Of a stretch of DNA of 64,000 nt, positions 1 through 64,000 are shown piece after piece. A program made the translations under genes and the position numbers. The notes beneath the pieces were generated by a model that saw only the letters and a program-made list of their open reading frames with translations, did no database searches and was not told where the DNA came from. This DNA comes from Odoribacter sp. AF15-53 (GTDB lineage: Bacteria; Bacteroidota; Bacteroidia; Bacteroidales; Marinifilaceae). The DNA is taken from the NCBI RefSeq assembly GCF_003479425.1, contig NZ_QUHC01000004.1:378880-442879 (forward strand), given 5' to 3'. Each line of letters opens with the position of its first letter. The stretch's first letter is position 1.

Positions 1-58
1 TCACCCGGGACACGACTTGTAACTCGCGAATAAACAGCGTTTATCGCCGTTTACCTTG

Positions 59-90
59 CAAAGGTAGGAATAAAAAGTGATATTCGGAAA
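59..90 (-). promoter_or_regulatory. Leftward Bacteroidota-type promoter
   Basis: Read on the minus strand, 66-59 is TACCTTTG, a full match to the TAnnTTTG -7 element, and 90-87 reads TTTC at the 20-bp distance expected for the -33 TTTG box. It would drive a gene that lies to the left of the window. No gene is visible in 1-58 to confirm it. Confidence 0.4.
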
Positions 91-184
91 GTAACGTGAC
101 CTGTTTCTCGTTTATCGCCCCGCTTGGTGTAAAGTTGGACTATTCTTGAGGGGTTTAGCTATTTATACTCCTTTAACATTTCTC

Positions 185-262
185 GACCTCTTCTCAACCT
201 GTTATAGACAGGTGGAGAACAGGTGGGGAACAGGTGGAGAACAGGTGGGGAAGGAAGAGGTC
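185..262. repeat. Four 11-bp-phased direct repeats inside an inverted repeat
   Basis: ACAGGTGG occurs at 208, 219, 230 and 241, exactly 11 bp apart, so all copies face one side of the helix. The array is enclosed by a perfect 9-bp inverted repeat (GACCTCTTC at 185-193, GAAGAGGTC at 254-262) with a second inner 7-bp pairing (197-203 with 240-246). It could be a multi-copy protein-binding site or a hairpin-forming element. No known family is recognised. Confidence 0.55.
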
Positions 263-425
263 AAGAGTTGTTGACGGGTGGTTGAAAACTCATTCTCCCG
301 TGTCGGGATGGCGGTTTGCCGTGGAAATGGCTCCCCGCGACGTTACCGGGAATGTATCGTTTGATCGAGTTCTTCGAGTTTTAATAGATGTAATTTTGTC
401 TGTTTAACAGTTAAATATTTGCACC

Positions 426-548
426 CCTTTTCTCGTTCCAATATCGCGATGTTGTGGTGATCTCGTGCCGGTCACGATCGTGCCGTTTCTCGCGCGGGAC
501 ACGAGTTACAAAGACGCGTGATTTCACGGGGGATTTTTCTTTTTTTTA
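426..548 (+). ncRNA. Possible small RNA in the leading intergenic region
   Basis: This part of the 1-627 gene-free stretch starts just after a TTTGCACCC string like the ones at both tRNA promoters of this window. It can fold: CTCGTG (462-467) pairs with CACGAG (500-505) around the palindrome CACGATCGTG (473-482), and a final hairpin CGTG-attt-CACG (517-528) is followed by a T-rich run to about 548. No ORF is seen. The structure is suggestive but unproven; it could also be an untranslated leader of the next gene. Confidence 0.25.
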
Positions 549-627
549 TATTTTCGCGTGTTGTTCGGTGTTAAGAAAAGTCCGGAATGCTTGCAACATG
601 TTACACGATTAAAACGTTAAGTAACTG

Positions 628-1221
628 ATGAATTATTTAGCACATATATTTCTTTCGGGGAAAAACCGGGAGATTCAAATCGGGAACTTTGTCGGGGATG
701 CCGTTAAAGGCCGTGCCTATGATGATTATCCCCCGGCTTTTCGCGAGGGAATCCTGTTGCACCGGGCGATAGACGATTACACGGATCATCATCCCCTGGT
801 GAAGGAGGCGGTGAGCCTGTCGCGGGAGGAGTTCGGGCGTTACGCGGGTGTGTTGACGGATATCTATTTTGACCATTTCCTGGCGGTGGGGTTCCGGGAG
901 TATTCCGGCCGGTCGTTGCGATCGTTCGCTCTCGGTTTTTACGGGGGACTGGTGCTGAATTATCGTCATCTGCCGGAACGTTTCAAGGGATTCTTGTGGC
1001 ATTTTATTTTAACCAACCGGCTGGTGCGTTACGCCTCGGTTCCCGGGATTCGGCGTTCCCTGGAGATTATGGTGGAGTACAAGCATCTGGGCGTTGACCC
1101 GGAACGGGCGATTCGTTTCCTGGAGGAGAACCGGGGGAGGTTGAAGGATTTGTTCGAGCGTTTCCTGCCTGACGTGCGGGAAATGTGCCGGGAGAAGTTG
1201 GCGGAGGATTTAAATTGTTGA
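628..1221 (+). CDS. Acyl carrier protein phosphodiesterase (AcpH/DUF479 family)
   Basis: 197 aa, the usual length for the family that hydrolyses the 4'-phosphopantetheine arm from holo-ACP in the cytoplasm. The sequence begins MNYLAHIFLSG and carries the conserved GNFVGD motif (residues 19-24) and an HRxIDxYTDHHP motif (45-56) whose His and Asp residues bind the metal in the HD-like fold. It starts at ATG 628 after a long non-coding stretch and is followed 22 bp later by the mscS-type gene, so the two may be co-transcribed. The family call is firm; the exact substrate in this organism is inferred. Confidence 0.85.
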   Translation: MNYLAHIFLSGKNREIQIGNFVGDAVKGRAYDDYPPAFREGILLHRAIDDYTDHHPLVKEAVSLSREEFGRYAGVLTDIYFDHFLAVGFREYSGRSLRSFALGFYGGLVLNYRHLPERFKGFLWHFILTNRLVRYASVPGIRRSLEIMVEYKHLGVDPERAIRFLEENRGRLKDLFERFLPDVREMCREKLAEDLNC

Positions 1222-1243
1222 TTATTAATATAAATTTAGGTGT

Positions 1244-2089
1244 ATGGAAGAATTAATTACAACCCCTTCTAGTGTATCACTAGACACGTTTTTAAGTAAG
1301 ATGATTGATCTCGGTATATCGGCCGGTTCAAAGATTTTATTGGCAATTGTCGTGTTTATCGTGGGACGTTGGATCGTTCGGCGATTAAATAAATTACTGG
1401 CAAGGATCCTGGAGAGGCGACACGTGGAGGCTTCGCTGTCTACTTTCGTGAAGAGCCTGGTGAGTATCACGTTAACCCTGTTGTTGATTATCATCGTGAT
1501 CGGGGTGCTGGGAATCGAGACTAGCTCGTTTATCGCGCTCTTCGCGTCGGCCGGTGTCGCTATCGGTATGGCGTTGAGCGGCACGTTGCAGAATTTTGCC
1601 GGGGGCGTGATGATCCTGTTGTTTAAACCTTTCAAGGTGGGCGACACGATCGAGGCGCAGGGACAGAGCGGTACGGTAAGAGAGATACAGATATTCAACA
1701 CGATTCTGGCTACCCCGGATAACAAGATTATCATTATCCCGAATGGCGGTTTGTCTACCGGGATGATGAAGAACTTTTCAAAGGAGGCTACCCGTCGCGT
1801 GGACTGGGAGTTCGGGATCGCTTACGGGGATGACTACACGAAAGCGAAGAAGGTGATCGCTCGTTTGTTGGACGCTGATTCGCGGGTGTTGAAGGACCCG
1901 GCTTATTTTATCGCGTTGACTTCTCTCGGCGCGAGTTCCGTGAATATCGTGGTTCGCGCGTGGGTTAATTCCGGGGATTACTGGGGCGTGTATTTCGACA
2001 TGAACGAGAAAGTTTACAAGACTTTTGCCGAAGAGGATCTTAACATTCCGTTCCCGCAGATGGATGTGCACGTGATATCGAAACAATAG
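1244..2089 (+). CDS. Small-conductance mechanosensitive channel (MscS family)
   Basis: 281 aa, close to the length of E. coli MscS. Three transmembrane segments are visible at about 25-45, 65-88 and 95-125. The last is the Gly/Ala-rich pore helix (FASAGVAIGMALSGTLQNF) followed by the FKVGD turn into the beta domain, and a C-terminal alpha/beta cytoplasmic domain completes the family architecture. The channel releases solutes on hypo-osmotic shock. It is complete, begins at ATG 1244, and probably forms a two-gene unit with the ACP phosphodiesterase just upstream. Confidence 0.92.
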   Translation: MEELITTPSSVSLDTFLSKMIDLGISAGSKILLAIVVFIVGRWIVRRLNKLLARILERRHVEASLSTFVKSLVSITLTLLLIIIVIGVLGIETSSFIALFASAGVAIGMALSGTLQNFAGGVMILLFKPFKVGDTIEAQGQSGTVREIQIFNTILATPDNKIIIIPNGGLSTGMMKNFSKEATRRVDWEFGIAYGDDYTKAKKVIARLLDADSRVLKDPAYFIALTSLGASSVNIVVRAWVNSGDYWGVYFDMNEKVYKTFAEEDLNIPFPQMDVHVISKQ

Positions 2090-2186
2090 TTTCGCTGTTA
2101 CAGGTTACAAGTTGAGATAAATTTTATGGATAAGAGGGGGAGAGCATTCTGTTGAGGTTGTTTGAAAAGTTAATTTACATAGAACT

Positions 2187-2313
2187 ACCACCCCTGGCCC
2201 CTCCTTACACGGGAGGGGAAACTGCTTGGTAATTCCCCTTTCCCCTAATACGGGAGGGAAACCGTATGGTAATCAACTCTCCCCCTGTGTAAGGGGGAGT
2301 CGGAGGGGGTGGT
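2187..2313. repeat. MITE-like palindromic element
   Basis: The 2090-2447 gap is filled mainly by this element. Its outer arms are long imperfect inverted repeats: ACCACCCCT...CCTTACAC from 2187 and the complement GTGTAAGGGGGAG...GGGGTGGT ending at 2313. A shorter inner copy (CCCC...TACGGGAGGGAAA, about 2234-2262) lies between them. It encodes no protein and resembles GC-rich non-autonomous foldback elements dispersed in Bacteroidota genomes. After it, 2375-2400 holds short AAAGTTTAAAGT repeats only. Confidence 0.6.
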
Positions 2314-2447
2314 GATTTTGTCGGGAAGAGACTTTTTCAGGCAACCTCTTGGAATGATAAAAACTTAAAGTTTAAAGTCTAGAATTTAGAGTTTAAAGTG
2401 AAAAAGCGTTAGCTTCGCGTGCTAGGAATCATAAATTTTAAATTATC

Positions 2448-4085
2448 ATGCGGCTTCTTTGGTTGGACTTGAATTCTTCGTACGCTCATTCTTCGTTGGC
2501 TCTTCCGGCTATCCACGCCCAGGTGGAAGGGAGGGAAGGAGGTGTGGAATGGGCGAAAGTGGCGGCCACGATTAATTCGAACGTGGGGAGTGTCGTGGCG
2601 GAGATCGTGGCGGCAAAACCTGACGTGCTGGCGGCGACGGCTTGGTTGTTCACGCATGAAGTGTTGTTGAAAATCACGTGGCGGGTGAAGGCTTTGTTAC
2701 CGGGATGCACGATTATATTCGGGGGACCCGAAATGCTGGGGGATAACGAGGAGTATTTGCGCCGTAATCGTCACGTGGCATGCGTGTTCAGGGGAGAGGG
2801 AGAAGTGGGGTTTCACGAGTGGTTGCGACGCTATGATTGCCCGTCGAGGTGGGAGGAGGTGACCGGATTGTGCTGGCTGGACGCGGGGGGCGTGTACCAT
2901 GACGGGGGATTGGCCCGGGTCATGGAGTTCGACCGGTTGGAAATCCCGGAGAGAAGTCGTTTTTTTGACTGGACGAAGCCATTCGTGCAACTGGAGACGA
3001 CGAGGGGATGTTTTAACACCTGTGCTTTTTGCGTGAGCGGCGCGGAGAAACCCGTGCGGGCGTTGTCCGTGGAGCGTATCCGGGAACGTTTGAGGGTTAT
3101 CCGGGAGCATGGAATACGGGATATCCGTTTGCTGGATCGTACTTTTAACGGGTCGTCCGGTCGTGCTATCCGCCTGTTGGAGTTGTTCCGGGAGTTCGCG
3201 CCGGGGATGCGCTTTCACCTGGAGATACACCCGGCGTTGCTTTCCGATGAGGTGAAGGCCCTGTTGCGGGAGTTGCCCGCGGGGTTGTTACACCTGGAGG
3301 CCGGTATACAAAGCCTGAACGAAGAGGTTTTGCAGGCTTGTCGGCGGGTGGGCGATTTGCAGGCGGCTTTGGAGGGATTGCGTTACCTGGCGGCTTTGCC
3401 TAATCTTGTCGTTCATGCCGACCTGATCGCGGGGTTGCCGCTCTACTCGTTACGACAGATGATCGAGGATGTACGGGTGTTGTCGTCTTTCGGGACGGGC
3501 GAGATCCAGTTGGAATTGTTGAAGTTGCTACCGGGTACGGCAATGCGCGCGGAGGCGGGGAAGTCGGGGATTGTCTATTCCCCGGACGTGCCTTACGAGG
3601 TGTTACGGACCCCGGCGATGTCTGTCGAGGATTTGCGACAGGCTCGTTTGTTGTCTCGCTTGATAGATGGTTTTTATAACGCCTTGGCATGGCAGGAGGT
3701 CACGCGGAACCTGATCGGGTATGACGAGCGTTTTTTGCCGGACTTTTTGAGCTGGTTGGAGGAGCGTGATTTATTGGAGCAACCGCTTAGTTTGGAGCGA
3801 CGCGGGGCGTTATTGTACGAGTTTTGCGAGCGTCGTTACCCGATGTTCCTGACCGCGATATCCGTGGCGTGGATTGTTGCCGGTATTCCTTTCGCTAAAG
3901 AGCCTGGCAAGCGGTTGAAACCTTGGAACGGGGAGATCCCGTCGGGCGTGAGCGTCGTGACCGGGAAGTACGAGAGCATCATGCGGGTATATTACCTGGC
4001 CGGGGATGGCGAGGAATACTGGTTCGGGTTTGACCGGGGCAGGTCGGCTTCCCGTCCGCTGTACGTTTCGAGGCGACGGGGTTAA
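2448..4085 (+). CDS. B12-binding domain radical SAM protein with DUF4080 C-terminus
   Basis: 545 aa. Residues 1-140 resemble the cobalamin-binding Rossmann domain. A radical SAM core follows with the CxxxCxxC cluster motif (RGCFNTCAFC) near residue 187 and the usual core strands (HADLIAGLPLYS at about 325), and residues about 370-545 match the DUF4080 extension. Such proteins bind a 4Fe-4S cluster and SAM and often act as methylases or ring-forming enzymes, but the substrate of this subfamily is not known to me. The gene stands alone and converges with pabA. Confidence 0.85.
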   Translation: MRLLWLDLNSSYAHSSLALPAIHAQVEGREGGVEWAKVAATINSNVGSVVAEIVAAKPDVLAATAWLFTHEVLLKITWRVKALLPGCTIIFGGPEMLGDNEEYLRRNRHVACVFRGEGEVGFHEWLRRYDCPSRWEEVTGLCWLDAGGVYHDGGLARVMEFDRLEIPERSRFFDWTKPFVQLETTRGCFNTCAFCVSGAEKPVRALSVERIRERLRVIREHGIRDIRLLDRTFNGSSGRAIRLLELFREFAPGMRFHLEIHPALLSDEVKALLRELPAGLLHLEAGIQSLNEEVLQACRRVGDLQAALEGLRYLAALPNLVVHADLIAGLPLYSLRQMIEDVRVLSSFGTGEIQLELLKLLPGTAMRAEAGKSGIVYSPDVPYEVLRTPAMSVEDLRQARLLSRLIDGFYNALAWQEVTRNLIGYDERFLPDFLSWLEERDLLEQPLSLERRGALLYEFCERRYPMFLTAISVAWIVAGIPFAKEPGKRLKPWNGEIPSGVSVVTGKYESIMRVYYLAGDGEEYWFGFDRGRSASRPLYVSRRRG

Positions 4086-4100
4086 TCGAGTTGTAATCCG

Positions 4101-4724
4101 TTATTTGTGAGTGCTTAACCCGTTGTTTTTATTTTCATTTGCATCCAACCAGTTGTTGATCATCCCGCGTCCTTGGCGGGTGATGATGGATTCGGGGTGA
4201 AATTGCACGCCGTGGATGGGCAGGGTTTCGTGATAGAATGACATGATATGTCCCTCCTCGTCGAGCGCGCTTACTTTGAGGCTTGCCGGGAGCGTGTTCG
4301 GGTTGATGATCCAAGAGTGATAACGCCCCACTTGCACGGGGTACGTCATGCCCCGGTAGAGGATATCACCCCGGTCAACGATGGTGAGGGGGCTTTCGTG
4401 GCCGTGTTTCGGGTGTGAAAGTTGTTGCAGTCGTGCCCCGAAACATTCGGCAATGGCCTGGTGTCCGAGACACACGCCGAGGATGGAATGGGTCTCTTTG
4501 CAACGGTCGATTAGCGGCAGGAGGTCTCCGGCTTCCGAGGGGATACCCGGTCCCGGGGATAGTAATAGTTTGTCGTAACGGTCGAGCGTGGAGAAGTCTA
4601 TCCGGTCATTGTAAACGATGTCGAACTGGCAGTCTTTATTTTCCCTGAGAATCTGCACGAGATTGTAGACAAACGAGTCGTGATTGTCGATGACGAGTAC
4701 GCGTTTTGATTTTGAATTCTCCAT
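4101..4724 (-). CDS. pabA: Aminodeoxychorismate synthase glutamine amidotransferase subunit
   Basis: 207 aa class I glutamine amidotransferase. It shows the oxyanion segment LLSPGPG, the nucleophile Cys85 in GVCLGHQ, and the His176/Glu178 pair in QFHPES, so the full triad is present. The family supplies ammonia from glutamine to PabB (or TrpE). The nearby pabB and pabC genes at 6955-8542 point to p-aminobenzoate synthesis for folate, though an amphibolic TrpG role cannot be excluded. It lies on the opposite strand from pabB, separated by the lysophospholipid gene pair, which is an unusual split. The start ATG is at 4724; a 200-bp divergent gap separates it from the transporter gene. Confidence 0.88.
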   Translation of the reverse strand: MENSKSKRVLVIDNHDSFVYNLVQILRENKDCQFDIVYNDRIDFSTLDRYDKLLLSPGPGIPSEAGDLLPLIDRCKETHSILGVCLGHQAIAECFGARLQQLSHPKHGHESPLTIVDRGDILYRGMTYPVQVGRYHSWIINPNTLPASLKVSALDEEGHIMSFYHETLPIHGVQFHPESIITRQGRGMINNWLDANENKNNGLSTHK

Positions 4725-4924
4725 TTCCTGATATTCTTAGTAAACTTTATGGATCGCGAAAGTAGGAAATCGGGAGGAAAAAACTACCTTTGGGTGTTGT
4801 GTTTTCACGGGAGCGTGCGTTTCCCGGAAGTTTCATGTCGCGGGAAGAGGGGGTTCCGGGGGAGGAATTCGAGCGTTCGGGAGGTGTAACATGATAAGAT
4901 ACAGCGTGTAATTAACTTGTAATT

Positions 4925-6151
4925 ATGGTAAAGAGTAAAAATTGGTTTTCCCTGTTTTTCACGAATTATCTGGGTGTTTTGAATGATAATTTCCTGAAAA
5001 CATTGGCGTGCTTCATTTGTATCGCGTGGGTGGGAAAGGATAACGAGTCCATGGTTGTAACCCTGGCGTCGGCCGCGTTAGTGATTCCCTATTTGTTGTT
5101 TTCCCCGTTGGCCGGTCGGCTGGCGAAGATTTACAAGAAGCGTAAGATCGTGGTTTGGGCGAAGTTTGCCGAGATGTTGATCATGCTGGTGGCCACGGCG
5201 GGATTCCTGCTGCATTCGACGGGGTTGGTGTTGGGATCAATATTGTTGATGGGGTTACAAAGTGCCTTGTTTTCGCCTTCGAAGTACGGGTTGATCCGGG
5301 ATATCGGGGGGGAGGAAGGGATTTCTTTCGGTTCGGGGGCGATGGAGATGTTCGCTTTCGTGGGGATCCTGACGGGTACGTTGATGGCGGCTTTCTTGTC
5401 GGAGAGCGTAACGATTCCCGTGTTGTGCGTGATCCTTTTCGGGGTGGCCCTGTTGGGATGGCTATCGAGCCTGACGATCCGGGCGAACGAGAGCGAGCCG
5501 CTGAAAGAGAGTCACGAGACGTTGAATCCCGTGAAGTTCGTGAAGGATATGTTCGCACGGGCGTTGGCGTTTAAGGGGTTGAACTTGGTGGTGGTAGGGC
5601 TTGCCACGTTCTGGTTTATCGGTTCGATGATCCAGATGGTGCTTATCGTTTACTGTCGCTCGGATCTGGGGATGAGCGATTCGGAAACGGGTATCGTGAT
5701 GTCCCTGGCCGCGATAGGTATCGGGGCGGGGTGTTACCTGGCGGGCGTGTTGTCCCATCATGACGTGGAGTTGGGGCTGGTTCCGTGCGGGGGAATCACG
5801 ACGGGATTGACGTTGCTGGCTATTTTCGTTTTTGATGCTCACGGAATCACGTTTGGCGTGCTGGTGTTCTTGGCGGCCTTTTTCAGTGGCATGTTCAAGG
5901 TTCCGCTGGACGCGTGGATTCAGGCGCACGTGAAGGGGCGGGAACTGGGCGATATGCTGGCCTACTCGAACCTGATCACGTTTTTGTTCATGCTGTTGGC
6001 CTCGGGATGTTTCGGGGGTATCGAGATGTTTTTTGACACGAAATACGTGTTTATTTTCCTTGCCGTGTTGACTTTTGCCATCACGATCGTGCTGTTCACG
6101 TGCGTGGAGGAGGTGAGGGAAAGGTTTAGGAAGTTAAAAACTAAAAGATGA
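4925..6151 (+). CDS. MFS transporter, lysophospholipid transporter (LplT)-like
   Basis: 408 aa with about 12 hydrophobic segments. The N-terminus (FFTNYLGVLNDNFLKTL) and the loop GRLAKIYKKRKI are characteristic of the LplT branch of the major facilitator family, which flips lysophospholipids across the inner membrane for re-acylation. The gene directly downstream is an Aas/PlsC-type acyltransferase with 29 bp between them, mirroring the lplT-aas arrangement of enterobacteria. That context supports a lysophospholipid repair role, but the substrate is inferred. Confidence 0.75.
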   Translation: MVKSKNWFSLFFTNYLGVLNDNFLKTLACFICIAWVGKDNESMVVTLASAALVIPYLLFSPLAGRLAKIYKKRKIVVWAKFAEMLIMLVATAGFLLHSTGLVLGSILLMGLQSALFSPSKYGLIRDIGGEEGISFGSGAMEMFAFVGILTGTLMAAFLSESVTIPVLCVILFGVALLGWLSSLTIRANESEPLKESHETLNPVKFVKDMFARALAFKGLNLVVVGLATFWFIGSMIQMVLIVYCRSDLGMSDSETGIVMSLAAIGIGAGCYLAGVLSHHDVELGLVPCGGITTGLTLLAIFVFDAHGITFGVLVFLAAFFSGMFKVPLDAWIQAHVKGRELGDMLAYSNLITFLFMLLASGCFGGIEMFFDTKYVFIFLAVLTFAITIVLFTCVEEVRERFRKLKTKR

Positions 6152-6180
6152 AATTATTGAATTTCTAAATTCATATCGTT

Positions 6181-6933
6181 GTGTATAAGAAGGTATTGGC
6201 AGCTATTTATAGAGTGATGTTAAGTGCCCGTTACCGGGTGCGGCTGGAAGGGGTGGAATTGTTACGGGAGCAACGGGCGACGTTGTTTTTGCCGAATCAT
6301 CAGGCTTCCGTTGACCCGCAGATTGTTTGCGCGGAGTTATTGCGTTACGTGGATGTATCACCATTGGTGACGGAGGGGTATTTCAGGATTCCCGTGGTTG
6401 CCCAAGTGTTGCACTTGATGCATGCCGTGCGGGTTCCCGACCTGGAGAAGAGCCGCCGTGACGTGGCGGTGGTGGCCGGTTTGAGCCAGGTGGTGGTGGA
6501 GGCTCTGGCGGCGGGGCATAACGTGTTGCTTTATCCCGCGGGACAGTTGACGAATAGCGGGTTGGAACGCGTGGGGAACAAGCAGGGGGCTTGGCAGGTG
6601 TGTCACCAGTTGCCGGAAGGGGTGCGCGTGGTAGGTATGCGTGTCCGGGGATTGTGGGGAAGCATGTGGTCGAGGGCGAAGACGGGGCGTTCTCCCAATT
6701 TCGCGTGGACTTATTTGAAGGGTATTTTCTACGTGCTGGCGAATTTGATATTTTTCGTGCCCCGGCGTGACGTGACGATTACTTTCGAGGATATTACGGC
6801 CGACGCGGTACGTTACGCGGGGGAGGGACGTCAACCGTTCAATCGTTTTTTGGAGAGTTTTTATAATGCCGCGGGGGAGGAAAAACTTTTGTTTTTAAAA
6901 CATTTTTTTTACGTGCCGGGGCGACGGGATTGA
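6181..6933 (+). CDS. PlsC-type acyltransferase with a variant active-site motif
   Basis: 250 aa glycerophospholipid acyltransferase fold. The catalytic HX4D motif is present as NHQASVD (His40, Asp45). The second hallmark, normally FPEGxR, reads YPAGQ at about residues 118-122 followed by LTNSG, as in the Aas branch but with the Glu replaced by Ala. The start is GTG 6181. Together with the upstream LplT-like transporter it would re-acylate imported lysophospholipids; a plain lysophosphatidate acyltransferase role is the alternative. A hydrophobic stretch (about 182-196) suggests membrane contact. Confidence 0.75.
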   Translation: MYKKVLAAIYRVMLSARYRVRLEGVELLREQRATLFLPNHQASVDPQIVCAELLRYVDVSPLVTEGYFRIPVVAQVLHLMHAVRVPDLEKSRRDVAVVAGLSQVVVEALAAGHNVLLYPAGQLTNSGLERVGNKQGAWQVCHQLPEGVRVVGMRVRGLWGSMWSRAKTGRSPNFAWTYLKGIFYVLANLIFFVPRRDVTITFEDITADAVRYAGEGRQPFNRFLESFYNAAGEEKLLFLKHFFYVPGRRD

Positions 6934-6954
6934 TCGCCGGGTTGTTTTTTATAT

Positions 6955-7944
6955 GTGGTTATGATAGTAGCAAGGGAAGTCAGGGAGTGCATGAATGAGG
7001 CGGGTGCCCGGCGAGAGCCTTTCTTGTTCGGGGTAGATTTCGAGTTGTCGGAAGGTTTTTTTATTGCCGATCCGTTGAATCAACAGGAGATATTGTTCGA
7101 GGCCGGGGGTGTGACGAATGTTCCCCGTCAGGAGTGTACCGGGGAGGGATTGCCCGGGAAGGTATTTTGTCCTCTTCCGGTGGATTACGAGGTTTACCGG
7201 GGGAAATTCGACACGGTACGGCAGGGGTTGGCTCGCGGCGATTCGTTTTTACTGAACTTGACGGTCGCGACGGAACTGGAGATGAGCTGGACGTTGGAGG
7301 AGATTTTTCATCGTGCCCGTTCGCCTTATCGTTTACTGGTGCCGGGGCGTTTTGTTTGTTTCTCGCCGGAGATATTCGTGCGGGTCGGGAACGGGGAGAT
7401 TTCGTCTTTCCCGATGAAGGGGACGATCGACGCCAGCGTGCCGGATGCCGAACGGGTGATCTTGGAGGATTACAAGGAACGTTCGGAACACAACACGATT
7501 GTTGATTTGATTCGTAATGATCTGAACCGGGTCTCGGAAAGGGTTGACGTGCGGCGTTTCCGTTATATTGACCGGTTGCGGGTGAGCCGGGGCGAGATCT
7601 TGCAAGTGAGTTCGGAGGTGGTCGGGCGATTGGCTGGTGATTATAAATCCCGTCTGGGGGATATCGTGTTCGGGATGTTGCCCGCGGGGTCTATCTCTGG
7701 GGCCCCGAAGCCTTCCACGCTGGATATTATTTCCCGGGCAGAGAGGGAACCGAGGGGATTTTACACGGGCGTGTTCGGGTATTTTGACGGTGAACGCTTG
7801 GATTCGGCGGTTATGATTCGTTATATCGAGAGACGTGATGGACGGTACTATTTTCGTAGTGGCGGCGGGATCACGATTAATAGTGATTGTCGCTCGGAAT
7901 ACGAGGAGGTGCTGGCAAAAGTGTATTTACCATTCAAGAGTTAG
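6955..7944 (+). CDS. pabB: Aminodeoxychorismate synthase component I
   Basis: 329 aa, shorter than the 450-aa form because the N-terminal domain is reduced, as is common in Bacteroidota. The chorismate-binding domain shows PMKGTI with Lys155, the residue that PabB uses as nucleophile, then DLIRNDLNRV, and AGSISGAPK near residue 245. The enzyme converts chorismate plus ammonia from PabA to 4-amino-4-deoxychorismate. It starts at GTG 6955 or at ATG 6961 two codons later. pabC follows after 7 bp, so the two are translationally close. Confidence 0.88.
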   Translation: MVMIVAREVRECMNEAGARREPFLFGVDFELSEGFFIADPLNQQEILFEAGGVTNVPRQECTGEGLPGKVFCPLPVDYEVYRGKFDTVRQGLARGDSFLLNLTVATELEMSWTLEEIFHRARSPYRLLVPGRFVCFSPEIFVRVGNGEISSFPMKGTIDASVPDAERVILEDYKERSEHNTIVDLIRNDLNRVSERVDVRRFRYIDRLRVSRGEILQVSSEVVGRLAGDYKSRLGDIVFGMLPAGSISGAPKPSTLDIISRAEREPRGFYTGVFGYFDGERLDSAVMIRYIERRDGRYYFRSGGGITINSDCRSEYEEVLAKVYLPFKS

Positions 7945-7951
7945 ACGCGGG

Positions 7952-8542
7952 ATGTTTGTAGAGACGATTAAAGTGTTGAACGGGTGTTTTTATAATCTGG
8001 AATACCATGAAAAGAGGGCCCGTGAAACGGCGATGGCCTGTTTCGGTCGGCGGTTGTCATGGGATACGGCGAGTATGGTCGTGCCGGAAGAGGCGCGTGT
8101 CGGGTTGGTGAAGTGTCGGGTTGTTTACGACACGGGAATCCGGGAGGTTACTTTTCAGCCTTACGTGATGAGAAAGATCGGGAGTTTGCGTCTCGTGGAC
8201 GGCGGGAATATTGATTATCGCTACAAGGCAACGGATCGTTCCGCGCTCACCGCTTTGCTGGATCAACGGGCGGGATGTGATGATATCCTGATAGTGCGTG
8301 ACGGGAGGATTACCGATACTTCTTTTTCTAACGTGGTTTTCGAGGACGCGGGGGGCGGTTTGTACACGCCGGATACTTGTTTGCTGAAAGGCACGCGCCG
8401 GGAGAGTCTGTTGGATGCCGGGATCATTCGAGAATGCCCGATTACCGTGGATGATATTCGTCGTTTCCGGAAGGTGTTGTTGGTGAACGCCATGATCGGT
8501 TTGGAGGATGGAGTCGGGGTTTTGACGGGGAAAATTATATAG
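7952..8542 (+). CDS. pabC: Class IV aminotransferase, 4-amino-4-deoxychorismate lyase
   Basis: 196 aa from ATG 7952; an open frame extends upstream inside pabB but the Met-Phe-Val-Glu-Thr start fits the family. The short branch of fold-type IV PLP enzymes is recognised from the YRYKATDR segment with the candidate PLP lysine, and from ITDTSFSNVVF and the TP-CLLKGTRR segment near the C-terminus. The enzyme releases pyruvate from aminodeoxychorismate to give p-aminobenzoate. Placement directly after pabB supports this over a branched-chain aminotransferase role. Confidence 0.8.
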   Translation: MFVETIKVLNGCFYNLEYHEKRARETAMACFGRRLSWDTASMVVPEEARVGLVKCRVVYDTGIREVTFQPYVMRKIGSLRLVDGGNIDYRYKATDRSALTALLDQRAGCDDILIVRDGRITDTSFSNVVFEDAGGGLYTPDTCLLKGTRRESLLDAGIIRECPITVDDIRRFRKVLLVNAMIGLEDGVGVLTGKII

Positions 8543-8610
8543 ATTAATCGTGACGGAAAGCGTTTGAAAGGATAGTTTGTTGTTGAAAATGCAACTATTT
8601 CACGTTTTAA

Positions 8611-8642
8611 TTTGCATTTAGAGTAACTATTTTGTATGTTTG
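8611..8642 (+). promoter_or_regulatory. Consensus Bacteroidota promoter of a small transcript
   Basis: TTTG at 8611-8614 and TATGTTTG at 8635-8642 are exact matches to the -33 and -7 elements with the preferred 20-bp spacing. There is no gene on the plus strand downstream; a strong terminator follows at 8753, so the promoter serves a short RNA. Confidence 0.65.
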
Positions 8643-8648
8643 CCAACA

Positions 8649-8784
8649 TTATAAATATTAATAATAGAGGTGATCGTTGCGAGTTGCGTAGCCTTAAAGT
8701 GTGGCTGATGTTGTCGTGAATTTGACGATGATATTTAATGATGTTTACAAATACCCGGTGGTTTATCCACCGGGTGTATTTTTT
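8649..8784 (+). ncRNA. Candidate stand-alone small RNA of about 135 nt
   Basis: The stretch is bounded by a perfect promoter (8611-8642) and an intrinsic terminator (8753-8784), and has no meaningful ORF. It folds internally: ATCGT (8673-8677) with ACGAT (8725-8729), enclosing AGCC (8690-8693) with GGCT (8703-8706). I do not recognise the family. It may be a trans-acting sRNA; antisense action is unlikely because the minus-strand lipoprotein gene ends at 8993. Confidence 0.5.
8753..8784 (+). terminator. Intrinsic terminator of the small RNA
   Basis: Perfect 9-bp stem ACCCGGTGG / CCACCGGGT with a 5-nt loop, followed by GTATTTTTT. On the minus strand the hairpin is not followed by a T-run, so it acts on the plus strand. 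Confidence 0.75.
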
Positions 8785-8835
8785 ATGTCTCGCGTACACG
8801 AAAAGATACACGTCTATGGACATGTATCAGGAGTA

Positions 8836-8871
8836 AAAATGCCGGGGAATCACGAGAGGTTCGTTCCCCGG
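8836..8871 (-). terminator. Probable terminator of the minus-strand lipoprotein gene
   Basis: Inverted repeat CCGGGGAA (8842-8849) / TTCCCCGG (8864-8871). Read on the minus strand it is followed by CATTTTTAC, a short T-run, and it lies 120 bp after the stop of the lipoprotein gene. 8872-8992 shows nothing else. Confidence 0.45.
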
Positions 8872-8992
8872 TAAGTCATGTCGGGTATGGTTAGGAGCAT
8901 GACGTGTTAAAGGATCGTTCTTTGTCATCTTTTAGAGAAAGAAGGGGATCAAATAAAAGGTGTTTTTGAGTGTAATTACGATGAAAATAAGG

Positions 8993-9679
8993 TTATTCCT
9001 GTTTGTAATAGATTCTCTTGCTGGCTTTGAACGTGAGTTCCGTGTTGTCGCTGTTGACAAACGCCTCGCTCGTGAAGTTGGTAAGCGGGTTGTTGGTGAA
9101 CTGGATATAGTCGTCGCGTAGAAGATGCCATGTTCCGGTCGCGGAGCGAGTGTTGTTTGCGCTCAGGTTGTAAATACTGAACGTGTAGGTGTAATCGGGA
9201 TGCAGGGTGAAGGTGAAACGCTCGGAAGGCTTGATGTTGTTGGGTACGTAGGTAATATAATCTCCCGTGAGTGAGCGGGCGATGGTCGTGTTCGTGCGGG
9301 GTTGCAGGCTAACGATCCGGGTGATGGTGAGGATTAAGCCGGGATTTTGTTCAACTTCATCGGTTGGTGTCAGGCGACCATATAACCGGGCGATAGCTGT
9401 TTCATTGGCGGGTAATTTCAAGGTGGAGTATTCCTTGGCCAGTTGCGAGGCGAGTGTCCCGTTGCTGATCGTGAGGATGGTACCCGTGGCGTTGTCTTTT
9501 AGCGTGGCGTTGCCCTGGTGATCCCGGTATTCCCCGGCGAAGTAGTAATCTGTCGCGGAGATAGGGGGTGCCGCGAAGGTGCTGTCCGCGGTAGTGGTCT
9601 GGTTGTTTTTCGTTTTATTGTTACACCCGCCGATAACGAGGGCGAGTAGTGATAATGCTAGTAGTACGTGCGTGTTCAT
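8993..9679 (-). CDS. Putative lipoprotein, NlpE-like
   Basis: About 228 aa from ATG 9679. The open frame continues upstream to 9745 but that part translates a mosaic repeat, so the start that gives a clean lipoprotein signal (MNTHVLLALSLLALVIGGC) is preferred; Cys19 would be lipidated. The mature part has a small beta-rich domain with a YFAGEYRD start and an IARLYGRLTP segment reminiscent of NlpE copper-stress lipoproteins, then a second domain (about 140-228) ending in strands typical of lipocalin-like calyces. The NlpE Cys-x-x-Cys motif is not visible. Function unknown; envelope location is well supported. Confidence 0.6.
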   Translation of the reverse strand: MNTHVLLALSLLALVIGGCNNKTKNNQTTTADSTFAAPPISATDYYFAGEYRDHQGNATLKDNATGTILTISNGTLASQLAKEYSTLKLPANETAIARLYGRLTPTDEVEQNPGLILTITRIVSLQPRTNTTIARSLTGDYITYVPNNIKPSERFTFTLHPDYTYTFSIYNLSANNTRSATGTWHLLRDDYIQFTNNPLTNFTSEAFVNSDNTELTFKASKRIYYKQE

Positions 9680-9717
9680 ATTCTTTCGTTTAGTTACACG
9701 TTTAACGAGAAGAATAC

Positions 9718-9776
9718 CAATAAAGTTTATAAACTTTTGACTCAACGGGCGAAGGCGTGTTTACGCGTTTGCCCTA
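9718..9776. repeat. Mosaic intergenic repeat with hairpins
   Basis: Contains AAAGTTTATAAACTTTTGACTC followed by a GGGCGAAGGCGT-gttt-ACGCGTTTGCCC foldback. It belongs to the same repeat family as 19006-19234. It separates the MutS-family gene from the lipoprotein gene and may act as a processing or termination hairpin between them. Confidence 0.5.
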
Positions 9777-9779
9777 ATC

Positions 9780-11564
9780 TTACACGAGTTTCATTTTTTC
9801 AAGTAGTATGGAGGCATTCATGTTCTGGCTGACACCGGGTTTTAGCTTGTAATCGTAAATGATGTCATCATCCGTGTGGGTGATTTCAAAACAACGGTTG
9901 AAATAGTTGTCGGGTAGCGTGTCGGCAAGGCCGCCTAGTTCGAGGTCGTGCGTGGCGACAAGCCCGGCGATGGGTAACGTGAGTAGTTTCTGGAGGAAAC
10001 GACGGGAACCGTTCAGTTTATCCCGCGAGTTGGTTCCTTTTAATATCTCGTCGAGGATGATGAAGAGGCGTTCCTCGCGTCGGGCCATGTCGACGAGTTG
10101 TTGCAGGCGAAGCAGTTCGGCGTGGAAATAAGAGGTTCCCTTGGCCAGGTTGTCGACGGTGCGCATGCTGGTGAATATACCCGTGGGCTGAAATTCGAAG
10201 GTTTTGGCACAAACGACGGCACCGCAGGAGGCCAGCACGAGGTTCACCCCGATAGCACGTAAGAAGGTTGATTTTCCCGCCATGTTGGCACCCGTGATAA
10301 TATAAAATTCGTGAAGCCGGGCGATCTCGAAGTCATTGGTGATACATTCATTCACGGGTAGGAGGGGATGACCGATAGCCGTACCTTTCAGAATCAGGTT
10401 ATTGCCTGGGGTGGGAGTCACGAAAGTCGGGTGGTTGTACTTGTAGTTGGCAAGGCTGACGAAAGCATCTAGCTCGCTCGTGATTTCAATCCATGCGGGG
10501 ATGGCGTCGGCATAACGACGTTTCCACGCGACAAGGCGTTGGATAAGATGTAATTCCCGCATGAAAAGACCGTTCATGAACAAGGCGACAACGACATTCG
10601 TGCGTTGGTCGAAACTTTCTTGTATTTGATGTAACGAGCGTAAGGCCACGTGAGCATCACGGGTTCCGTTGAAAAGTTGAGCGTGGAATGCCTGTAATCG
10701 AGTGGACGTGCTGGCGAAAGTGGAAAAGTGCCCGATGAGTTCGTAGAGATTACTGAACGAGCGGGTGAATTCGTCAAGCCGGGCATGAGTCTGCAAGGTC
10801 TTTTTAGCGGGTAGATAGCAACAAAAAAGCGACAGGATGGAGAGGAATAACGGGATATTCGAACCGATCACGGAGAATATGAACAACATCCATGCCGAGA
10901 CCGTGATCGCCGGTAGAATGTACAGGAAAGGGCCAGTCCAGCGGGGAAGAGATATTTGTTCCTGTTGCCAGCATTCGACCTGTTGCATGGCGAAACGGGT
11001 GATGCGCTGGCTGTTTCCCTTGGCCCGGAAGATATGGCACCACTCCGGGTTGTCGGCAAGTTCACGGATCGCTTGCTGGCGTTCGATGATCGCTTGTTCG
11101 GATTTTAACGGGTTTAGTAGCCATTGACACAATTCCTCTTTCCCGTGGGGCGTGACCGTGCGGTTGACGGATTGGAAAAGGGAGTCTTCCCCGAAGATAT
11201 CAAGGTCATGAGCGTAGGGGTGAGACGGGTCCTTGTATTCTTCTCCTGTCGGGAGGTTCTTGAAGTTACCCGCGAGGTATTCTAGTTCCACGCGTGAGCA
11301 TTCTTCCTGTTTTTTCAGAAAGGAGATGGTTTTTAATAGTTTGGTCTCGAATATATTCGTGATGATAAACAGGGCGATAGAAACGAAGAAAGCAACCAGG
11401 TAAAGTTCCAAGGAGGATGTCGTGAAGGTATATATAAAGTATATGGCCAACAGGAACAAGGTGATCTTGACAAGGGTGATGACGTTGCGCCGTTGCTTGT
11501 GTTTTTTCAAGAGAATCGTGAGACGTGATATTTGTGCTTGATAGTATTCTTCTGGTCGTTGCAT
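9780..11564 (-). CDS. Membrane-anchored MutS-family ATPase
   Basis: 594 aa. The C-terminal third is a MutS ATPase domain: Walker A GANMAGKSTF, then a conserved SMRTVDNL and GTSYFHAELLR, Walker B FIILDEILKGTN and the ATHD switch. The N-terminal region carries two pairs of hydrophobic helices (about 28-68 and 215-255) and lacks the mismatch-recognition domain of MutS. Family members of this shape are widespread in Bacteroidota and not known as bona fide mismatch repair proteins; the role is open, possibly membrane-linked DNA handling. Transcribed away from the tetR gene across a shared 125-bp control region. Confidence 0.82.
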   Translation of the reverse strand: MQRPEEYYQAQISRLTILLKKHKQRRNVITLVKITLFLLAIYFIYTFTTSSLELYLVAFFVSIALFIITNIFETKLLKTISFLKKQEECSRVELEYLAGNFKNLPTGEEYKDPSHPYAHDLDIFGEDSLFQSVNRTVTPHGKEELCQWLLNPLKSEQAIIERQQAIRELADNPEWCHIFRAKGNSQRITRFAMQQVECWQQEQISLPRWTGPFLYILPAITVSAWMLFIFSVIGSNIPLFLSILSLFCCYLPAKKTLQTHARLDEFTRSFSNLYELIGHFSTFASTSTRLQAFHAQLFNGTRDAHVALRSLHQIQESFDQRTNVVVALFMNGLFMRELHLIQRLVAWKRRYADAIPAWIEITSELDAFVSLANYKYNHPTFVTPTPGNNLILKGTAIGHPLLPVNECITNDFEIARLHEFYIITGANMAGKSTFLRAIGVNLVLASCGAVVCAKTFEFQPTGIFTSMRTVDNLAKGTSYFHAELLRLQQLVDMARREERLFIILDEILKGTNSRDKLNGSRRFLQKLLTLPIAGLVATHDLELGGLADTLPDNYFNRCFEITHTDDDIIYDYKLKPGVSQNMNASILLEKMKLV

Positions 11565-11637
11565 GGGGTGAATGTTATTTGTTGCAAATATAGTTTTTAA
11601 CGTTAATTTTAGAAAATAAAAGGAGTAGTATTTTTAT

Positions 11638-11677
11638 GTTACCGGTAGGTAACTTATATTTGTGACCAGTTGGTAAC
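11638..11677 (+). promoter_or_regulatory. Twin TetR operators flanking a promoter
   Basis: GTTACC-N4-GGTAAC at 11638-11653 is a perfect inverted repeat. A second copy, GTGACC-N4-GGTAAC with one mismatch, is at 11662-11677, centre to centre 24 bp. The -7 element TATATTTG (11655-11662) sits exactly between them, 28 bp before the TetR start. Bound repressor would block the promoter, so autoregulation is expected. Confidence 0.7.
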
Positions 11678-11689
11678 AAATAAACAGGG

Positions 11690-12307
11690 ATGATGGAAAA
11701 AGAGATATCCAGAAATAGACAGACGACGGAACAGGTTTTACTGGATGCCGTGCGGGAACTCGTGGAGGAAAGCGGGTTCGAGAATGTTGGGGTTAATGCC
11801 GTGGCAACGAGGGCCGGGGTATCGAAGATGTTGATATATCGTTATTTCGGGTCGCTGGACGGGTTGATCGCGGCCTATATCCGGCAGCATGACTTCTGGA
11901 TCAATTTTGACGAGGAGTTACCGGACAGGCAGTATGTCGGGGAGTTCGTGAAGAGGATGTTCCGGGGACAAGTGGCGCTTTTGCGGGAGAATTACACGTT
12001 GAATCGCTTGTACCGATGGGAGTTGACAACGGATAATGCCGTGATCCGGGAGTTGCGGGAGAAACGGGAGGCGAAGGGGTGTTGGCTGGTGGATGCGGTG
12101 AGTCGCCTGACGGGGCACCCCCGGAAGGAGATCGCGGTGGTGGCGACGTTGATAAACACGTCTATTTGTTATCTGACGTTGCTGGCGGAGAATTGCGAGG
12201 AATATAACGGTATACGGATTCAGGAGGATGCGGGGTGGCGACAGTTGGAGGAAGGGATCGACACGTTGATAGATTTATGGTTGTCTAAGAAAATAAAGAG
12301 TGAATAA
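11690..12307 (+). CDS. TetR family transcriptional regulator
   Basis: 205 aa. Residues about 10-57 form the TetR helix-turn-helix domain (VNAVATRAGVSKMLIYRYFGSLDGLIAAYI). The remaining helices form the ligand pocket, with no recognisable ligand signature. The start is ATG 11690 or the next ATG at 11693. Two copies of a GTTACC-N4-GGTAAC palindrome straddle its promoter, which points to self-repression. It overlaps the following lipoprotein gene by 8 bp, so that gene is the likely target; the divergent MutS-family gene may respond too. Confidence 0.9.
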   Translation: MMEKEISRNRQTTEQVLLDAVRELVEESGFENVGVNAVATRAGVSKMLIYRYFGSLDGLIAAYIRQHDFWINFDEELPDRQYVGEFVKRMFRGQVALLRENYTLNRLYRWELTTDNAVIRELREKREAKGCWLVDAVSRLTGHPRKEIAVVATLINTSICYLTLLAENCEEYNGIRIQEDAGWRQLEEGIDTLIDLWLSKKIKSE

Positions 12308-13022
12308 GATGTTAATCGTATGTTTTTGTGCGATTGCCGCTGTTTGTGGCTCGTGTGACAAGAATTTGTTGGAGTATAACCAAGGGGATATCCGGGTGAA
12401 GGTGGAAAAGGGAACGGCTTATCTGCATGACTTCCCGTTGTTTTTGGGGATAGAGAGAAAGAACGCGCCGCAAATGGCGATTTGGGTAGAGGACACGGCG
12501 GGGAATTATGTCGCGACGATTTATGTGACCGGGAAGATTGCCAACCAGTCGTGGAGTTTTGCCGGGGGGAACCGTCGTAAGGAGGCTTTACCTTGCTGGT
12601 GTCATGCCCGTGGGGTGCGATACGGGGACGGGTTGTACCTGCCCACGAAGTCGGAACCCTTGACGGATGGCGTTTCCGGTGCGACTCCGAGGGAGAGCTT
12701 CGAGGTGAAAATGACCCCTTTGTCCGGGTTAAAGCATTTCGTGGTAAAGGTGGAAGTGAATCATTCGACGGATTTTAACGAGTATTACCCGAAGTCGGCA
12801 AAGGAAAGGGATAAAGGTTATTCCGGCGGGAAGATGGGGAGCGGACAGCCGGCCGTGGTGTATGCCGCCGAGGTGAATCTGGAATCAGGTGAGAAAGAGT
12901 TTAAAGCAGTCCTGATCGGGCATAGTAGCCCGGACGGAAGTAATGGTGACGTGTTCCCGGACGTGACGAAATTGACGACGGCATTACGTATCGTTAAAGA
13001 AATAATCGTTAGCGTGAAATGA
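12300..13022 (+). CDS. Lipoprotein with DUF2271-like domain
   Basis: 240 aa if started at GTG 12300, 237 aa from ATG 12309; both give a lipoprotein signal ending in CGSC (Cys19 from the GTG). The body resembles DUF2271: APQMAIWVEDTAGNYVATIYVTGK near residue 58 and a Trp-Ser-Phe-rich stretch after it. Function is not established; DUF2271 proteins often sit beside PepSY or FMN-binding membrane proteins in redox or iron operons. It overlaps tetR by 8 bp. The next gene of the operon seems decayed (see 13022-13152). Confidence 0.65.
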   Translation: MNKMLIVCFCAIAAVCGSCDKNLLEYNQGDIRVKVEKGTAYLHDFPLFLGIERKNAPQMAIWVEDTAGNYVATIYVTGKIANQSWSFAGGNRRKEALPCWCHARGVRYGDGLYLPTKSEPLTDGVSGATPRESFEVKMTPLSGLKHFVVKVEVNHSTDFNEYYPKSAKERDKGYSGGKMGSGQPAVVYAAEVNLESGEKEFKAVLIGHSSPDGSNGDVFPDVTKLTTALRIVKEIIVSVK

Positions 13023-13152
13023 TGAAAGGAGTCGTGTTGAGTATCCACGAGAAACGCGATTGACGTTCGCGGGCGGGTACGAGTTGCAGAAGTTGGACCG
13101 GGTAACAAGTCACCGGGACTATTACTTCCTCACGGAATTCAAGGAACGTTAG
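13022..13152 (+). pseudogene. Possible decayed third gene of the tetR operon
   Basis: An ATG at 13022 overlaps the lipoprotein stop codon (TGATG) as in a translationally coupled operon, but the frame stops at 13063 after 13 codons. Another frame from 13024 to the TAG at 13152 reads protein-like sequence with host codon use (for example GGYELQKLDRV and DYYFLTEFKER). This fits a short remnant with a frameshift and a large deletion. The family cannot be named. Chance is a real alternative. Confidence 0.25.
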
Positions 13153-13216
13153 AGTCATCAGTCGGTAGCGTTCCGGCTGGGGGTAGTATTTTGATTTATT
13201 TTTTTTATAAAATCCC

Positions 13217-13246
13217 TTGCAGAATCAAAAATAAGCACTATATTTG
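13217..13246 (+). promoter_or_regulatory. tRNA-Asp promoter
   Basis: TATATTTG at 13239-13246 is the -7 element; TTG at 13217-13219 is a partial -33 box at correct spacing. The string CACCCGCA after it is similar to the tRNA-Thr promoter near 62675. Confidence 0.55.
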
Positions 13247-13293
13247 CACCCGCAATCAGGAACAACGGAGGTTGTTTTTAAAAGCACAAGTCT

Positions 13294-13370
13294 GGTTCGG
13301 TAGTTCAGCTGGTTAGAATACATGCCTGTCACGCATGGGGTCGCGGGTTCGAGTCCCGTCCGAACCGCCA
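13294..13370 (+). tRNA. tRNA-Asp (GTC)
   Basis: 77 nt cloverleaf: acceptor GGTTCGG with CCGAACC, anticodon arm CATGC-CTGTCAC-GCATG giving anticodon GTC, T arm with GGTTCGAGTCC, and an encoded CCA (13368-13370). Confidence 0.95.
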
Positions 13371-13376
13371 TCTTGT

Positions 13377-13415
13377 AACCGTTTGGAAATTGTTTTCCGA
13401 GCGGTTTTTTCTTTT
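13377..13415 (+). terminator. Terminator of tRNA-Asp
   Basis: Imperfect stem AACCGTTTGGAAA / TTTTCCGAGCGGTT followed by TTTTTT-C-TTTT. Confidence 0.75.
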
Positions 13416-13466
13416 ACATGAAATTCAAAGCGGGTATACATTCGTTGATATTCTTCCCTTGTATAT

Positions 13467-14222
13467 TCATTTTTTGAGTATTCTTTCCAAGTAGGAGGCA
13501 TCTAACAAATTCACGGTTTCGAAATTTCCTTTATAGAACACGGCCCAGTTATTGAAAACGCAAGGCAATTCTTTTGCTTTTTGTAGCGTGTCCACTTGAA
13601 ATAAAGATACAGGAACGTTATTCATTTCACAATACTGTTTTATCCTCTCAATGTTGTGATAGATATAGGGGCATTGCATATCATAATAAATGGTTAGTTC
13701 TTTGTTTTCAATTTCTTGTTTTTTAGCATTTAGAGCGAACCGCGGTGTTGTCCCGTCAAAAGAAAGTGCGAGCAACTCGTACCCGTTATCGGTAGTGTCA
13801 ACAACCTCGAAGCCGAACTTCTTCACGAATGATTGGTCGGAAAGCCAAGATTTTTGTTTTTTTGCACCGAGCATGCAAATGCCGGATTTACCTTTCGCTT
13901 TTGCATCGGCAATACAATATTTCATCAGAGATTTTCCGTATCCTTTTCCCCTGTAATTTCCCAAAATCCACAAGCAATACAGGTAATAATAGTTGTCACC
14001 GGTCACGGGAACCCAAGCTGTTTCAAGAGGAGCGTATTCGATGAAAACCGTGCCTTTTGCGTTTAATTTTCTAAAGACATGCCCTTCACGTAACCGATCT
14101 GAAAGCCATTGTCGCTTCGCTTCAACACCTTGATGGGGCTTTTTACTGCGGATAATGCAGCATAAGTGTTCGTTGACAAGGTTTTCTGTTGTTAAGTTTA
14201 TAAAATCGGTATCCATGTACAT
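13467..14222 (-). CDS. GNAT acetyltransferase with YoaP-like C-terminal domain
   Basis: 251 aa. Residues about 60-150 are a GNAT fold with the acetyl-CoA loop NYRGKGYGKSLM (the Q/RxxGxG/A signature) at about 93-104. Residues about 175-251 resemble the YoaP-type thioredoxin-like tail, with the CPYI pair positioned as a redox-like turn. The acceptor substrate is unknown. It is noticeably more AT-rich and Tyr/Lys-rich than its neighbours and sits directly downstream of a tRNA gene on the opposite strand, so acquisition by transfer is plausible. 14223-14465 upstream carries no other gene. Confidence 0.78.
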   Translation of the reverse strand: MYMDTDFINLTTENLVNEHLCCIIRSKKPHQGVEAKRQWLSDRLREGHVFRKLNAKGTVFIEYAPLETAWVPVTGDNYYYLYCLWILGNYRGKGYGKSLMKYCIADAKAKGKSGICMLGAKKQKSWLSDQSFVKKFGFEVVDTTDNGYELLALSFDGTTPRFALNAKKQEIENKELTIYYDMQCPYIYHNIERIKQYCEMNNVPVSLFQVDTLQKAKELPCVFNNWAVFYKGNFETVNLLDASYLERILKK

Positions 14223-14465
14223 CCTTTTTTAAATTAAATATTATCAATTAGCGTGTCGCTTTATTATCGTTATTGATAGATCGAGACATGCAAATGTAGT
14301 GAATTTATGTGGATTATACCCTGTACGTGGGTTCTCTACAAAGTTAATTAATTTTTTTAATGTCGCATTTTCCTATAAAAGTGTAACGTTTTTAAACGGG
14401 TTCTCGTATTTCGAGTGTTATTTGAATGAGCTAAGCATAGCTAGCAAACAAAAGTTAACAAACAC

Positions 14466-15671
14466 ATGATGAATATGAAAAAGACGTTTATTTTATTATT
14501 TGTTGCGATATTGCCTTTATTAGCAAACGCACAAAGGGAAGAGGTAAAAGTGAAAGTGGTCGAGGAAGTGAAGACCACACCCTGGAGTGGTTTCGTTACC
14601 AATCGGTTCTGGGATAACTGGTTTATTTCAATAAATGCCGGGGGACAAGTTTATTTCGGGGAGTATGACAGTAAAGATGATTTCGGACGGCGGATTACCC
14701 CGGCATTCGATTTTGCCGTGGGGAAATGGTTTATGCCGACATTAGGAGCCCGGATTCAAGCAGGTGGTTTCACGTTGAAAGGTTTGACGGGTGATCCGGA
14801 TAATATTTACGCTAAAGGACCGTCTCGCGTGGATGGGTACTACAAGCAAAAATGGCAACAGTTTAACGTGCATGTAGACGGGTTATTGAATCTTTCAAAC
14901 TGGATCGGCGGTTACCGTACGGATCGTTTCTACGAAGCTGTCCCGTTCGCCGGTTTTGGTATGATCCATGGGTGTTCTTCCGTTGATAACACGAAGTTCA
15001 TGTTTGACGCCGGTTTGATTAATAAAATGCGTTTGTCCGACGCTTTCGATTTTAACGTGGAAATTAAAGGAACTTTGGTCCCCCAGGAGTTTGACGGCGA
15101 TAGCGGTGGTAGCAAGTTCGAAGGAATGGTTGGTGTAACCGTGGGTTTCACGTACAAGTTCAATCAACGTAATTTCAGAAGAGAGAAGCCGACAGAAGTT
15201 GTGTTCACGGGTGTTTCCCCGGAAATGTTGAGTGCAGCCGAGGCTAAACTGGCAGACCAGATTCGTCGTGCCGACCGTTTGCAAAACGAGTTGGATCAAG
15301 CTCGTAGGGCCGCACAACAAAAACAAGTCGTGAAGGAATCAAAGGCTGCCCCGTTGGCAATCTTCTTCCAGATAAACAAGGCTAATATCACGAACAAGGA
15401 AATGATTAACCTGAAAGGTTACGCCGATATTATAAAGAATAACCCGGGTAAGGTGTACCAAGTTACCGGATATGCTGACAAAGCAACAGGTACGGCTGCT
15501 TACAACCAGAAGTTGAGTGAAAAACGTGCCCAGAACGTGGCCGACGCTTTAGTGAAGAAGTTTGGTGTGAACGCCAGTCAGTTGCAGGTTGTCGGTAAAG
15601 GTGGCGTTTCCGATCTTTATAGCCTTTACAAGGGAGAGATTCAACTGAATCGTGTCGTTATTGTTGAATAA
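14466..15671 (+). CDS. OmpA-family outer membrane protein
   Basis: 401 aa. A signal peptide (cleavage after ANA, about residue 22) leads into an N-terminal beta-barrel of about 220 residues. A coiled linker rich in Ala, Arg and Gln (about 255-290) follows, then the C-terminal OmpA-like peptidoglycan-binding domain (about 295-401) with the motif KLSEKRAQNVADALV. It anchors the outer membrane to the cell wall and is probably abundant. Its own terminator follows at 15713. Confidence 0.92.
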   Translation: MMNMKKTFILLFVAILPLLANAQREEVKVKVVEEVKTTPWSGFVTNRFWDNWFISINAGGQVYFGEYDSKDDFGRRITPAFDFAVGKWFMPTLGARIQAGGFTLKGLTGDPDNIYAKGPSRVDGYYKQKWQQFNVHVDGLLNLSNWIGGYRTDRFYEAVPFAGFGMIHGCSSVDNTKFMFDAGLINKMRLSDAFDFNVEIKGTLVPQEFDGDSGGSKFEGMVGVTVGFTYKFNQRNFRREKPTEVVFTGVSPEMLSAAEAKLADQIRRADRLQNELDQARRAAQQKQVVKESKAAPLAIFFQINKANITNKEMINLKGYADIIKNNPGKVYQVTGYADKATGTAAYNQKLSEKRAQNVADALVKKFGVNASQLQVVGKGGVSDLYSLYKGEIQLNRVVIVE

Positions 15672-15712
15672 TGATAAAAATGTATTACTACTAACCATTT
15701 GTACTTTTTAAG

Positions 15713-15757
15713 AACCGGGGCAAGAGTTTGAGATTCTTTTGTCCCGGTTTTGTTTTT
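15713..15757 (+). terminator. Terminator after the OmpA-family gene
   Basis: Stem AACCGGGGCAAGAG with the partner TTCTTTTGTCCCGGTT and a following TTTGTTTTT. Confidence 0.8.
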
Positions 15758-15780
15758 GCCCGAATTACGGTTTTATATAA

Positions 15781-15828
15781 CTTTTAGCTTTTAGCTTTTA
15801 GCTTTTAGTTTAATAAGTTGTATCTTTG
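15781..15828 (+). promoter_or_regulatory. Heptamer repeat leading into the slyD promoter
   Basis: CTTTTAG is repeated four times head to tail at 15781-15808, followed by a TATCTTTG -7 element at 15821-15828, 27 bp before the slyD start. Similar short A/T-rich repeats (CTAAAAA, TTGAAAA types) precede upp-46877, folP and the TrmH gene in this window; they may act as UP-like elements. Confidence 0.5.
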
Positions 15829-15854
15829 TCCGAGAATAATAAAAAAACAGAGAA

Positions 15855-16397
15855 ATGATAACAAAGAATAAGTTTGTAACCGTGAGTTACGAGTTAAGAA
15901 CGGCAGCGGATGCCGAGCCCATGGAAGTCGCAGACGAGAAAAACCCGCTTGAGTTTATTTGCGGACAGGGGCAAACGCTGGAATATTTCGAGATGAACCT
16001 GTTGAATCTGAACACGGGGAATTCTTTCGATTTCCATATCCCGGCTGCAAACGCTTACGGTGAGGTAAACGAGGATATGATTGTTGAGTTGCCTAAAGAT
16101 ATATTCGCCGAGGTTGAGGCGGAAGAGTTGGTTCCGGGAAACGTGTTGCCTATGCAGGATAGCTTGGGCCGTCATCTGAACGGTAAGATCGTTGAAGTGG
16201 GTGAGAGCACGGTAACCATGGATTTCAATCACCCGATGGCCGGAAAAGATTTATATTTCAAAGGTAAGGTGTTGGCGGTAAGAGACGCTACCGACGAAGA
16301 ACTGGAAAGTTTACATTCTCACAAGTGTGGCGGTTGTCACGGTTGTGGGTCTGACGGCGGATGCGGTTCGGATTGTGGTGACGGTTGCTGCCACTAA
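15855..16397 (+). CDS. slyD: FKBP-type peptidyl-prolyl isomerase, SlyD type
   Basis: 180 aa. An FKBP domain with the inserted chaperone flap (about 65-130) is followed by a metal-binding tail from about residue 158 made of His, Cys, Gly and Asp (HKCGGCHGCGSDGG...CCH). This is the SlyD layout: prolyl isomerase, holdase chaperone and nickel carrier in the cytoplasm. The start is ATG 15855. A mosaic repeat follows. Confidence 0.9.
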   Translation: MITKNKFVTVSYELRTAADAEPMEVADEKNPLEFICGQGQTLEYFEMNLLNLNTGNSFDFHIPAANAYGEVNEDMIVELPKDIFAEVEAEELVPGNVLPMQDSLGRHLNGKIVEVGESTVTMDFNHPMAGKDLYFKGKVLAVRDATDEELESLHSHKCGGCHGCGSDGGCGSDCGDGCCH

Positions 16398-16401
16398 TTC
16401 G

Positions 16402-16567
16402 GTCGTAAAGTCCATAAGGTCTATAAAGTTATAAGGTCAGTGGACCCCTGCGGGGCGCTTTATTAACGGCAGCTAGTCTGCCGTTTTTGCATAGTTCAAG
16501 AGACATTATCACTTTAATCGCTTTATGGACTTTATGGACTTTACGGACTTTATGGACTTTATAGACT
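16402..16567. repeat. Mosaic hairpin repeat, copy A
   Basis: Fills the slyD-aroC gap. Left: AAAGTCCATAAGGTCTATAAAG-type 9-mers; middle: hairpins CCCC-TGC-GGGG and CGGCAG-ctagt-CTGCCG; right: inverted 9-mers CTTTATGGA repeated at 16521-16566. The left and right arrays are complementary, so the whole unit can form one long stem with bulged hairpins. Confidence 0.7.
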
Positions 16568-16574
16568 CATTTGT

Positions 16575-17654
16575 ATGAACACGATAGGTAAATTGTACAC
16601 GTTGACCTCGTTCGGGGAATCGCACGGGGAGGCCCTTGGGGGAGTGATTGACGGGTGTCCCGCGGGGATTGCCTTGTCGTTGGATGAGATTCAGCGGGAA
16701 CTGGATCGGCGGAGACCGGGACAGTCGGAGGTTACAACAGCAAGGGCGGAAGAGGATCGCGTGGAAATTCTTTCCGGGGTATTCGAGGGAATTACCACGG
16801 GAATGCCCATAGGATTTATCATACGTAACAAGGATCAACGTAGTCGGGATTACCACGAGATGAAAGATTTGTTTCGTCCGTCCCATGCTGACTACACGAT
16901 GCAGGCAAAGTACGGGATCAGGGATTACCGGGGAGGCGGTCGCACGTCTGCTAGGGAACACGTGGCTCGTGTCGTGGGCGGGGCTGTTGCCCGTCAGGTG
17001 TTGAAGTTACGAGGAGTTTCCATTCACGGGTATACTTCCCAAGTGGGAAGCGTGGTGTTGGATAAGCGGTATGACGAACTGGATATGGAGGAGACGGAAC
17101 GGAATATCGTGCGTTGTCCGGATCAGGAGACTGCACGAGAGATGGAACGGCTTATCCGAGAGGTGCAAGTGGGGCGGGATAGTGTGGGTGGTGTCGTGAG
17201 TTGCGTGATCCGGGGAGTGCCGGTCGGGATCGGGGAACCCGTGTTTGATCGTTTTCAAGCCCGTTTGGGGTATTACATGATGGGAATCAACGCGGCGAAA
17301 GGCTTCGAATATGGCGAAGGTTTTCGGGCTGCCGGCATGAGAGGGAGCGAGCATAATGATGCGTTCGTGATGAAAAACGGACAGGTAAGCACGTTGACCA
17401 ATCACGCCGGGGGAATACTGGGAGGTATCACGAGCGGCGAGGATATTTATTTCCGGGTGGCTTTTAAACCCGTGGCCACGATCGGGCGGGAACAGGAAAC
17501 GGTGAACCTTTCGGGTGAAGAAGTTACTTTCACGGCAGGCGGCAGGCACGATCCATGCGTGGTTCCCCGTGCAGTACCGGTGGTGGAAGCAATGGCAGCT
17601 ATGTTGGTACTGGATATGATGTTGGAGGCGGGAAAAGCAACTTGTAACCTATAA
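16575..17654 (+). CDS. aroC: Chorismate synthase
   Basis: 359 aa. All three family signatures are visible: GESHGEALGGVIDGCPAGI near residue 15, the flavin-binding GGGRTSAREHVARV near residue 117, and RxSEHNDAF-like GMRGSEHNDAF plus the AxxxGGI loop near 260. The enzyme makes chorismate from EPSP with reduced FMN, the last shikimate step, and so feeds the pab genes of this window. The start is ATG 16575, eight bases after the mosaic repeat ends. Confidence 0.96.
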   Translation: MNTIGKLYTLTSFGESHGEALGGVIDGCPAGIALSLDEIQRELDRRRPGQSEVTTARAEEDRVEILSGVFEGITTGMPIGFIIRNKDQRSRDYHEMKDLFRPSHADYTMQAKYGIRDYRGGGRTSAREHVARVVGGAVARQVLKLRGVSIHGYTSQVGSVVLDKRYDELDMEETERNIVRCPDQETAREMERLIREVQVGRDSVGGVVSCVIRGVPVGIGEPVFDRFQARLGYYMMGINAAKGFEYGEGFRAAGMRGSEHNDAFVMKNGQVSTLTNHAGGILGGITSGEDIYFRVAFKPVATIGREQETVNLSGEEVTFTAGGRHDPCVVPRAVPVVEAMAAMLVLDMMLEAGKATCNL

Positions 17655-17700
17655 CTTGTAACTAGCGAAGATAATTCTTGCAATAATTTTTGAAAATAAG

Positions 17701-17732
17701 CTTGTTTAGGACAATATTCTTTATTAATTTTG
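17701..17732 (+). promoter_or_regulatory. Promoter of the 96-aa protein gene
   Basis: CTTG at 17701 and TAATTTTG at 17725-17732 with 20-bp spacing, 22 bp before the ATG at 17755. Confidence 0.55.
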
Positions 17733-17754
17733 TTCGAAATTAAATATCAAAGTT

Positions 17755-18045
17755 ATGGCAAGTATTAGAAGATTGAAGAAAGATGTTGACTACTTAACTT
17801 TCGCGGTGATTGCTGATTGCATGAATTATAATGCAAGCAGGGAGAAGAATGATCCGGAAGTTGTCAATATCGTGAAAACGATGGTTGAATATAGAAACTT
17901 GACTAGAAGTAAAGTTGCTTCTCGCAAGTCATTTAACGATAAAAAAGAAGTTAAAGCATACTATAAAGGAATTTCTATCGATTTATTGAAAACGGTAGAC
18001 GGAGAATTTACCCGTTTAAGTGATCTTGTAAAGAAGAATGCTTAA
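17755..18045 (+). CDS. Conserved small protein of unknown function
   Basis: 96 aa, basic and mostly helical, no signal peptide and no Cys-rich motif apart from a single CMNYNAS stretch. It is bracketed by its own promoter (17701-17732) and a strong terminator (18069-18098), so it is a monocistronic, probably well expressed gene. It looks like a protein conserved across Bacteroidales, but I cannot name a domain; a ribosome- or nucleoid-associated role would fit size and charge but is a guess. Confidence 0.75.
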   Translation: MASIRRLKKDVDYLTFAVIADCMNYNASREKNDPEVVNIVKTMVEYRNLTRSKVASRKSFNDKKEVKAYYKGISIDLLKTVDGEFTRLSDLVKKNA

Positions 18046-18068
18046 ATGATGATTGCCCCCAAGTGTTT

Positions 18069-18098
18069 GAGCTACCACGTCCTGTGGTAGCTCTTTTT
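18069..18098 (+). terminator. Strong intrinsic terminator
   Basis: Perfect 10-bp stem GAGCTACCAC / GTGGTAGCTC with a 5-nt loop and TTTTT. Confidence 0.9.
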
Positions 18099-18103
18099 AA
18101 TAT

Positions 18104-18814
18104 ATGAACGACGAGATTTTATTATCGGGAATCGGTAAAATTAAGGTGAGACGGGGAAAGAATATCCGTTTCCTCTCGGTGCGAATGGCACCGGGTAGAG
18201 GGGTGTGGGTAAATGTTCCTTACGGGGTGAGTGGCCGACAGGTGGAAGAGTTCGTGCATACTCAACGGGAGTGGATCGAGAAGAACTTGGAGAAAATCAA
18301 GGTTTACGAGAAAGACACGGGAGTGGGCTTGGGGATGGATTCGGAGGTAAAAACGAAATTCCACGTGTTGAAAGTGCTTGCTTGTGACGAGATGCGCCCG
18401 TTTTACAAGATCGAGGGGAAGGAGATTCGCTTGTATATACCGAGAAAGACTGATTACACGAAAATCGCCCCTTACGTGGAGAGTTTTCTGGTAGAGATTT
18501 ACCGGATGGAGAGTAAACGTTACCTACCGGGACGGGTTCGGGAGCTGGCCGAACGTTTCGGATTCCGTTATGGGGAATTATCTTTCCGCAACAATATCTC
18601 GAACTGGGGGAGTTGCTCGGCGGAGGATAATATCAGTTTGAACGTGAAGTTGATGAAATTGCCGGACGAGATCATCGATTATGTTATTTTGCACGAATTG
18701 TGCCATACGATTGAGAAGAACCATTCCAGTAGCTTCTGGGCGTTGATGAAGAAAGTGTGTCCGGAGTGTATGCAATTGCGTCGTAGGTTGCATCAATATA
18801 ATACAAGGATTTGA
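18104..18814 (+). CDS. YgjP-type M48 metallopeptidase
   Basis: 236 aa, cytoplasmic, of the YgjP/DUF45 (WLM-like) family. The zinc site is visible as HELCH near residue 200, with the downstream NHSSSFW that supplies the third ligand, and the preceding SNWGSCSAEDNISLN motif is diagnostic. Its physiological substrate is not known; several relatives act on DNA-protein crosslinks or are paired with type I restriction systems, but no such genes are adjacent. The start is ATG 18104, five bases after the preceding terminator. Confidence 0.87.
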   Translation: MNDEILLSGIGKIKVRRGKNIRFLSVRMAPGRGVWVNVPYGVSGRQVEEFVHTQREWIEKNLEKIKVYEKDTGVGLGMDSEVKTKFHVLKVLACDEMRPFYKIEGKEIRLYIPRKTDYTKIAPYVESFLVEIYRMESKRYLPGRVRELAERFGFRYGELSFRNNISNWGSCSAEDNISLNVKLMKLPDEIIDYVILHELCHTIEKNHSSSFWALMKKVCPECMQLRRRLHQYNTRI

Positions 18815-18902
18815 TAGTAACCTTTTCTTCCCGGGTGGCCAACCAGAACGAGAGGATGAACACGAGTCCCAGCATAAGTAACAGTGTTTCGACTTTTTTC
18901 AT
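18684..18902 (-). CDS. Possible small membrane protein, overlapping the peptidase 3' end
   Basis: 72 aa from ATG 18902. The first 22 residues (MKKVETLLLMLGLVFILSF) are a convincing membrane anchor with natural codon use in DNA that is otherwise intergenic (18815-18902). The rest runs antisense through the last 130 bp of the peptidase gene and does not look conserved. It may be the 5' remnant of a gene cut off by a rearrangement, or chance. No good promoter is seen. Confidence 0.25.
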   Translation of the reverse strand: MKKVETLLLMLGLVFILSFWLATREEKVTIKSLYYIDATYDAIAYTPDTLSSSTPRSYWNGSSQSYGTIRAK

Positions 18903-19005
18903 GGTGCAAGTATTTAGTTTGTTCCAGTGTTTCTTTTATGCGGGAATGGGATTAAATGTTACATTTTCGGATGGTTTTAACCATTGAAACAGGGAATGTG
19001 GGCAG

Positions 19006-19234
19006 GACAAAAGCGTTTTTGACGCTTTCGACCTAGTCCGTAAAGTCCATAAAGTCATGCCTTCGGCATCTAAAGTTTATAAAGTCTATGGAATTACTTG
19101 TTTTACGGGACTTTGTCCCGATCGGCAGCTAGACTGCCGCAATATGCGTCTGCAAGGTCCATTGACTTTACAAACTTTATAGACTTTATAAACTTTTGAC
19201 TCAAAGGGTCGAAAGCGTTTTTGACGCTTTTGCC
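19006..19234. repeat. Mosaic hairpin repeat, copy B (most complete)
   Basis: Ends in inverted copies of an AAAGCG-tttttga-CGCTTT foldback (about 19009 and 19211). Inside, in order: CCGTAAAGTCCATAAAGTC; hairpin ATGCC-ttc-GGCAT (19057-19069); AAAGTTTATAAAGTCTAT; hairpin CGGGAC-ttt-GTCCCG (19106-19120); hairpin CGGCAG-ctaga-CTGCCG (19123-19139); then the inverted array CTTTATAGACTTTATAAAC. It occupies most of the 18903-19305 gap. Confidence 0.7.
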
Positions 19235-19305
19235 TCGGGAATGTGGTGGAAATTGAAACGGGATTCGGCTTTATTCGTTATATTTGATCGTTATTTCTAA
19301 AAAGA

Positions 19306-19851
19306 ATGAAGATAATGGAAGGACAGTATTGTTATCAATATCCCCGTCCGGCGGTGACCACGGATTGCGTGATTTTCGGGTTTGACGGGAAGGCTTTACA
19401 AGTGTTACTTATCAAGCGGGGCGGGGAGCCCTACAAGGGAAGTTGGGCTTTTCCGGGTGGGTTCTTGAACATGGATGAAACCACGGACGAGGGGGTCGTG
19501 CGGGAACTGGAAGAAGAAACGGGGGTGAAGAACGTGTTCGTGGAGCAATTGCAGGCTTTCTCGGACGTGGATCGCGATCCGAGGGGGCGGACGATCACGG
19601 TTGCTTATTACGCTTTGGTGAACCCGGAGGGAATGAACGTGGCTGGATACGATGATGCGGCAGATGCCCGTTGGTTTTCTTTGCAGGAATTACCCCCGTT
19701 GGCTTTTGATCACGGGCATATCTTACGAGTTGCTTTGCATCGGTTGGCTTTGAAGGCCTACTTGCAATTGAACGGGATTGAACGGGTGGATGAGCGTTTT
19801 GCCGAGTTTGATTTGAAGCGGTTACAACAATTAATTCCGGATAAGATATGA
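19306..19851 (+). CDS. NUDIX hydrolase, NrtR/ADP-ribose pyrophosphatase-like
   Basis: 181 aa. The NUDIX box is complete: G-x5-E-x7-REL-x-EE-x-GV (FLNMDE...RELEEETGV) near residue 50-70. A C-terminal segment (about 140-181) has the Leu-rich winged-helix-like ending found in NrtR-related proteins but is short, so an enzyme is more likely than a repressor. It overlaps the macrodomain gene by 4 bp (ATGA), which points to ADP-ribose or a derivative as substrate. Start ATG 19306, alternative ATG 19315. Confidence 0.85.
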   Translation: MKIMEGQYCYQYPRPAVTTDCVIFGFDGKALQVLLIKRGGEPYKGSWAFPGGFLNMDETTDEGVVRELEEETGVKNVFVEQLQAFSDVDRDPRGRTITVAYYALVNPEGMNVAGYDDAADARWFSLQELPPLAFDHGHILRVALHRLALKAYLQLNGIERVDERFAEFDLKRLQQLIPDKI

Positions 19852-20363
19852 TGAATACGGATCGATTGGAAATTATTGAGGCGGATATAACCACGTTAGA
19901 CGTGGATGCTATTGTGAACGCGGCTAATAGTTCCCTCTTGGGTGGGGGTGGTGTTGATGGGGCGATTCACCGGGCCGCGGGGAAAGAGTTACTGGCGGAG
20001 TGTCGTACGTTGCATGGGTGCAAGACTGGGGATGCGAAGATCACGAAGGGATATAACCTGAAAGCCCGGCACGTGATTCACACGGTGGGACCGATTTATT
20101 CTGACGGACGACACGGAGAACCCGAATTATTGGCAGCTTGTTATCGGAACAGTCTTTTACTGGCGGAACGAAATGGTTTGAAAACGATAGCTTTCCCGTT
20201 AATCAGCACGGGAGTATACGGTTACCCGCTGGAAGAGGCAACACCGATTGCGTTGCGGGAGATCAGAACGTTTCTGGAGACACATCCGGATTTCGAACGA
20301 GTGATAGTCACCTGTTTTAGTCGCCGGGCTTATGATTTGTATATGAAATTGGTGCAGGAATAG
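19848..20363 (+). CDS. Macrodomain protein, O-acetyl-ADP-ribose deacetylase type (YmdB-like)
   Basis: 171 aa single macrodomain. Diagnostic parts: IVNAANSSLLGGGGVDGAIHRAAG near residues 23-46 (the ADP-ribose binding and catalytic loop) and STGVYGYPLEEA near 119-130. Such enzymes remove acetyl from O-acetyl-ADP-ribose or ADP-ribose from acidic residues. Translational coupling with the NUDIX gene suggests sequential handling: the macrodomain releases ADP-ribose and the NUDIX enzyme splits it to AMP and ribose phosphate. Confidence 0.92.
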   Translation: MMNTDRLEIIEADITTLDVDAIVNAANSSLLGGGGVDGAIHRAAGKELLAECRTLHGCKTGDAKITKGYNLKARHVIHTVGPIYSDGRHGEPELLAACYRNSLLLAERNGLKTIAFPLISTGVYGYPLEEATPIALREIRTFLETHPDFERVIVTCFSRRAYDLYMKLVQE

Positions 20364-20405
20364 CGTGTTGAAAGGTCTTGACCCGGCTAGTCAGAAGTTT
20401 ATAAA

Positions 20406-20437
20406 GTTGGGAAATTGATTTATTAACCGTAATTTTG
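20406..20437 (+). promoter_or_regulatory. Promoter of the mrp-type gene
   Basis: GTTG at 20406-20409 and TAATTTTG at 20430-20437, spacing 20 bp, 28 bp before the ATG. Confidence 0.5.
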
Positions 20438-20465
20438 CCGAAAGGATTTATTAAAAACAGATATT

Positions 20466-21545
20466 ATGCAAGAGATAGTAAAAGAGGTACGTGACGTTTT
20501 GTCGGAAGTTAAGTATCCCGGCACTTCGAAAAGTATCGTTGCGCTGGATATGGTGCAGAATATAAAGGCAGGGGATGGTAAGGTGGAATTTCGCTTGGTG
20601 TTCCAGAAAGCCAATGACCCGTTCGTGGGAGCGGTGAAAAAGAAATGTGAAGCACTGTTGAAAGAGAAATTAGGATATACGACCGTGGAGATCGAGACTG
20701 TCTTCGTGCACGATTTGGAAAAACCGCTGGCCTTGGAGAAAGTAAAGCATATTGTAGCCATTTCTTCCGGTAAAGGTGGTGTCGGTAAATCAACAGTAGC
20801 CTCAAACCTGGCAGTTGCTTTGGCTAAAGCGGGGTATAAAGTCGGGTTAGTGGATGCTGATATTTACGGGCCGTCAATCCCGAAGATGTTCGGGTGCGAG
20901 GATGCCAGTCCTTATATGGTGGAAGTGGGAGGCAAGGAATTGATCGAACCCGTCGTGAAATACGGGGTGAAACTGCTTTCTATCGGCTTTTTCGTTGATC
21001 CTGATTCTGCCACCGTGTGGAGAGGACCGATGGCTTCCAACGCTTTGAAACAGATGGTGGAAGGCGGTTTTTGGGATGAGCTCGATTTTATGTTGATTGA
21101 TTTACCCCCGGGGACGAGTGATATTCACCTGACGTTGGTTCAGACTGTGGCCTTGAGCGGGGCGATCGTGGTCAGCACGCCGCAACAAGTTGCCTTGGCC
21201 GATGCGGTGAAAGGAATTAATATGTTTGAATCTCCCGGAATTCAGGTTCCCGTGTTGGGGTTAGTGGAAAATATGGCTTGGTTTACCCCGGCTGAATTAC
21301 CGGATAACAAGTATTATATTTTCGGTAAAGAGGGGGCCAAGAAGCTCGCCGACGAGAAAGGATTACGCTTGTTGGGAGAGATTCCAATCGTGCAGAGTAT
21401 CATGGAGGGAGGAGAAAGTGGTAGTCCGGTGGCCTTGGATGAAGATAGTGTCATTGGTCAGGCATTCATGGAATTGGCCCGTAGTGTTGCGAAGGCCGTT
21501 GATGAGACGGGAGAGACCGCGAAACGGGTACGGGTAACGAGATAA
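20466..21545 (+). CDS. Mrp/NBP35-family iron-sulfur carrier ATPase
   Basis: 359 aa. Residues 1-85 are a MIP18 (DUF59) domain. The deviant Walker A SSGKGGVGKSTVA follows at about 98-110, with DADIYGPSIPKMFG and LIDLPPGTSDIHL switch motifs. The family assembles and transfers 4Fe-4S clusters. The usual CxxC near ENMs in the C-terminal half is missing here: the segment reads ENMAWFTPAELPDNKYY, a variant I associate with Bacteroidota. The gene is monocistronic with its own promoter and a terminator. Confidence 0.9.
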   Translation: MQEIVKEVRDVLSEVKYPGTSKSIVALDMVQNIKAGDGKVEFRLVFQKANDPFVGAVKKKCEALLKEKLGYTTVEIETVFVHDLEKPLALEKVKHIVAISSGKGGVGKSTVASNLAVALAKAGYKVGLVDADIYGPSIPKMFGCEDASPYMVEVGGKELIEPVVKYGVKLLSIGFFVDPDSATVWRGPMASNALKQMVEGGFWDELDFMLIDLPPGTSDIHLTLVQTVALSGAIVVSTPQQVALADAVKGINMFESPGIQVPVLGLVENMAWFTPAELPDNKYYIFGKEGAKKLADEKGLRLLGEIPIVQSIMEGGESGSPVALDEDSVIGQAFMELARSVAKAVDETGETAKRVRVTR

Positions 21546-21548
21546 AAG

Positions 21549-21580
21549 AGAGGGGGCTTTGATTAAGCCCTCTTCGTTTT
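21549..21580. terminator. Shared terminator between convergent genes
   Basis: AGAGGGGGCTT-tgatt-AAGCCCTCT with a two-base bulge, followed on the plus strand by TCGTTTTT. It overlaps the last codons of the MATE gene. Confidence 0.65.
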
Positions 21581-22909
21581 TAAGGCATGAATGGCAATTG
21601 CGCATAACGTGATAAATTCTGCCGCGGCAACGGCTACCCATATTCCCTTGACTCCTAGCCATACAGGTAGAAGGAGAAAGCATAATACGGGTAATATCAC
21701 CCCTCGTAATATCGTAAACATGGTTGCTAATTCCGATTTTTCAATGCTCATGTAGTAACCGATCGCGATGATATTGATCCCGAAGAATAGGTAACATATC
21801 GCGAAAAAGGATATACCGGACGTGGCGATACGCCAAGCTTCGTTCGCCCGATCGGCAATAAATAATGACACGATTTGTTCCCGGAAAAGGACGGTTATAA
21901 ATAGAAAAAATAGTCCGGTTCCGATCGTTGACAGAAGAGCTAGCCGGAGGGCGTGTCTGGAACGATCGGGAGCGTTACATCCGTGATTGAAACTGATAAT
22001 GGGTTGTGCTGATTGGATAATGGCATTGAATACCATAAAAATGATCGGGAAGAAATAGCATACGATGCTGAATGCCGCTATTCCGTCCGAACCTAGGTAA
22101 CGGACAAAAACGTAGTTCCCTGTCAGCATCATCACCCCGATGGCGGCTTCACCTAGAAAGGCAGAGAATCCCAGACGGATGATATGTCTTGTGTTACGGG
22201 CCGTGAGTAACAGGCTTTTCCAGCTAAGTTTTAATTTTATGATTCGTACGCGGGGAGAATAACGTAACAGATAGATGACCAGTAGTGTACATCCCACGAT
22301 TTCGCCAATACCGGTTGCCACGGCAGCACCAGTCAATCCCCATTTGAACACGAATATGAAGAGGTAATCGAGCACGATGTTGATGATCGTGGAGATGGTC
22401 ATGCTCCACATGGCTATTTTAGGGCCGTCGATACGGGTGAAAAAAGTAAGCACGCAAAGTAAGGTTTGGAACGTGGCAAAAGCTGCGTATGCGAAAAGAT
22501 ATTCCCGGGCAAAGCTGATAATATCGGCAGGAGCCCCGAGCATTCGAGCTATTGATGTCGGGAAGATCATCACGATGCCGGATACAATGGCCATGATTAA
22601 AAAGGAAATTAACGCGGCCTGGGTCACGTTAATGTTGGCCACTCGTTCTTTACCCCTGGCGAGGTTAATGGAGGCGACAATGGCTCCTCCCATGCCGAAC
22701 ATTAATCCTATTCCGGCGGCGAACACGAACAACGGACCGGCAATATTAACCGCAGCCAGAGCATCACTGCCAATCCCACGACCGACGAAAACCCCGTCGG
22801 TGATCACGAATAAGGCCGAGAAAACCATTCCCAGCAAGGTCGGGAACAGTTGTTTACAAAATAATTGCCCGACTTTCATTGAACCAAAATCTATTTTATC
22901 CCGTTGCAT
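21563..22909 (-). CDS. MATE family efflux transporter
   Basis: 448 aa with 12 predicted membrane segments in two MatE repeats; the N-terminal segment VGQLFCKQLFPTLLGMVFSALF and the loop DGVFVGRGIGSDALAAVNIAGP are typical. Such pumps exchange sodium or protons for cationic drugs or metabolites; the substrate cannot be read from sequence. Convergent with the mrp-type gene and divergent from the HPP-like gene. Confidence 0.9.
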   Translation of the reverse strand: MQRDKIDFGSMKVGQLFCKQLFPTLLGMVFSALFVITDGVFVGRGIGSDALAAVNIAGPLFVFAAGIGLMFGMGGAIVASINLARGKERVANINVTQAALISFLIMAIVSGIVMIFPTSIARMLGAPADIISFAREYLFAYAAFATFQTLLCVLTFFTRIDGPKIAMWSMTISTIINIVLDYLFIFVFKWGLTGAAVATGIGEIVGCTLLVIYLLRYSPRVRIIKLKLSWKSLLLTARNTRHIIRLGFSAFLGEAAIGVMMLTGNYVFVRYLGSDGIAAFSIVCYFFPIIFMVFNAIIQSAQPIISFNHGCNAPDRSRHALRLALLSTIGTGLFFLFITVLFREQIVSLFIADRANEAWRIATSGISFFAICYLFFGINIIAIGYYMSIEKSELATMFTILRGVILPVLCFLLLPVWLGVKGIWVAVAAAEFITLCAIAIHALKTKRA

Positions 22910-23031
22910 ATATATGATTTTTTTACCACGCGAAGGTAGGTCGAATAAGATGGAGAAAAATTACCATAGGATAATTATGGATTATTTTGCTTATTTTTGT
23001 CGGGAAATAATGAATAAAGGGAGATCTTCGA

Positions 23032-24054
23032 ATGTTTAGAAGTGCTAATGGAAGACAGATGTTCGGTGACATGATACAACGTAAACGGTATTGTTACGCT
23101 TTATTGATGATATTACTCATGGTCGGTGTTGCCGGATATTTTGGGGAAAGGGAGATTATTTTCCCGGAAATGGCAGCCTTGACAGTTGGGATGTGGATCG
23201 TGGATAAAAGAGTGTGGCAGGTTAGTAGAATGCGTATGGTTATCCTGATGACCGTGGGGGCGTTTGTCGGTGTATGTATCGTGCGTTATTCGCCTTTTCC
23301 CTTGCTTGTTAACTTGTCGATGGCTTTCGCTTTTGCTGCAGTTTGCCTCACGTTGTTTCGGGCCACGTTGATCCCACAGATTTCTGCTTGCATGTTACCC
23401 GTGTTACTTGGTACGGAAAGTTGGGTTTACCCGATAGCCGTGGTGGTGATGTCCCTGATCATTGTCGGGGGACAATGGGGTATGGAAAGGCAGGGACTCC
23501 GGGAGAAGATCACGTACACGCCCGTGACGGGAAATCGGATAGATATGTTTTATCGGTGGTTGTTTTTGTGGGTAACCATGCTGGCGATAGCTTCGTTAGC
23601 GATATACACGAGGAATATTTATTTTATTCTCCCGCCATTGATCGTGACTTACGTGGAGTTTGCCAATTCGAAGGCCGGATTCCGTAATCGTCCCGTGCAG
23701 GTGTTGTTGGTATTGTTCACGGCAGCTGTGTTGGGTGTGTTTTTCGAGGTCATGGGACATTATTATTTGCATTTGCCGGAATGGGTGATCGTTTTTCCGA
23801 TCTTTATCTGCCTGTTCTCGTTATTTGAATTTCTAGGAAAGTTTTTCGCCCCGGCCGGGGCTGTTGCCTTGATCCCGATGATTGTTCCCGAAGAAGGAGT
23901 GTTATGGTTACCTTTACAGGTTCTCGTGGGAGCTACTTTGTTTATCTGCCTGGCGATGATTTGTTTTCAAAGATGTTTGAGTTGGCCTAGGGCGCAGTTG
24001 ATCGTCTGTCTTGTACCTCCGTTTATCCGGGATTTGAGAAAAAGAAGACAGTAA
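23032..24054 (+). CDS. Integral membrane protein, HPP-like
   Basis: 340 aa with about ten hydrophobic segments. Two similar halves are visible, each with a segment that resembles HPP proteins (SACMLPVLLGTESWVYPIAV at about 118-137 and APAGAVALIPMIVPEEGVLW at about 279-298). HPP proteins in cyanobacteria and plants transport nitrite; here the function is unknown. A second start (Met at residue 10) is possible. A mosaic repeat follows directly after the stop. Confidence 0.6.
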   Translation: MFRSANGRQMFGDMIQRKRYCYALLMILLMVGVAGYFGEREIIFPEMAALTVGMWIVDKRVWQVSRMRMVILMTVGAFVGVCIVRYSPFPLLVNLSMAFAFAAVCLTLFRATLIPQISACMLPVLLGTESWVYPIAVVVMSLIIVGGQWGMERQGLREKITYTPVTGNRIDMFYRWLFLWVTMLAIASLAIYTRNIYFILPPLIVTYVEFANSKAGFRNRPVQVLLVLFTAAVLGVFFEVMGHYYLHLPEWVIVFPIFICLFSLFEFLGKFFAPAGAVALIPMIVPEEGVLWLPLQVLVGATLFICLAMICFQRCLSWPRAQLIVCLVPPFIRDLRKRRQ

Positions 24055-24222
24055 GTTTATAAAGTTTATAAAGTCTATAAAGTTTATAAAGTTCATAAAG
24101 TCATAGACCCTGCGGGCGCTTTATTTACGGCAGCTTGAGTTGCCGATAAACACAGTCCGAAGGACTCCCGTAACTTTATGAACTTTAAGAACCGGAGGTT
24201 CAACTTTATAGACTTTATGGAC
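24054..24222. repeat. Mosaic hairpin repeat, copy C
   Basis: Begins with six tandem 9-mers of the form AAAGTYYAT. Then hairpins CCC-TGC-GGG, CGGCA-...-TGCCG, AGTCC-GAA-GGACT and AACC-GGA-GGTT, and an inverted array AACTTTATAGACTTTATGGAC. Same logic as copies A and B. Confidence 0.7.
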
Positions 24223-24223
24223 T

Positions 24224-24253
24224 AAAAAAAGGGCTTTTTAAAGCCCTTTTTTT
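24224..24253. terminator. Bidirectional terminator at the tpiA stop
   Basis: AAAAAAAGGGCTTT-tt-AAAGCCCTTTTTTT is a perfect inverted repeat with A and T tails, working on both strands. It overlaps the stop codon of tpiA. Confidence 0.85.
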
Positions 24254-25022
24254 AATGTCTTGCTCTTGCCTTGATGATCTCGAAGAAATCGGCGGCTTTC
24301 AGTGAAGCTCCTCCGATTAATCCCCCGTCAACGTCAGGATTGGAGAAGATCGCATCGGCATTTCCCGGGTTACAGCTCCCCCCGTAAAGAATAGAGGTTT
24401 CGTCTGCAACAGCCTGACCGTATTTCTCGGCAACGACTGAACGGATGAACGCATGCATTTCTTGTGCCTGCTCGGGAGTGGCCGTTTTACCAGTACCAAT
24501 AGCCCAAACGGGTTCGTAGGCAATCACGATGTGAGAGAATTGTTCCGGGGTAAGATTGAAAAGCCCCTCGGTCAATTGTTGTTTCACGACCTCGAAGTGT
24601 TTTCCGGCTTCTCTTTCTTCCAGTACTTCACCCACGCAGAAGATAATTTCCAGTTTGCTGTCTAAAGCTTGTGCCACTTTCTTCACGAGAATAGGGCTTG
24701 TCTCGCCGTAGTAACTTCTCCTCTCGGAATGTCCCAGGATAACGCATTTCGCACCCGTGGAAGCGATCATGTCGGCTGATACTTCCCCCGTGTATGCCCC
24801 GGATTTTTCGGTTGCGCAGTTTTGTGCAGAAACCATGATCGAAGCTTCCGTGATGTTGTGAGCCACTTTAGCCAAATGGATAAAGGGAGTACCGAGAACG
24901 ACACCAACACCTTCTCCACCTTCTTTATATCTCACGTAGTCATTCACTTCTCTTGCCAGTTCAACTCCTTCAGCGAAGGTTTTGTTCATTTTCCAGTTAC
25001 CTGCTACAATCTTTTTTCTCAT
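24252..25022 (-). CDS. tpiA: Triosephosphate isomerase
   Basis: 256 aa. It has the NWKMNK start (Asn and Lys11-13 of the active site), the catalytic His in GHSERR near residue 98, the catalytic Glu in [12 protein letters not shown] near 171, and the phosphate loop YGGSCNPGN. It interconverts dihydroxyacetone phosphate and glyceraldehyde 3-phosphate in glycolysis. It is the last gene of a minus-strand operon after the DUF1599 and DoxX-like genes (26 bp gap). Confidence 0.97.
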
Positions 25023-25048
25023 ATCTTTATGTTTTGAATTATGTATGC

Positions 25049-26293
25049 TTAATTGTTTCTTTTCCCTTTTCTACGTGGGAAAAGTAAATATGCTACAAAG
25101 AAAAGAAGGATAATGGAGTAAACCAAATAAATTCGTTGCATTTGTACCCTTGAATGTATGCAATAAGCGGTTAAGTCAGTGGCCTGTAATTCTTTCATGT
25201 CGGGAACATCTTTTCCGGCCCATTTGTCCAGAATTGTACCTCCGCGAAGTACGATCACGCCGGGATTGGAACGAATCATGGTTTTTAGTTGAATTTCGTC
25301 GACCGTGCAGAACTCGTAGGGAACATGGTTCCGCTTTTTGTAAGCCTCGATATCTTGTTCCGATGAGGCAGTCAGTCCGTAGAAACGAAACCCTTTCTCC
25401 CGGGCGTAATCGGCCAGACGATTGATTGCTGTCTGGTATTTCGCATTACTTTTACCCAAGTTGTAGGCGACGGCCAGAATCGTATGATTGTCGTCTTCCA
25501 GGATTTCTTCGGTGATATTACCCAGTGTCGGGTGCTCGATAACCAGATCGTGTATGGGGGTAACGTATCCCTTTTTAACCAGACGTTCCGAGCTGCTTTC
25601 GTATTCCCAGTTCAACGTGTCCTGCCACGGGTAGTTCTCTTCCGTGAAGGATTGTATTTCCCCGGTCTGCTTATTTTTGTATTTTAGAGTGACCTCGTAT
25701 TGATCCGGTTCGGCTCCTTCCGGTAGTTGCATCCCTTCAGCGATGTTTTTACCGACAGCATAGGGGCGGAAATCCAATAGTGGAAGGTGGCGATAGCTGT
25801 AAATGGAAATACATAGCATACCTATTCCTGCTAGCACGAGATACGAGAATTGCCCGAAAGGTGCGAGTTGTGATTTGAATTCTTTGCGATAGACAAAGAT
25901 CATGATTGTCATCAAGAGCAGAATGATATTCTTCCAGAATGTTTGCCAGTTTGTCAGGATCATGGCATCACCGAAGCATCCACAATCACTCACGGGATTG
26001 GTGAGTGCCAGTACCAGTGTTAGTGGTGTGAAGAATGCCATGAATAATAATGCTCCCCAGGCTAGCCGGGATATCCATAGATTGAATAACAAAGCAATCC
26101 CGATCAGGAATTCGGCTAACGAGAGTGCGAACGAGAAGAATAACGTGGTGGCGTTCATCCAACTCATACCGAAGGCGTTGAAGTAGTCTGTGAACTTGTA
26201 ATCTGATCCCAACGGATCGATTCCTTTCACGAATCCGGAATAGATGAATACTATCCCGACAATAATCCTGCACAGGTTTTTGACGAGTTTCAT
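25049..26293 (-). CDS. DoxX-like membrane protein with thioredoxin-like C-terminus (BT_3928 family)
   Basis: 414 aa. Four to five membrane helices at residues 1-170 form a DoxX-like domain with an internal [12 protein letters not shown] motif. A soluble domain from about 190 to 380 has a thioredoxin-like fold ([32 protein letters not shown]), but the CxxC of thioredoxin is absent there, and a final membrane helix ends the protein. The gene order DUF1599, this protein, tpiA is conserved in Bacteroidota. The redox role is inferred. Confidence 0.82.
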
Positions 26294-26317
26294 GTGATTA
26301 GATTTCCGAGTTTCTCG

Positions 26318-26857
26318 TTATTCTTGTTCCACGACAAGGCGAATGAGACCGAAAACGGCGTAATTTACCATGTCGAAGTAATTAGCATCGATACCCTCTG
26401 ATATGATCGTGGTACCCTGGTGATCTTCTATTTGTTTGGTCCGGTTAATCTTCATCAGAATCAGGTCCGTGTACGAGCTCACGCGCATTTCTCTCCATGC
26501 TTCGTCGTAATCGTGATTCTTGGCAAGCATCAACTCTTTCGCTTGCTTGAAGTAACTTTGATACAGACGGAGAATTTCGTCCTGTGGCGTGTCGTTACCC
26601 GGTCCGAGTTGCAGTTGGATGAGTCCCATGATCGAGTAGTTGATGATCCCGATAAACTCGGGAACGATGCCTTCACCGACCTTTGTAACACCCTTTTCTT
26701 CAATACTGCGAATCCGGTTCGCCTTGATATATATCTGATCCGTGATAGAGGTCGGGCGGAGTATTCTCCAGGCTGTCCCGTAATCCTGCATTTTTTTCAC
26801 GAAGATATCCTGACATATATCTATCACTTTATCATATTCTTGTGCTGTATTTGGCAT
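26318..26857 (-). CDS. DUF1599 protein with two internal repeats
   Basis: 179 aa made of two similar halves: KMQDYGTAWRILRPTSITDQIYIKANRIRSIEE (about 20-52) and KNHDYDEAWREMRVSSYTDLILMKINRTKQIED (about 117-149). The family is MazG-like in its helical pattern, but its activity has not been established to my knowledge. First gene of the operon leading to tpiA, 24 bp before the DoxX-like gene, and divergent from folP. Confidence 0.85.
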   Translation of the reverse strand: MPNTAQEYDKVIDICQDIFVKKMQDYGTAWRILRPTSITDQIYIKANRIRSIEEKGVTKVGEGIVPEFIGIINYSIMGLIQLQLGPGNDTPQDEILRLYQSYFKQAKELMLAKNHDYDEAWREMRVSSYTDLILMKINRTKQIEDHQGTTIISEGIDANYFDMVNYAVFGLIRLVVEQE

Positions 26858-26958
26858 ACTCTATTTATTTTTGATAATGAAATCTGAAAAATAAATTGTA
26901 ACTTTGAAGTGTAAAAGTAGTCAAATAATTGAAAATTGAAAATTGAAAGTTGAAAATT

Positions 26959-27795
26959 ATGACGGAGATAGTGTTAGAAGGGGAAAAAATTAGCTTGGAG
27001 AGTCCCGTGGTAATGGGAATTTTGAACGTGACACCCGATTCTTTTTATGATGGGGGAAAGTACACGAGCGAGTTGAAGATCATGGAACGGGTGGACGAGA
27101 TCGTGGAGCAGGGAGCAGGGATTATTGACGTGGGAGCGTATTCCACCCGTCTGGGAGCGGCGTTCGTGGATGAAAAGGAGGAGTTGTCCCGGTTGAGTTT
27201 TGCTGTGGAGTTAATCCGTAAATATCATCCGCAAGTTCCGGTGTCTATCGATACTTTCCGGGCTGGGGTAGCAAGAGAGATTAATCATTGTCTGGGCCCG
27301 GTTATCGTGAATGATATTTCCGGAGGAACGATGGATGATAAAATGTTCGAGACGGTAGCCGAATTAGGCGTTCCGTATATATTGATGCACATACAGGGAA
27401 CTCCCAAGGACATGCAGGTGAACCCGCACTACGAGGATGTTGTTCGGGAAGTCCGGGCATTCTTCACGGAGCGGATTGCCCGGTTGAATGCTCTGGGATT
27501 CAATAATATCATACTGGATCAGGGATTCGGCTTCGGAAAGACCGTGGGGCATAATTATCAGTTGTTGGACAAGATGGAATCATTCCTTGATTTAGGATAT
27601 CCTTTGTTGGTTGGGATTTCCCGCAAGACGATGATTTGGCGTTTGTTGGAGATAACCCCGAAAGAAGCATTAAACGGGACAACCGTGTTGAACACGATTT
27701 CGCTGTTGAAAGGAGCGAACATCCTTCGAGTACACGATGTCCGGGAAGCTGTCGAGGCCGTGAAGATCGTGAAGGCGATGAAAATGGGTTTGTGA
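26959..27795 (+). CDS. folP: Dihydropteroate synthase
   Basis: 278 aa from ATG 26959; an upstream TTG (26950) lies in a TTGAAAA repeat tract and is not preferred. Family motifs: MGILNVTPDSFYDGG near residue 22, the pterin-binding IIDVGAYSTRLGA (usually GGESTRPGA; here altered but with Ser-Thr-Arg kept), DISGG and GFGFGKT. It joins p-aminobenzoate to the pterin pyrophosphate and is the sulfonamide target, so it uses the product of the pab genes at 7-8.5 kb. Confidence 0.93.
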   Translation: MTEIVLEGEKISLESPVVMGILNVTPDSFYDGGKYTSELKIMERVDEIVEQGAGIIDVGAYSTRLGAAFVDEKEELSRLSFAVELIRKYHPQVPVSIDTFRAGVAREINHCLGPVIVNDISGGTMDDKMFETVAELGVPYILMHIQGTPKDMQVNPHYEDVVREVRAFFTERIARLNALGFNNIILDQGFGFGKTVGHNYQLLDKMESFLDLGYPLLVGISRKTMIWRLLEITPKEALNGTTVLNTISLLKGANILRVHDVREAVEAVKIVKAMKMGL

Positions 27796-27872
27796 ACAAG
27801 GTAGCCTTCGACAAGTTACAAGTTGCAGGTTACATTTGCCTTTGGCAAGTTGCAAGTTATTTCTGCACTAGC
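27796..27872. repeat. Mosaic repeat, CTTGTAA type
   Basis: ACAAGTTACAAGTTGCAGGTTAC followed by the hairpin TTGCC-ttt-GGCAA and AGTTGCAAGTTA. Same second flavour as at 51650-51720, 17640-17670, 2093-2112 and 12-30. Confidence 0.5.
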
Positions 27873-27928
27873 CAAGGGGTTTGATGGGTTTACCCTGTGT
27901 GTAATATGAGCCTTACGAACTGTATGAA

Positions 27929-28474
27929 CTATTTCAGTTGTTTGTAGAATAGCGGGTGGATTACCTGCCACAACACGATTCCGGCGGTGACGGAAATGTT
28001 GAACGAGTGTTTTGTCCCGAACTGGGGGATTTCGATACAATCGTCGGAAAGGTCCACGACCTCCTGTTGCACGCCCTTTACCTCGTTGCCGAAGATAAAA
28101 GCGTATTTCTGTCCCGCTTGAATGGAGAAATTCTCCAGGGAAATGCTGTTTTCTACCTGTTCCACGGAGAGAATAGTGTATCCCTCGGTTTTCAGTTTTT
28201 GTACAGCATCTATTGTCTCTTCGAAATACTCCCAATCCACGCTTTCCTCGGCTCCGAGAGCTGTTTTATGAATTTCCCGATGGGGTGGAGTCGCCGTGAT
28301 ACCGCAAAGGTATATTTTGGAAAGCCGGAAGGCATCGGAGGTGCGAAACACGGAACCGATATTGTTCAAACTACGCACGTTGTCCAACACGACCACGAGC
28401 GGGAGTTTTTCCGCTTCTTTGTATTCTTCCGTGGAGAGGCGATTCAATTCTTCATTAAGGAGTTTGCGAGACAT
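27929..28474 (-). CDS. TrmH/SpoU-family RNA methyltransferase
   Basis: 181 aa from ATG 28474; the open frame reaches 28528 but that part translates a TTGAAAA repeat. SpoU motifs: LDNVRSLNNIGSVFRTSDAF (motif 1, near residue 30), FIFGNEVKGV (motif 2) and IPQFGTKHSFNISVTAGI (motif 3), the SAM-binding knot. The target is a ribose 2'-OH in tRNA or rRNA; which one cannot be told. 88 bp downstream of miaB in the same direction, thus both act on RNA modification. Confidence 0.88.
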   Translation of the reverse strand: MSRKLLNEELNRLSTEEYKEAEKLPLVVVLDNVRSLNNIGSVFRTSDAFRLSKIYLCGITATPPHREIHKTALGAEESVDWEYFEETIDAVQKLKTEGYTILSVEQVENSISLENFSIQAGQKYAFIFGNEVKGVQQEVVDLSDDCIEIPQFGTKHSFNISVTAGIVLWQVIHPLFYKQLK

Positions 28475-28561
28475 AATAATTGAAAATTGAAAATTGAAAA
28501 TTGAAAATGAAGGATTTTCAATTCCCAATTCTGGTTTATTGATGTTTTTAGTTTTTATCTT

Positions 28562-29899
28562 TTAATTTTTAGTTTGCTCGGCTTTACCTAGCAAGGTGGC
28601 CGGGGTACATTCCGTGACACGAACTTGAACAAGGTCTCCGACTTTTGCCCCGTTGTCCGGGAACACGATCACTTTGTTTTGGCTGCTGCGTCCGAAGAGT
28701 TCGTCTGATTTCTTCTTGGAAATTCCCTCTACCAATACCTCGAATACTTTTCCCACGTCTTTTAGGTTACTTTGGTGAGAGATTTCTACTTGCATGTCTA
28801 TGAGTTCCTGCAAACGACGTCCTTTCACCTCTTCATCCACGTTGTCGGGAAGGTTACGGGAAGCCATTGTTCCCGGACGCTCCGAGTACTTGAACATGAA
28901 GGCGGAGTCGAACATGACTTCTTTCATCAAGGCGAGCGTTTGCTGGTAATCCTCCTCGCTTTCGTCGTGGAACCCGACAAATACATCGGTGGATATTCCG
29001 CAATCGGGAACGATTTCACGAATGGCCCGTATCCGGTCAAGATACCATTCCCGGGTGTATTTCCGGTTCATGTTTTTCAACACGGAATTACTTCCCGATT
29101 GGAAAGGAAGGTGAATGTGTTTGCAAATATTGGGATAAGTAGCTATAGCACGTAATATATCATCATTCATATCTTTCGGGTGTGACGTGGCAAAACGAAT
29201 CCGCATGTTCGGAACGGTTTTAGCGACCATGGCAAGTAATGCCGGGAAGTTTACTTCCTGGTTATCTCCCCGCCAGAGATAAGAATTTACGTTTTGTCCG
29301 AGCAGGGTTACTTCTTTATACCCTTTGGATTGAAGATCCAGCACCTCGTTCACGATACTCCGGGGACTCCGGCTACGTTCACGCCCGCGGGTATAAGGGA
29401 CGATGCAGTAGGTGCAGAAATTGTTGCATCCTCGCATGATGGACACGAAACCGGATATCGCCGTTTCGTCAATACGGGACGGGCAGATGTCTTTGTAGGT
29501 TTCCGTGGTCGAAAGTTCAATATTAATGGCTTTCTCGCCCTTCTCCGCCTTCTCTATCAAAAGCGGGAGATCCATGTAAGCGTCGGGACCGACAACGATA
29601 TTCACGTTCTTCTCTTGTTCGAAAAGAGCCTCGCCCAGGCGTTCGGCCATACATCCCATGATTGCGACGAGTACACGCGGTTTTTTCTTCTTTACCTCGG
29701 AGAATCCCTGAACCCGTCCCCGAACCCGTTGCTCCGCGTTTTCTCGCACGGAACACGTGTTCACCAGAATCACGTCCGCTTCATTTTTTTCTTGAGTACG
29801 TGTGTATCCCTTGTCTTCTAAAATGGCTGCAACCACCTCGCTATCTGCCACGTTCATCTGGCAACCATAAGTCTCTATATAAAATTTCTTTGCCTTCAT
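28562..29899 (-). CDS. miaB: tRNA-2-methylthio-N6-dimethylallyladenosine synthase
   Basis: 445 aa, three domains: N-terminal UPF0004 (YGCQMNVADSE near residue 10 and two further Cys for the auxiliary cluster), radical SAM core with CxxxCxxC (RGCNNFCTYCIVPYTRGRERSR, about 153-174), and C-terminal TRAM domain (about 375-440). Adds the methylthio group to A37 of tRNAs reading U-starting codons. Confidence 0.95.
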   Translation of the reverse strand: MKAKKFYIETYGCQMNVADSEVVAAILEDKGYTRTQEKNEADVILVNTCSVRENAEQRVRGRVQGFSEVKKKKPRVLVAIMGCMAERLGEALFEQEKNVNIVVGPDAYMDLPLLIEKAEKGEKAINIELSTTETYKDICPSRIDETAISGFVSIMRGCNNFCTYCIVPYTRGRERSRSPRSIVNEVLDLQSKGYKEVTLLGQNVNSYLWRGDNQEVNFPALLAMVAKTVPNMRIRFATSHPKDMNDDILRAIATYPNICKHIHLPFQSGSNSVLKNMNRKYTREWYLDRIRAIREIVPDCGISTDVFVGFHDESEEDYQQTLALMKEVMFDSAFMFKYSERPGTMASRNLPDNVDEEVKGRRLQELIDMQVEISHQSNLKDVGKVFEVLVEGISKKKSDELFGRSSQNKVIVFPDNGAKVGDLVQVRVTECTPATLLGKAEQTKN

Positions 29900-30196
29900 T
29901 CCTGATTTTATTTGCGAGGGACAAAGGTAATGAATTTTAGATTCTAAATTTTAGATTTTAGATAAAAGTGGGAGATTGATGCGCGTTTTCGGGATAAAAC
30001 CGGGGTAATCCTCTCTCTCGATGCTTTCAGGATGCATGCCGCATCCTTGTTGCTATATTGGGAATCGGTGATACAACGAAGAGGAAAGGACGGGGGAAGG
30101 AAGAGGGGAGATTATTACCTTGGAATTTCTTCGGAAATACGGTGGGAATAGACTAGAGCTTCCCGTGATTCTCCCTATATTTTCCCCGCTCCATCG

Positions 30197-30300
30197 CTTA
30201 CATCTCTTCGTTATCTCTGGCTTATAGTTTCGTTATCTCTTCCTTCTATAGAAGGGGTATTTGACGATGTTATAAGGAATACATAACGAAGAGATGTGAG
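30197..30300. repeat. Inverted repeat upstream of the capsule promoter
   Basis: Arms 30197-30214 and 30283-30300 match over 17 of 18 bases (core ACATCTCTTCGTTAT / ATAACGAAGAGATGT), with 68 bp between them; further partial copies (CGTTATCTCTTCC at 30231, ACAACGAAGAGG near 30073) lie close by. The 29940-30534 gap otherwise holds only a TAGATTTTAGATT repeat at 29938-29966 and the promoter described next. Whether the segment inverts is not visible; no complete promoter lies between the arms. Confidence 0.6.
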
Positions 30301-30356
30301 CTTAACTATTGGGTAAATATGGATTTGTCGTTTTTTGAAAAAAAGAGTGCGAAAAA

Positions 30357-30388
30357 TTTGTGCGGAACGCAAAGTTAATATACTTTTG
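30357..30388 (+). promoter_or_regulatory. Capsule operon promoter
   Basis: TTTG (30357-30360) and TACTTTTG (30381-30388) with exactly 20 bp between them: a full consensus promoter. Transcription should begin near 30394, giving a leader of about 145 nt before upxY. Confidence 0.7.
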
Positions 30389-30390
30389 TC

Positions 30391-30495
30391 CCTGATCGGA
30401 AGTCTAATTTTGTACTTTCTGTTTAAGAAGTTGCATTTGGAAATAGATCATTTTCATTAATTCATTTGGCAAAGATCTCATTAAGTTAGATCAGG
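30391..30495 (+). promoter_or_regulatory. Leader segment with closing inverted repeat
   Basis: CCTGATC (30391-30397), at the expected RNA 5' end, is complementary to GATCAGG (30489-30495), just ahead of an AGGAGG string. UpxY proteins of Bacteroides fragilis act in such leaders to prevent early termination. An intrinsic terminator is not evident here, so the mechanism may be different. Confidence 0.35.
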
Positions 30496-30537
30496 AGGCG
30501 CAGCTTTGTTCGATAATGAATAAATAAAAATTGTGTG

Positions 30538-31062
30538 ATGCTTAAATTATCTGATAATGAGCTACGTTGGTACGTTGCAAATACTTGTCGTCAGGAAAAA
30601 AAGATAAAACAGAGGTTAAATACCATGGGGATTGAGAATTTCATCCCGTTTCAGCAAATTGCGAGAAAAATTCATGGAGTTGATAAATTAATTGAAGTAC
30701 CGGTTATTCCTAATCTGGTGTTTATTCATACAACTTTGAAGACATGCATGTCTTTAATTCAGGATTACGCTTTTGACATGCGGTATTTAAGGGATCGGGA
30801 GACCGGGAATTTTTTGATCGTTCCCGATAAGCAGATGAATGATTTCATGTTCCTGCTTGATTTCTCGAAAGAGATGGTCGAGGTGGTGAACGAGAATTTG
30901 AAAAAAGGTGATAAGGTACGTGTTATAAAGGGTGATTTCGCCGGGATTGAAGGCGAATTAGTCCGCGTGAAAGGGCATAAAAGGGTGGTTGTAAGGCTGG
31001 AAGGAGTCGTGTCTCTGGCTACAGCATATATTCCTGGTAGTTTTCTGGAAAAGATAGAATAA
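30538..31062 (+). CDS. UpxY-family transcription antiterminator (NusG paralogue)
   Basis: 174 aa from ATG 30538 (a GTG codon directly before it is possible). Residues 5-105 are the NusG N-terminal domain (WYVANTCRQEKKIKQRLNTMGIENFIP) and residues about 120-170 a KOW domain (KGDKVRVIKGDFAGIEGELV). In Bacteroides, each capsule operon begins with its own UpxY, which binds RNA polymerase and lets it pass the leader into the long operon. Position and size fit exactly; the operon that follows extends to 43.0 kb. Confidence 0.92.
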   Translation: MLKLSDNELRWYVANTCRQEKKIKQRLNTMGIENFIPFQQIARKIHGVDKLIEVPVIPNLVFIHTTLKTCMSLIQDYAFDMRYLRDRETGNFLIVPDKQMNDFMFLLDFSKEMVEVVNENLKKGDKVRVIKGDFAGIEGELVRVKGHKRVVVRLEGVVSLATAYIPGSFLEKIE

Positions 31063-31065
31063 AGA

Positions 31066-31797
31066 ATGAAGAATAATTTTTTTCATGACTTGTACATGAC
31101 CATTCGGGAAGTACGAGTAAGGGATTGTTCTGCAAAGTCGTTGTCTCATTTGCTGCATGGCTATTTATCCGTGTACGCTATGGTGCGAATCTCTCCCGGC
31201 TTGGAAAGTGAGTATGGAACTTTGCACGAGATTCACGGGCGGTTGCGAGAGATAGCGGGGGAGTTGTCTAAAGCGGCAAAAGATACTTCTGTTGAACAGG
31301 ATGAACGAATCGGGTATATTGCCGATCTGATGGATGCTTACCAGACTTACTCGGATATGGATTTGTTGGATGAGGCGTTGGATATGGCTTATCAGGTATT
31401 ATCGGTGGATGAGAATGAGGTGATTGTGTTACCGGGTAAAACTCCTAACGTGTGCCGTTTGCTTTGTAATTGGTATTATTTCACGGGAGAAGAGAGAGGT
31501 TTGATGTTAGTGGAAGAGGTAATTAATGATAACGTGAGGGGGAAAAATTTGTTAAACTGGTTGCGAGCGATTGAGAACTTTGGAAAATTGGCTGAGAGTG
31601 GTGTTGTTGTCAAGATGTGGGAGGAGGCTTGTAAACAGGAGAAAGAACAGTTAGAATATGAAGTTATTCATTCTATAACGAGTGGGGAGAGTGAGGGTGT
31701 AGATTGTGAAATTTATTATTTTGAAGTGTTGGCTATGCGGGAATATGAGTTTTTTACTTTATGTGAGCGAAAGGGTTTATTAGGAGATATCCAATAA
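31066..31797 (+). CDS. Unknown helical protein at the UpxZ position
   Basis: 243 aa, nearly all helical, acidic, no membrane segment. Only 3 bp follow the upxY stop codon, so the two are co-translated. In Bacteroides the gene in this slot is UpxZ (about 160 aa), which blocks the UpxY proteins of other capsule loci; I see no clear UpxZ similarity and this protein is longer, with a TPR-like pattern (DLMDAYQTYSDMDLLDEALDMAYQVL at about 88-113). It may be a family-specific equivalent. Composition still resembles the host, unlike the genes that follow. Confidence 0.65.
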   Translation: MKNNFFHDLYMTIREVRVRDCSAKSLSHLLHGYLSVYAMVRISPGLESEYGTLHEIHGRLREIAGELSKAAKDTSVEQDERIGYIADLMDAYQTYSDMDLLDEALDMAYQVLSVDENEVIVLPGKTPNVCRLLCNWYYFTGEERGLMLVEEVINDNVRGKNLLNWLRAIENFGKLAESGVVVKMWEEACKQEKEQLEYEVIHSITSGESEGVDCEIYYFEVLAMREYEFFTLCERKGLLGDIQ

Positions 31798-31928
31798 TTT
31801 AGGTGATGTGAATTGGTTGTATTATTTTATACATAAATATGTACGGTCTAGTTGCTAAATAGATGATTGTGGAGTTTATTTTATTTTATTAAATATTTAA
31901 ATTCCTATTTTATTTAACGTTATTATTA

Positions 31929-33290
31929 ATGCCTGTGATTGATAAAAGAGCCAATAGGTTGCTCTATGGAATAGATTATCTTTTAATTAAAAGTGTTTCG
32001 TTTGTCTTGTGGATAATACGCTATAGTTTACCAACTAAATGGTCTGAGCTTATTTCTAAAGAAGATCGACATATAAATGTGTTGAATAATGTTGTTGGCT
32101 TGACATTTTTTAATGCATTAGGTGGAATGTTACTTCTTTTTACGCAAATCAAATTAGCAAATTATATGGGAGCAGCGCTTTATGGTATTTATTCTTATTA
32201 TCTTGCATTAGGAGAGGTCGGTGCTAATGTAGTGCGTTATGGGCGTGATAAAACAATGTTACGAGAATTAGTACAAAAGCCTGAGGAACAACCTTCACTA
32301 ATCACACATACTTTTATATTAGGGTTGATTAATCTGTCAATTTTCATGATATTGGTGATTATTTTTCACGAATCTCTTGATGTTGTATTTTCACTATCGA
32401 CTTTATTATTAATTTTATCTCCTTGTTTGATTTCATTAGATTTTCAGCCTGTTTATGAGTCGCTTAGTATGATGAGCTGGCATTCCATATATTACTTCTT
32501 ACAAAAAATTTTATTTTTGTTTTGTGTATGGGGTTTGTTGATTTCTGATATTCCAGTTTCCTTGTTTGGCATAGCTTTTATTCTATTCATATCGTGGATA
32601 TTTGTTTTGTTTCTTCAATATAGGGAAATAACATCCCAATTAGGAATTCGTATATTTCGTTCTTTACGATGGAAGAATTTACTTGGACTCTATCGACAAG
32701 GTTTTTTTATTGCGCTGAGTTGTTTGTTAAGTGTTGCTTTTGGACCGTTGATAAGATTGGTACTTAATATGTATGTAGATTCATATGCTGTGGGTGTGTA
32801 TGCTGCTGGATTACAAATATATTCTATTGGGTTATTTTTATTATTACAAATAGGGCGAGTTGGGAATCCGATGATGGCAGAATTAGGAAAGAATAGTAGT
32901 GAGAGAGAAAAAAGATGTTTGTTCGTACGTCGTTATTTATTAATTATGATTGCGTGTGTGTTACCATTTTCTATTGCTCTTTTCTTTTTTCCTGATACGA
33001 TAGTTTGTTCTCTTTTCACTTCAGAGTATGTGGAACTTTCTTCAATGTTACCGATATTTGCAATTTATCTTCTTGTATATTCTATAGGGAATGTGTTTAT
33101 TCAATTTTTAATTGCATTTAGAAAAGATAAAATTTATTTCACAATTTTTTCGATAGGGGCAATTCTTACAGTATTATTTGCTTTTATATTAATACCTTCC
33201 TATGGTGTTATAGGGGCGACATTGGCTTTATGTGTACCTCACGGACTTACATGCTTGGCTTATTGTATTTTTTCCTTGAAATATTTGTAA
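31929..33290 (+). CDS. Oligosaccharide flippase, Wzx type
   Basis: 453 aa with about 12-14 membrane helices and the usual MOP-superfamily layout (NNVVGLTFFNALGGMLLLFTQIKLANYMG near residue 56; ASLAF-like GVIGATLALCVPHG near the C-terminus). It would move lipid-linked repeat units to the periplasmic face. First gene of the AT-rich core of the locus; codon use shifts sharply to A/T endings here. Confidence 0.87.
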   Translation: MPVIDKRANRLLYGIDYLLIKSVSFVLWIIRYSLPTKWSELISKEDRHINVLNNVVGLTFFNALGGMLLLFTQIKLANYMGAALYGIYSYYLALGEVGANVVRYGRDKTMLRELVQKPEEQPSLITHTFILGLINLSIFMILVIIFHESLDVVFSLSTLLLILSPCLISLDFQPVYESLSMMSWHSIYYFLQKILFLFCVWGLLISDIPVSLFGIAFILFISWIFVLFLQYREITSQLGIRIFRSLRWKNLLGLYRQGFFIALSCLLSVAFGPLIRLVLNMYVDSYAVGVYAAGLQIYSIGLFLLLQIGRVGNPMMAELGKNSSEREKRCLFVRRYLLIMIACVLPFSIALFFFPDTIVCSLFTSEYVELSSMLPIFAIYLLVYSIGNVFIQFLIAFRKDKIYFTIFSIGAILTVLFAFILIPSYGVIGATLALCVPHGLTCLAYCIFSLKYL

Positions 33291-33295
33291 CATAA

Positions 33296-34543
33296 ATGAA
33301 AAGGAAATTGATATTTGTGTTGATGATAACAATATATCGTGTATTGTTAGATTCATTATATATTACTGCTATTTCTCCATTTTTTAGTTATGATAGTTTA
33401 ATTATAAATAGAAATGATAGTGTTTACATTGCTTCTTGGGGAATACTTTGGGCTTTTACATGGCTTGTGTATCCATTTTTGAAAAAAGATGCTAATTTTA
33501 CATCTTTTGTTGTGGTTATGTTGTTTCTGCTCAAGGTCATTCCTTTTACATCATTCATTGCATGTAATGCTCAACCTTGGGATTTTATTCTTCTACAAAC
33601 TATTTATTGGTTTCTTATTTTTGTCTTACTTAGGCTTGTACCACCATTTAGAATTCCTAACCTTGGTAGAAATACTTTATTTATAGATGTGGTTACCTTT
33701 ATTTTTATAGTTGTTATCTTTTTTTTATCAGGATACTACGCTCATTTTCGTTTACATTTTTCACTAATGGATGTCTATGATTTGCGTACGGAAGCACGAG
33801 GTTATGATATTCCAGTTATATTGGGATATATTCATAGTGCTGCGGCTAAAGTGCTTCCTTTATTATTGATCTTCTATATTGGACAAAAGAAAAAAGTTAT
33901 TGTGTTATTTATTATTATGGCAATACTTTTAAGTTTTGGTGTCAATGGAATGAAATCAACATTTTTAAATTTATTTTTTTGTTTAGGGCTTTATTACCTA
34001 CATTCTAAATGTTTATTATCTAAATTATCAATAGGATTACTTTCTCTCTGTATAATAGCTCTATTTGAATTTTCATTTATGGGGAGTTATTTCATTTCAG
34101 ATATTCTAATACGTAGAATACTTTATATACCATCATTATTAGATACATATTACTATAATTATACTCTTGAACATGGTCCTCTTTATTTTAATGCAATAGT
34201 AAATAAAATGGATATAGCCTATGTTATAGGTAGTTTTTGGCGTACAAGTCGAACCTGTGCAAATAATGGATTATTTTCTGATGCTTATGTAAATCTTGGT
34301 GTTTTTGGGGTATTTATATATCCTTTTATTTATACTATTTTTTTTAAGTATGCTGAGTCTATATTTAGGGGAAAAGATTATGGGATTACCTTCTATGCGG
34401 CTTTTATTGTTACATATAATATGATTAGTTCTTTTTTTACTGTTTGTTTATTAACTCATGGTATGTTTATTTTATGTTTTGTTGTAATGTTTATGCCTAA
34501 TATGACAAGTACTTCACAATACAAAATAGGATCTCGTCTGTGA
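33296..34543 (+). CDS. Candidate polysaccharide polymerase (Wzy)
   Basis: 415 aa, 10-12 hydrophobic helices with one large extracytoplasmic loop, and no sequence motif, which is normal for Wzy proteins. It follows Wzx after 5 bp. Because a polymerase is required and no other multi-membrane protein is present, Wzy is the natural assignment, but it rests on topology and position only. Confidence 0.68.
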   Translation: MKRKLIFVLMITIYRVLLDSLYITAISPFFSYDSLIINRNDSVYIASWGILWAFTWLVYPFLKKDANFTSFVVVMLFLLKVIPFTSFIACNAQPWDFILLQTIYWFLIFVLLRLVPPFRIPNLGRNTLFIDVVTFIFIVVIFFLSGYYAHFRLHFSLMDVYDLRTEARGYDIPVILGYIHSAAAKVLPLLLIFYIGQKKKVIVLFIIMAILLSFGVNGMKSTFLNLFFCLGLYYLHSKCLLSKLSIGLLSLCIIALFEFSFMGSYFISDILIRRILYIPSLLDTYYYNYTLEHGPLYFNAIVNKMDIAYVIGSFWRTSRTCANNGLFSDAYVNLGVFGVFIYPFIYTIFFKYAESIFRGKDYGITFYAAFIVTYNMISSFFTVCLLTHGMFILCFVVMFMPNMTSTSQYKIGSRL

Positions 34544-34660
34544 TCTTATAAATTTGGATATTAATTGTTTATGGTGTTTGTGATTAGTTTTTTTTAGTAG
34601 GAATATGAAATTTTATTTATTAATCAAGATATTCAAAATAATAAGATATATAATATAATT

Positions 34661-35638
34661 ATGAAATTCAGTAGAGTTATAAAAAGTATACGTGGTAATA
34701 AAGTAACTAGAACTTTAGCGTACCCTTTAGATTTGATATGTCATCACGTGTTAGCTCACATTACTGCAGCACATCCATATAGATATCCAGCACATAATCA
34801 TAAATGGGTTTATGGAAGAAGAATGGATTTGGAGAATCCGATATCATTGCATGAAAAAATATATTGGATGTTATATTGTACAGATACGTCAATATGGACA
34901 GAACTGACAGATAAAGTGAAAGTTCGGAGTTATATAGCACGAATGGGATATGGAAATATCTTGAATAAAGTTTATGCAACATATGATAGCCTTCCTGATA
35001 TGAATACATTGTTTGCAAATGCGCCTAGATCATTTGTGGTGAAAACAAACCATTGTGGAGGAGGTGAAGGTGTTTATCTTGTTAAAAACAAGGAGGCTGT
35101 AAATAAAAAACGAATTTATTCGGGTTTAAAAAGAGTCATGAAGGATAAATATGGAGTTCGTACAGGTCAACCTCATTATGTAGGAATTAAACCGCAAATC
35201 ATTGTTGAAAGGTATTTAATTAATGAGGTGGATCCGACAAAAGCGTTACCTGATTATAAATTTTTTTGTTTTAATGGAGAACCACGTTTGATTAATCTTG
35301 TTGGGAATAGGAGTATTGAAGAACATACATACCTTGACCATTATTATACAATGTCATGGGAACGTATTGTTTATAAGGAAGATGAAAGTCAAGATTTTCC
35401 TAGACCAAAATCATTTGACGAGATGGTTCAGATAGCACGAAAATTATCTTCTCCCTTTCCTTTTGTGCGGCTTGATTTTTATGAAGTTGGGGGAAAGCCA
35501 ATTTTTGGAGAGATGACTTTTACTCCTGGATTCGACACGTTTTGTGGAACTTATGGTGATAAAATCTTGAAACTAGGAAATTGGGTTGATTTATCAGAAA
35601 CTAAGAAAATTAGAGAACTAAATCCCAAATTTTATTGA
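34661..35638 (+). CDS. TupA-like ATP-grasp protein
   Basis: 325 aa. Recognised from the family layout: an N-terminal helical part with HKWVYGRRMDLENPISLHEKIYWM (about 47-70), a lysine-rich nucleotide site FVVKTNHCGGGEGVYLVKNK (about 124-143), DYKFFCFNGEP (about 203-213) and a metal-binding ending RLDFYEVGGKPIFGEMTFTPG (about 269-289). TupA-type ATP-grasp proteins occur in capsule and teichuronopeptide loci, where they are thought to form amide bonds with acidic polymers. Here it may amidate the uronic acid or lactyl carboxyl of the repeat unit (inference). 117 bp precede it, so a separate start of translation is likely. Confidence 0.82.
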   Translation: MKFSRVIKSIRGNKVTRTLAYPLDLICHHVLAHITAAHPYRYPAHNHKWVYGRRMDLENPISLHEKIYWMLYCTDTSIWTELTDKVKVRSYIARMGYGNILNKVYATYDSLPDMNTLFANAPRSFVVKTNHCGGGEGVYLVKNKEAVNKKRIYSGLKRVMKDKYGVRTGQPHYVGIKPQIIVERYLINEVDPTKALPDYKFFCFNGEPRLINLVGNRSIEEHTYLDHYYTMSWERIVYKEDESQDFPRPKSFDEMVQIARKLSSPFPFVRLDFYEVGGKPIFGEMTFTPGFDTFCGTYGDKILKLGNWVDLSETKKIRELNPKFY

Positions 35639-35691
35639 ACCTGAGTGTTTAGTTTGATTTTGAATAATATTAAAATATTTAATAGGAATTC

Positions 35692-36540
35692 ATGAAAATA
35701 TATAATGAAATAGATTTGTATCGGTATAATACAATGAAATTACATTCTATCGCTAGGATAATGTATGAACCGGAAAATGTAGACGAATTGCTGGCTATTT
35801 TTCGAAAATTAAAAAAAGAAGGTACTGCATTTTATTTGTTATCTGCAGGAAGTAATATCGTTTTTGGAGCTAGAATTGAACGTCCTATAGTATATTTAAT
35901 GTCCTTCAATACAAATATGTCATTTTGTGAGGATGGTACATTGGAATGTGGTGCATCTGTACGAATTCAATCTTTACTTGAAAAAATAAAGGAATTTTCT
36001 TTAGGAGGTATTGAATATCTTGCTTCAGTACCATCAAGTGTGGGGGGAGCTGTATACATGAATGCAGGGAGAGGACGAAAAATGAAACGTTCTATTTCAG
36101 ACTATATTGAATCTGTGAGGTATTTGGACTTTGCTGATATGCAGATAAAAAATATGTATGGGAATGATAGATATTTATATCGGACTTCTCCTTTTCAAAA
36201 CTTAAATACGGTTATTTTGAGTGTAAGATTTAAATTTATCAAACAAGATGTTGATATAACTAACAGATTGATTAAGGAAAGATTGGCTTATTCTCAAAGA
36301 TATTTGTCTGCAGATAAACCAAGTTGTGGATCTGTATTCTGTCTCATGAATCCAGTGATTATGAGATTACTTAGAGGTACAAGATATGGTGGTGCCATTT
36401 TTTCAAAAAAAACATCTAATTGGATATCAAATATTGATAATGCTAAAGTAGGAGATATAGAGGCTTTGATAGGGAAGGCTATTAGATGGCATAAAGTGTT
36501 CTTTTCAAAATATAAAGTAGAAATTCGATTCTTCAGGTAA
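35692..36540 (+). CDS. MurB-like FAD-dependent enolpyruvyl-sugar reductase in a capsule locus
   Basis: 282 aa MurB homologue. FAD-binding LSAGSNIVFG (50-59), the VPSSVGGAVYMNAG loop (113-126), the substrate/proton relay YRTS (163-166), the catalytic serine Ser214 in CGSVF, GGAIFSKKTSNWISN (233-247) and a terminal catalytic Glu277 in KVEIRFF are all in MurB order. Genuine MurB reduces UDP-GlcNAc-enolpyruvate to UDP-MurNAc for peptidoglycan. The C-terminal domain here is shorter and the usual FKNP and HxNFI motifs are altered, so the substrate may differ. Placement inside an AT-rich capsule operon suggests a lactyl-ether sugar in the polysaccharide rather than a cell wall role. No MurA homologue is in the window. 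Confidence 0.85.
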   Translation: MKIYNEIDLYRYNTMKLHSIARIMYEPENVDELLAIFRKLKKEGTAFYLLSAGSNIVFGARIERPIVYLMSFNTNMSFCEDGTLECGASVRIQSLLEKIKEFSLGGIEYLASVPSSVGGAVYMNAGRGRKMKRSISDYIESVRYLDFADMQIKNMYGNDRYLYRTSPFQNLNTVILSVRFKFIKQDVDITNRLIKERLAYSQRYLSADKPSCGSVFCLMNPVIMRLLRGTRYGGAIFSKKTSNWISNIDNAKVGDIEALIGKAIRWHKVFFSKYKVEIRFFR

Positions 36541-36541
36541 G

Positions 36542-37705
36542 ATGCATGTACTTCATATTGTAGATTCATATGGGGGAACAGAGGTGTATAAAAATCTTTT
36601 TATGGCATTAGATAGTTTAGGTATAAAACAAACTATTTTTGTTCCTCTTAATGCTAGTAATCATAATAGAATAGGAAATCATTTGATTGATTTTCAGGTA
36701 TCAGGATCAAAAATTATTTATTCCACAGCATTAACGTCTTATCATAAATTCTTGTATCAATTTAAAATCTCTACGATTTTAAAGGCGATAACTTCTTCTA
36801 TTAACATTGATGAAATAGATTTAATTCATGCAGCAACCCTTTGTGTAAATGGAGCTGTCGCTTATGAATTGAATAAACGATATAGAATACCTTATATCTG
36901 TGCTGTTAGGAACACTGATATGGAATTGTATTATAAATATTTTCGTTGGCGTATAAATTATTTTTTTAAAATATTTAAAGGAGCTTCCCAAGTGATATTT
37001 ATTTGTCCACAATATCAAAAAAAGTTTGTTCAAGAAAGAATCCCCTTTGTTTATAAAAAAGATGCTGAAAAAAAGGTGATGATTATTCCTAATGGGGTTG
37101 ATCCTTTGTTCCTAAATGATAGAGTATTTTGTTCCCCAAATTTATCCGGGGCAATACATGTTATTTTTGCTTCTGCTTTTGTTAAAGGGAAAGGGCTCAA
37201 GGAAATTATTTTGGCTATCGCTATGCTTAGAGATAAAGGATATAATATTGATATTAAAGCAGTGGGTAGAGGTTTGCCTTTTAGAAATGAAAATAAAAAA
37301 TACCTTCAAGAGATAGAAACAATTGCTAATCAATATGATTGGGTATATTTAGAGAATTACATGAATAAGCGAGATTTGAAAATGTTATTTCGGGGAAGTC
37401 ATATTTTCGTTATGCCTTCAAAGCCAGAAACATTTGGACTTGTTTATGTTGAGGCTTTGACTCAAAATTTGCCTATTGTATATGCCAAAGGACAAGGATT
37501 TGATGGGTATTTTTCTGAAGGCTATATTGGGTATCATGTGGAAGCCTTTAATGTTGTAGATATTGCCAATAAAATAGAATTGATTATTACAGAATATAAC
37601 GATATTGTAGAACGTATTGCAAGAATTGATCTAAAAGAGCAATTTAGTTGGGGTGAAATTGCCCAAAAGTATTATAATATATACAAGAGTATAGTTGGAA
37701 AATGA
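36542..37705 (+). CDS. Glycosyltransferase family 4
   Basis: 387 aa GT-B fold enzyme. It begins with MHVLHIVDSYGGTEVYKNL (acceptor domain, glycine loop), and the C-terminal donor domain has IIPNGVDPLF (about 181-190), VMPSKPETFGLVYVEALTQNLPIVY (about 293-317) with the EX7E-like pair typical of GT4. Adds one sugar to the lipid-linked repeat unit with retention. Starts one base after the MurB-like gene and overlaps the next by 4 bp. Confidence 0.88.
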   Translation: MHVLHIVDSYGGTEVYKNLFMALDSLGIKQTIFVPLNASNHNRIGNHLIDFQVSGSKIIYSTALTSYHKFLYQFKISTILKAITSSINIDEIDLIHAATLCVNGAVAYELNKRYRIPYICAVRNTDMELYYKYFRWRINYFFKIFKGASQVIFICPQYQKKFVQERIPFVYKKDAEKKVMIIPNGVDPLFLNDRVFCSPNLSGAIHVIFASAFVKGKGLKEIILAIAMLRDKGYNIDIKAVGRGLPFRNENKKYLQEIETIANQYDWVYLENYMNKRDLKMLFRGSHIFVMPSKPETFGLVYVEALTQNLPIVYAKGQGFDGYFSEGYIGYHVEAFNVVDIANKIELIITEYNDIVERIARIDLKEQFSWGEIAQKYYNIYKSIVGK

Positions 37706-38817
37706 AAAAAATAGCATTATTGTCATTTCATAATGCAGCTAACTATGGGGCTGCACTTCAAGCTTTTGCCTTACAAGAGGCTTTGACTCGAAAGGGATAT
37801 GTTTGTGAATATATTGATTATCGGAATACGTATCGAAGTAACGCTTACAATATGAGTTATCATATTTGGAGTAACCTAAAAGCGAGAAAATTGAAATCAG
37901 CTTTTCTTTATTTTTTAGGAACGCCTTTTATGTGTTTACGTAAATACCGATTTAATAAATTTTATCGTAGATATTTACATTGCACAACTTCTATTTATCA
38001 CTCATCAACAGAAGCAAGAGTGTTAAATGATAAATATGATAAATTTATTGTTGGTAGTGATCAAGTATGGAATTACGAAAATAATGGTCGAGATTTTGCT
38101 TTTTTGTTAGATTTTGTTACTGATGATGAAAAAAAAATTTCTTATTCATCAAGTTTTGGATTAAGCTCTGTTCCTAAGGAATTACGCAAGGAGTACGAGT
38201 ATAATCTTTTGAAAATAAAACATATTTCGGTTCGAGAACGTTATGCTGTAGATTTAGTTCGAGAACTATCAGGTCGGTGTGCCGAATTGGTTTTAGACCC
38301 AGTCTTCTTATTAACTAGAGAGGAGTGGCAACAATTTTTATTAAATCGTCCCCGTAGTAAGTATATATTTACTTATACGAATCGACCAGGACAGGTAGAG
38401 CGATTTTTTAATCAAACAGGCTATGATATACAGTATTTTAAACATTATAAATTGGCCCGGGCAACATCTTTGTTAGATTTCTTATCTGGTCATACTTGTG
38501 TAAAGTATGCGATGTCTCCATCAGAATTTGTTAGTTGTATAAATTATGCGCAACTCGTTGTATCGGCTTCATTCCATTGTATTGCATTGTCGATTATTCT
38601 TAACAAACCATTTGTAGCTATTCTTACAGGTGATATAGGAAAAGACGAGAGAATATTGAGTATATTACAACTGCTTGGTTTACAAAATCGTATATATTCC
38701 CCGTCGATGACATTAGAAGAAATAAATCTTCCGATTAATTATAAGAGTGTAAATGAAGAGATCTCTAGATTACGGAAGGATTCATTTCAATTTCTTATTA
38801 ATAGTATAGAAAAATAA
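37702..38817 (+). CDS. Polysaccharide pyruvyl transferase family protein
   Basis: 371 aa, GT-B-like PS_pyruv_trans family. Recognised from the start LLSFHNAANYGAALQAFALQ, FIVGSDQVWNY (about 114-124), KKISYSSSFG, a VRERYAVDLV and DPVFLL core, and VVSASFHCIALSIILNKPF (about 287-305). These enzymes use PEP to place a pyruvate ketal on a hexose, giving a negative charge, as WcfO does in Bacteroides fragilis PSA. Overlaps the GT4 gene by 4 bp. Confidence 0.85.
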   Translation: MKKIALLSFHNAANYGAALQAFALQEALTRKGYVCEYIDYRNTYRSNAYNMSYHIWSNLKARKLKSAFLYFLGTPFMCLRKYRFNKFYRRYLHCTTSIYHSSTEARVLNDKYDKFIVGSDQVWNYENNGRDFAFLLDFVTDDEKKISYSSSFGLSSVPKELRKEYEYNLLKIKHISVRERYAVDLVRELSGRCAELVLDPVFLLTREEWQQFLLNRPRSKYIFTYTNRPGQVERFFNQTGYDIQYFKHYKLARATSLLDFLSGHTCVKYAMSPSEFVSCINYAQLVVSASFHCIALSIILNKPFVAILTGDIGKDERILSILQLLGLQNRIYSPSMTLEEINLPINYKSVNEEISRLRKDSFQFLINSIEK

Positions 38818-38829
38818 TAAATTAAATTT

Positions 38830-40104
38830 ATGAATGAAATAAAAATTGCTGTAATCGGTCTCGGTTATGTTGGGTTACCTTTGGCTCGTCTTTTTTCAAC
38901 TAAGTATTTAACTGTTGGTTTCGATATGAATCAAAAGCGCGTAGATACTTTGATGGCAGGACATGATGTGACGTTCGAGGTGGCGGATGATTTATTACAA
39001 GATGCTATCCATAATCATGGTTTTAAGTGTACGACTAGTATTGATGAAATTAGTGATTGTAATTTTTATATAGTTGCCGTTCCAACTCCTGTAGATGAGA
39101 ATAATCGTCCTGATCTAAAACCTTTGTGGGGTGCAAGTGAAATAGTTGGAAAAGTTATTTCAAAAGGAGATATAGTGGTATATGAGTCAACCGTATATCC
39201 GGGGGTCACAGAAGAAGAATGTTTACCCGTAGTGGAACGGGTATCAGGATTAGAGTTCAATAAAGATTTCTTTGCTGGTTATAGTCCAGAACGGATTAAT
39301 CCTGGAGATAAGGAACATACTGTAGAAAAAATTAAGAAAGTTACATCGGGATCTACTCCTGAGATTGCAGAGGTTGTTGATAAGATTTATAATTCTGTAC
39401 TTGTAAACGGAACTCATAGAGCTTCTTCTATTAAAGTTGCCGAAGCTTCTAAGATAATTGAAAATTCGCAGCGTGATGTTAATATTGCTTTTATGAACGA
39501 ATTGGCAAAAATTTTTAATGCGATGGAGATTGATACTCACGATGTAATTGATGCTGCTTCTAGTAAGTGGAATTTTATAAAATTAAGCCCAGGGCTTGTA
39601 GGTGGACATTGTATAAGTGTTGATCCGTATTATTTGATTCAGAAAGCTCAGGTTTATGGTGTTTTACCTCGAGTTATGTCAAATGCTCGTCGTTTGAATG
39701 ATGGTATGGGGGCATACGTGGCGAACCAAACTATTAAATGCATGAACAAAAAAGGAGTAATAGTAAAGGATTCTAAAATTTTGATTCTTGGTATTACATT
39801 TAAGGAAAATTGTCCTGATATTCGTAATACGAAAATCGTTGACATTTATCATACATTCGAGGAGTATACGAATAATATTACTATTTATGATCCGTGGGCA
39901 GATATTGATGCTGTTCGTCATGAATATGGTCTTGAAATAATTAATGTTCTTTCAGGTAGAGAGAAATATGATTCTATTATTCTTGCAGTTGCTCATGATG
40001 AGTTTCTAAATCTTGATATCCGCTCTTTTCTATCGTCAGAAAAGGGTGTTGTTTATGATGTGAAAGGTATTCTTCCTAGAAAAATTGTTGATGCAAGATT
40101 ATAA
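38830..40104 (+). CDS. UDP-N-acetylhexosamine 6-dehydrogenase (WbpA/WbpO/TviB type)
   Basis: 424 aa three-domain nucleotide sugar dehydrogenase. NAD-binding AVIGLGYVGLPLA (about 7-19), VAVPTPVD, the ESTVYPGVTEE segment, the catalytic Cys261 in GGHCISVDPYYL, and LGITFKENCPDIRNTK (about 318-333). It oxidises UDP-HexNAc at C6 twice to the uronic acid; the GlcNAc/GalNAc choice cannot be fixed. It gives the repeat unit a carboxylate, a possible target of the ATP-grasp protein. Confidence 0.93.
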   Translation: MNEIKIAVIGLGYVGLPLARLFSTKYLTVGFDMNQKRVDTLMAGHDVTFEVADDLLQDAIHNHGFKCTTSIDEISDCNFYIVAVPTPVDENNRPDLKPLWGASEIVGKVISKGDIVVYESTVYPGVTEEECLPVVERVSGLEFNKDFFAGYSPERINPGDKEHTVEKIKKVTSGSTPEIAEVVDKIYNSVLVNGTHRASSIKVAEASKIIENSQRDVNIAFMNELAKIFNAMEIDTHDVIDAASSKWNFIKLSPGLVGGHCISVDPYYLIQKAQVYGVLPRVMSNARRLNDGMGAYVANQTIKCMNKKGVIVKDSKILILGITFKENCPDIRNTKIVDIYHTFEEYTNNITIYDPWADIDAVRHEYGLEIINVLSGREKYDSIILAVAHDEFLNLDIRSFLSSEKGVVYDVKGILPRKIVDARL

Positions 40105-40107
40105 GTA

Positions 40108-41118
40108 ATGATGTTATCTATTGTTTGCCCGATATACAATGAAGTGGGGTATATTAAAGGGTGTATAGAGTCAATTGTAGCACAGGATTATCCTAAAGAT
40201 AGTTTGGAAGTATTGTTTGTTGATGGGATGAGTTCAGATGGAACTCGTGATGTTGTACGAAAATTTATTTCTTTATATCCTTTCATTAAATTATTAGATA
40301 ATCCTAAAAAAATTACTCCAGCTGCTTTAAATATAGGAATTAATGCTGCAAAAGGTTCGATTATTTTTCGTTTAGATGCACATGCTATTTATCCTAATAA
40401 TTATTTCTCTATATTGGTTAAATATCTTGAAGAGTTGAGAGCAGATAATGTTGGTGGTATATGTAGAACACTACCTGTTAATAATACGAATGTTTGTGTT
40501 GCAATTGCTTGTGCTTTAAGTAGTCCTTTCGGTATGGGAAACTCCTATTTTAGGATAGGAATAAAAGATGTAAAAAAAGTAGATACGGTGCCTTTTGGTT
40601 GTTTTAGAAAGGAAATATTTGATAAAGTAGGACTTTTTGATGAAGAATTAATTCGTAATCAAGATGACGAATTTAATGGGCGGATAATTAAAGAAGGTGG
40701 TTGTATTTATTTAATACCAGAGGTTATTATAGATTATTATGCTCGAGATTCGATAAAAAAAGTGATAAAAATGTTTTATCAATATGGGTTATTTAAACCA
40801 TTAGTAAATATAAAGTTGAGAAAACCTACTACTATTCGACAATTTTTTCCAGTATTATTTGTTATTGGTTTAATTGTAGGTGGAGCGTTAAGTATATTTA
40901 CTTCATTGGTATATATTTATATTTTAGTGTTGGGGTTATATTGGTGTCTCGCATTTTATTTTGCATTGAGTAATGTGCGGAAAATAAAGCGATTAGGAGG
41001 AGTGATACTCTTACCTTTTATATTTTTCATGATACATGTTAGTTATGGTTGGGGATATTTAGTCGGAATTTTTAAGGTAATTTTTAAAAGTTCCTTTTCT
41101 GTGGTAAGTAATAGATAA
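40108..41118 (+). CDS. Glycosyltransferase family 2, ExoA-like
   Basis: 336 aa. GT-A domain with IVCPIYNEVGYIKGCIESI (start), VDGMSSDGTRDVV, FRLDAHAIYP carrying the DxD-like metal site (about 90-95), and a final QDDEFNGR acceptor-site motif. About three membrane helices after residue 245 anchor it, as in ExoA of succinoglycan synthesis. Begins 3 bp after the dehydrogenase. It is the last gene of the AT-rich core; the codon style changes within the following 95-bp gap. Confidence 0.9.
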   Translation: MMLSIVCPIYNEVGYIKGCIESIVAQDYPKDSLEVLFVDGMSSDGTRDVVRKFISLYPFIKLLDNPKKITPAALNIGINAAKGSIIFRLDAHAIYPNNYFSILVKYLEELRADNVGGICRTLPVNNTNVCVAIACALSSPFGMGNSYFRIGIKDVKKVDTVPFGCFRKEIFDKVGLFDEELIRNQDDEFNGRIIKEGGCIYLIPEVIIDYYARDSIKKVIKMFYQYGLFKPLVNIKLRKPTTIRQFFPVLFVIGLIVGGALSIFTSLVYIYILVLGLYWCLAFYFALSNVRKIKRLGGVILLPFIFFMIHVSYGWGYLVGIFKVIFKSSFSVVSNR

Positions 41119-41213
41119 GTTTTTTTTTACATATATCAGATTTGTGGTATGTAAATATTGGTAACAATATTATACATGTGATAAACGTTCTTTAATGTTG
41201 TAATTTTTTTTAT

Positions 41214-42428
41214 ATGATACCATTTTCACCACCAAGAATTGACCAGAAGGTCATTGATGAGGTTGTTGATACCTTGAAGTCCGGTTGGATCACGACGGGA
41301 CCGAAGACGAAGGAGTTTGAACGGAGGTTGACGGCGTATTGCGGGAATAAGGCGACGTTGGCTGTAAACTCGAATACAGTGGGGTTGGAAGTTGTGTTGC
41401 GGTGGTTCGGGGTACAGGAGGGGGACGAGGTGATTGTGCCTGCCTATACGTATTGTGCCACTGCGAACGTGATCGTGCATTGTGGGGCGAAACCTGTTAT
41501 GGTTGATGTGAATGCGGAAGATTTTGATGTTTGCTTGGAGAATGTGCGGAAGGCGATTACGGATAAGACAAAAGTGATTATGCCTGTTGATTTGGGTGGG
41601 ATGCCTTGTGATTATGATGAATTGTTTGAATTGGTGAAATCGGGGTCGGTGAATTCGTTGTTTCAGGCAAGAACGGAGGAGCAGGAGAAGTTGGGACGGA
41701 TTTTGATTTTGTCGGATTCGGCTCATTCCGTGGGGGCGGAGTATAAGGGGCGAAAAGCGGGATGTTTGGCGGATGTTTCCGTGTTTTCTTTCCATGCGGT
41801 GAAGAATTTGACCACGGCGGAAGGAGGGGCGATTATGTTGAATTTGCCGGAGCCTTTTGATAACGAGGAGGTGTATCGTTATTTGTGTACATATACTTTG
41901 CACGGGCAGAATAAGGATGCGTTGGCCAAGACGAAAAAGGGGGCGTGGCGTTATGATGTACTGGTTTCCGGTTTTAAGGGGAATATGACGGATATAATGG
42001 CTTCTATCGGGTTGGTGGAGTTGTCGCGGTATGAGGATGATACTTTGCATTATCGGAAATGTATATATGATCAGTATACGGAGGCTTTTTCCAAGTATGA
42101 GTGGGCACAATTACCAGTTTATGAAACGGAAGACCGGAAGAGTTCTTATCACGTGTATTGTTTACGGATAAAAGGGATCACGGAGCAACAGCGGGATGAG
42201 ATTATTCAGAAAATTTTCGATAGGGATGTTGCGGTTAATGTACATTTTCAGCCGTTACCTTTGTTGAGTGCGTTTAAGAATAAAGGATATAAAATAGAAG
42301 ATTACCCGGTGGCTTACGATAATTATAGCCGTGAGATTTCTTTACCCGTGTGGTATGGGTTGAATGAGGAGATGGTGAAGACGGTTATTGATGCTGTCGT
42401 GTGTTCTGTGGAGGAAGTGTTGGCGTGA
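41214..42428 (+). CDS. DegT/DnrJ-family sugar aminotransferase, WcfR-like
   Basis: 404 aa PLP aminotransferase. The PLP lysine is Lys197 in SFHAVKNLTTAEGGA, and the start SPPRIDQKVIDEVVDTLKSGWITTGP is standard. In Bacteroides fragilis PSA the paired genes wcfR and wcfS make UDP-AATGal (a 4-amino-trideoxyhexose) and load it on the lipid carrier; here the same pair stands at the 3' end of the operon. The needed 4,6-dehydratase is not in the window and may be encoded elsewhere. Base composition is host-like (GC-richer than the preceding nine genes). Confidence 0.9.
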   Translation: MIPFSPPRIDQKVIDEVVDTLKSGWITTGPKTKEFERRLTAYCGNKATLAVNSNTVGLEVVLRWFGVQEGDEVIVPAYTYCATANVIVHCGAKPVMVDVNAEDFDVCLENVRKAITDKTKVIMPVDLGGMPCDYDELFELVKSGSVNSLFQARTEEQEKLGRILILSDSAHSVGAEYKGRKAGCLADVSVFSFHAVKNLTTAEGGAIMLNLPEPFDNEEVYRYLCTYTLHGQNKDALAKTKKGAWRYDVLVSGFKGNMTDIMASIGLVELSRYEDDTLHYRKCIYDQYTEAFSKYEWAQLPVYETEDRKSSYHVYCLRIKGITEQQRDEIIQKIFDRDVAVNVHFQPLPLLSAFKNKGYKIEDYPVAYDNYSREISLPVWYGLNEEMVKTVIDAVVCSVEEVLA

Positions 42429-43012
42429 TACGTTTTTGTGATATTTTCTTTTCTTTGTTGGGATTGATAGTTCTATCACCCGTTTTCGTGATTATTGCTT
42501 TGTGTATTGTGTCGGATAGCCGGGGTGGTGTATTTTACCGTCAGGTACGAGTGGGGCGGGAGGGTAAGGATTTTCGGTTGTTTAAATTCCGATCAATGGC
42601 GAGTGGGGCGGATAAGAAAGGTTTGATAACCGTGGGGGCAAAGGATTCACGGGTTACCCGGGTCGGGTATTTTTTGAGAAAGTATAAATTGGATGAATTA
42701 CCGCAATTGCTGAACGTGGTGCGGGGGGAGATGAGTTTGGTGGGACCGAGGCCGGAGGTGAGGAAGTACGTGGATATGTATACTGTTGAGCAGCGTAAGG
42801 TGCTGGCGGTTGTTCCCGGTATCACGGATTATGCTTCTATCGAGTACGTGGATGAAAATGTTATTTTAGGACAGGCAAATGATCCGGATCAGGCTTACGT
42901 GGAACAGATTATGCCGGATAAGATACGATATAACATGAAATATATAGATAATCGGTGTTTGAAAGAGTATTTTAAGATTATATTTTTGACGTTGATGAAG
43001 ATCGTGAAGTAG
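42425..43012 (+). CDS. Initiating sugar-phosphate transferase, WcfS/PglC-like
   Basis: 195 aa from GTG 42425, which overlaps the aminotransferase stop by 4 bp (GTGA); the open frame upstream is not used. One membrane hairpin near residues 5-28, then the family core KFRSM, LRKYKLDELPQLLNVVRGEMSLVGPRPE (about 90-117). It transfers a sugar phosphate to undecaprenyl phosphate and thus starts the repeat unit, probably with the aminotransferase product. Confidence 0.92.
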   Translation: MIRFCDIFFSLLGLIVLSPVFVIIALCIVSDSRGGVFYRQVRVGREGKDFRLFKFRSMASGADKKGLITVGAKDSRVTRVGYFLRKYKLDELPQLLNVVRGEMSLVGPRPEVRKYVDMYTVEQRKVLAVVPGITDYASIEYVDENVILGQANDPDQAYVEQIMPDKIRYNMKYIDNRCLKEYFKIIFLTLMKIVK

Positions 43013-43065
43013 CGTGATGATTAGATGATTTGCGATTAAGCGATTTCGTGATTGGAAAAGATAGT

Positions 43066-43097
43066 ACCTCGGATAAATGTCCGGGGTATTTTGTTTT
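43066..43097 (+). terminator. Terminator of the capsule operon
   Basis: ACCTCGGA-taaatg-TCCGGGGT (one G-T pair) followed by ATTTTGTTTTT, 54 bp after the last gene. Confidence 0.65.
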
Positions 43098-43131
43098 TGT
43101 GAATGTCCGTTTGGGGAGTAATATAGGATAT

Positions 43132-43187
43132 TGTGGGAGAAGCTGTGGGAGAAATGGTCGAGAACTGTGGGGAAAATTGTGGGAGAA
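43132..43187. repeat. TGTGGGAGAA direct repeats
   Basis: TGTGGGAGAA at 43132, 43144 and 43178, with a variant TGTGGGGAA at 43166. Irregular spacing (12, 22, 12). The unit shares GTGGRGAA with the 11-bp array at 208-248. It lies between the capsule terminator and the htpG promoter; role unknown. Confidence 0.45.
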
Positions 43188-43238
43188 ATGGCGAAAATAT
43201 AAAGAATAGGAACTGTCAATTCGGCAGGAAACCGGTTT

Positions 43239-43254
43239 TGGCATAACTATTGTG
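43239..43254 (+). promoter_or_regulatory. Sigma-54-like promoter of htpG
   Basis: TGGCATA-ACTA-TTGTG agrees with TGGCAYRNNNNTTGCW except at the last two bases, with exact spacing between the GG and TG elements. No TAnnTTTG box is evident in the region. The imperfect dyad CTGTC...GGCAG at 43213-43227 could be an enhancer-type site. Confidence 0.4.
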
Positions 43255-43305
43255 ATTTAGTTGTCGTAAAAATTTGAAGTACAATTAAATTAAAAATATA
43301 GAGTT

Positions 43306-45357
43306 ATGTCAACAGGAAAGATTGGAGTTTCAACAGGGAATTTGTTCCCGATTATCAAGAAATTTTTATACTCGGATCACGAGATCTTTTTGAGAGAAAT
43401 TGTTTCGAATGCGGTAGATGCTTCACAGAAGATGAAGGTGCTGGCTTCGAACGGGGAGTTTAAAGGTGAGCTTGGTGAGTTGAAGGTAAGGGTGAAGGCT
43501 GACAAAGCGGCAGGTACGTTGACGGTATCGGATAACGGTATCGGTATGACGCGGGAAGAAGTGGAGAAGTATATCAACCAGATCGCTTTTTCCGGGGCAG
43601 AGGAGTTCATGAACAAGTACAAGGATAACGCCGCTGCCATTATCGGGCATTTCGGATTAGGTTTCTACTCTTCGTTCATGGTAAGTGACAAGGTGGAGAT
43701 TGTAACCAAATCTTATAAAGAGGGGGCGAAGGCTGTAAAGTGGTCCTGCGAGGGTAATCCGGAGTACACGATGGAAGAGACGGAAAAGGCCGAGCGGGGT
43801 ACGGATATTATCATGTATATCAATGAGGAGGAGAAGGATTTTCTGGAAGATTCGAAGGTGAATGAACTGTTGAATAAATATTGTAAGTTCTTACCGATAG
43901 AGATTATTTCCGGAAAAAAGAAAGAATGGAAAGACGGGGAATATAAGGATACGACGGAGGATAACGTGATTAATGATACGAATCCGGCGTGGACTCGTAA
44001 ACCGGCCGATTTGACGGAGGAGGATTACGAAAAATTCTATCATGAGTTGTACCCGATGGCTCAGAACCCATTGTTCCACATCCACTTGAATGTAGATTAT
44101 CCTTTTAATCTGACAGGTATTTTGTATTTCCCGAAGATTGATAACAAGTTCGAGATTCAGAAGAACAAGATTCAATTATATAGTAACCAAGTGTACGTGA
44201 CGGATTCTGTTGAGGGAATTGTGCCGGAGTACCTGACGTTATTACATGGTGTGATCGACTCCCCGGATATTCCGTTGAACGTGTCTCGTTCTTACTTGCA
44301 GAGCGATCGTAACGTGAAGAAGATTTCGAATCATATCACGAAGAAGGTGGCTGATAGTTTGAGTGAAATTTTCACGAACAAGCGGGAGGATTACGAGAAG
44401 AAGTGGGATGATCTGAAGATTTTCATCCAGTATGGTATGCTTACAGACGAGAAATTTGACGAGAGAGCCAAGAGTATTTTCTTGTTCAAGAACACGGAAG
44501 GAAAGTATTTCACTTACGAGGAGTATGAAAATTTGATTAAGGCTAACCAGACGGATAAGGATAATAAAGTGGTATTCCTGTATGCTACCGACGTGAAGGA
44601 GCAATACACGTATATCGAGGCAGCTAAAGGGAAAGGATATGACGTGTTGTTGATGGACGGTCAGTTGGATACTCACTTTATCAATCACTTGGAACAGAAG
44701 AATCCGGATCATCGTTTTGTGCGGGTGGATTCGGATGTGGTTGACAAGTTGATCGCAAAGGATGAAGCGAGGGAAGTTGCCTTGAGTCATGACGAGCAAG
44801 AAGAGTTACGTGCCGTGTTTACTTCTCAATTACCGAAAGAAGATGGGATGTTCTTGGTTAATTTCGAGGCCATGGGAGAGAATGGCGATCCGGTGATCGT
44901 GACACGTTCCGAGTTTATGCGTCGTATGAAGGAGATGGCAGCCATGAATCCCGGCATGGGCTTCTATGGGGCGATGGGAGATCAATACACGTTAGTGGTG
45001 AATACCGATCATAAGCTGGTGAACGAGATTCTTGAGAACGAGAAAAAGGAGATGAATGGGAAACTGGAACCGATTAATTTCGAGATCAAGGAGACCGAAA
45101 AGAAGAAAGCCGAATTGGACGAGTTGAACAAGGGAAAGAAAGATGAGGAGATTCCTCAGGTGGATAAAGATCGGAAGAGTGAATATGACAAGACTATTTC
45201 TGATTTGAATAAGCAGAAAAACTCGTTACTGGAGGAATACGGGAAAGGTAACAAGATTGTAGGTCAGTTGATTGACCTGGCATTGCTGGCGAACGGGTTG
45301 CTAAAAGGCGAGGCGTTGAATAGATTTGTGAAACGAAGTGTAGAATTGATTAAATAA
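43306..45357 (+). CDS. htpG: Chaperone HtpG (Hsp90)
   Basis: 683 aa. N-terminal GHKL ATPase: LREIVSNAVDAS near residue 30, DNGIGMT near 81 and GHFGLGFYSSFM near 119, then the middle domain (SRSYLQSDRNVKKIS near 329) and a C-terminal dimerisation region. A charged, Lys/Glu-rich stretch of about 50 residues (about 580-640) is longer than in E. coli, typical of Bacteroidota. It helps refold clients under stress. Expressed alone, with a terminator at 45361. Confidence 0.96.
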   Translation: MSTGKIGVSTGNLFPIIKKFLYSDHEIFLREIVSNAVDASQKMKVLASNGEFKGELGELKVRVKADKAAGTLTVSDNGIGMTREEVEKYINQIAFSGAEEFMNKYKDNAAAIIGHFGLGFYSSFMVSDKVEIVTKSYKEGAKAVKWSCEGNPEYTMEETEKAERGTDIIMYINEEEKDFLEDSKVNELLNKYCKFLPIEIISGKKKEWKDGEYKDTTEDNVINDTNPAWTRKPADLTEEDYEKFYHELYPMAQNPLFHIHLNVDYPFNLTGILYFPKIDNKFEIQKNKIQLYSNQVYVTDSVEGIVPEYLTLLHGVIDSPDIPLNVSRSYLQSDRNVKKISNHITKKVADSLSEIFTNKREDYEKKWDDLKIFIQYGMLTDEKFDERAKSIFLFKNTEGKYFTYEEYENLIKANQTDKDNKVVFLYATDVKEQYTYIEAAKGKGYDVLLMDGQLDTHFINHLEQKNPDHRFVRVDSDVVDKLIAKDEAREVALSHDEQEELRAVFTSQLPKEDGMFLVNFEAMGENGDPVIVTRSEFMRRMKEMAAMNPGMGFYGAMGDQYTLVVNTDHKLVNEILENEKKEMNGKLEPINFEIKETEKKKAELDELNKGKKDEEIPQVDKDRKSEYDKTISDLNKQKNSLLEEYGKGNKIVGQLIDLALLANGLLKGEALNRFVKRSVELIK

Positions 45358-45360
45358 AAA

Positions 45361-45394
45361 ATTAAGCCGGACATCTTGTCCGGCTTAATTTTTT
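45361..45394 (+). terminator. Terminator of htpG
   Basis: Perfect 13-bp stem ATTAAGCCGGACA / TGTCCGGCTTAAT with a 3-nt loop, followed by TTTTT. Confidence 0.92.
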
Positions 45395-45450
45395 CAAAAA
45401 TAATCATTACTTTCGTTGGCAAATTTCGTATAAATAAAAAAATACAGGTT

Positions 45451-46065
45451 ATGCAGATTATCTATACTTCCGGGAATTATAAAAAGACTGTAGTAAAATC
45501 GGTCGTGGCGATTGTTTTAGGTCTGGTACTCGTGTTGTGGCCGACCGAGGTGTTAAATTACACGGTGAAAATTATCGGGGCCGTGTTTTGTGTCACCGGA
45601 ATCGTGTCTTTCTTGGTTTCATTGCGTGATCAAGAGGAACGCTCTGCTCGCGGCTTGACTTCTTTTAACGGCATCGGAAGTATTATTCTGGGTATCTTGT
45701 TGTGGTCGATGGCTGATTTCTTTACCAATATGCTGATGTATCTGTTGGGGTTTATACTGATCGTTGCGGGTATCGGGCAATTGGTAATGCTTACTTCGGC
45801 CCGGAAATTCGGACATATAGCCCCGTTGAGTTATTTGTTCCCGGTAATTATTTTGTTAGCTGGGGTGATTGTTTTCGCGAATCCGTTTTCGGCAAAAGAA
45901 GGAATTATCACGTTCTTCGGAGCTGTTACAATTTTCTACGGGATTACGGATTTGATAAATCATTATAAGGTTAATCAATTGCGTAAGGAGACTCACGAGG
46001 CCGAACAACAGCAGAGAATGGGTGGCGGTGAGATCGAGGATGCGGATTACGAGGAAATTGAATAA
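45451..46065 (+). CDS. HdeD/DUF308 family membrane protein
   Basis: 204 aa from ATG 45451; the longer frame from 45376 runs through the htpG terminator and is not credible. Six short membrane helices in three DUF308 pairs are followed by an acidic cytosolic tail (about 175-204, ending EDADYEEIE). HdeD-type proteins are linked to acid and stress tolerance; the molecular role is unknown. A TACTTTCG box at 45408-45415 may be its promoter. Confidence 0.8.
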   Translation: MQIIYTSGNYKKTVVKSVVAIVLGLVLVLWPTEVLNYTVKIIGAVFCVTGIVSFLVSLRDQEERSARGLTSFNGIGSIILGILLWSMADFFTNMLMYLLGFILIVAGIGQLVMLTSARKFGHIAPLSYLFPVIILLAGVIVFANPFSAKEGIITFFGAVTIFYGITDLINHYKVNQLRKETHEAEQQQRMGGGEIEDADYEEIE

Positions 46066-46160
46066 ATCAGTGATTTACGATTTAGAGATTGGGTGATTTC
46101 GGATTTACGATTGATGGGGGATTTGTGTGCTTACGATAGTATGATTTAAGAAAAGATAAG

Positions 46161-46817
46161 ATGGTGTATATTATTAACAAGGAGGATTCGATTTACAATC
46201 GTTTTTTGGCAGAACTTAGGGATAAAGAAATTCAAAAAGATCCGTTACGTTTCCGGCGGAATTTGGAACGTGTGGGTGAAGTGATGGCTTACGAGATCAG
46301 TAAGACTTTTCATTATTCTTCACATAAAGTACAAACACCCATAAATGAGGCTGATGTAAGGTTGGCAGACGAAGAAGTCGTGGTGGCATCCGTTTTGCGT
46401 GCCGGTTTGCCTTTTCATCAAGGGTTCTTGAATTATTTTGATCGTTCCGGAAGTGCTTTCATTTCAGCGAGAAGAAAATATAAGGAGAATCATATTGATT
46501 TTGAGATCCGGTTTGATTCTATTTACACGCCTAGTTTGGAAGGTAAACAGTTGTTATTGGTTGATCCTATGTTGGCAACAGGAGCTTCAATCGTGGTGGC
46601 TTACCACGAGTTGTTGAAGCAAGGTGGAAGACCGGTACACACGCATATCGCGGCTATCGTGTCAAGTCGCCAAGGCGTTGATAAAATAACCGAGGTGTTG
46701 AAGGATGAACCGGTGACATTGTGGACAGGTGCGTTGGACGAACATTTGACGGAAAGTTGCTATATAGACCCGGGAATCGGGGATGCGGGTGATCTGGCAT
46801 TTGGGGAAAAGCTATGA
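46161..46817 (+). CDS. upp: Uracil phosphoribosyltransferase
   Basis: 218 aa, type I PRTase fold. The PRPP-binding loop is LVDPMLATGAS (about 134-144) and the uracil-binding C-terminus YIDPGIGDAGDLAFG is diagnostic. It salvages uracil to UMP. Start ATG 46161; the preceding 95 bp contain short GATTTACGATTT repeats. Confidence 0.93.
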   Translation: MVYIINKEDSIYNRFLAELRDKEIQKDPLRFRRNLERVGEVMAYEISKTFHYSSHKVQTPINEADVRLADEEVVVASVLRAGLPFHQGFLNYFDRSGSAFISARRKYKENHIDFEIRFDSIYTPSLEGKQLLLVDPMLATGASIVVAYHELLKQGGRPVHTHIAAIVSSRQGVDKITEVLKDEPVTLWTGALDEHLTESCYIDPGIGDAGDLAFGEKL

Positions 46818-46863
46818 AAGCTAAAAACTAGAAACTAAAGACTAAAAGTTTAGATAAAAATGT

Positions 46864-46871
46864 TATCTTTG
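46864..46871 (+). promoter_or_regulatory. Promoter for a nearly leaderless mRNA
   Basis: TATCTTTG at 46864-46871 with its centre about 9-15 bp before the two candidate start codons (46877, 46883). Transcription from it would begin at or just before the ATG. No good -33 box; an ACTAAAA repeat tract (46822-46850) lies in its place. Confidence 0.4.
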
Positions 46872-46876
46872 ACCGC

Positions 46877-47203
46877 ATGGAAATGAACAAATATTTGATA
46901 GCAGCCTTGTATGTTGTTGCCGGATGCGTGGCAACCCTTCCCATTAACGTGCGTGGAGGGAACGTTTCGGTGGGAACAGACTGTTATCGTTTGTTGGTTT
47001 CTTCTACCGAGAAAGTAATCACGGTATCTGCAGAAAAGAGAGCCACGGATGATTTTAATTACGGGGATTTCTATAATCCAAATCGTGTGGAAACCGTGGA
47101 TGCGGTAAAAGTCTATTATACTTACTCTTCTGTTATTTTGCCGGGCTGGAAAGTTCCGGAGATTGCTGCAAATCCCATACGAGCTCCGGGAAAAACAAGA
47201 TGA
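46877..47203 (+). CDS. Small exported protein of unknown function
   Basis: 108 aa from ATG 46877 (106 aa from ATG 46883). Residues about 5-20 are a hydrophobic export signal (MNKYLIAALYVVAGCVATLP). The mature part is about 85 residues, Val/Tyr-rich and likely beta-structured, with a single Cys after the signal. No domain is recognised. It sits between upp and secA with no obvious partner; the codon use is host-like, so it is probably a real gene. Confidence 0.6.
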   Translation: MEMNKYLIAALYVVAGCVATLPINVRGGNVSVGTDCYRLLVSSTEKVITVSAEKRATDDFNYGDFYNPNRVETVDAVKVYYTYSSVILPGWKVPEIAANPIRAPGKTR

Positions 47204-47344
47204 TTTCAAATCTGGTCGATTTCTTGATTTCTGATTTTAGATTAAGTGATTTCAATCGCAAGAAGCAGACACTTAATAATTACAAAATCATTCAATCGGA
47301 AATCACATAATTAGTTAGTTTTTTCAATTTTCAATTATAAAAGT

Positions 47345-50300
47345 ATGGGATTTAACGATATATTAAAAAATCTTTTTGGTAATAAATCAGATCGGGATTT
47401 GAAAGTTTTATTACCGATTGCTTCTAAAATAAATGCTGAGTGGGAGAAAATAAAGGGCTTGAGTCATGACGATTTGAGAAAAGTTTCTGCTGATTTGAAA
47501 GCAAAGATTCATGCTCACGTGAAAGTGGAAGAAGATGAAATTGCATCTTTGAAAGCAAAGGTAGAAAACGAGAAGCCTTCTATCGAGGAACGTGAAGAGA
47601 TTTATAACCGGATAGACAAGCTTGAGGAACAGATAGATAAAAAGATTGAAGACATTCTGAACGAGATATTACCCGTGGCCTTTGCCGTGATGAAGGATAC
47701 GGCTAGACGTTTTAAAGAGAACAAGGAAATTGTGGTGAAAGCTACTGATTTTGACCGTGATCTTGCTGTAACGAAGGATTTCGTTGAGATAGACGGGGAT
47801 GATGCCGTTTATTTCAATTCATGGATAGCCGGGGGAAACGAGGTGACTTGGGATATGGTTCACTACGATGTACAGTTGATCGGAGGTTCCGTGTTGCATC
47901 AAGGAAAAATCGCCGAAATGGCAACCGGTGAAGGTAAAACGTTGGTTGCCACGTTGCCCGTGTTCTTGAATGCGTTGACGGGACGAGGGGTACACGTGGT
48001 TACGGTCAATGATTATCTGGCAAAACGTGACTCCGAGTGGATGGGACCTCTTTATATGTTCCACGGGTTGTCGGTAGATTGTATCGACAAGACCGAACCG
48101 AATTCACCGGAAAGGCGGAAAGCTTACCAGGCCGATATTACTTTCGGTACGAATAACGAGTTCGGTTTCGATTATTTGAGAGATAACATGGCAATTCACC
48201 CGGAGGATTTGGTGCAACGAAAGCATAATTATGCTATCGTCGATGAGGTCGACTCCGTGTTGATTGATGACGCCCGTACCCCGTTGATTATATCCGGTCC
48301 GGTTCCAAAGGGAGATATCCAGATGTTTGACGAGTATAAGCCTCGTGTGGAGAAACTGGTACGCATGCAGCGGGATTTGGTTGCCCGGATTTTCACGGAA
48401 GCTAAGACTTTGTTGGCTAGTGGCGATCGGAAACAGGAGGAACAGGGGGCTATTTTGTTATTGAGAGCGTATAAGGGATTACCTAAATACAAGCCGTTAA
48501 TCAAGTTCTTGAGTGAACAGGGAAATAAGGCGACGTTGGTAAAGACCGAAAATATTTATATGCAGGAGAATAACCGTCGTATGCCGGAGATCACGGATGA
48601 ACTTTATTTTGTAATTGATGAGAAATTGAATTCTATCGATTTGACGGATAAAGGACATGACACGATTACGGCGGCGGGAGAAGATCCGAGTTTCTTTATT
48701 TTGCCGGATGTTGGTTCTGAATTGGCTGAAATTGACAAGATGAATCTGACGGAGGCTGAGAAGTTGGAGAAAAAGGATCAGATGGTGCAAAATTATGCGG
48801 CCAAATCCGAGCGAGTACACACGGTAAACCAGTTGTTAAAAGCTTACACGTTATTCGAGTTGGACGTTGAGTACGTGGTAATTGACAATAAGGTGAAGAT
48901 CGTTGACGAGCAGACGGGGCGTATCATGGAAGGACGTCGTTATTCCGACGGTTTGCATCAAGCGATCGAGGCCAAGGAAAACGTGAAGGTGGAGGCAGCC
49001 ACGCAGACATTTGCCACGATTACCTTGCAGAATTATTTCCGTATGTATCACAAGTTAGCCGGTATGACCGGTACGGCAGAGACGGAAGCGGGAGAGTTCT
49101 GGGATATCTATAAATTGGATGTTGTCGTGATCCCGACGAATAAACCGATTATTCGTAAAGACGCCAATGATTACGTTTACAAGACAAAACGCGAGAAATA
49201 TAACGCCGTGATTGAAGAGATTACCCGGTTGGTCGGCGAGGGCCGTCCGGTGTTGGTGGGTACTACTTCAGTTGAGGTTTCCGAGTTGTTGAGTCGTATG
49301 TTGAAACTGCGTGGGATCAAGCATAACGTGTTGAATGCGAAGTTACATCAACGAGAGGCCGATATCGTGGCAGAGGCTGGTAAATCGCAAGTTGTTACGA
49401 TTGCAACCAACATGGCCGGTCGTGGTACGGATATCAAGTTAAGCCCGGAAGTGCGTGAAGCAGGAGGTTTGGCTATTATCGGTACGGAACGTCATGATTC
49501 TCGTCGTGTAGACCGTCAGTTGAGAGGTCGTGCCGGACGTCAGGGAGACCCGGGATCTTCCCAGTTCTTCGTGTCGTTGGAGGATGATTTGATGCGTTTG
49601 TTCAGTTCAGAGAGAATTATCCGGGTTATGGACCGTTTGGGGCATGAAGAGGGAGACGTGATACAACATTCTATGATCACGAAATCTATCGAGCGGGCAC
49701 AACGTAAGGTGGAAGAAAATAATTTCGGTATTCGTAAGCGTTTGTTGGAGTATGATGACGTGATGAATTCTCAACGTGAGGTTATTTACAAGAAGAGACG
49801 TCATGCTTTGTTAGGTGAACGTATCGGTGTGGATATCGCCAATAATATGTATGATGTTTGCGAAAACTTGGTGGAAGAACACAAGGAAGCTAATAACTTG
49901 GAGGCTTTCCGCTTGGATGTCTTGAAGTACCTGGCTGTTGATTTTGATATAAAAGAAGAAGAATTCCAAAAGAGTTCGGCTAACGATTTGACCGAGAAGT
50001 TGTACAAAGAGGTGCGGGAAAGTTTCAGTCGTAAGACGGAGTCGATTGCCAGACAGGCGTTCCCCGTGATCAAAAATGTTTTTGAACAGCGAGGAGATAT
50101 GTTTAAGAATATCGTGGTTCCGTTTACAGACGGGAAGCGGGCATACAATGTCGTGACTAATTTGGAAAAGGCTTACAAAACAGAAGGAGAGGAGTTGATT
50201 CGTGCTTACGAGAAGTCGATTATGCTGGCTCATATTGATGATGCTTGGAAAGAGCATTTGCGTGAAATGGATGATTTGAAACAATCCGTGCAGAATGCGA

Positions 50301-50632
50301 CTTACGAGCAGAAAGACCCGTTGTTGATCTATAAGTTTGAGTCTTTCAACTTGTTTAAGGTCATGGTGGATAAGATAAACAAGAGTGTGGTTTCGACGTT
50401 GATGAAGGGACAGATTCCTTTTGAAGCTCCCGAGGAGGTGAAACAGGCAGAAGAGAAACGTACGGATTTGAGCAAGATGCAGACGGGACGTAGTGACGCT
50501 CCTGTTGGTCAGACAAATCAGGCACCCCGTAAGACAGAACCCGTGAAGGTGGGACCCAAGGTCGGGCGTAACGATCCGTGTCCTTGCGGAAGTGGGAAGA
50601 AGTTTAAAAATTGCCACGGGAAAGAAGAATAG
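47345..50632 (+). CDS. secA: Protein translocase subunit SecA
   Basis: 1095 aa, longer than E. coli SecA (901) as in other Bacteroidota, with an N-terminal insertion around residues 60-130 and extended segments near 330-470. Walker A MATGEGKT near residue 196, [15 protein letters not shown] near 299 (DEAD-like), [16 protein letters not shown] near 689 and [13 protein letters not shown] are the motor motifs. The C-terminus ends with the zinc-binding [13 protein letters not shown]. It drives preproteins through SecYEG. Confidence 0.97.
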
Positions 50633-50762
50633 ATTAGTTTTAGATTTTAGATTTTAAATCGTGTTTGACACGTGAGATTTGAAATCAAAATCTAAAGAAC
50701 ATAGTTGTAGGTTTTGAATTGTTGAAAGGCAATTTGAAATCTACAATTTAAAATTCAAAATT

Positions 50763-51599
50763 ATGACGTTGGTTTCATTATTTATTAATTGGGATGTCAG
50801 CCCGGAGCTGATTAATCTGGGTGGTTTCTCGATTCGTTATTACGGGTTGTTGTTTGCTTTGGCTTTCGTGTGCGGGTATAAGGTTGAAGAGAAGATGTTC
50901 AAATCGGAAGGGTTGAGTCAGCAATGGCTGGATAAATTGTGGTTGTACGTGGCGGTGGCCACGGTGATCGGGGCCCGATTGGGACATTGTTTCTTTTATG
51001 ACTGGGCTTATTATAGTGCCCACCCGTTTGAAATCATTCTGCCGGTTCGATTTGAACCGGAGTTTCGTTTCACCGGTTATCAAGGATTAGCGAGTCATGG
51101 GGCTGCTATTGGTATTATTGCCGGATTGTGGTATTATTCCAAGAAAGTAAGTAAGAAATCTATATTTTGGATTTTGGATAGAGCCGTTATTCCAATTGCT
51201 TTGGCTGGATTTTTTATTCGTATGGGGAATTTGATGAACTCGGAAATCGTGGGATTACCGACCGATTTACCTTGGGGATTCCGGTTTGTTCATTCTGGGA
51301 TGCAAGACCCGATGACTCCCCGACATCCGGCTCAGTTGTACGAGGCCATTTGTTATTTGATTAGTTTTGCCGTTCTGATGCATTTGTATTGGAAAACGAA
51401 AGCAAAAGAACGTCAGGGATTTCTTTTCGGGATGTTTTTGATATTGATATTCACGGCTCGTTTCGTCATAGAATTCATGAAGGAGAATCAGGAAGCTTTC
51501 GAGAATTCCATGACATTGAACATGGGACAATGGTTGAGTATTCCGTTTGTGCTGGTGGGAATTTATATGGTTTGGAGAAGCAAGAAACAACGTCCATAA
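50763..51599 (+). CDS. lgt: Prolipoprotein diacylglyceryl transferase
   Basis: 278 aa with seven membrane helices. The signature GxFIRMGNLMNSEIVG near residue 144 (Lgt signature with the essential Arg and Asn) and the HPAQLYEAI segment near 183 are present. It transfers diacylglycerol from phosphatidylglycerol to the lipobox Cys, the step needed by the many lipoproteins of this window. Start ATG 50763; the preceding gap is filled with TAGATTTTAGATT-like repeats. Confidence 0.95.
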   Translation: MTLVSLFINWDVSPELINLGGFSIRYYGLLFALAFVCGYKVEEKMFKSEGLSQQWLDKLWLYVAVATVIGARLGHCFFYDWAYYSAHPFEIILPVRFEPEFRFTGYQGLASHGAAIGIIAGLWYYSKKVSKKSIFWILDRAVIPIALAGFFIRMGNLMNSEIVGLPTDLPWGFRFVHSGMQDPMTPRHPAQLYEAICYLISFAVLMHLYWKTKAKERQGFLFGMFLILIFTARFVIEFMKENQEAFENSMTLNMGQWLSIPFVLVGIYMVWRSKKQRP

Positions 51600-51722
51600 A
51601 GTCCATAAGGTCTGTGAACCCCTGCGGGGCGCTTTGTTTACGGCAACTTGTGTTGCCGATAACTTGCAACTTGCCAAAGGCAAATGTAACTTGCAACTTG
51701 TAACTCGCCGAAGGCGATCTCT
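51595..51722. repeat. Mosaic hairpin repeat, copy D (hybrid)
   Basis: Starts inside the lgt stop region with GTCCATAAAGTCCATAAGG, then hairpins CCCC-TGC-GGGG and CGGCAAC-ttgt-GTTGCCG, then switches to the CTTGTAA flavour with hairpins TTGCC-aaa-GGCAA and TCGCC-gaa-GGCGA. It shows that both flavours belong to one modular family. Confidence 0.65.
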
Positions 51723-51771
51723 TGTGCGGTTGGAATCTAAAATCTAAAAATCATTAAATCTAAGATTGGAT

Positions 51772-52245
51772 ATGGCTTATAATAGTGAATTCATGAAAGA
51801 GGCAATGCGGATTGCCGTGGAGAATGTGAAGAATGGTACGGGAGGGCCGTTTGGGGCGGTTGTAGTTCGAGACGGAGAGATTATCGCGACTTCCGGTAAT
51901 ACGGTTGTGCCGGATAATGATCCCACGGCTCACGCGGAGGTGAATGTGATTCGCAAGGCTTGCAAGCATTTGGATTCTTTCCAATTGAAAGGGTGTGAGA
52001 TTTATTCCAGTTGTGAACCGTGTCCCATGTGTTTGGGGGCGATCTATTGGGCTCGGCCGGAAAGGGTATATTATGCTTGTACAAAAGATGATGCGGCTGC
52101 GGGAGGATTTGATGACTCTTATATCTATAAAGAAATCGCTTTGGATGGCCCCTTGCGTTTCATTCCTTTCGAAAATAAACGGGAAGAGGGGGCCGGAGAA
52201 GAATTTGCACTTTGGCAAATAACTAAAAACAAAGTAAAGTATTAA
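51772..52245 (+). CDS. Nucleoside/guanine deaminase (GuaD/TadA-like)
   Basis: 157 aa from ATG 51772. Zinc site of the cytidine deaminase superfamily: HAE (in PTAHAEVNVI, about 50-59) and PCPMC (about 83-87). The overall match, including the GGPFGAVVVRDGEI start and FEDSYIYKEI-like ending, is closest to Bacillus GuaD guanine deaminases. The tRNA-adenosine deaminase TadA is the alternative, but its C-terminal helix is not evident. Terminator at 52268. Confidence 0.83.
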   Translation: MAYNSEFMKEAMRIAVENVKNGTGGPFGAVVVRDGEIIATSGNTVVPDNDPTAHAEVNVIRKACKHLDSFQLKGCEIYSSCEPCPMCLGAIYWARPERVYYACTKDDAAAGGFDDSYIYKEIALDGPLRFIPFENKREEGAGEEFALWQITKNKVKY

Positions 52246-52267
52246 GAATAAATTTGAACGTAAAAAG

Positions 52268-52300
52268 AACGCTGTAGCCATTAGGTTGCAGCGTTTTTTT
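52268..52300 (+). terminator. Terminator after the deaminase gene
   Basis: AACGCTGTAGCC-atta-GGTTGCAGCGTT with a following T-run of seven. Confidence 0.82.
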
Positions 52301-52334
52301 CGTGTGGAGAGTTGTCATTATCCTCTTTTTTTAT

Positions 52335-52342
52335 TAACTTTG
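52335..52342 (+). promoter_or_regulatory. Promoter of the KamA-family gene
   Basis: TAACTTTG at 52335-52342, a full -7 match, leaving a leader of about 110 nt before the GTG start at 52456. Confidence 0.45.
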
Positions 52343-52455
52343 TAAAATTCAGATTTTTACTTCCTGTATAAATGTATCTGTCCCGCTTTCAGAGGGCCAA
52401 TTTGTACTTGGTAATTGTTTGTCATTTTTTTATTTAATCTAAGATAAGGAGGAAT

Positions 52456-54549
52456 GTGAAAGAGGTATTGAGTTTTTCGTATGTAGAATTAATCGGTTTG
52501 TTTGAGCGGGAATTCCCGAATGTGTTACAAGGGGCAAGGGTTAGTCGTGACTGGAGGGAGTTTGAGCGATTTTTGAAGGAGTACGTACGGCACTCTTTAA
52601 CCGGTCATCCTTCCTCTTCGTTGATAAAGCGTTTTTTCAGGATATTCATGAATGAAGCCCGGTATATCCGGGATTTTTCCACGGGGGAGAAAATTCGCTA
52701 TGAGCCTATCAAATGGTTGTGGTTGGCTTTGAGAGGAAATGAAGGTGATATACATTCTGATTTTTTGATTGATTGGTATTATTTATTCAAAAAATATCAG
52801 GCAGGGCGGGAAGTTCTTCCGGATCGGAAAAAGTGCAAGGAGTGGGGAGAGCGGTGGAAATCCGGTATGGATGATGGGGTCATTCATGAACGTCAGGAAA
52901 ATAAAGAGCGAATATGTCGTTTGCTAATTTCTAAAATAGAGAAAAGAGATAAAATGAATACCCGCTATCGTTTTGACGCGGATATGAATGAAGGTCGCAA
53001 GGAGGAATTGATTCGAGAATGGTGGGGAGATTATAAATTTCATCTGGCTTTGGCGATTCGTGATCCGGATGAATTGAATATGTTCATGGGGAAAACCTTG
53101 TCGGCAGGGTTAATAGAACTTTTACACGAGGCGAAACAGAAAGGAATCCCGTTTTTCGTGACACCCTATTATCTTTCTTTATTGAGTGTTCGTCCGGGAG
53201 GATATGATGATTCCACGATCCGGAGTTACGTGATTTATTCGAGGGAGTTGGTAGAGCATTTCGGACAGATTCGGGCATGGGAGAAAGAAGATGTCGTAGA
53301 GCCGGGAAAACCGAATGCTGCCGGGTGGTTGTTGCCTAATGCTACGAATATTCATCGTCGTTACCCGGAAGTAGCTATTTTTATCCCGGATTCAATGGGG
53401 CGGGCTTGTGGGGGGCTGTGTGCTTTGTGCCAGCGGATGTATGATTTTCAAAAAGGACACCTTAATTTTAATCTGGAACGTTTGAAGCCGATAGAGGGGT
53501 GGGAGAGCAAGATGGAGCGTTTGATGATGTATTACGAGCACGATTCTCAATTGCGTGATATATTAATCACGGGGGGCGATGCGTTGATGAGTCAGAATCA
53601 AACGTTAGAGAAAATATTGGATGCGGTTTATCGTATGGCTGCGCGTAAACGTGAAGCTAATAAATATAGGGATAAAGGAGAAAAATATGCGGAGATTCAG
53701 CGGGTGAGACTAGGATCTCGTTTGTTGGCCTATTTACCTAGTCGTGTGAATGACGGGTTAATTGACGTGTTGAAAAGGTTCCGGGAAAAAGCCCGGCAAA
53801 TAGGTATTCAACAATTTTTTATCCAGACGCATTTCGAATCACCTTTGGAGGTGACGGAAGAGGTGATTGATGCTGTTCGGCGTTTGTTGGCTGCCGGATG
53901 GATCATCACGAATCAGTTGGTGTTTACCGTCGCCTCTTCTCGTCGGGGACACACGGCAAGATTGCGGGAAGTGTTGAATCGAGTCGGGATTCTAACCTAT
54001 TATACTTTTTCCGTGAAAGGGTTCGAGGAGAATTATGCATTGTTTGCCCCGAATAGTCGTTCCGAACAGGAGGTGAAAGAAGAAAAGGCATGCGGGCAAA
54101 TGTCCGCGGAATTGGAAACAGAGGTTCTGAGTTTATTTGAGCATCCCGAAAGAGTAACTTCCGAATTACCGGGGATACTTGATAGATATCATCAACCTTT
54201 TTTGGCCACGGACCGGAACGTGATGAATTTGCCGGGTATCGGGAAAAGTATGACTTTCGTGACAGTCGGTTTGACTAAACAAGGAAAGCGAATTTTGCGA
54301 TTTTCGTTGGATGTGGGGCGGCGACATAGTCCTTGGGTGGATCATGTAGGTGATATTTATATCGTGGAAAATAAATCCGTCGCGGCTTATTTGCGACAAT
54401 TGCAGGAATTGGGCGAGGATGTAGAGGACTATATTTCTTTGTGGGATTATTCCGAAGGGCGTACGGAATCGCGCTTTGCTCTTTTCGAGTATCCGAAGCA
54501 AAAAACAGGAATGACGGGAGATTATACTAATTTGAGTATTGATTCTTAA
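52456..54549 (+). CDS. KamA-family radical SAM protein (lysine 2,3-aminomutase-like)
   Basis: 697 aa, much longer than lysine 2,3-aminomutase (about 415). The radical SAM motif CGGLCALC is at residues 318-325, followed by RDILITGGDALMS (about 370) and the KamA-type HTARLREV and FSVKGFEENYALFAP parts. Residues 1-220 are an extra helical domain without known function. It starts at GTG 52456 preceded at very short spacing by AAGGAGG (52447-52452), a strong Shine-Dalgarno that is unusual in Bacteroidota. The substrate is not known; the PLP-binding lysine of true KamA is not evident to me. Confidence 0.82.
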   Translation: MKEVLSFSYVELIGLFEREFPNVLQGARVSRDWREFERFLKEYVRHSLTGHPSSSLIKRFFRIFMNEARYIRDFSTGEKIRYEPIKWLWLALRGNEGDIHSDFLIDWYYLFKKYQAGREVLPDRKKCKEWGERWKSGMDDGVIHERQENKERICRLLISKIEKRDKMNTRYRFDADMNEGRKEELIREWWGDYKFHLALAIRDPDELNMFMGKTLSAGLIELLHEAKQKGIPFFVTPYYLSLLSVRPGGYDDSTIRSYVIYSRELVEHFGQIRAWEKEDVVEPGKPNAAGWLLPNATNIHRRYPEVAIFIPDSMGRACGGLCALCQRMYDFQKGHLNFNLERLKPIEGWESKMERLMMYYEHDSQLRDILITGGDALMSQNQTLEKILDAVYRMAARKREANKYRDKGEKYAEIQRVRLGSRLLAYLPSRVNDGLIDVLKRFREKARQIGIQQFFIQTHFESPLEVTEEVIDAVRRLLAAGWIITNQLVFTVASSRRGHTARLREVLNRVGILTYYTFSVKGFEENYALFAPNSRSEQEVKEEKACGQMSAELETEVLSLFEHPERVTSELPGILDRYHQPFLATDRNVMNLPGIGKSMTFVTVGLTKQGKRILRFSLDVGRRHSPWVDHVGDIYIVENKSVAAYLRQLQELGEDVEDYISLWDYSEGRTESRFALFEYPKQKTGMTGDYTNLSIDS

Positions 54550-54609
54550 AAATAATTGCGTATTTGTAAATTTTGGCCTATCTTGGCTGTTGTGTTAAAA
54601 AATACGTTT

Positions 54610-56244
54610 ATGAAAAAGATCAATTTAGTCTCAATCGTAGTATTGTGTATTATTTTACTTGGCGGATGTGCCAGTGAACCTAATCAAGAGGTGAATATAA
54701 TTCCTCAACCTCAGCAAGTAACAATGGCGGACGGTGGTTTTACGCTGTCCCCGAAAACCGTAATTAACGTGATAAAGGGGGCGGATGATCTGACTCCAGC
54801 TTGTACGTTTATGAGTACGTTGGTTGAAAAATCTTTCGGTCAACCCCTGTCTGTCGTGAATGGAGAGATGAAGCGGGATGCGATTAATATAGCTGTTGAC
54901 CCGTCGATGAGAGCAGATGCTTATGATTTAACAGTAGGTAAAAAGGCCATTGATATCAAGGCCGGAAGTTCGAAAGCGGTATTTTATGCCATGCAGAGTT
55001 TACGGCAGATGATGCCCGTGGGAGTGGAGAAAGGGGAGAAAATGGATAAAATTCGTATCCAGAATGTACGGATTCAAGATGAACCCCGGTTGGCGTATCG
55101 CGGGACGATGTTGGATGTATGTCGTCATTTCTTCACGGTGGATGAGGTGAAGACTTTTATTGATATGCTGGCGTTGCATAAACTGAGCGTGTTCCATTGG
55201 CATTTGACGGATGATCAGGGATGGCGTATAGAGATTAAAAAGTACCCGAAGCTTACGGAAATAGGTAGTCAACGGAAACAGACGGTTATAGGTAAAAATA
55301 CCGGGAAGTATGATGGAACGCCTTATGGACCCTATTTTTTCACGCAAGAGGAGATCAAGGATGTTATTCAATACGCTGCCGATCGGTATATCACGATTAT
55401 TCCGGAGATAGAACTTCCCGGACATGCACTTGCGGCGTTGGCTTCTTATCCAGAGTTGGGTTGCACGGGTGGGCCTTACGAAGTTTGTCAGATGTGGGGA
55501 GTATTTCCCGAAGTATTCTGTCCCGGAAACGAGAAGACTTTTGAATTCTGGGAAGGAGTTTTGGAAGAGGTTGCAGAGTTGTTTCCCGGGGAGATTATTC
55601 ATATCGGGGGCGATGAATGTCCTAGAGATGCCTGGAAAAAATGTAAGAAATGTCAGGCTCGGATGAAAAAAGAGAAATTAAAAGAAGAGGGGGATTTACA
55701 AAATTACGTGGTTCACCGGATCGAGGAGTTTATGAAAACAAAAGGGAAGAGAATTCTCGGTTGGGACGAGATTCTGGAAGGTGATGTTTCCAAAACTGCG
55801 ATCGTGATGTCATGGAGAGGAAAGAAAGGTGGAATCGAGGGAGCGAAGAGAGGGAATGAGGTTGTGATGGTTCCGAATGATTATGCGTATTTTGATTATT
55901 ATCAAGCTAAACCGGTGGAGAATGAACCTTTCGGTATCGGAGGATACGTACCCGTGGAGAAAGTATATAGCCTGGACCCGACGGAGGGATTGACTCCTGA
56001 AGAAGGGGAGAAAATTATCGGGGTTCAAGCTAATTTATGGGCGGAATATATAACGACTTTCAGTCATGCCCAATATATGCTGTTGCCGCGAATGGCTGCA
56101 ATAGCCGAAGTCGGTTGGACCCCTGTGGCTAAAAAGGACTATGATAATTTTCTGAAGCGGGCAAAATTGATGACCCAACGTTACGAGGCTTTGGGGTATA
56201 ATTTTGCAAAGCATATTTTGCAAGAAGCGAAAACAAATGAATAA
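54610..56244 (+). CDS. Beta-N-acetylhexosaminidase, GH20 lipoprotein
   Basis: 544 aa from ATG 54610 (an upstream in-frame codon at 54556 would spoil the signal). Lipobox LGGC with Cys20. An N-terminal GH20b domain (to about 140) precedes the catalytic barrel with HWHLTDDQGWRIEIKKYP and the catalytic pair Asp335-Glu336 in HIGGDE. It removes terminal GlcNAc/GalNAc by substrate-assisted catalysis, probably on the periplasmic or outer surface. Overlaps the beta-mannosidase gene by 8 bp. Confidence 0.93.
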   Translation: MKKINLVSIVVLCIILLGGCASEPNQEVNIIPQPQQVTMADGGFTLSPKTVINVIKGADDLTPACTFMSTLVEKSFGQPLSVVNGEMKRDAINIAVDPSMRADAYDLTVGKKAIDIKAGSSKAVFYAMQSLRQMMPVGVEKGEKMDKIRIQNVRIQDEPRLAYRGTMLDVCRHFFTVDEVKTFIDMLALHKLSVFHWHLTDDQGWRIEIKKYPKLTEIGSQRKQTVIGKNTGKYDGTPYGPYFFTQEEIKDVIQYAADRYITIIPEIELPGHALAALASYPELGCTGGPYEVCQMWGVFPEVFCPGNEKTFEFWEGVLEEVAELFPGEIIHIGGDECPRDAWKKCKKCQARMKKEKLKEEGDLQNYVVHRIEEFMKTKGKRILGWDEILEGDVSKTAIVMSWRGKKGGIEGAKRGNEVVMVPNDYAYFDYYQAKPVENEPFGIGGYVPVEKVYSLDPTEGLTPEEGEKIIGVQANLWAEYITTFSHAQYMLLPRMAAIAEVGWTPVAKKDYDNFLKRAKLMTQRYEALGYNFAKHILQEAKTNE

Positions 56245-58831
56245 AATAATAGGGGCACTTTTTATAGGTTGTAGCATCTGGGGTATGCTCGGATGCTCGA
56301 CCGAAAAAAAGATTGAGCAAAAGACCGAGATTCGAACGGAATTGAGTTCCGGCTGGGAATTCAGTCAGCGGGATTCCGAGGTATGGCTTCCCGCGACTGT
56401 GCCGGGAACGGTTCATACCGATTTATTGGCGAATGGTAAAATCGAGGATCCGTTCTACCGGATGAACGAGTTACAGTTGCAATGGATCGATAAGAAGGAT
56501 TGGGAATATCGTACGTTTTTTTCTGTTGATAAAGAGTTTTTGGAAAAGAAAAATCAACGCCTTACTTTTCATGGACTGGATACTTACGCTGATGTTTATC
56601 TGAATGGTAAATCAATCGGTGTTACCGATAATATGTTTCGTACCTGGGTGTTTGACGTTTCGGGCCAATTGAAAGCGGATAGTAACGAATTGCGTGTTGT
56701 CTTTGCTTCTCCTACCAGAAGAGGATTAGAGGAAATGGAACGTTACGGGTTAAGATTACCGGCGGATAATGACCAGAGTGAGCGAGGCGGTATGGGGAAT
56801 AACCGGGTGAGCGTGTATACCCGTAAAGCGCCATATCACTATGGTTGGGACTGGGGTCCCCGTTTGGTGACGTCCGGAATCTGGCGTCCGGTTGTGCTAG
56901 AAGCGTGGAATAACGTGAAGGTGGAAGACGTGTTTATTCGTCAGCCTCAAGTTACACGGGAAGAAGCCCGATTGATCGCGGAGGTTTGTATAAATTCGGA
57001 TAAGCGGCAGAACGTGGAGGTTGAAGTCGCGAGTGAAGGAAAGGTGCTGGTTCGGGAGAGCAAGGAATTGAAGGTCGGGAAAAACGAAATATCTATACCT
57101 TATAGCATTTTGAATCCGCGTTTGTGGTGGACTAACGGGTTGGGGAAACAGGAGTTATATGATTTTACCGTGCGGGTCGTGGCTGAAGATGACGTGATCG
57201 TGGAGAAAGGGGTTACTACCGGGTTGCGATCTTTAAAGTTGGTACGAGAGAAAGATCAATGGGGCGAATCGTTTGGTTTTGAATTGAATGGTGTTCCCGT
57301 GTTTGCCAAAGGTGCCAACGCTATCCCGAATGACGTGTTTTTACCTCGGGTTACCCGGGATAAATACGAGAAAATGGTGGCGGATGCGGCGAATGCCAAT
57401 ATGAATATGATCAGGATATGGGGTGGAGGGATATACGAGGATGATGCATTTTTCGAATTTTGTGATAAATATGGGATTATGGTATGGCAGGATTTTATGT
57501 TTGCCTGCGCGATGTATCCCGGTAATCCCGAATTTTTGGATAATGTTCGGGAAGAAGCGATCGACAACGTGGTACGCTTGCGGAATCACCCCAGCATAGC
57601 TTTGTGGTGCGGGAATAATGAAAACGCTTTGGCTTGGCGACACGGGTCTCCCGGCGGGTGGGGATGGAAAAATCAGTTCACGAAAGCAGAACAAGATACT
57701 GTTTTTAAAGCGTATTACGAGGTCTTCCACGAGATACTTCCTGGCGTGGTGGAGCAGTACACGGATGGGGATGATTACTGGCCTTCTTCACCGATGGCAG
57801 GGCCGGAACCTACCCAACACGGGTTGGACGGGACGACCTCGGGCGATCAGCATTACTGGGGCGTTTGGCATGGGTTCCGTCCCTTGGAAAGTTTTGATGA
57901 GGTGACGACTCGTTTTTGTAGTGAGTACGGTTTCCAGTCATTCCCGGAGATGAGCACGATTGAAACTTACGCTTCACCGGAAGATTATGATATAGAATCG
58001 GAAGTCATGAAATCGCACCAGAGAAGCTATATCGGCAACGGGCGTATTTTGGATTACATGAAGATGTATTATCGTGTTCCCGATGATTTTGAACAGTTCA
58101 TCTATATGACACACGTGTTGCAGGGACTTTCGACCAAGATGGGAATAGAAGCTCATCGTCGGAATACGCCTTATTGCATGGGATCATTGATTTGGCAGAT
58201 AAATGATTGTTGGCCGGTTGCCAGTTGGTCCACGACGGATTATTATCACAAGTGGAAAGCGGCTCATTACGTGATGCGTGATTGTTTCAAGGAAGTGATC
58301 GTTGCACCGAAATGGAATGGCGATACGTTGGCGATTTATGGCGTGAATAATGGATTAGATTCGACTAGAGCGATGTTGAGCATAGAGGTCGTGAATTTTG
58401 CGGGAAGGCTTTGTCTTTCATATCATAAAGGGGTCAAGCTTGCCCCGAACACCTCTGCTGTTTTATTTCAATTGGAGAGGGATACGTTGCTTGCCGAAGC
58501 CTCTGCACGGAATACGATGGTCGTGGTGCGATTGCAAGATGGCTACGAGATATTGGATGAGAAGAATGTTTATTTCGAGTATCATAAAGATTTGGATTTG
58601 TCCGATCCCAGACTTTCTATCGAGGCTATCGAGGAGAAGGGTGAGAAATTTATCTTGGTTTCCACGGGTAGATTAGTATGTAACGTGATGTTTTATTTAC
58701 CGGGAGTACCCGCTTTTTTCTCCGATAATTATTGTGATATACTTCCGGGAAGGGAGTATAAAATTAAGGTCGATACGGATTTATCCCCGGCTGAGATAGA
58801 GAAGCGAATAAAGATTCGTTATGTACACTAG
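56237..58831 (+). CDS. Beta-mannosidase, GH2 lipoprotein
   Basis: 864 aa from ATG 56237, inside the end of the GH20 gene (ATGAATAA). Lipoprotein signal ending MLGC. GH2 layout: sugar-binding domain (W-rich, with YHYGWDWGPRLVTSGIWRPV near 197), immunoglobulin-like domain, catalytic barrel with acid/base Glu462 in WCGNNEN and nucleophile Glu563 in FCSEYGFQSFPE, typical of exo-beta-mannosidases. With GH20 it can take apart the GlcNAc and Man-beta-1,4-GlcNAc parts of N-glycan cores. Confidence 0.93.
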   Translation: MNKIIGALFIGCSIWGMLGCSTEKKIEQKTEIRTELSSGWEFSQRDSEVWLPATVPGTVHTDLLANGKIEDPFYRMNELQLQWIDKKDWEYRTFFSVDKEFLEKKNQRLTFHGLDTYADVYLNGKSIGVTDNMFRTWVFDVSGQLKADSNELRVVFASPTRRGLEEMERYGLRLPADNDQSERGGMGNNRVSVYTRKAPYHYGWDWGPRLVTSGIWRPVVLEAWNNVKVEDVFIRQPQVTREEARLIAEVCINSDKRQNVEVEVASEGKVLVRESKELKVGKNEISIPYSILNPRLWWTNGLGKQELYDFTVRVVAEDDVIVEKGVTTGLRSLKLVREKDQWGESFGFELNGVPVFAKGANAIPNDVFLPRVTRDKYEKMVADAANANMNMIRIWGGGIYEDDAFFEFCDKYGIMVWQDFMFACAMYPGNPEFLDNVREEAIDNVVRLRNHPSIALWCGNNENALAWRHGSPGGWGWKNQFTKAEQDTVFKAYYEVFHEILPGVVEQYTDGDDYWPSSPMAGPEPTQHGLDGTTSGDQHYWGVWHGFRPLESFDEVTTRFCSEYGFQSFPEMSTIETYASPEDYDIESEVMKSHQRSYIGNGRILDYMKMYYRVPDDFEQFIYMTHVLQGLSTKMGIEAHRRNTPYCMGSLIWQINDCWPVASWSTTDYYHKWKAAHYVMRDCFKEVIVAPKWNGDTLAIYGVNNGLDSTRAMLSIEVVNFAGRLCLSYHKGVKLAPNTSAVLFQLERDTLLAEASARNTMVVVRLQDGYEILDEKNVYFEYHKDLDLSDPRLSIEAIEEKGEKFILVSTGRLVCNVMFYLPGVPAFFSDNYCDILPGREYKIKVDTDLSPAEIEKRIKIRYVH

Positions 58832-59047
58832 GTCGCCTTGGCGAGTCACAAGTTCTTCCTCGTGCAGGAGGGAATGGAGGAGGGGGGAGCTGCCCCTTCT
58901 TCCATAACAGTAGATCTGTTTGTCCTATGGAATTTTGCGGGTTTTGTCACGAAATGTCATACATTACCCGTCATGAATCTTGTTCGTGAATCTCTATTTT
59001 TGTGTAAAAGGAATTCAGATAAGAGAGCGAGGGGGAAATACCCTTAA

Positions 59048-61882
59048 CTAAATACCTTCACCAAAGAATCCGGGAGGAGTTCCCCCTTCCGGGCGGTTTC
59101 TTCCTTCACTCTTTTTGCCGAGCGTGTTGAAGCGATATGAAATTGTCAGCATGTAGTAATTCCGGTTATTCGTACTGTATCGGGTTTGAGTGTAAAGGTC
59201 ATGAATGCTGTAATTTAACAGGTTCCTTTGGCGTAAAATGTCCATGGCTTTAAATCTTACCTGCAGTTGTTTTCTTTTCAAGAATTTCTTACCGATTTCC
59301 AGGTTTAAATTACTATTCGATTGATTGACGTTTCCTCCTTTTTTACTTAACGTGTAAGTGTAAGAGTAATCCCCGGCAAGTATGAATTCTTTCCAGAATA
59401 CCCACTTGGCATTTGCATTCACGGATTGCGTGAACGAATTGGAACCTCCTGTCGTCGTACTGGTAGAACTGGAATAAGAAGTTCGAGAGGAAATATTGTA
59501 ATCCAGATTCTCGGATATGTTACTGTTTATTCCGAGGTTGAAAGTCGCGTTGTGCGAATTCGTGAAATTCTTTATGTTATCGTAGATTGAAGGTGTATGC
59601 GAGTAACTGTACGATATTGATGGGTTTAGCCTTAACTTTAACGATTTGATACCGAATGAATAGTTTACGTTTGTTGAAATACTCCATTGGCCATTCAAGT
59701 TGACCGGCATGGTGAGGCGTGCCCCACGCAGAACTTCATACCCGTTAATGATCGTGTCATTGTTGATGAACTGGGTGGCTGACGCGATGTTATTGAAAGA
59801 ATTATTAAAGTTGACACTCGCATGTAAGAAGCTGAATTTTTCTTCGGATATAAGTGAACTGCTGAACGACATGGAAGCTGATTGAGAGAATGTTTTCTTC
59901 AAGTCAGGATTTCCTTTTGACACGCTTAACTGATCGCGAACGTCAAGAATGTCTTGTAGTTGATCGGCACTAGGGGAGGTCGTGTTTCCGCTATAATTGA
60001 GGTTCAGGTTACTTCTCTTGGATAGCGTGTAACTGAAATTCATCCGGGGAGAAAGATTCAGGTAATTATTTTTCACGACCGAGTCCGGAGAATTCAAGTA
60101 TTCATACCTGTTTTCTTCTTTGGATAGATTGATTGATCCCCCCACACCCAAGGAGATTTTCTCTTTGTAATATCCATAGTTAATACCGAGATTATTGGCC
60201 ATTCTCATGGTACTGGTTTTGTTGGTCAACGCGGTATCAATACCAATAAGTTCCGTGAAAAGAGCATCTTTGTATGACATGCTTTCTTTGTCCGATTCAT
60301 TTTTATTATAACTAAATGAATAGTTGAATGACAAACGAGCGCTTTCGGTTAAAGGTTCCGAGTATGATGCCGAGGCCGTGTAAGAATTTGAAACACTTTT
60401 CGTGGTGTTAATAAGGTTGCGTAGCGTGTCTTTTTTGTTGATGATGCTACTATCTTGTTGAATACTATTGCCTTTGTTGTCGTTCACGTTGAGATTCCCG
60501 TTTAAGGTAAACGTACGTCCCGTTTTTTGGAAGGCATGCATCCACGAGAAGTTCCCCCCGAACGAGTGGCTTTCGTTATGATTTTGATTTTTCGAGTTCG
60601 TGATATTCAAGGTGTCATTATCCTGAATACTGCTATTCATGTTTATAGATCGACTATCCGATTTGCTGAAAGAGAAAGAGGGGGTGAAGTAAAACCTGTT
60701 TTTCTCGTTCATGGAGTAATTGAATCGGGTGTTCACGTTGTGGTTTGAACTTTCTGACCACGAATGGCTTTCCGAATCGTATATTTTGCTTTGGTAGCTT
60801 TCTGAAGGAAAATATTCCTGTTTGCTGGAACTGGCAGAATAGGATTCGCTGCCGCTTCCGTTATAACTACCACCGATATCAGTACCCTTTTTGAACGTGT
60901 TGGAGAAGTCGGCCGAGAAGCTTTTTCCCCTGTTGTTTCCTCCTTTCCCGTGATATTGTGCGTTGGGTAGGTCGGAGCCTTGATTCGTGTTACGTAAACT
61001 TCCCCGTATGGAGAATTTTTGTTTTCGATTGAACGCGTTGGCCGAGGCGTCAAGGTTGTAATTATTGTCTTTAAACGAATCTTCTGGATCTTCTGATACC
61101 CCGTATCCTAAACCTGCTTTTCCGAATATTTTTAAAAGATTCGGGTTTTTAGTTTCTATATTCAAGGAACGAAATCTTTTCCCGTCATCATATCCCGAGA
61201 AATCGGCTTCTTCGCTCTTCCCGTCGAACATTTTAATTTTGGCGACAAGGTTTGCCGGAAGAGTTTGTAAGGCAGCCATGGGATTGCTAAGGAAGTATTC
61301 GGTACCATCGATATAAATCTTTTTCACTTCCTCGCCGTTGGCCATTAGTTTCCCATCAATAATTTGAAATCCGGGAAGCTTTTTTAATAGGTCTTCCAAT
61401 TCCGCGTCTTCAGGCACTTTTACGGCATTTGCATTGTATTCGGTCGTGTCCCCTTTTTGAATGATTAGCGGGGGTTTTGCCGTGATCACGACTTCTTCCA
61501 GCACTTCGGGAAGTAACCTGATGATCCCCACGTTGGTATCCGCCTTTACGAGATATCTTTGGGTCGTGGGATTGTACCCGACGAAAGAAGCCGTGATAAT
61601 GGTTTCTCCCGGGAGTAAATCTTTTAGCGTGAATTCTCCCATGGCGTTGGTTACCGTGGTTGGTTTCTTGTCGGCACCCACGTAAATGTGTGCTCCCGGT
61701 AATGTCTCGTCATCCGTTTCGCCGGCCACGACTCCTTTGAGAGTATATTTTGTCACTTTCTTCTCTTGTGATTGTACCGATTCTTTCCCGGTAGTATCTT
61801 TCTTTTGTATCTGAGCGGACAACATGGTTGGTGTTGCTAAAATGAATAAAAGAAGGATTATTTTATAAGTATGAAGCTGCAT
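59048..61882 (-). CDS. Outer membrane beta-barrel protein with carboxypeptidase-like N-terminal domain
   Basis: 944 aa. Signal peptide (cleavage after LSA, about residue 23), a CarboxypepD_reg-like domain (about 47-115, LKGVVAGETDDETLPGAHIYV...FVGYNP), a plug-like segment (about 130-235, LEDLLKKLPGFQI...GTEYFLSNP), then a long Ser/Asn-rich beta-barrel to the C-terminus (OMP_b-brl_3 type). The layout is a TonB-dependent-receptor relative without a SusD partner next to it. The ligand is unknown. A -7 box TATTTTTG (61912-61905, minus strand) precedes it; 58832-59047 after the GH2 gene holds only a TCGCC-tt-GGCGA foldback and no gene. Confidence 0.87.
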   Translation of the reverse strand: MQLHTYKIILLLFILATPTMLSAQIQKKDTTGKESVQSQEKKVTKYTLKGVVAGETDDETLPGAHIYVGADKKPTTVTNAMGEFTLKDLLPGETIITASFVGYNPTTQRYLVKADTNVGIIRLLPEVLEEVVITAKPPLIIQKGDTTEYNANAVKVPEDAELEDLLKKLPGFQIIDGKLMANGEEVKKIYIDGTEYFLSNPMAALQTLPANLVAKIKMFDGKSEEADFSGYDDGKRFRSLNIETKNPNLLKIFGKAGLGYGVSEDPEDSFKDNNYNLDASANAFNRKQKFSIRGSLRNTNQGSDLPNAQYHGKGGNNRGKSFSADFSNTFKKGTDIGGSYNGSGSESYSASSSKQEYFPSESYQSKIYDSESHSWSESSNHNVNTRFNYSMNEKNRFYFTPSFSFSKSDSRSINMNSSIQDNDTLNITNSKNQNHNESHSFGGNFSWMHAFQKTGRTFTLNGNLNVNDNKGNSIQQDSSIINKKDTLRNLINTTKSVSNSYTASASYSEPLTESARLSFNYSFSYNKNESDKESMSYKDALFTELIGIDTALTNKTSTMRMANNLGINYGYYKEKISLGVGGSINLSKEENRYEYLNSPDSVVKNNYLNLSPRMNFSYTLSKRSNLNLNYSGNTTSPSADQLQDILDVRDQLSVSKGNPDLKKTFSQSASMSFSSSLISEEKFSFLHASVNFNNSFNNIASATQFINNDTIINGYEVLRGARLTMPVNLNGQWSISTNVNYSFGIKSLKLRLNPSISYSYSHTPSIYDNIKNFTNSHNATFNLGINSNISENLDYNISSRTSYSSSTSTTTGGSNSFTQSVNANAKWVFWKEFILAGDYSYTYTLSKKGGNVNQSNSNLNLEIGKKFLKRKQLQVRFKAMDILRQRNLLNYSIHDLYTQTRYSTNNRNYYMLTISYRFNTLGKKSEGRNRPEGGTPPGFFGEGI

Positions 61883-61995
61883 ATAGTTGTTGTTGTGATT
61901 TAAACAAAAATAGACATATAATATGGACAGGCCATAATAAAAAAGAGGTTTATGATTTCTTTAAATACTCTTTTAACAAAATATTTAGAAGTCTG

Positions 61996-62568
61996 TTAGA
62001 AAGTGATACAAGCGTGGATTCCAGGGCGCTTTTGGATGACGGTGGGAGAGAGTGTAACGCGTGTTCGCCCGTAAGGTTTCGTGAAAATATAAGATCCCCC
62101 GATACCGATTGCCGCACCACATAGAATATCCCACCAATCGTGTTTGTCGCTATACACTCGTCCCCAGGCAACGTAACTGGACAGAAGATAAGCGGGGATT
62201 CCGTATTTCCAACCATACCGGCGTTGTAGAAAAGAAGCTCCCACAAAAGTTACGGTTGCATGTCCGGAAGGGAAAGCGTGATGATCACTTCCATCAGGGC
62301 GTTTTTTGCGGATGGTGTGCTTTAATATATAACTTGTGCCTACAGCGGTAACTGCCGAGAACACGAGTTGTTTGGTTCCTTGGTAGTCTTTTTTTAATAG
62401 AGTCGTGGCTAGACAGATGACTGGTGTCGCGTAGTATAAAACATCCCCGGAAGTTTCAATAGCCTTTTTTTGAGCGAAAACGTTCATGGTGGAGGCTAAG
62501 AATAGAAGTAAAAATGACGAGTGTAATGTAATATGTGGAAATTTTGTTGCCGCGACTCCTCTTTTCAT
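61996..62568 (-). CDS. PAP2-family membrane phosphatase
   Basis: 190 aa. The three phosphatase motifs are clear: KHTIRKKRP (about 83-91), PSGHATV (about 99-105) and RVYSDKHDWWD (about 134-144). A hydrophobic N-terminus (about 17-32) may be a signal or anchor. The family dephosphorylates undecaprenyl pyrophosphate, phosphatidate or lipid A; which one is open. It stands 114 bp upstream of the barrel-protein gene in the same direction. Confidence 0.9.
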   Translation of the reverse strand: MKRGVAATKFPHITLHSSFLLLFLASTMNVFAQKKAIETSGDVLYYATPVICLATTLLKKDYQGTKQLVFSAVTAVGTSYILKHTIRKKRPDGSDHHAFPSGHATVTFVGASFLQRRYGWKYGIPAYLLSSYVAWGRVYSDKHDWWDILCGAAIGIGGSYIFTKPYGRTRVTLSPTVIQKRPGIHACITF

Positions 62569-62666
62569 CTTATTGATTATTAAAATGTAGCCGCGAAGGT
62601 ATAAAAAATGTGTGATTAAAGGAGGAAAAAAAATGATTTATCATTTTCAAATTACAAAAATAGTTG

Positions 62667-62674
62667 TACATTTG
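62667..62674 (+). promoter_or_regulatory. tRNA-Thr promoter
   Basis: TACATTTG, a full -7 match, 12 bp ahead of the tRNA and followed by CACCCG as at the tRNA-Asp promoter. A TTTT stretch stands near the -33 position. Confidence 0.6.
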
Positions 62675-62685
62675 CACCCGTTATC

Positions 62686-62761
<76 letters not shown>

Positions 62762-62785
62762 CAGAAAATCAGTCAGTTAACTAAT

Positions 62786-62822
62786 AAAAGAGGCTATTTC
62801 AACACGGTATAGCCTCTTTTTT
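62786..62822 (+). terminator. Terminator after tRNA-Thr
   Basis: Perfect 12-bp stem AAAAGAGGCTAT / ATAGCCTCTTTT with an 11-nt loop and trailing Ts. Confidence 0.85.
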
Positions 62823-62897
62823 CGTTTAAAAAAGCAGGCTTTTTTGTACTTTTATGAGGCAATGTTTTACGATTGTTTTACGAAAAATCATTACAAA

Positions 62898-63989
62898 ATG
62901 CCTACTTACTCAATAAGCGTATTAAAGCATCAGCAAAGGGCGGATGAAAAATATCCGGTTTCGATACGAGTTACTCATGATCGAAAATCCTCATATTTGA
63001 AAACGGACTATTATGTCGTAACTCAACAATTAAATAAAAATTTTGAGGTAAAAGATAAAGTACTTTTGAAATTACTACTAGAGAAAATAGAAGATTATGA
63101 GGATATCGTTGTCAAGGGGCTAGGGAATGATGTCGTTAATTATTCTGCAAAAGATATTGTTGAATTCATAAAGAAAAAACAAAAAGAGGTAAGTTGTATT
63201 GATTTTATTTCTTTCGCAAGGAAACATGTTGATAAATTATTTAGAGAAGGAAGGGATAAGAGAGCGAAACATATTCAAACAACGATTAATGCTCTTGTTG
63301 ACTTTTCCGGTGTGGAGTTAAATATAGCAAAGGTTACGTCTAATTTTTTGAAGAGATTTGAAGAGTTTTTGCGGTCAGAAAGGACGATCGTGAGAGTTAA
63401 TCAATTTGGGCGCAACGTGACAACTAAGAGAAAGCCGTTAACTGATACGGGAGTTCACGATTACATGGCTGATATTCGAGCAGTGTTTAACGAGTCTATC
63501 GATTTTTATAATGATGATGAACTTGGTGATCCTGTTATAAAGCATTACCCGTTCAGGAAATTTGAAATGGTGAAGCCTAATCCTCCCAAAAAACGAAATA
63601 TTTACTTGGAGAATATTCGTAAAATCATGAACCTTGAAAATGGTTTGAAGCGTCACGACCTCGCTAGAGACGTTTTTATGCTCTCGTTCTTTTTAGTGGG
63701 TATAAATACTGTCGATATGTTCAAGGTTCCTTATTCAAGCCGTAAAAAAGGACGAATAATTTACCAAAGAAGTAAAACAAAGGATAGGAGGGAGGATAAC
63801 GCAGAAATCTCGATAAAAATAGAGCCGGAAGTGGAGAGATTAATGAAAAAATATGTTGATCCGGATAAGGTCCGATTATTTTCATTCTATAAATTGTACA
63901 GTGACAGTTCGGCTTTCAATAATGCCGTAAATAAAGGTTTTAAGCGAGTTTTACAGGAAGTTAATGAAAATATGGAAATTCCAATGTAA
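62898..63989 (+). pseudogene. Tyrosine recombinase of a mobile element, C-terminally truncated
   Basis: 363 aa from ATG 62898 (an earlier in-frame ATG at 62844 is less likely). Family layout of Bacteroidota conjugative-transposon integrases: arm-binding N-terminus (MPTYSISVLKHQQRADEKYP), SAM-like core-binding domain (about 105-215) and the first half of the catalytic domain (MLSFFLVGINTVDMFKV, SKTKDRRED). It stops at TAA 63987-63989 right after MEIPM, where relatives continue with a SARHTW box, so the HxxR, second His/Trp and the nucleophilic Tyr are absent. The Arg-I position is also not Arg, which is normal for this branch. Placed 136 bp after tRNA-Thr. The last 11 bases of the window are too short to tell whether another frame continues. 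Confidence 0.8.
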
Positions 63990-64000
63990 TTGCCCCCTAG

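Follow-up and report, generated by a model that had tools for sequence, protein, structure and literature searches.

A MurB-like gene (35692..36540, + strand) stands in a capsule operon of the window, the whole 64-kb stretch of DNA that was analysed, together with a gene of Pfam family PF04230. From the comparisons described below, we put at about 0.78 the probability that the PF04230 protein makes an enolpyruvyl ether of a capsule sugar, and that the MurB-like protein reduces this product to an O-lactyl ether. The partner of the MurB-like protein is likely to be the PF04230 enzyme encoded at 37702-38817, and not MurA. Capsules and O-antigens of various bacteria contain lactyl (1-carboxyethyl) ethers, and in the literature searched, which took in few subscription journals, we found neither an enzymatic route to them outside peptidoglycan nor an earlier proposal of a route through PF04230 and MurB. 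We know of no assay for any enzyme of a PF04230-MurB module, and of no structure for the capsule of this locus. If the proposal is correct, capsule biosynthesis has re-created a reaction of the peptidoglycan pathway by means of another transferase, a lactyl ether would be predictable from gene content, and some genes now annotated as polysaccharide pyruvyl transferase or UDP-N-acetylmuramate dehydrogenase are misnamed.

The MurB-like gene and its capsule operon

The operon is tight, and all of its genes named here are on the + strand. At its head are putative UpxY- and UpxZ-like regulators (30535..31797), followed by two membrane proteins: a probable Wzx-like flippase (31929..33290), with a weak match to the NCBIfam HfsF model (28.7 bits, far below the cut-off), and a probable Wzy-like repeat-unit polymerase (33296..34543), named from its position and hydrophobicity and without a Pfam match. 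Next come a TupA-like ATP-grasp protein (34661..35638; PF14305, 120 bits), the MurB-like protein of 282 aa, which on its fold, residues and context is a proposed FAD ene-reductase of enolpyruvyl ethers, a GT4 glycosyltransferase (36542..37705), and the PF04230 polysaccharide pyruvyl transferase of 371 aa (37702..38817; Pfam, 123.9 bits), which is the proposed enolpyruvyl transferase from PEP. The remaining genes encode a TviB-like UDP-N-acetylhexosamine 6-dehydrogenase (38830..40104; NCBIfam PRK15182, 526 bits against a cut-off of 592), a GT2 glycosyltransferase (40108..41118), a DegT-family sugar aminotransferase (41214..42428) and an initiating sugar-phosphate transferase (Bac_transf; 42401..43012). 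When 10 capsule ORFs were scanned for PF00275 (EPSP synthase/MurA), no match was obtained.

Some features of the operon lie to one side of this argument. The TupA-like protein may, speculatively, amidate a carboxyl group; it is also encoded at locus L115 (121.7 bits), and none was seen by eye among the ORFs and annotations of L001, L116 (7 kb only) and L109. Locus L115, in genome G797, agrees with the window at ∼95% in the right part of the capsule locus, and the genes at the flippase position differ when compared by eye (31929-33290 and L115:4441-7049), which looks like an exchange of the left part between the two. Upstream of the operon, at 30196-30301, there is a 53-nt imperfect palindrome, 74% complementary and without a spacer.

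A MurB-type FAD site and catalytic residues inside a capsule operon had been reported by a sequence-only reading of the window, and this description is confirmed. The protein is a flavoprotein of MurB fold, it carries SAGSN at 51-55, and R164, S214 and E277 line up with the catalytic residues of canonical MurB. A different fold, considered because the MurB_C score is below the Pfam cut-off, was rejected once the MurB fold was found. To compare residues, 34 sequences of the stand-alone MurB-like family were aligned with 76 canonical type II MurBs and with 39 MurB domains that are fused to PF04230. In the stand-alone set, R164 is present in 34/34, S214 in 29/34 (Thr in the other 5) and E277 in 32/34 (2 gaps). 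Other positions differ from the canonical enzymes: position 127 is Ala in 70/76 canonical and Arg in 34/34 stand-alone sequences, position 128 is Tyr in 63/76 and Gly in 34/34, position 241 is His in 76/76 and Thr in 32/34, and position 244 is Phe in 76/76 and Trp in 33/34. The protein of the window itself has R127, G128 and T241. The fused domains have T127 in 38/39, N128 in 26/39 and Q241 in 33/39, while keeping the canonical F244 in 39/39, Y128 in 7/39 and H241 in 5/39. We read the retained catalytic residues and the changes at 127, 128, 241 and 244 as the same chemistry on a new substrate; A127, Y128 and H241 of canonical MurB are presumably substrate-binding positions.

The sequence-only reading had also taken the gene for a paralogue, which would not hold if the genome possessed no other murB. 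Several homologues are annotated as UDP-N-acetylmuramate dehydrogenase, and the protein scores below the curated cut-off of all seven NCBIfam MurB models that it matches (130.1 against 259, and 112.8 against 144.5). The relative with the most similar cassette found is G797, in which the MurB-like, GT4, PF04230 and dehydrogenase proteins are 95.7, 94.8, 94.6 and 96.2% identical to those of the window. This genome has a canonical murB (104.1 bits) and a separate paralogue (23 bits, under the MurB_C cut-off). Within the family of G107, to which the secA DNA of the window is 76% identical, a MurB_C match was found in 52 of the 56 genomes, and two matches in G797 only. One DoxX-family protein encoded in the window shares 89-90% identity with Butyricimonas proteins that carry a species name. 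Prevotella G001 likewise contains both a canonical murB (105.9 bits) and the paralogue (33.8 bits). The search for a second murB, run on these two relatives, thus favors a paralogue, as do the pocket changes; identity with the cell-wall MurB was considered and, on the separate canonical gene in G797, set aside as improbable. The protein of the window differs from type II MurB (S. aureus, Listeria) in the replacement of positions 127, 128 and 241, in falling below the equivalog cut-offs, in being encoded among capsule genes that include a PF04230 partner, and in not being the sole MurB in G797 and G001.

Distribution, phylogeny and the PF04230 partner

A protein search with the MurB-like sequence gave 1443 matches with an E value of 0.001 or less; among these, the 120 matches listed were 46-95% identical, and those with names include Bacteroides uniformis, Desulfobacter hydrogenophilus, Bacteroidales and Rikenellaceae. 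The stand-alone family is rare in sampled reference genomes. Family-like scores were obtained in 1/393 (order), 2/398 (genus), 1/56 (G107 family), 1/399 (family) and 1/395 (phylum), in samples that overlap and that count the central genome, G001, in four of the five; besides G001, they add only G488 and G797. Such scattered occurrence fits an accessory capsule gene. Scanning genome contigs with the protein alone gave no relative, and scanning with the alignment gave one close relative, L001 (52%), among the best 80 of 587 candidates; the rest of these 80 were 25-34% identical and were taken for canonical MurBs, except L046. Five loci accordingly make up all the genomic context for the stand-alone clade. 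No relative of the MurB-like protein turned up when viral contigs were scanned. Three Bacteroidales sequences (L046, L082 and L083) are distant and type II-like and fall outside the stand-alone clade, and no PF04230-like ORF was seen in the short contigs examined for them.

A tree was built from 71 of 113 rows, comprising 18/18 stand-alone proteins, 12/39 PF04230-MurB fusions, 35/40 canonical type II MurBs and 6/12 Bacteroidales type I MurBs; the 40 canonical rows had been sampled by taking alternate members of 77 candidates and adding the E. faecalis MurB, and the 12 type I rows by taking alternate members of 23. It leaves out L026, L071, L006, L002 and L046 (type II), as well as L082, L083, P0283 (without a PF04230 match) and P0288 (a MurB-ligase fusion). 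The stand-alone family, Cetobacterium included, forms one clade (18 rows, 100/100) that lies apart from the Bacteroidales type I MurB. The fused MurB domains form another (12 rows, 100/100) and group with three Lactobacillales MurBs (100/99), the stand-alone family being placed elsewhere. A single clade of stand-alone and fused proteins is absent from the best tree, and with an AU p of 0.157 a single origin is not rejected. The separate clades suggest two recruitments of MurB to PF04230, and evidence from the fused proteins is therefore used here as analogy.

The PF04230 gene lies two genes downstream of the MurB-like gene, with the GT4 gene between them. In the five loci that were read, homologues of the MurB-like, GT4, PF04230 and UDP-HexNAc dehydrogenase genes occur together without exception (5/5; the GT4 homologues were found by BLAST). 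These loci represent three lineages in two phyla and are not five independent cases: the locus of the window and L115 belong to one lineage, L001 and L116 to a Prevotella lineage, and L109 is on a plasmid of Cetobacterium somerae (Fusobacteriota). Between L109 and the window, identity is 54.6% for PF04230, 50.5% for the dehydrogenase, 35.2% for the MurB-like protein and 32.7% for GT4. The gene order of the cassette varies between lineages, and the MurB-like and PF04230 genes, which in these loci are separate and never fused, are adjacent in only one of the five. At 79 other MurB loci (L002-L080; 1.23 Mb of flank, 59 with at least 3 kb on both sides), mostly Bacillota housekeeping loci and not capsule loci, a profile search found no PF04230-like ORF (0/79); the PF04230 profile, built without seeds from L122-L132, was positive in every one of those loci. 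Pyruvyltransferase genes are frequent in capsule loci, numbering 35 in the 79 Klebsiella capsule clusters according to passages of PMC4616057. Sharing one operon is consequently weak evidence, and what counts more for us is that the cassette is conserved across phyla and that the fusion exists. The PF04230 protein of the window gives a weak match to the CsaB model and is 26% identical to the N-terminal domain of the fusion protein CpsG; a PDB sequence search with it returned nothing at E 1 or better. One Prevotella locus has, besides the MurB-linked gene, a second PF04230 gene directly after a gene for an FrhB-type flavoprotein (L001:4103-6549).

The natural fusion is E. faecalis CpsG, a protein of 817 aa in which PF04230 (14-295) is joined to MurB (FAD_binding_4 at 546-673, MurB_C at 714-805). 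Its gene was read on contig L112 (OR846590.1), which, like L111 (OR846596.1), is named Enterococcus phage Efs 1-1-1. The two records hold E. faecalis chromosomal genes, namely a canonical murB and the capsule locus, and for that reason look like mislabelled host contigs. The gene order around CpsG is GT2, the 817-aa ORF, a small ORF, UDP-galactopyranose mutase (GLF), ABC ATPase and ABC permease. For V583, a table in PMC2766626 gives cpsE (GT2), cpsF, cpsG ("MurB family protein"; EF2489), cpsH (lipoprotein), cpsI (UDP-galactopyranose mutase), cpsJ (ATP-binding) and cpsK (permease). The neighbors of the 817-aa ORF match the rows of this table, with cpsF absent as in the T5 type; an E. faecalis type without cpsF is on record in PMC1899230. 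E. faecalis cpsG is thus an earlier record of a MurB-family gene among capsule genes. The E. faecalis capsule contains a lactic-acid ether shown by NMR, with Galf as the acceptor, and its known decorations are O-acetyl and the lactyl ether, with no ketal; the words MurB, cpsG and pyruvyl are absent from the paper that gives the structure.

A search with CpsG (L112:5408-7858), in which 7997 candidates were scored, yielded at least 75 proteins, with domains precomputed and ten of them rescanned. Among the 75 matches listed, PF04230 is joined to MurB in 39, to a nitroreductase in 3, to FrhB in 2 and to a thiamine enzyme in 3, and 28 have MurB without PF04230. The locus in the window is like CpsG in bringing PF04230 and MurB together in a capsule locus, in the case of CpsG one whose capsule carries a lactic-acid ether. 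It is unlike CpsG, a single fusion protein acting toward Galf, in having two separate genes, and the MurB domain of CpsG groups with Lactobacillales MurBs, whereas the MurB-like protein of the window does not.

The proposed reactions and their alternatives

In the route that we propose, PEP would supply an enolpyruvyl group that the PF04230 enzyme attaches to a single sugar hydroxyl; by then the sugar would probably form part of the lipid-linked repeat unit. Such a stage is plausible here because CsaB, an enzyme of PF04230 type, acts with PEP on a lipid-linked acceptor, although its product is a ketal. The acceptor may be an N-acetylhexuronic acid made available by the dehydrogenase (38830..40104) and the GT4 enzyme, as co-conservation of the TviB-like dehydrogenase suggests. 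The MurB-like protein would then use NAD(P)H and FAD, by MurB chemistry, to reduce the C=C of the enolpyruvyl ether, giving an O-(1-carboxyethyl) (lactyl) ether. From these comparisons we infer which sugar is the acceptor, what each of the two enzymes does, at which stage, and with what stereochemistry. The earlier suggestion of an O-lactyl ether as the product gains support from the PF04230 pairing, from the CpsG fusion, from the ether in the E. faecalis capsule, and from the E. coli O124/O164 locus and the Klebsiella K22 and K37 capsules described below. That suggestion had named as enolpyruvyl source either housekeeping MurA or another transferase; the second option stands, with PF04230 in 5/5 loci and fused to MurB in 39 of the 75 CpsG matches listed, and the first is not supported. 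We count against our reading the ketal products of the PF04230 enzymes CsaB, Pvg1p and WcfO, the GT4 gene that separates the two genes, the canonical residues that some fused domains keep, the 26% identity to the CpsG domain, two plasmid PF04230 loci at which no reductase was seen, and the pyruvyltransferase of Klebsiella K8, which comes without pyruvylation.

If MurA were the source, it would make UDP-GlcNAc-enolpyruvate, the paralogue would reduce it, and a glycosyltransferase would place UDP-MurNAc, or an isomer, in the capsule. MurA is a housekeeping enzyme, so its product would be available, and the MurB fold and catalytic residues have been retained. However, positions 127, 128 and 241 are altered in 32-34 of the 34 sequences, canonical MurB already performs the step in G797 and G001, the 10 capsule ORFs scanned contain no PF00275 whereas PF04230 is present at each of the five loci read, and the CpsG fusion makes PF04230 the natural partner on the donor side. 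We consider this route unlikely. The gene could otherwise encode a second MurB for the cell wall, either redundant or used under certain conditions, which has come to lie in a capsule operon by chance, as its fold and chemistry and the annotation of its homologues would allow; its scores under the NCBIfam cut-offs, its conservation with three capsule genes across phyla and its own clade, apart from Bacteroidales type I MurB, make this very improbable indeed.

A further alternative is that the product of the PF04230 enzyme is an ordinary pyruvate ketal and that the MurB-like protein has another substrate, for example a nucleotide sugar that it oxidizes or reduces. Cyclic pyruvate ketals are made by CsaB, Pvg1p and WcfO. 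These enzymes belong to the same Pfam family as the protein at 37702-38817, and they require no reductase, whereas the proposed partner would stop at the enolpyruvyl ether. Against a ketal stand the retention of R164, S214 and E277 in the MurB-like protein, the occurrence of the fusion where no ketal is among the known capsule decorations, and the nitroreductase or FrhB that other PF04230 relatives have in place of MurB. We hold it to be highly unlikely, and prefer the sequence of enolpyruvyl transfer and reduction.

PF04230 with other reductases and partners

The partners found with PF04230 raise the wider, tentative possibility, to which we give somewhat less than even odds, that a subclass of the family makes enolpyruvyl ethers whose fate is decided by the partner: MurB, nitroreductase or FrhB would lead to O-lactyl ethers, and a MenD-like enzyme to the 2,4-dihydroxypentanoic-acid ethers of Providencia. 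If so, lactyl-ether sugars across bacteria share one route, for which a reductase has been recruited several times. The PF04230 domain of CpsG is 48% identical to that of a nitroreductase fusion (P0284) and 71% identical to that of a thiamine-enzyme fusion (P0261), whose partner domain, the only one of its kind tested, scores as MenD (NCBIfam, 259.6 bits against a cut-off of 244.2). In P0261, P0274 and P0275, PF04230 is fused to a thiamine enzyme in place of MurB. The 2,4-dihydroxypentanoic-acid ethers reported from Providencia could be explained by a two-carbon addition to an enolpyruvyl ether.

Ten plasmid loci with PF04230 were picked by hand among the 49 + 14 records listed; for one of them, from Klebsiella aerogenes, the record showed FrhB before the choice was made. 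In 8 of these loci, PF04230 is fused to a flavin reductase or lies within two genes of one, which is MurB in Paracoccus aestuarii; nitroreductase in Gemmobacter fulvus, Paracoccus alcaliphilus, E. coli p30COLEC-2 and Lactiplantibacillus plantarum L125; and FrhB in Bacteroides finegoldii, Klebsiella aerogenes and Pseudobutyrivibrio. At the remaining two, both from L. plantarum, no reductase was found within ∼4 kb in the incomplete gene table of the collection. Overall, PF04230 fused to or near a nitroreductase or FrhB was observed in several phyla (L124:3951-6113, L125:4001-7546, L123, L126, L128, L129, L130 and L132:4769-7283), the E. coli O124/O164 O-antigen locus included.

The O124/O164 O-antigen locus of E. 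coli, present in 5 of 5426 genomes, has a gene for an FrhB flavoprotein (FrhB_FdhB) directly before PF04230. Like the locus of the window, it places PF04230 beside a flavin reductase, and it can be tied to a lactyl-ether O-antigen; its reductase is of another Pfam family, FrhB_FdhB, unlike the MurB-like protein. The Shigella dysenteriae O-antigen with a lactyl ether is that of type 3, common to E. coli O124, and the O164 O-antigen is not known to carry the lactyl group. In the text of PMC10609480, a Shigella dysenteriae O-antigen contains 4-O-[(R)-1-carboxyethyl]-D-glucose, and in that of PMC4732683, O124 and O164 are among gene clusters that are 98-99.9% identical. Among the five genomes with this locus, L132, L133 and L134 included, three have the PF04230 gene annotated as two pieces and two as a single one, a split that may bear on the difference between O124 and O164.

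Klebsiella K66 has the same carboxyethyl group as K22, and we know of no lactyl ether in Klebsiella K8. The title of a reference in PMC3857182 identifies 4-O-[(S)-1-carboxyethyl]-D-glucuronic acid in K22, and the text of that paper describes K22 and K37 as sharing their cps genes apart from an acetyltransferase difference. Passages of PMC4616057 name K8, K22, K37 and K66 as having pyruvyltransferase genes but no pyruvylated capsule, and record a nitroreductase twice and an F420 hydrogenase once in the 79 clusters. Our guess is that the two nitroreductases belong to K22 and K37.
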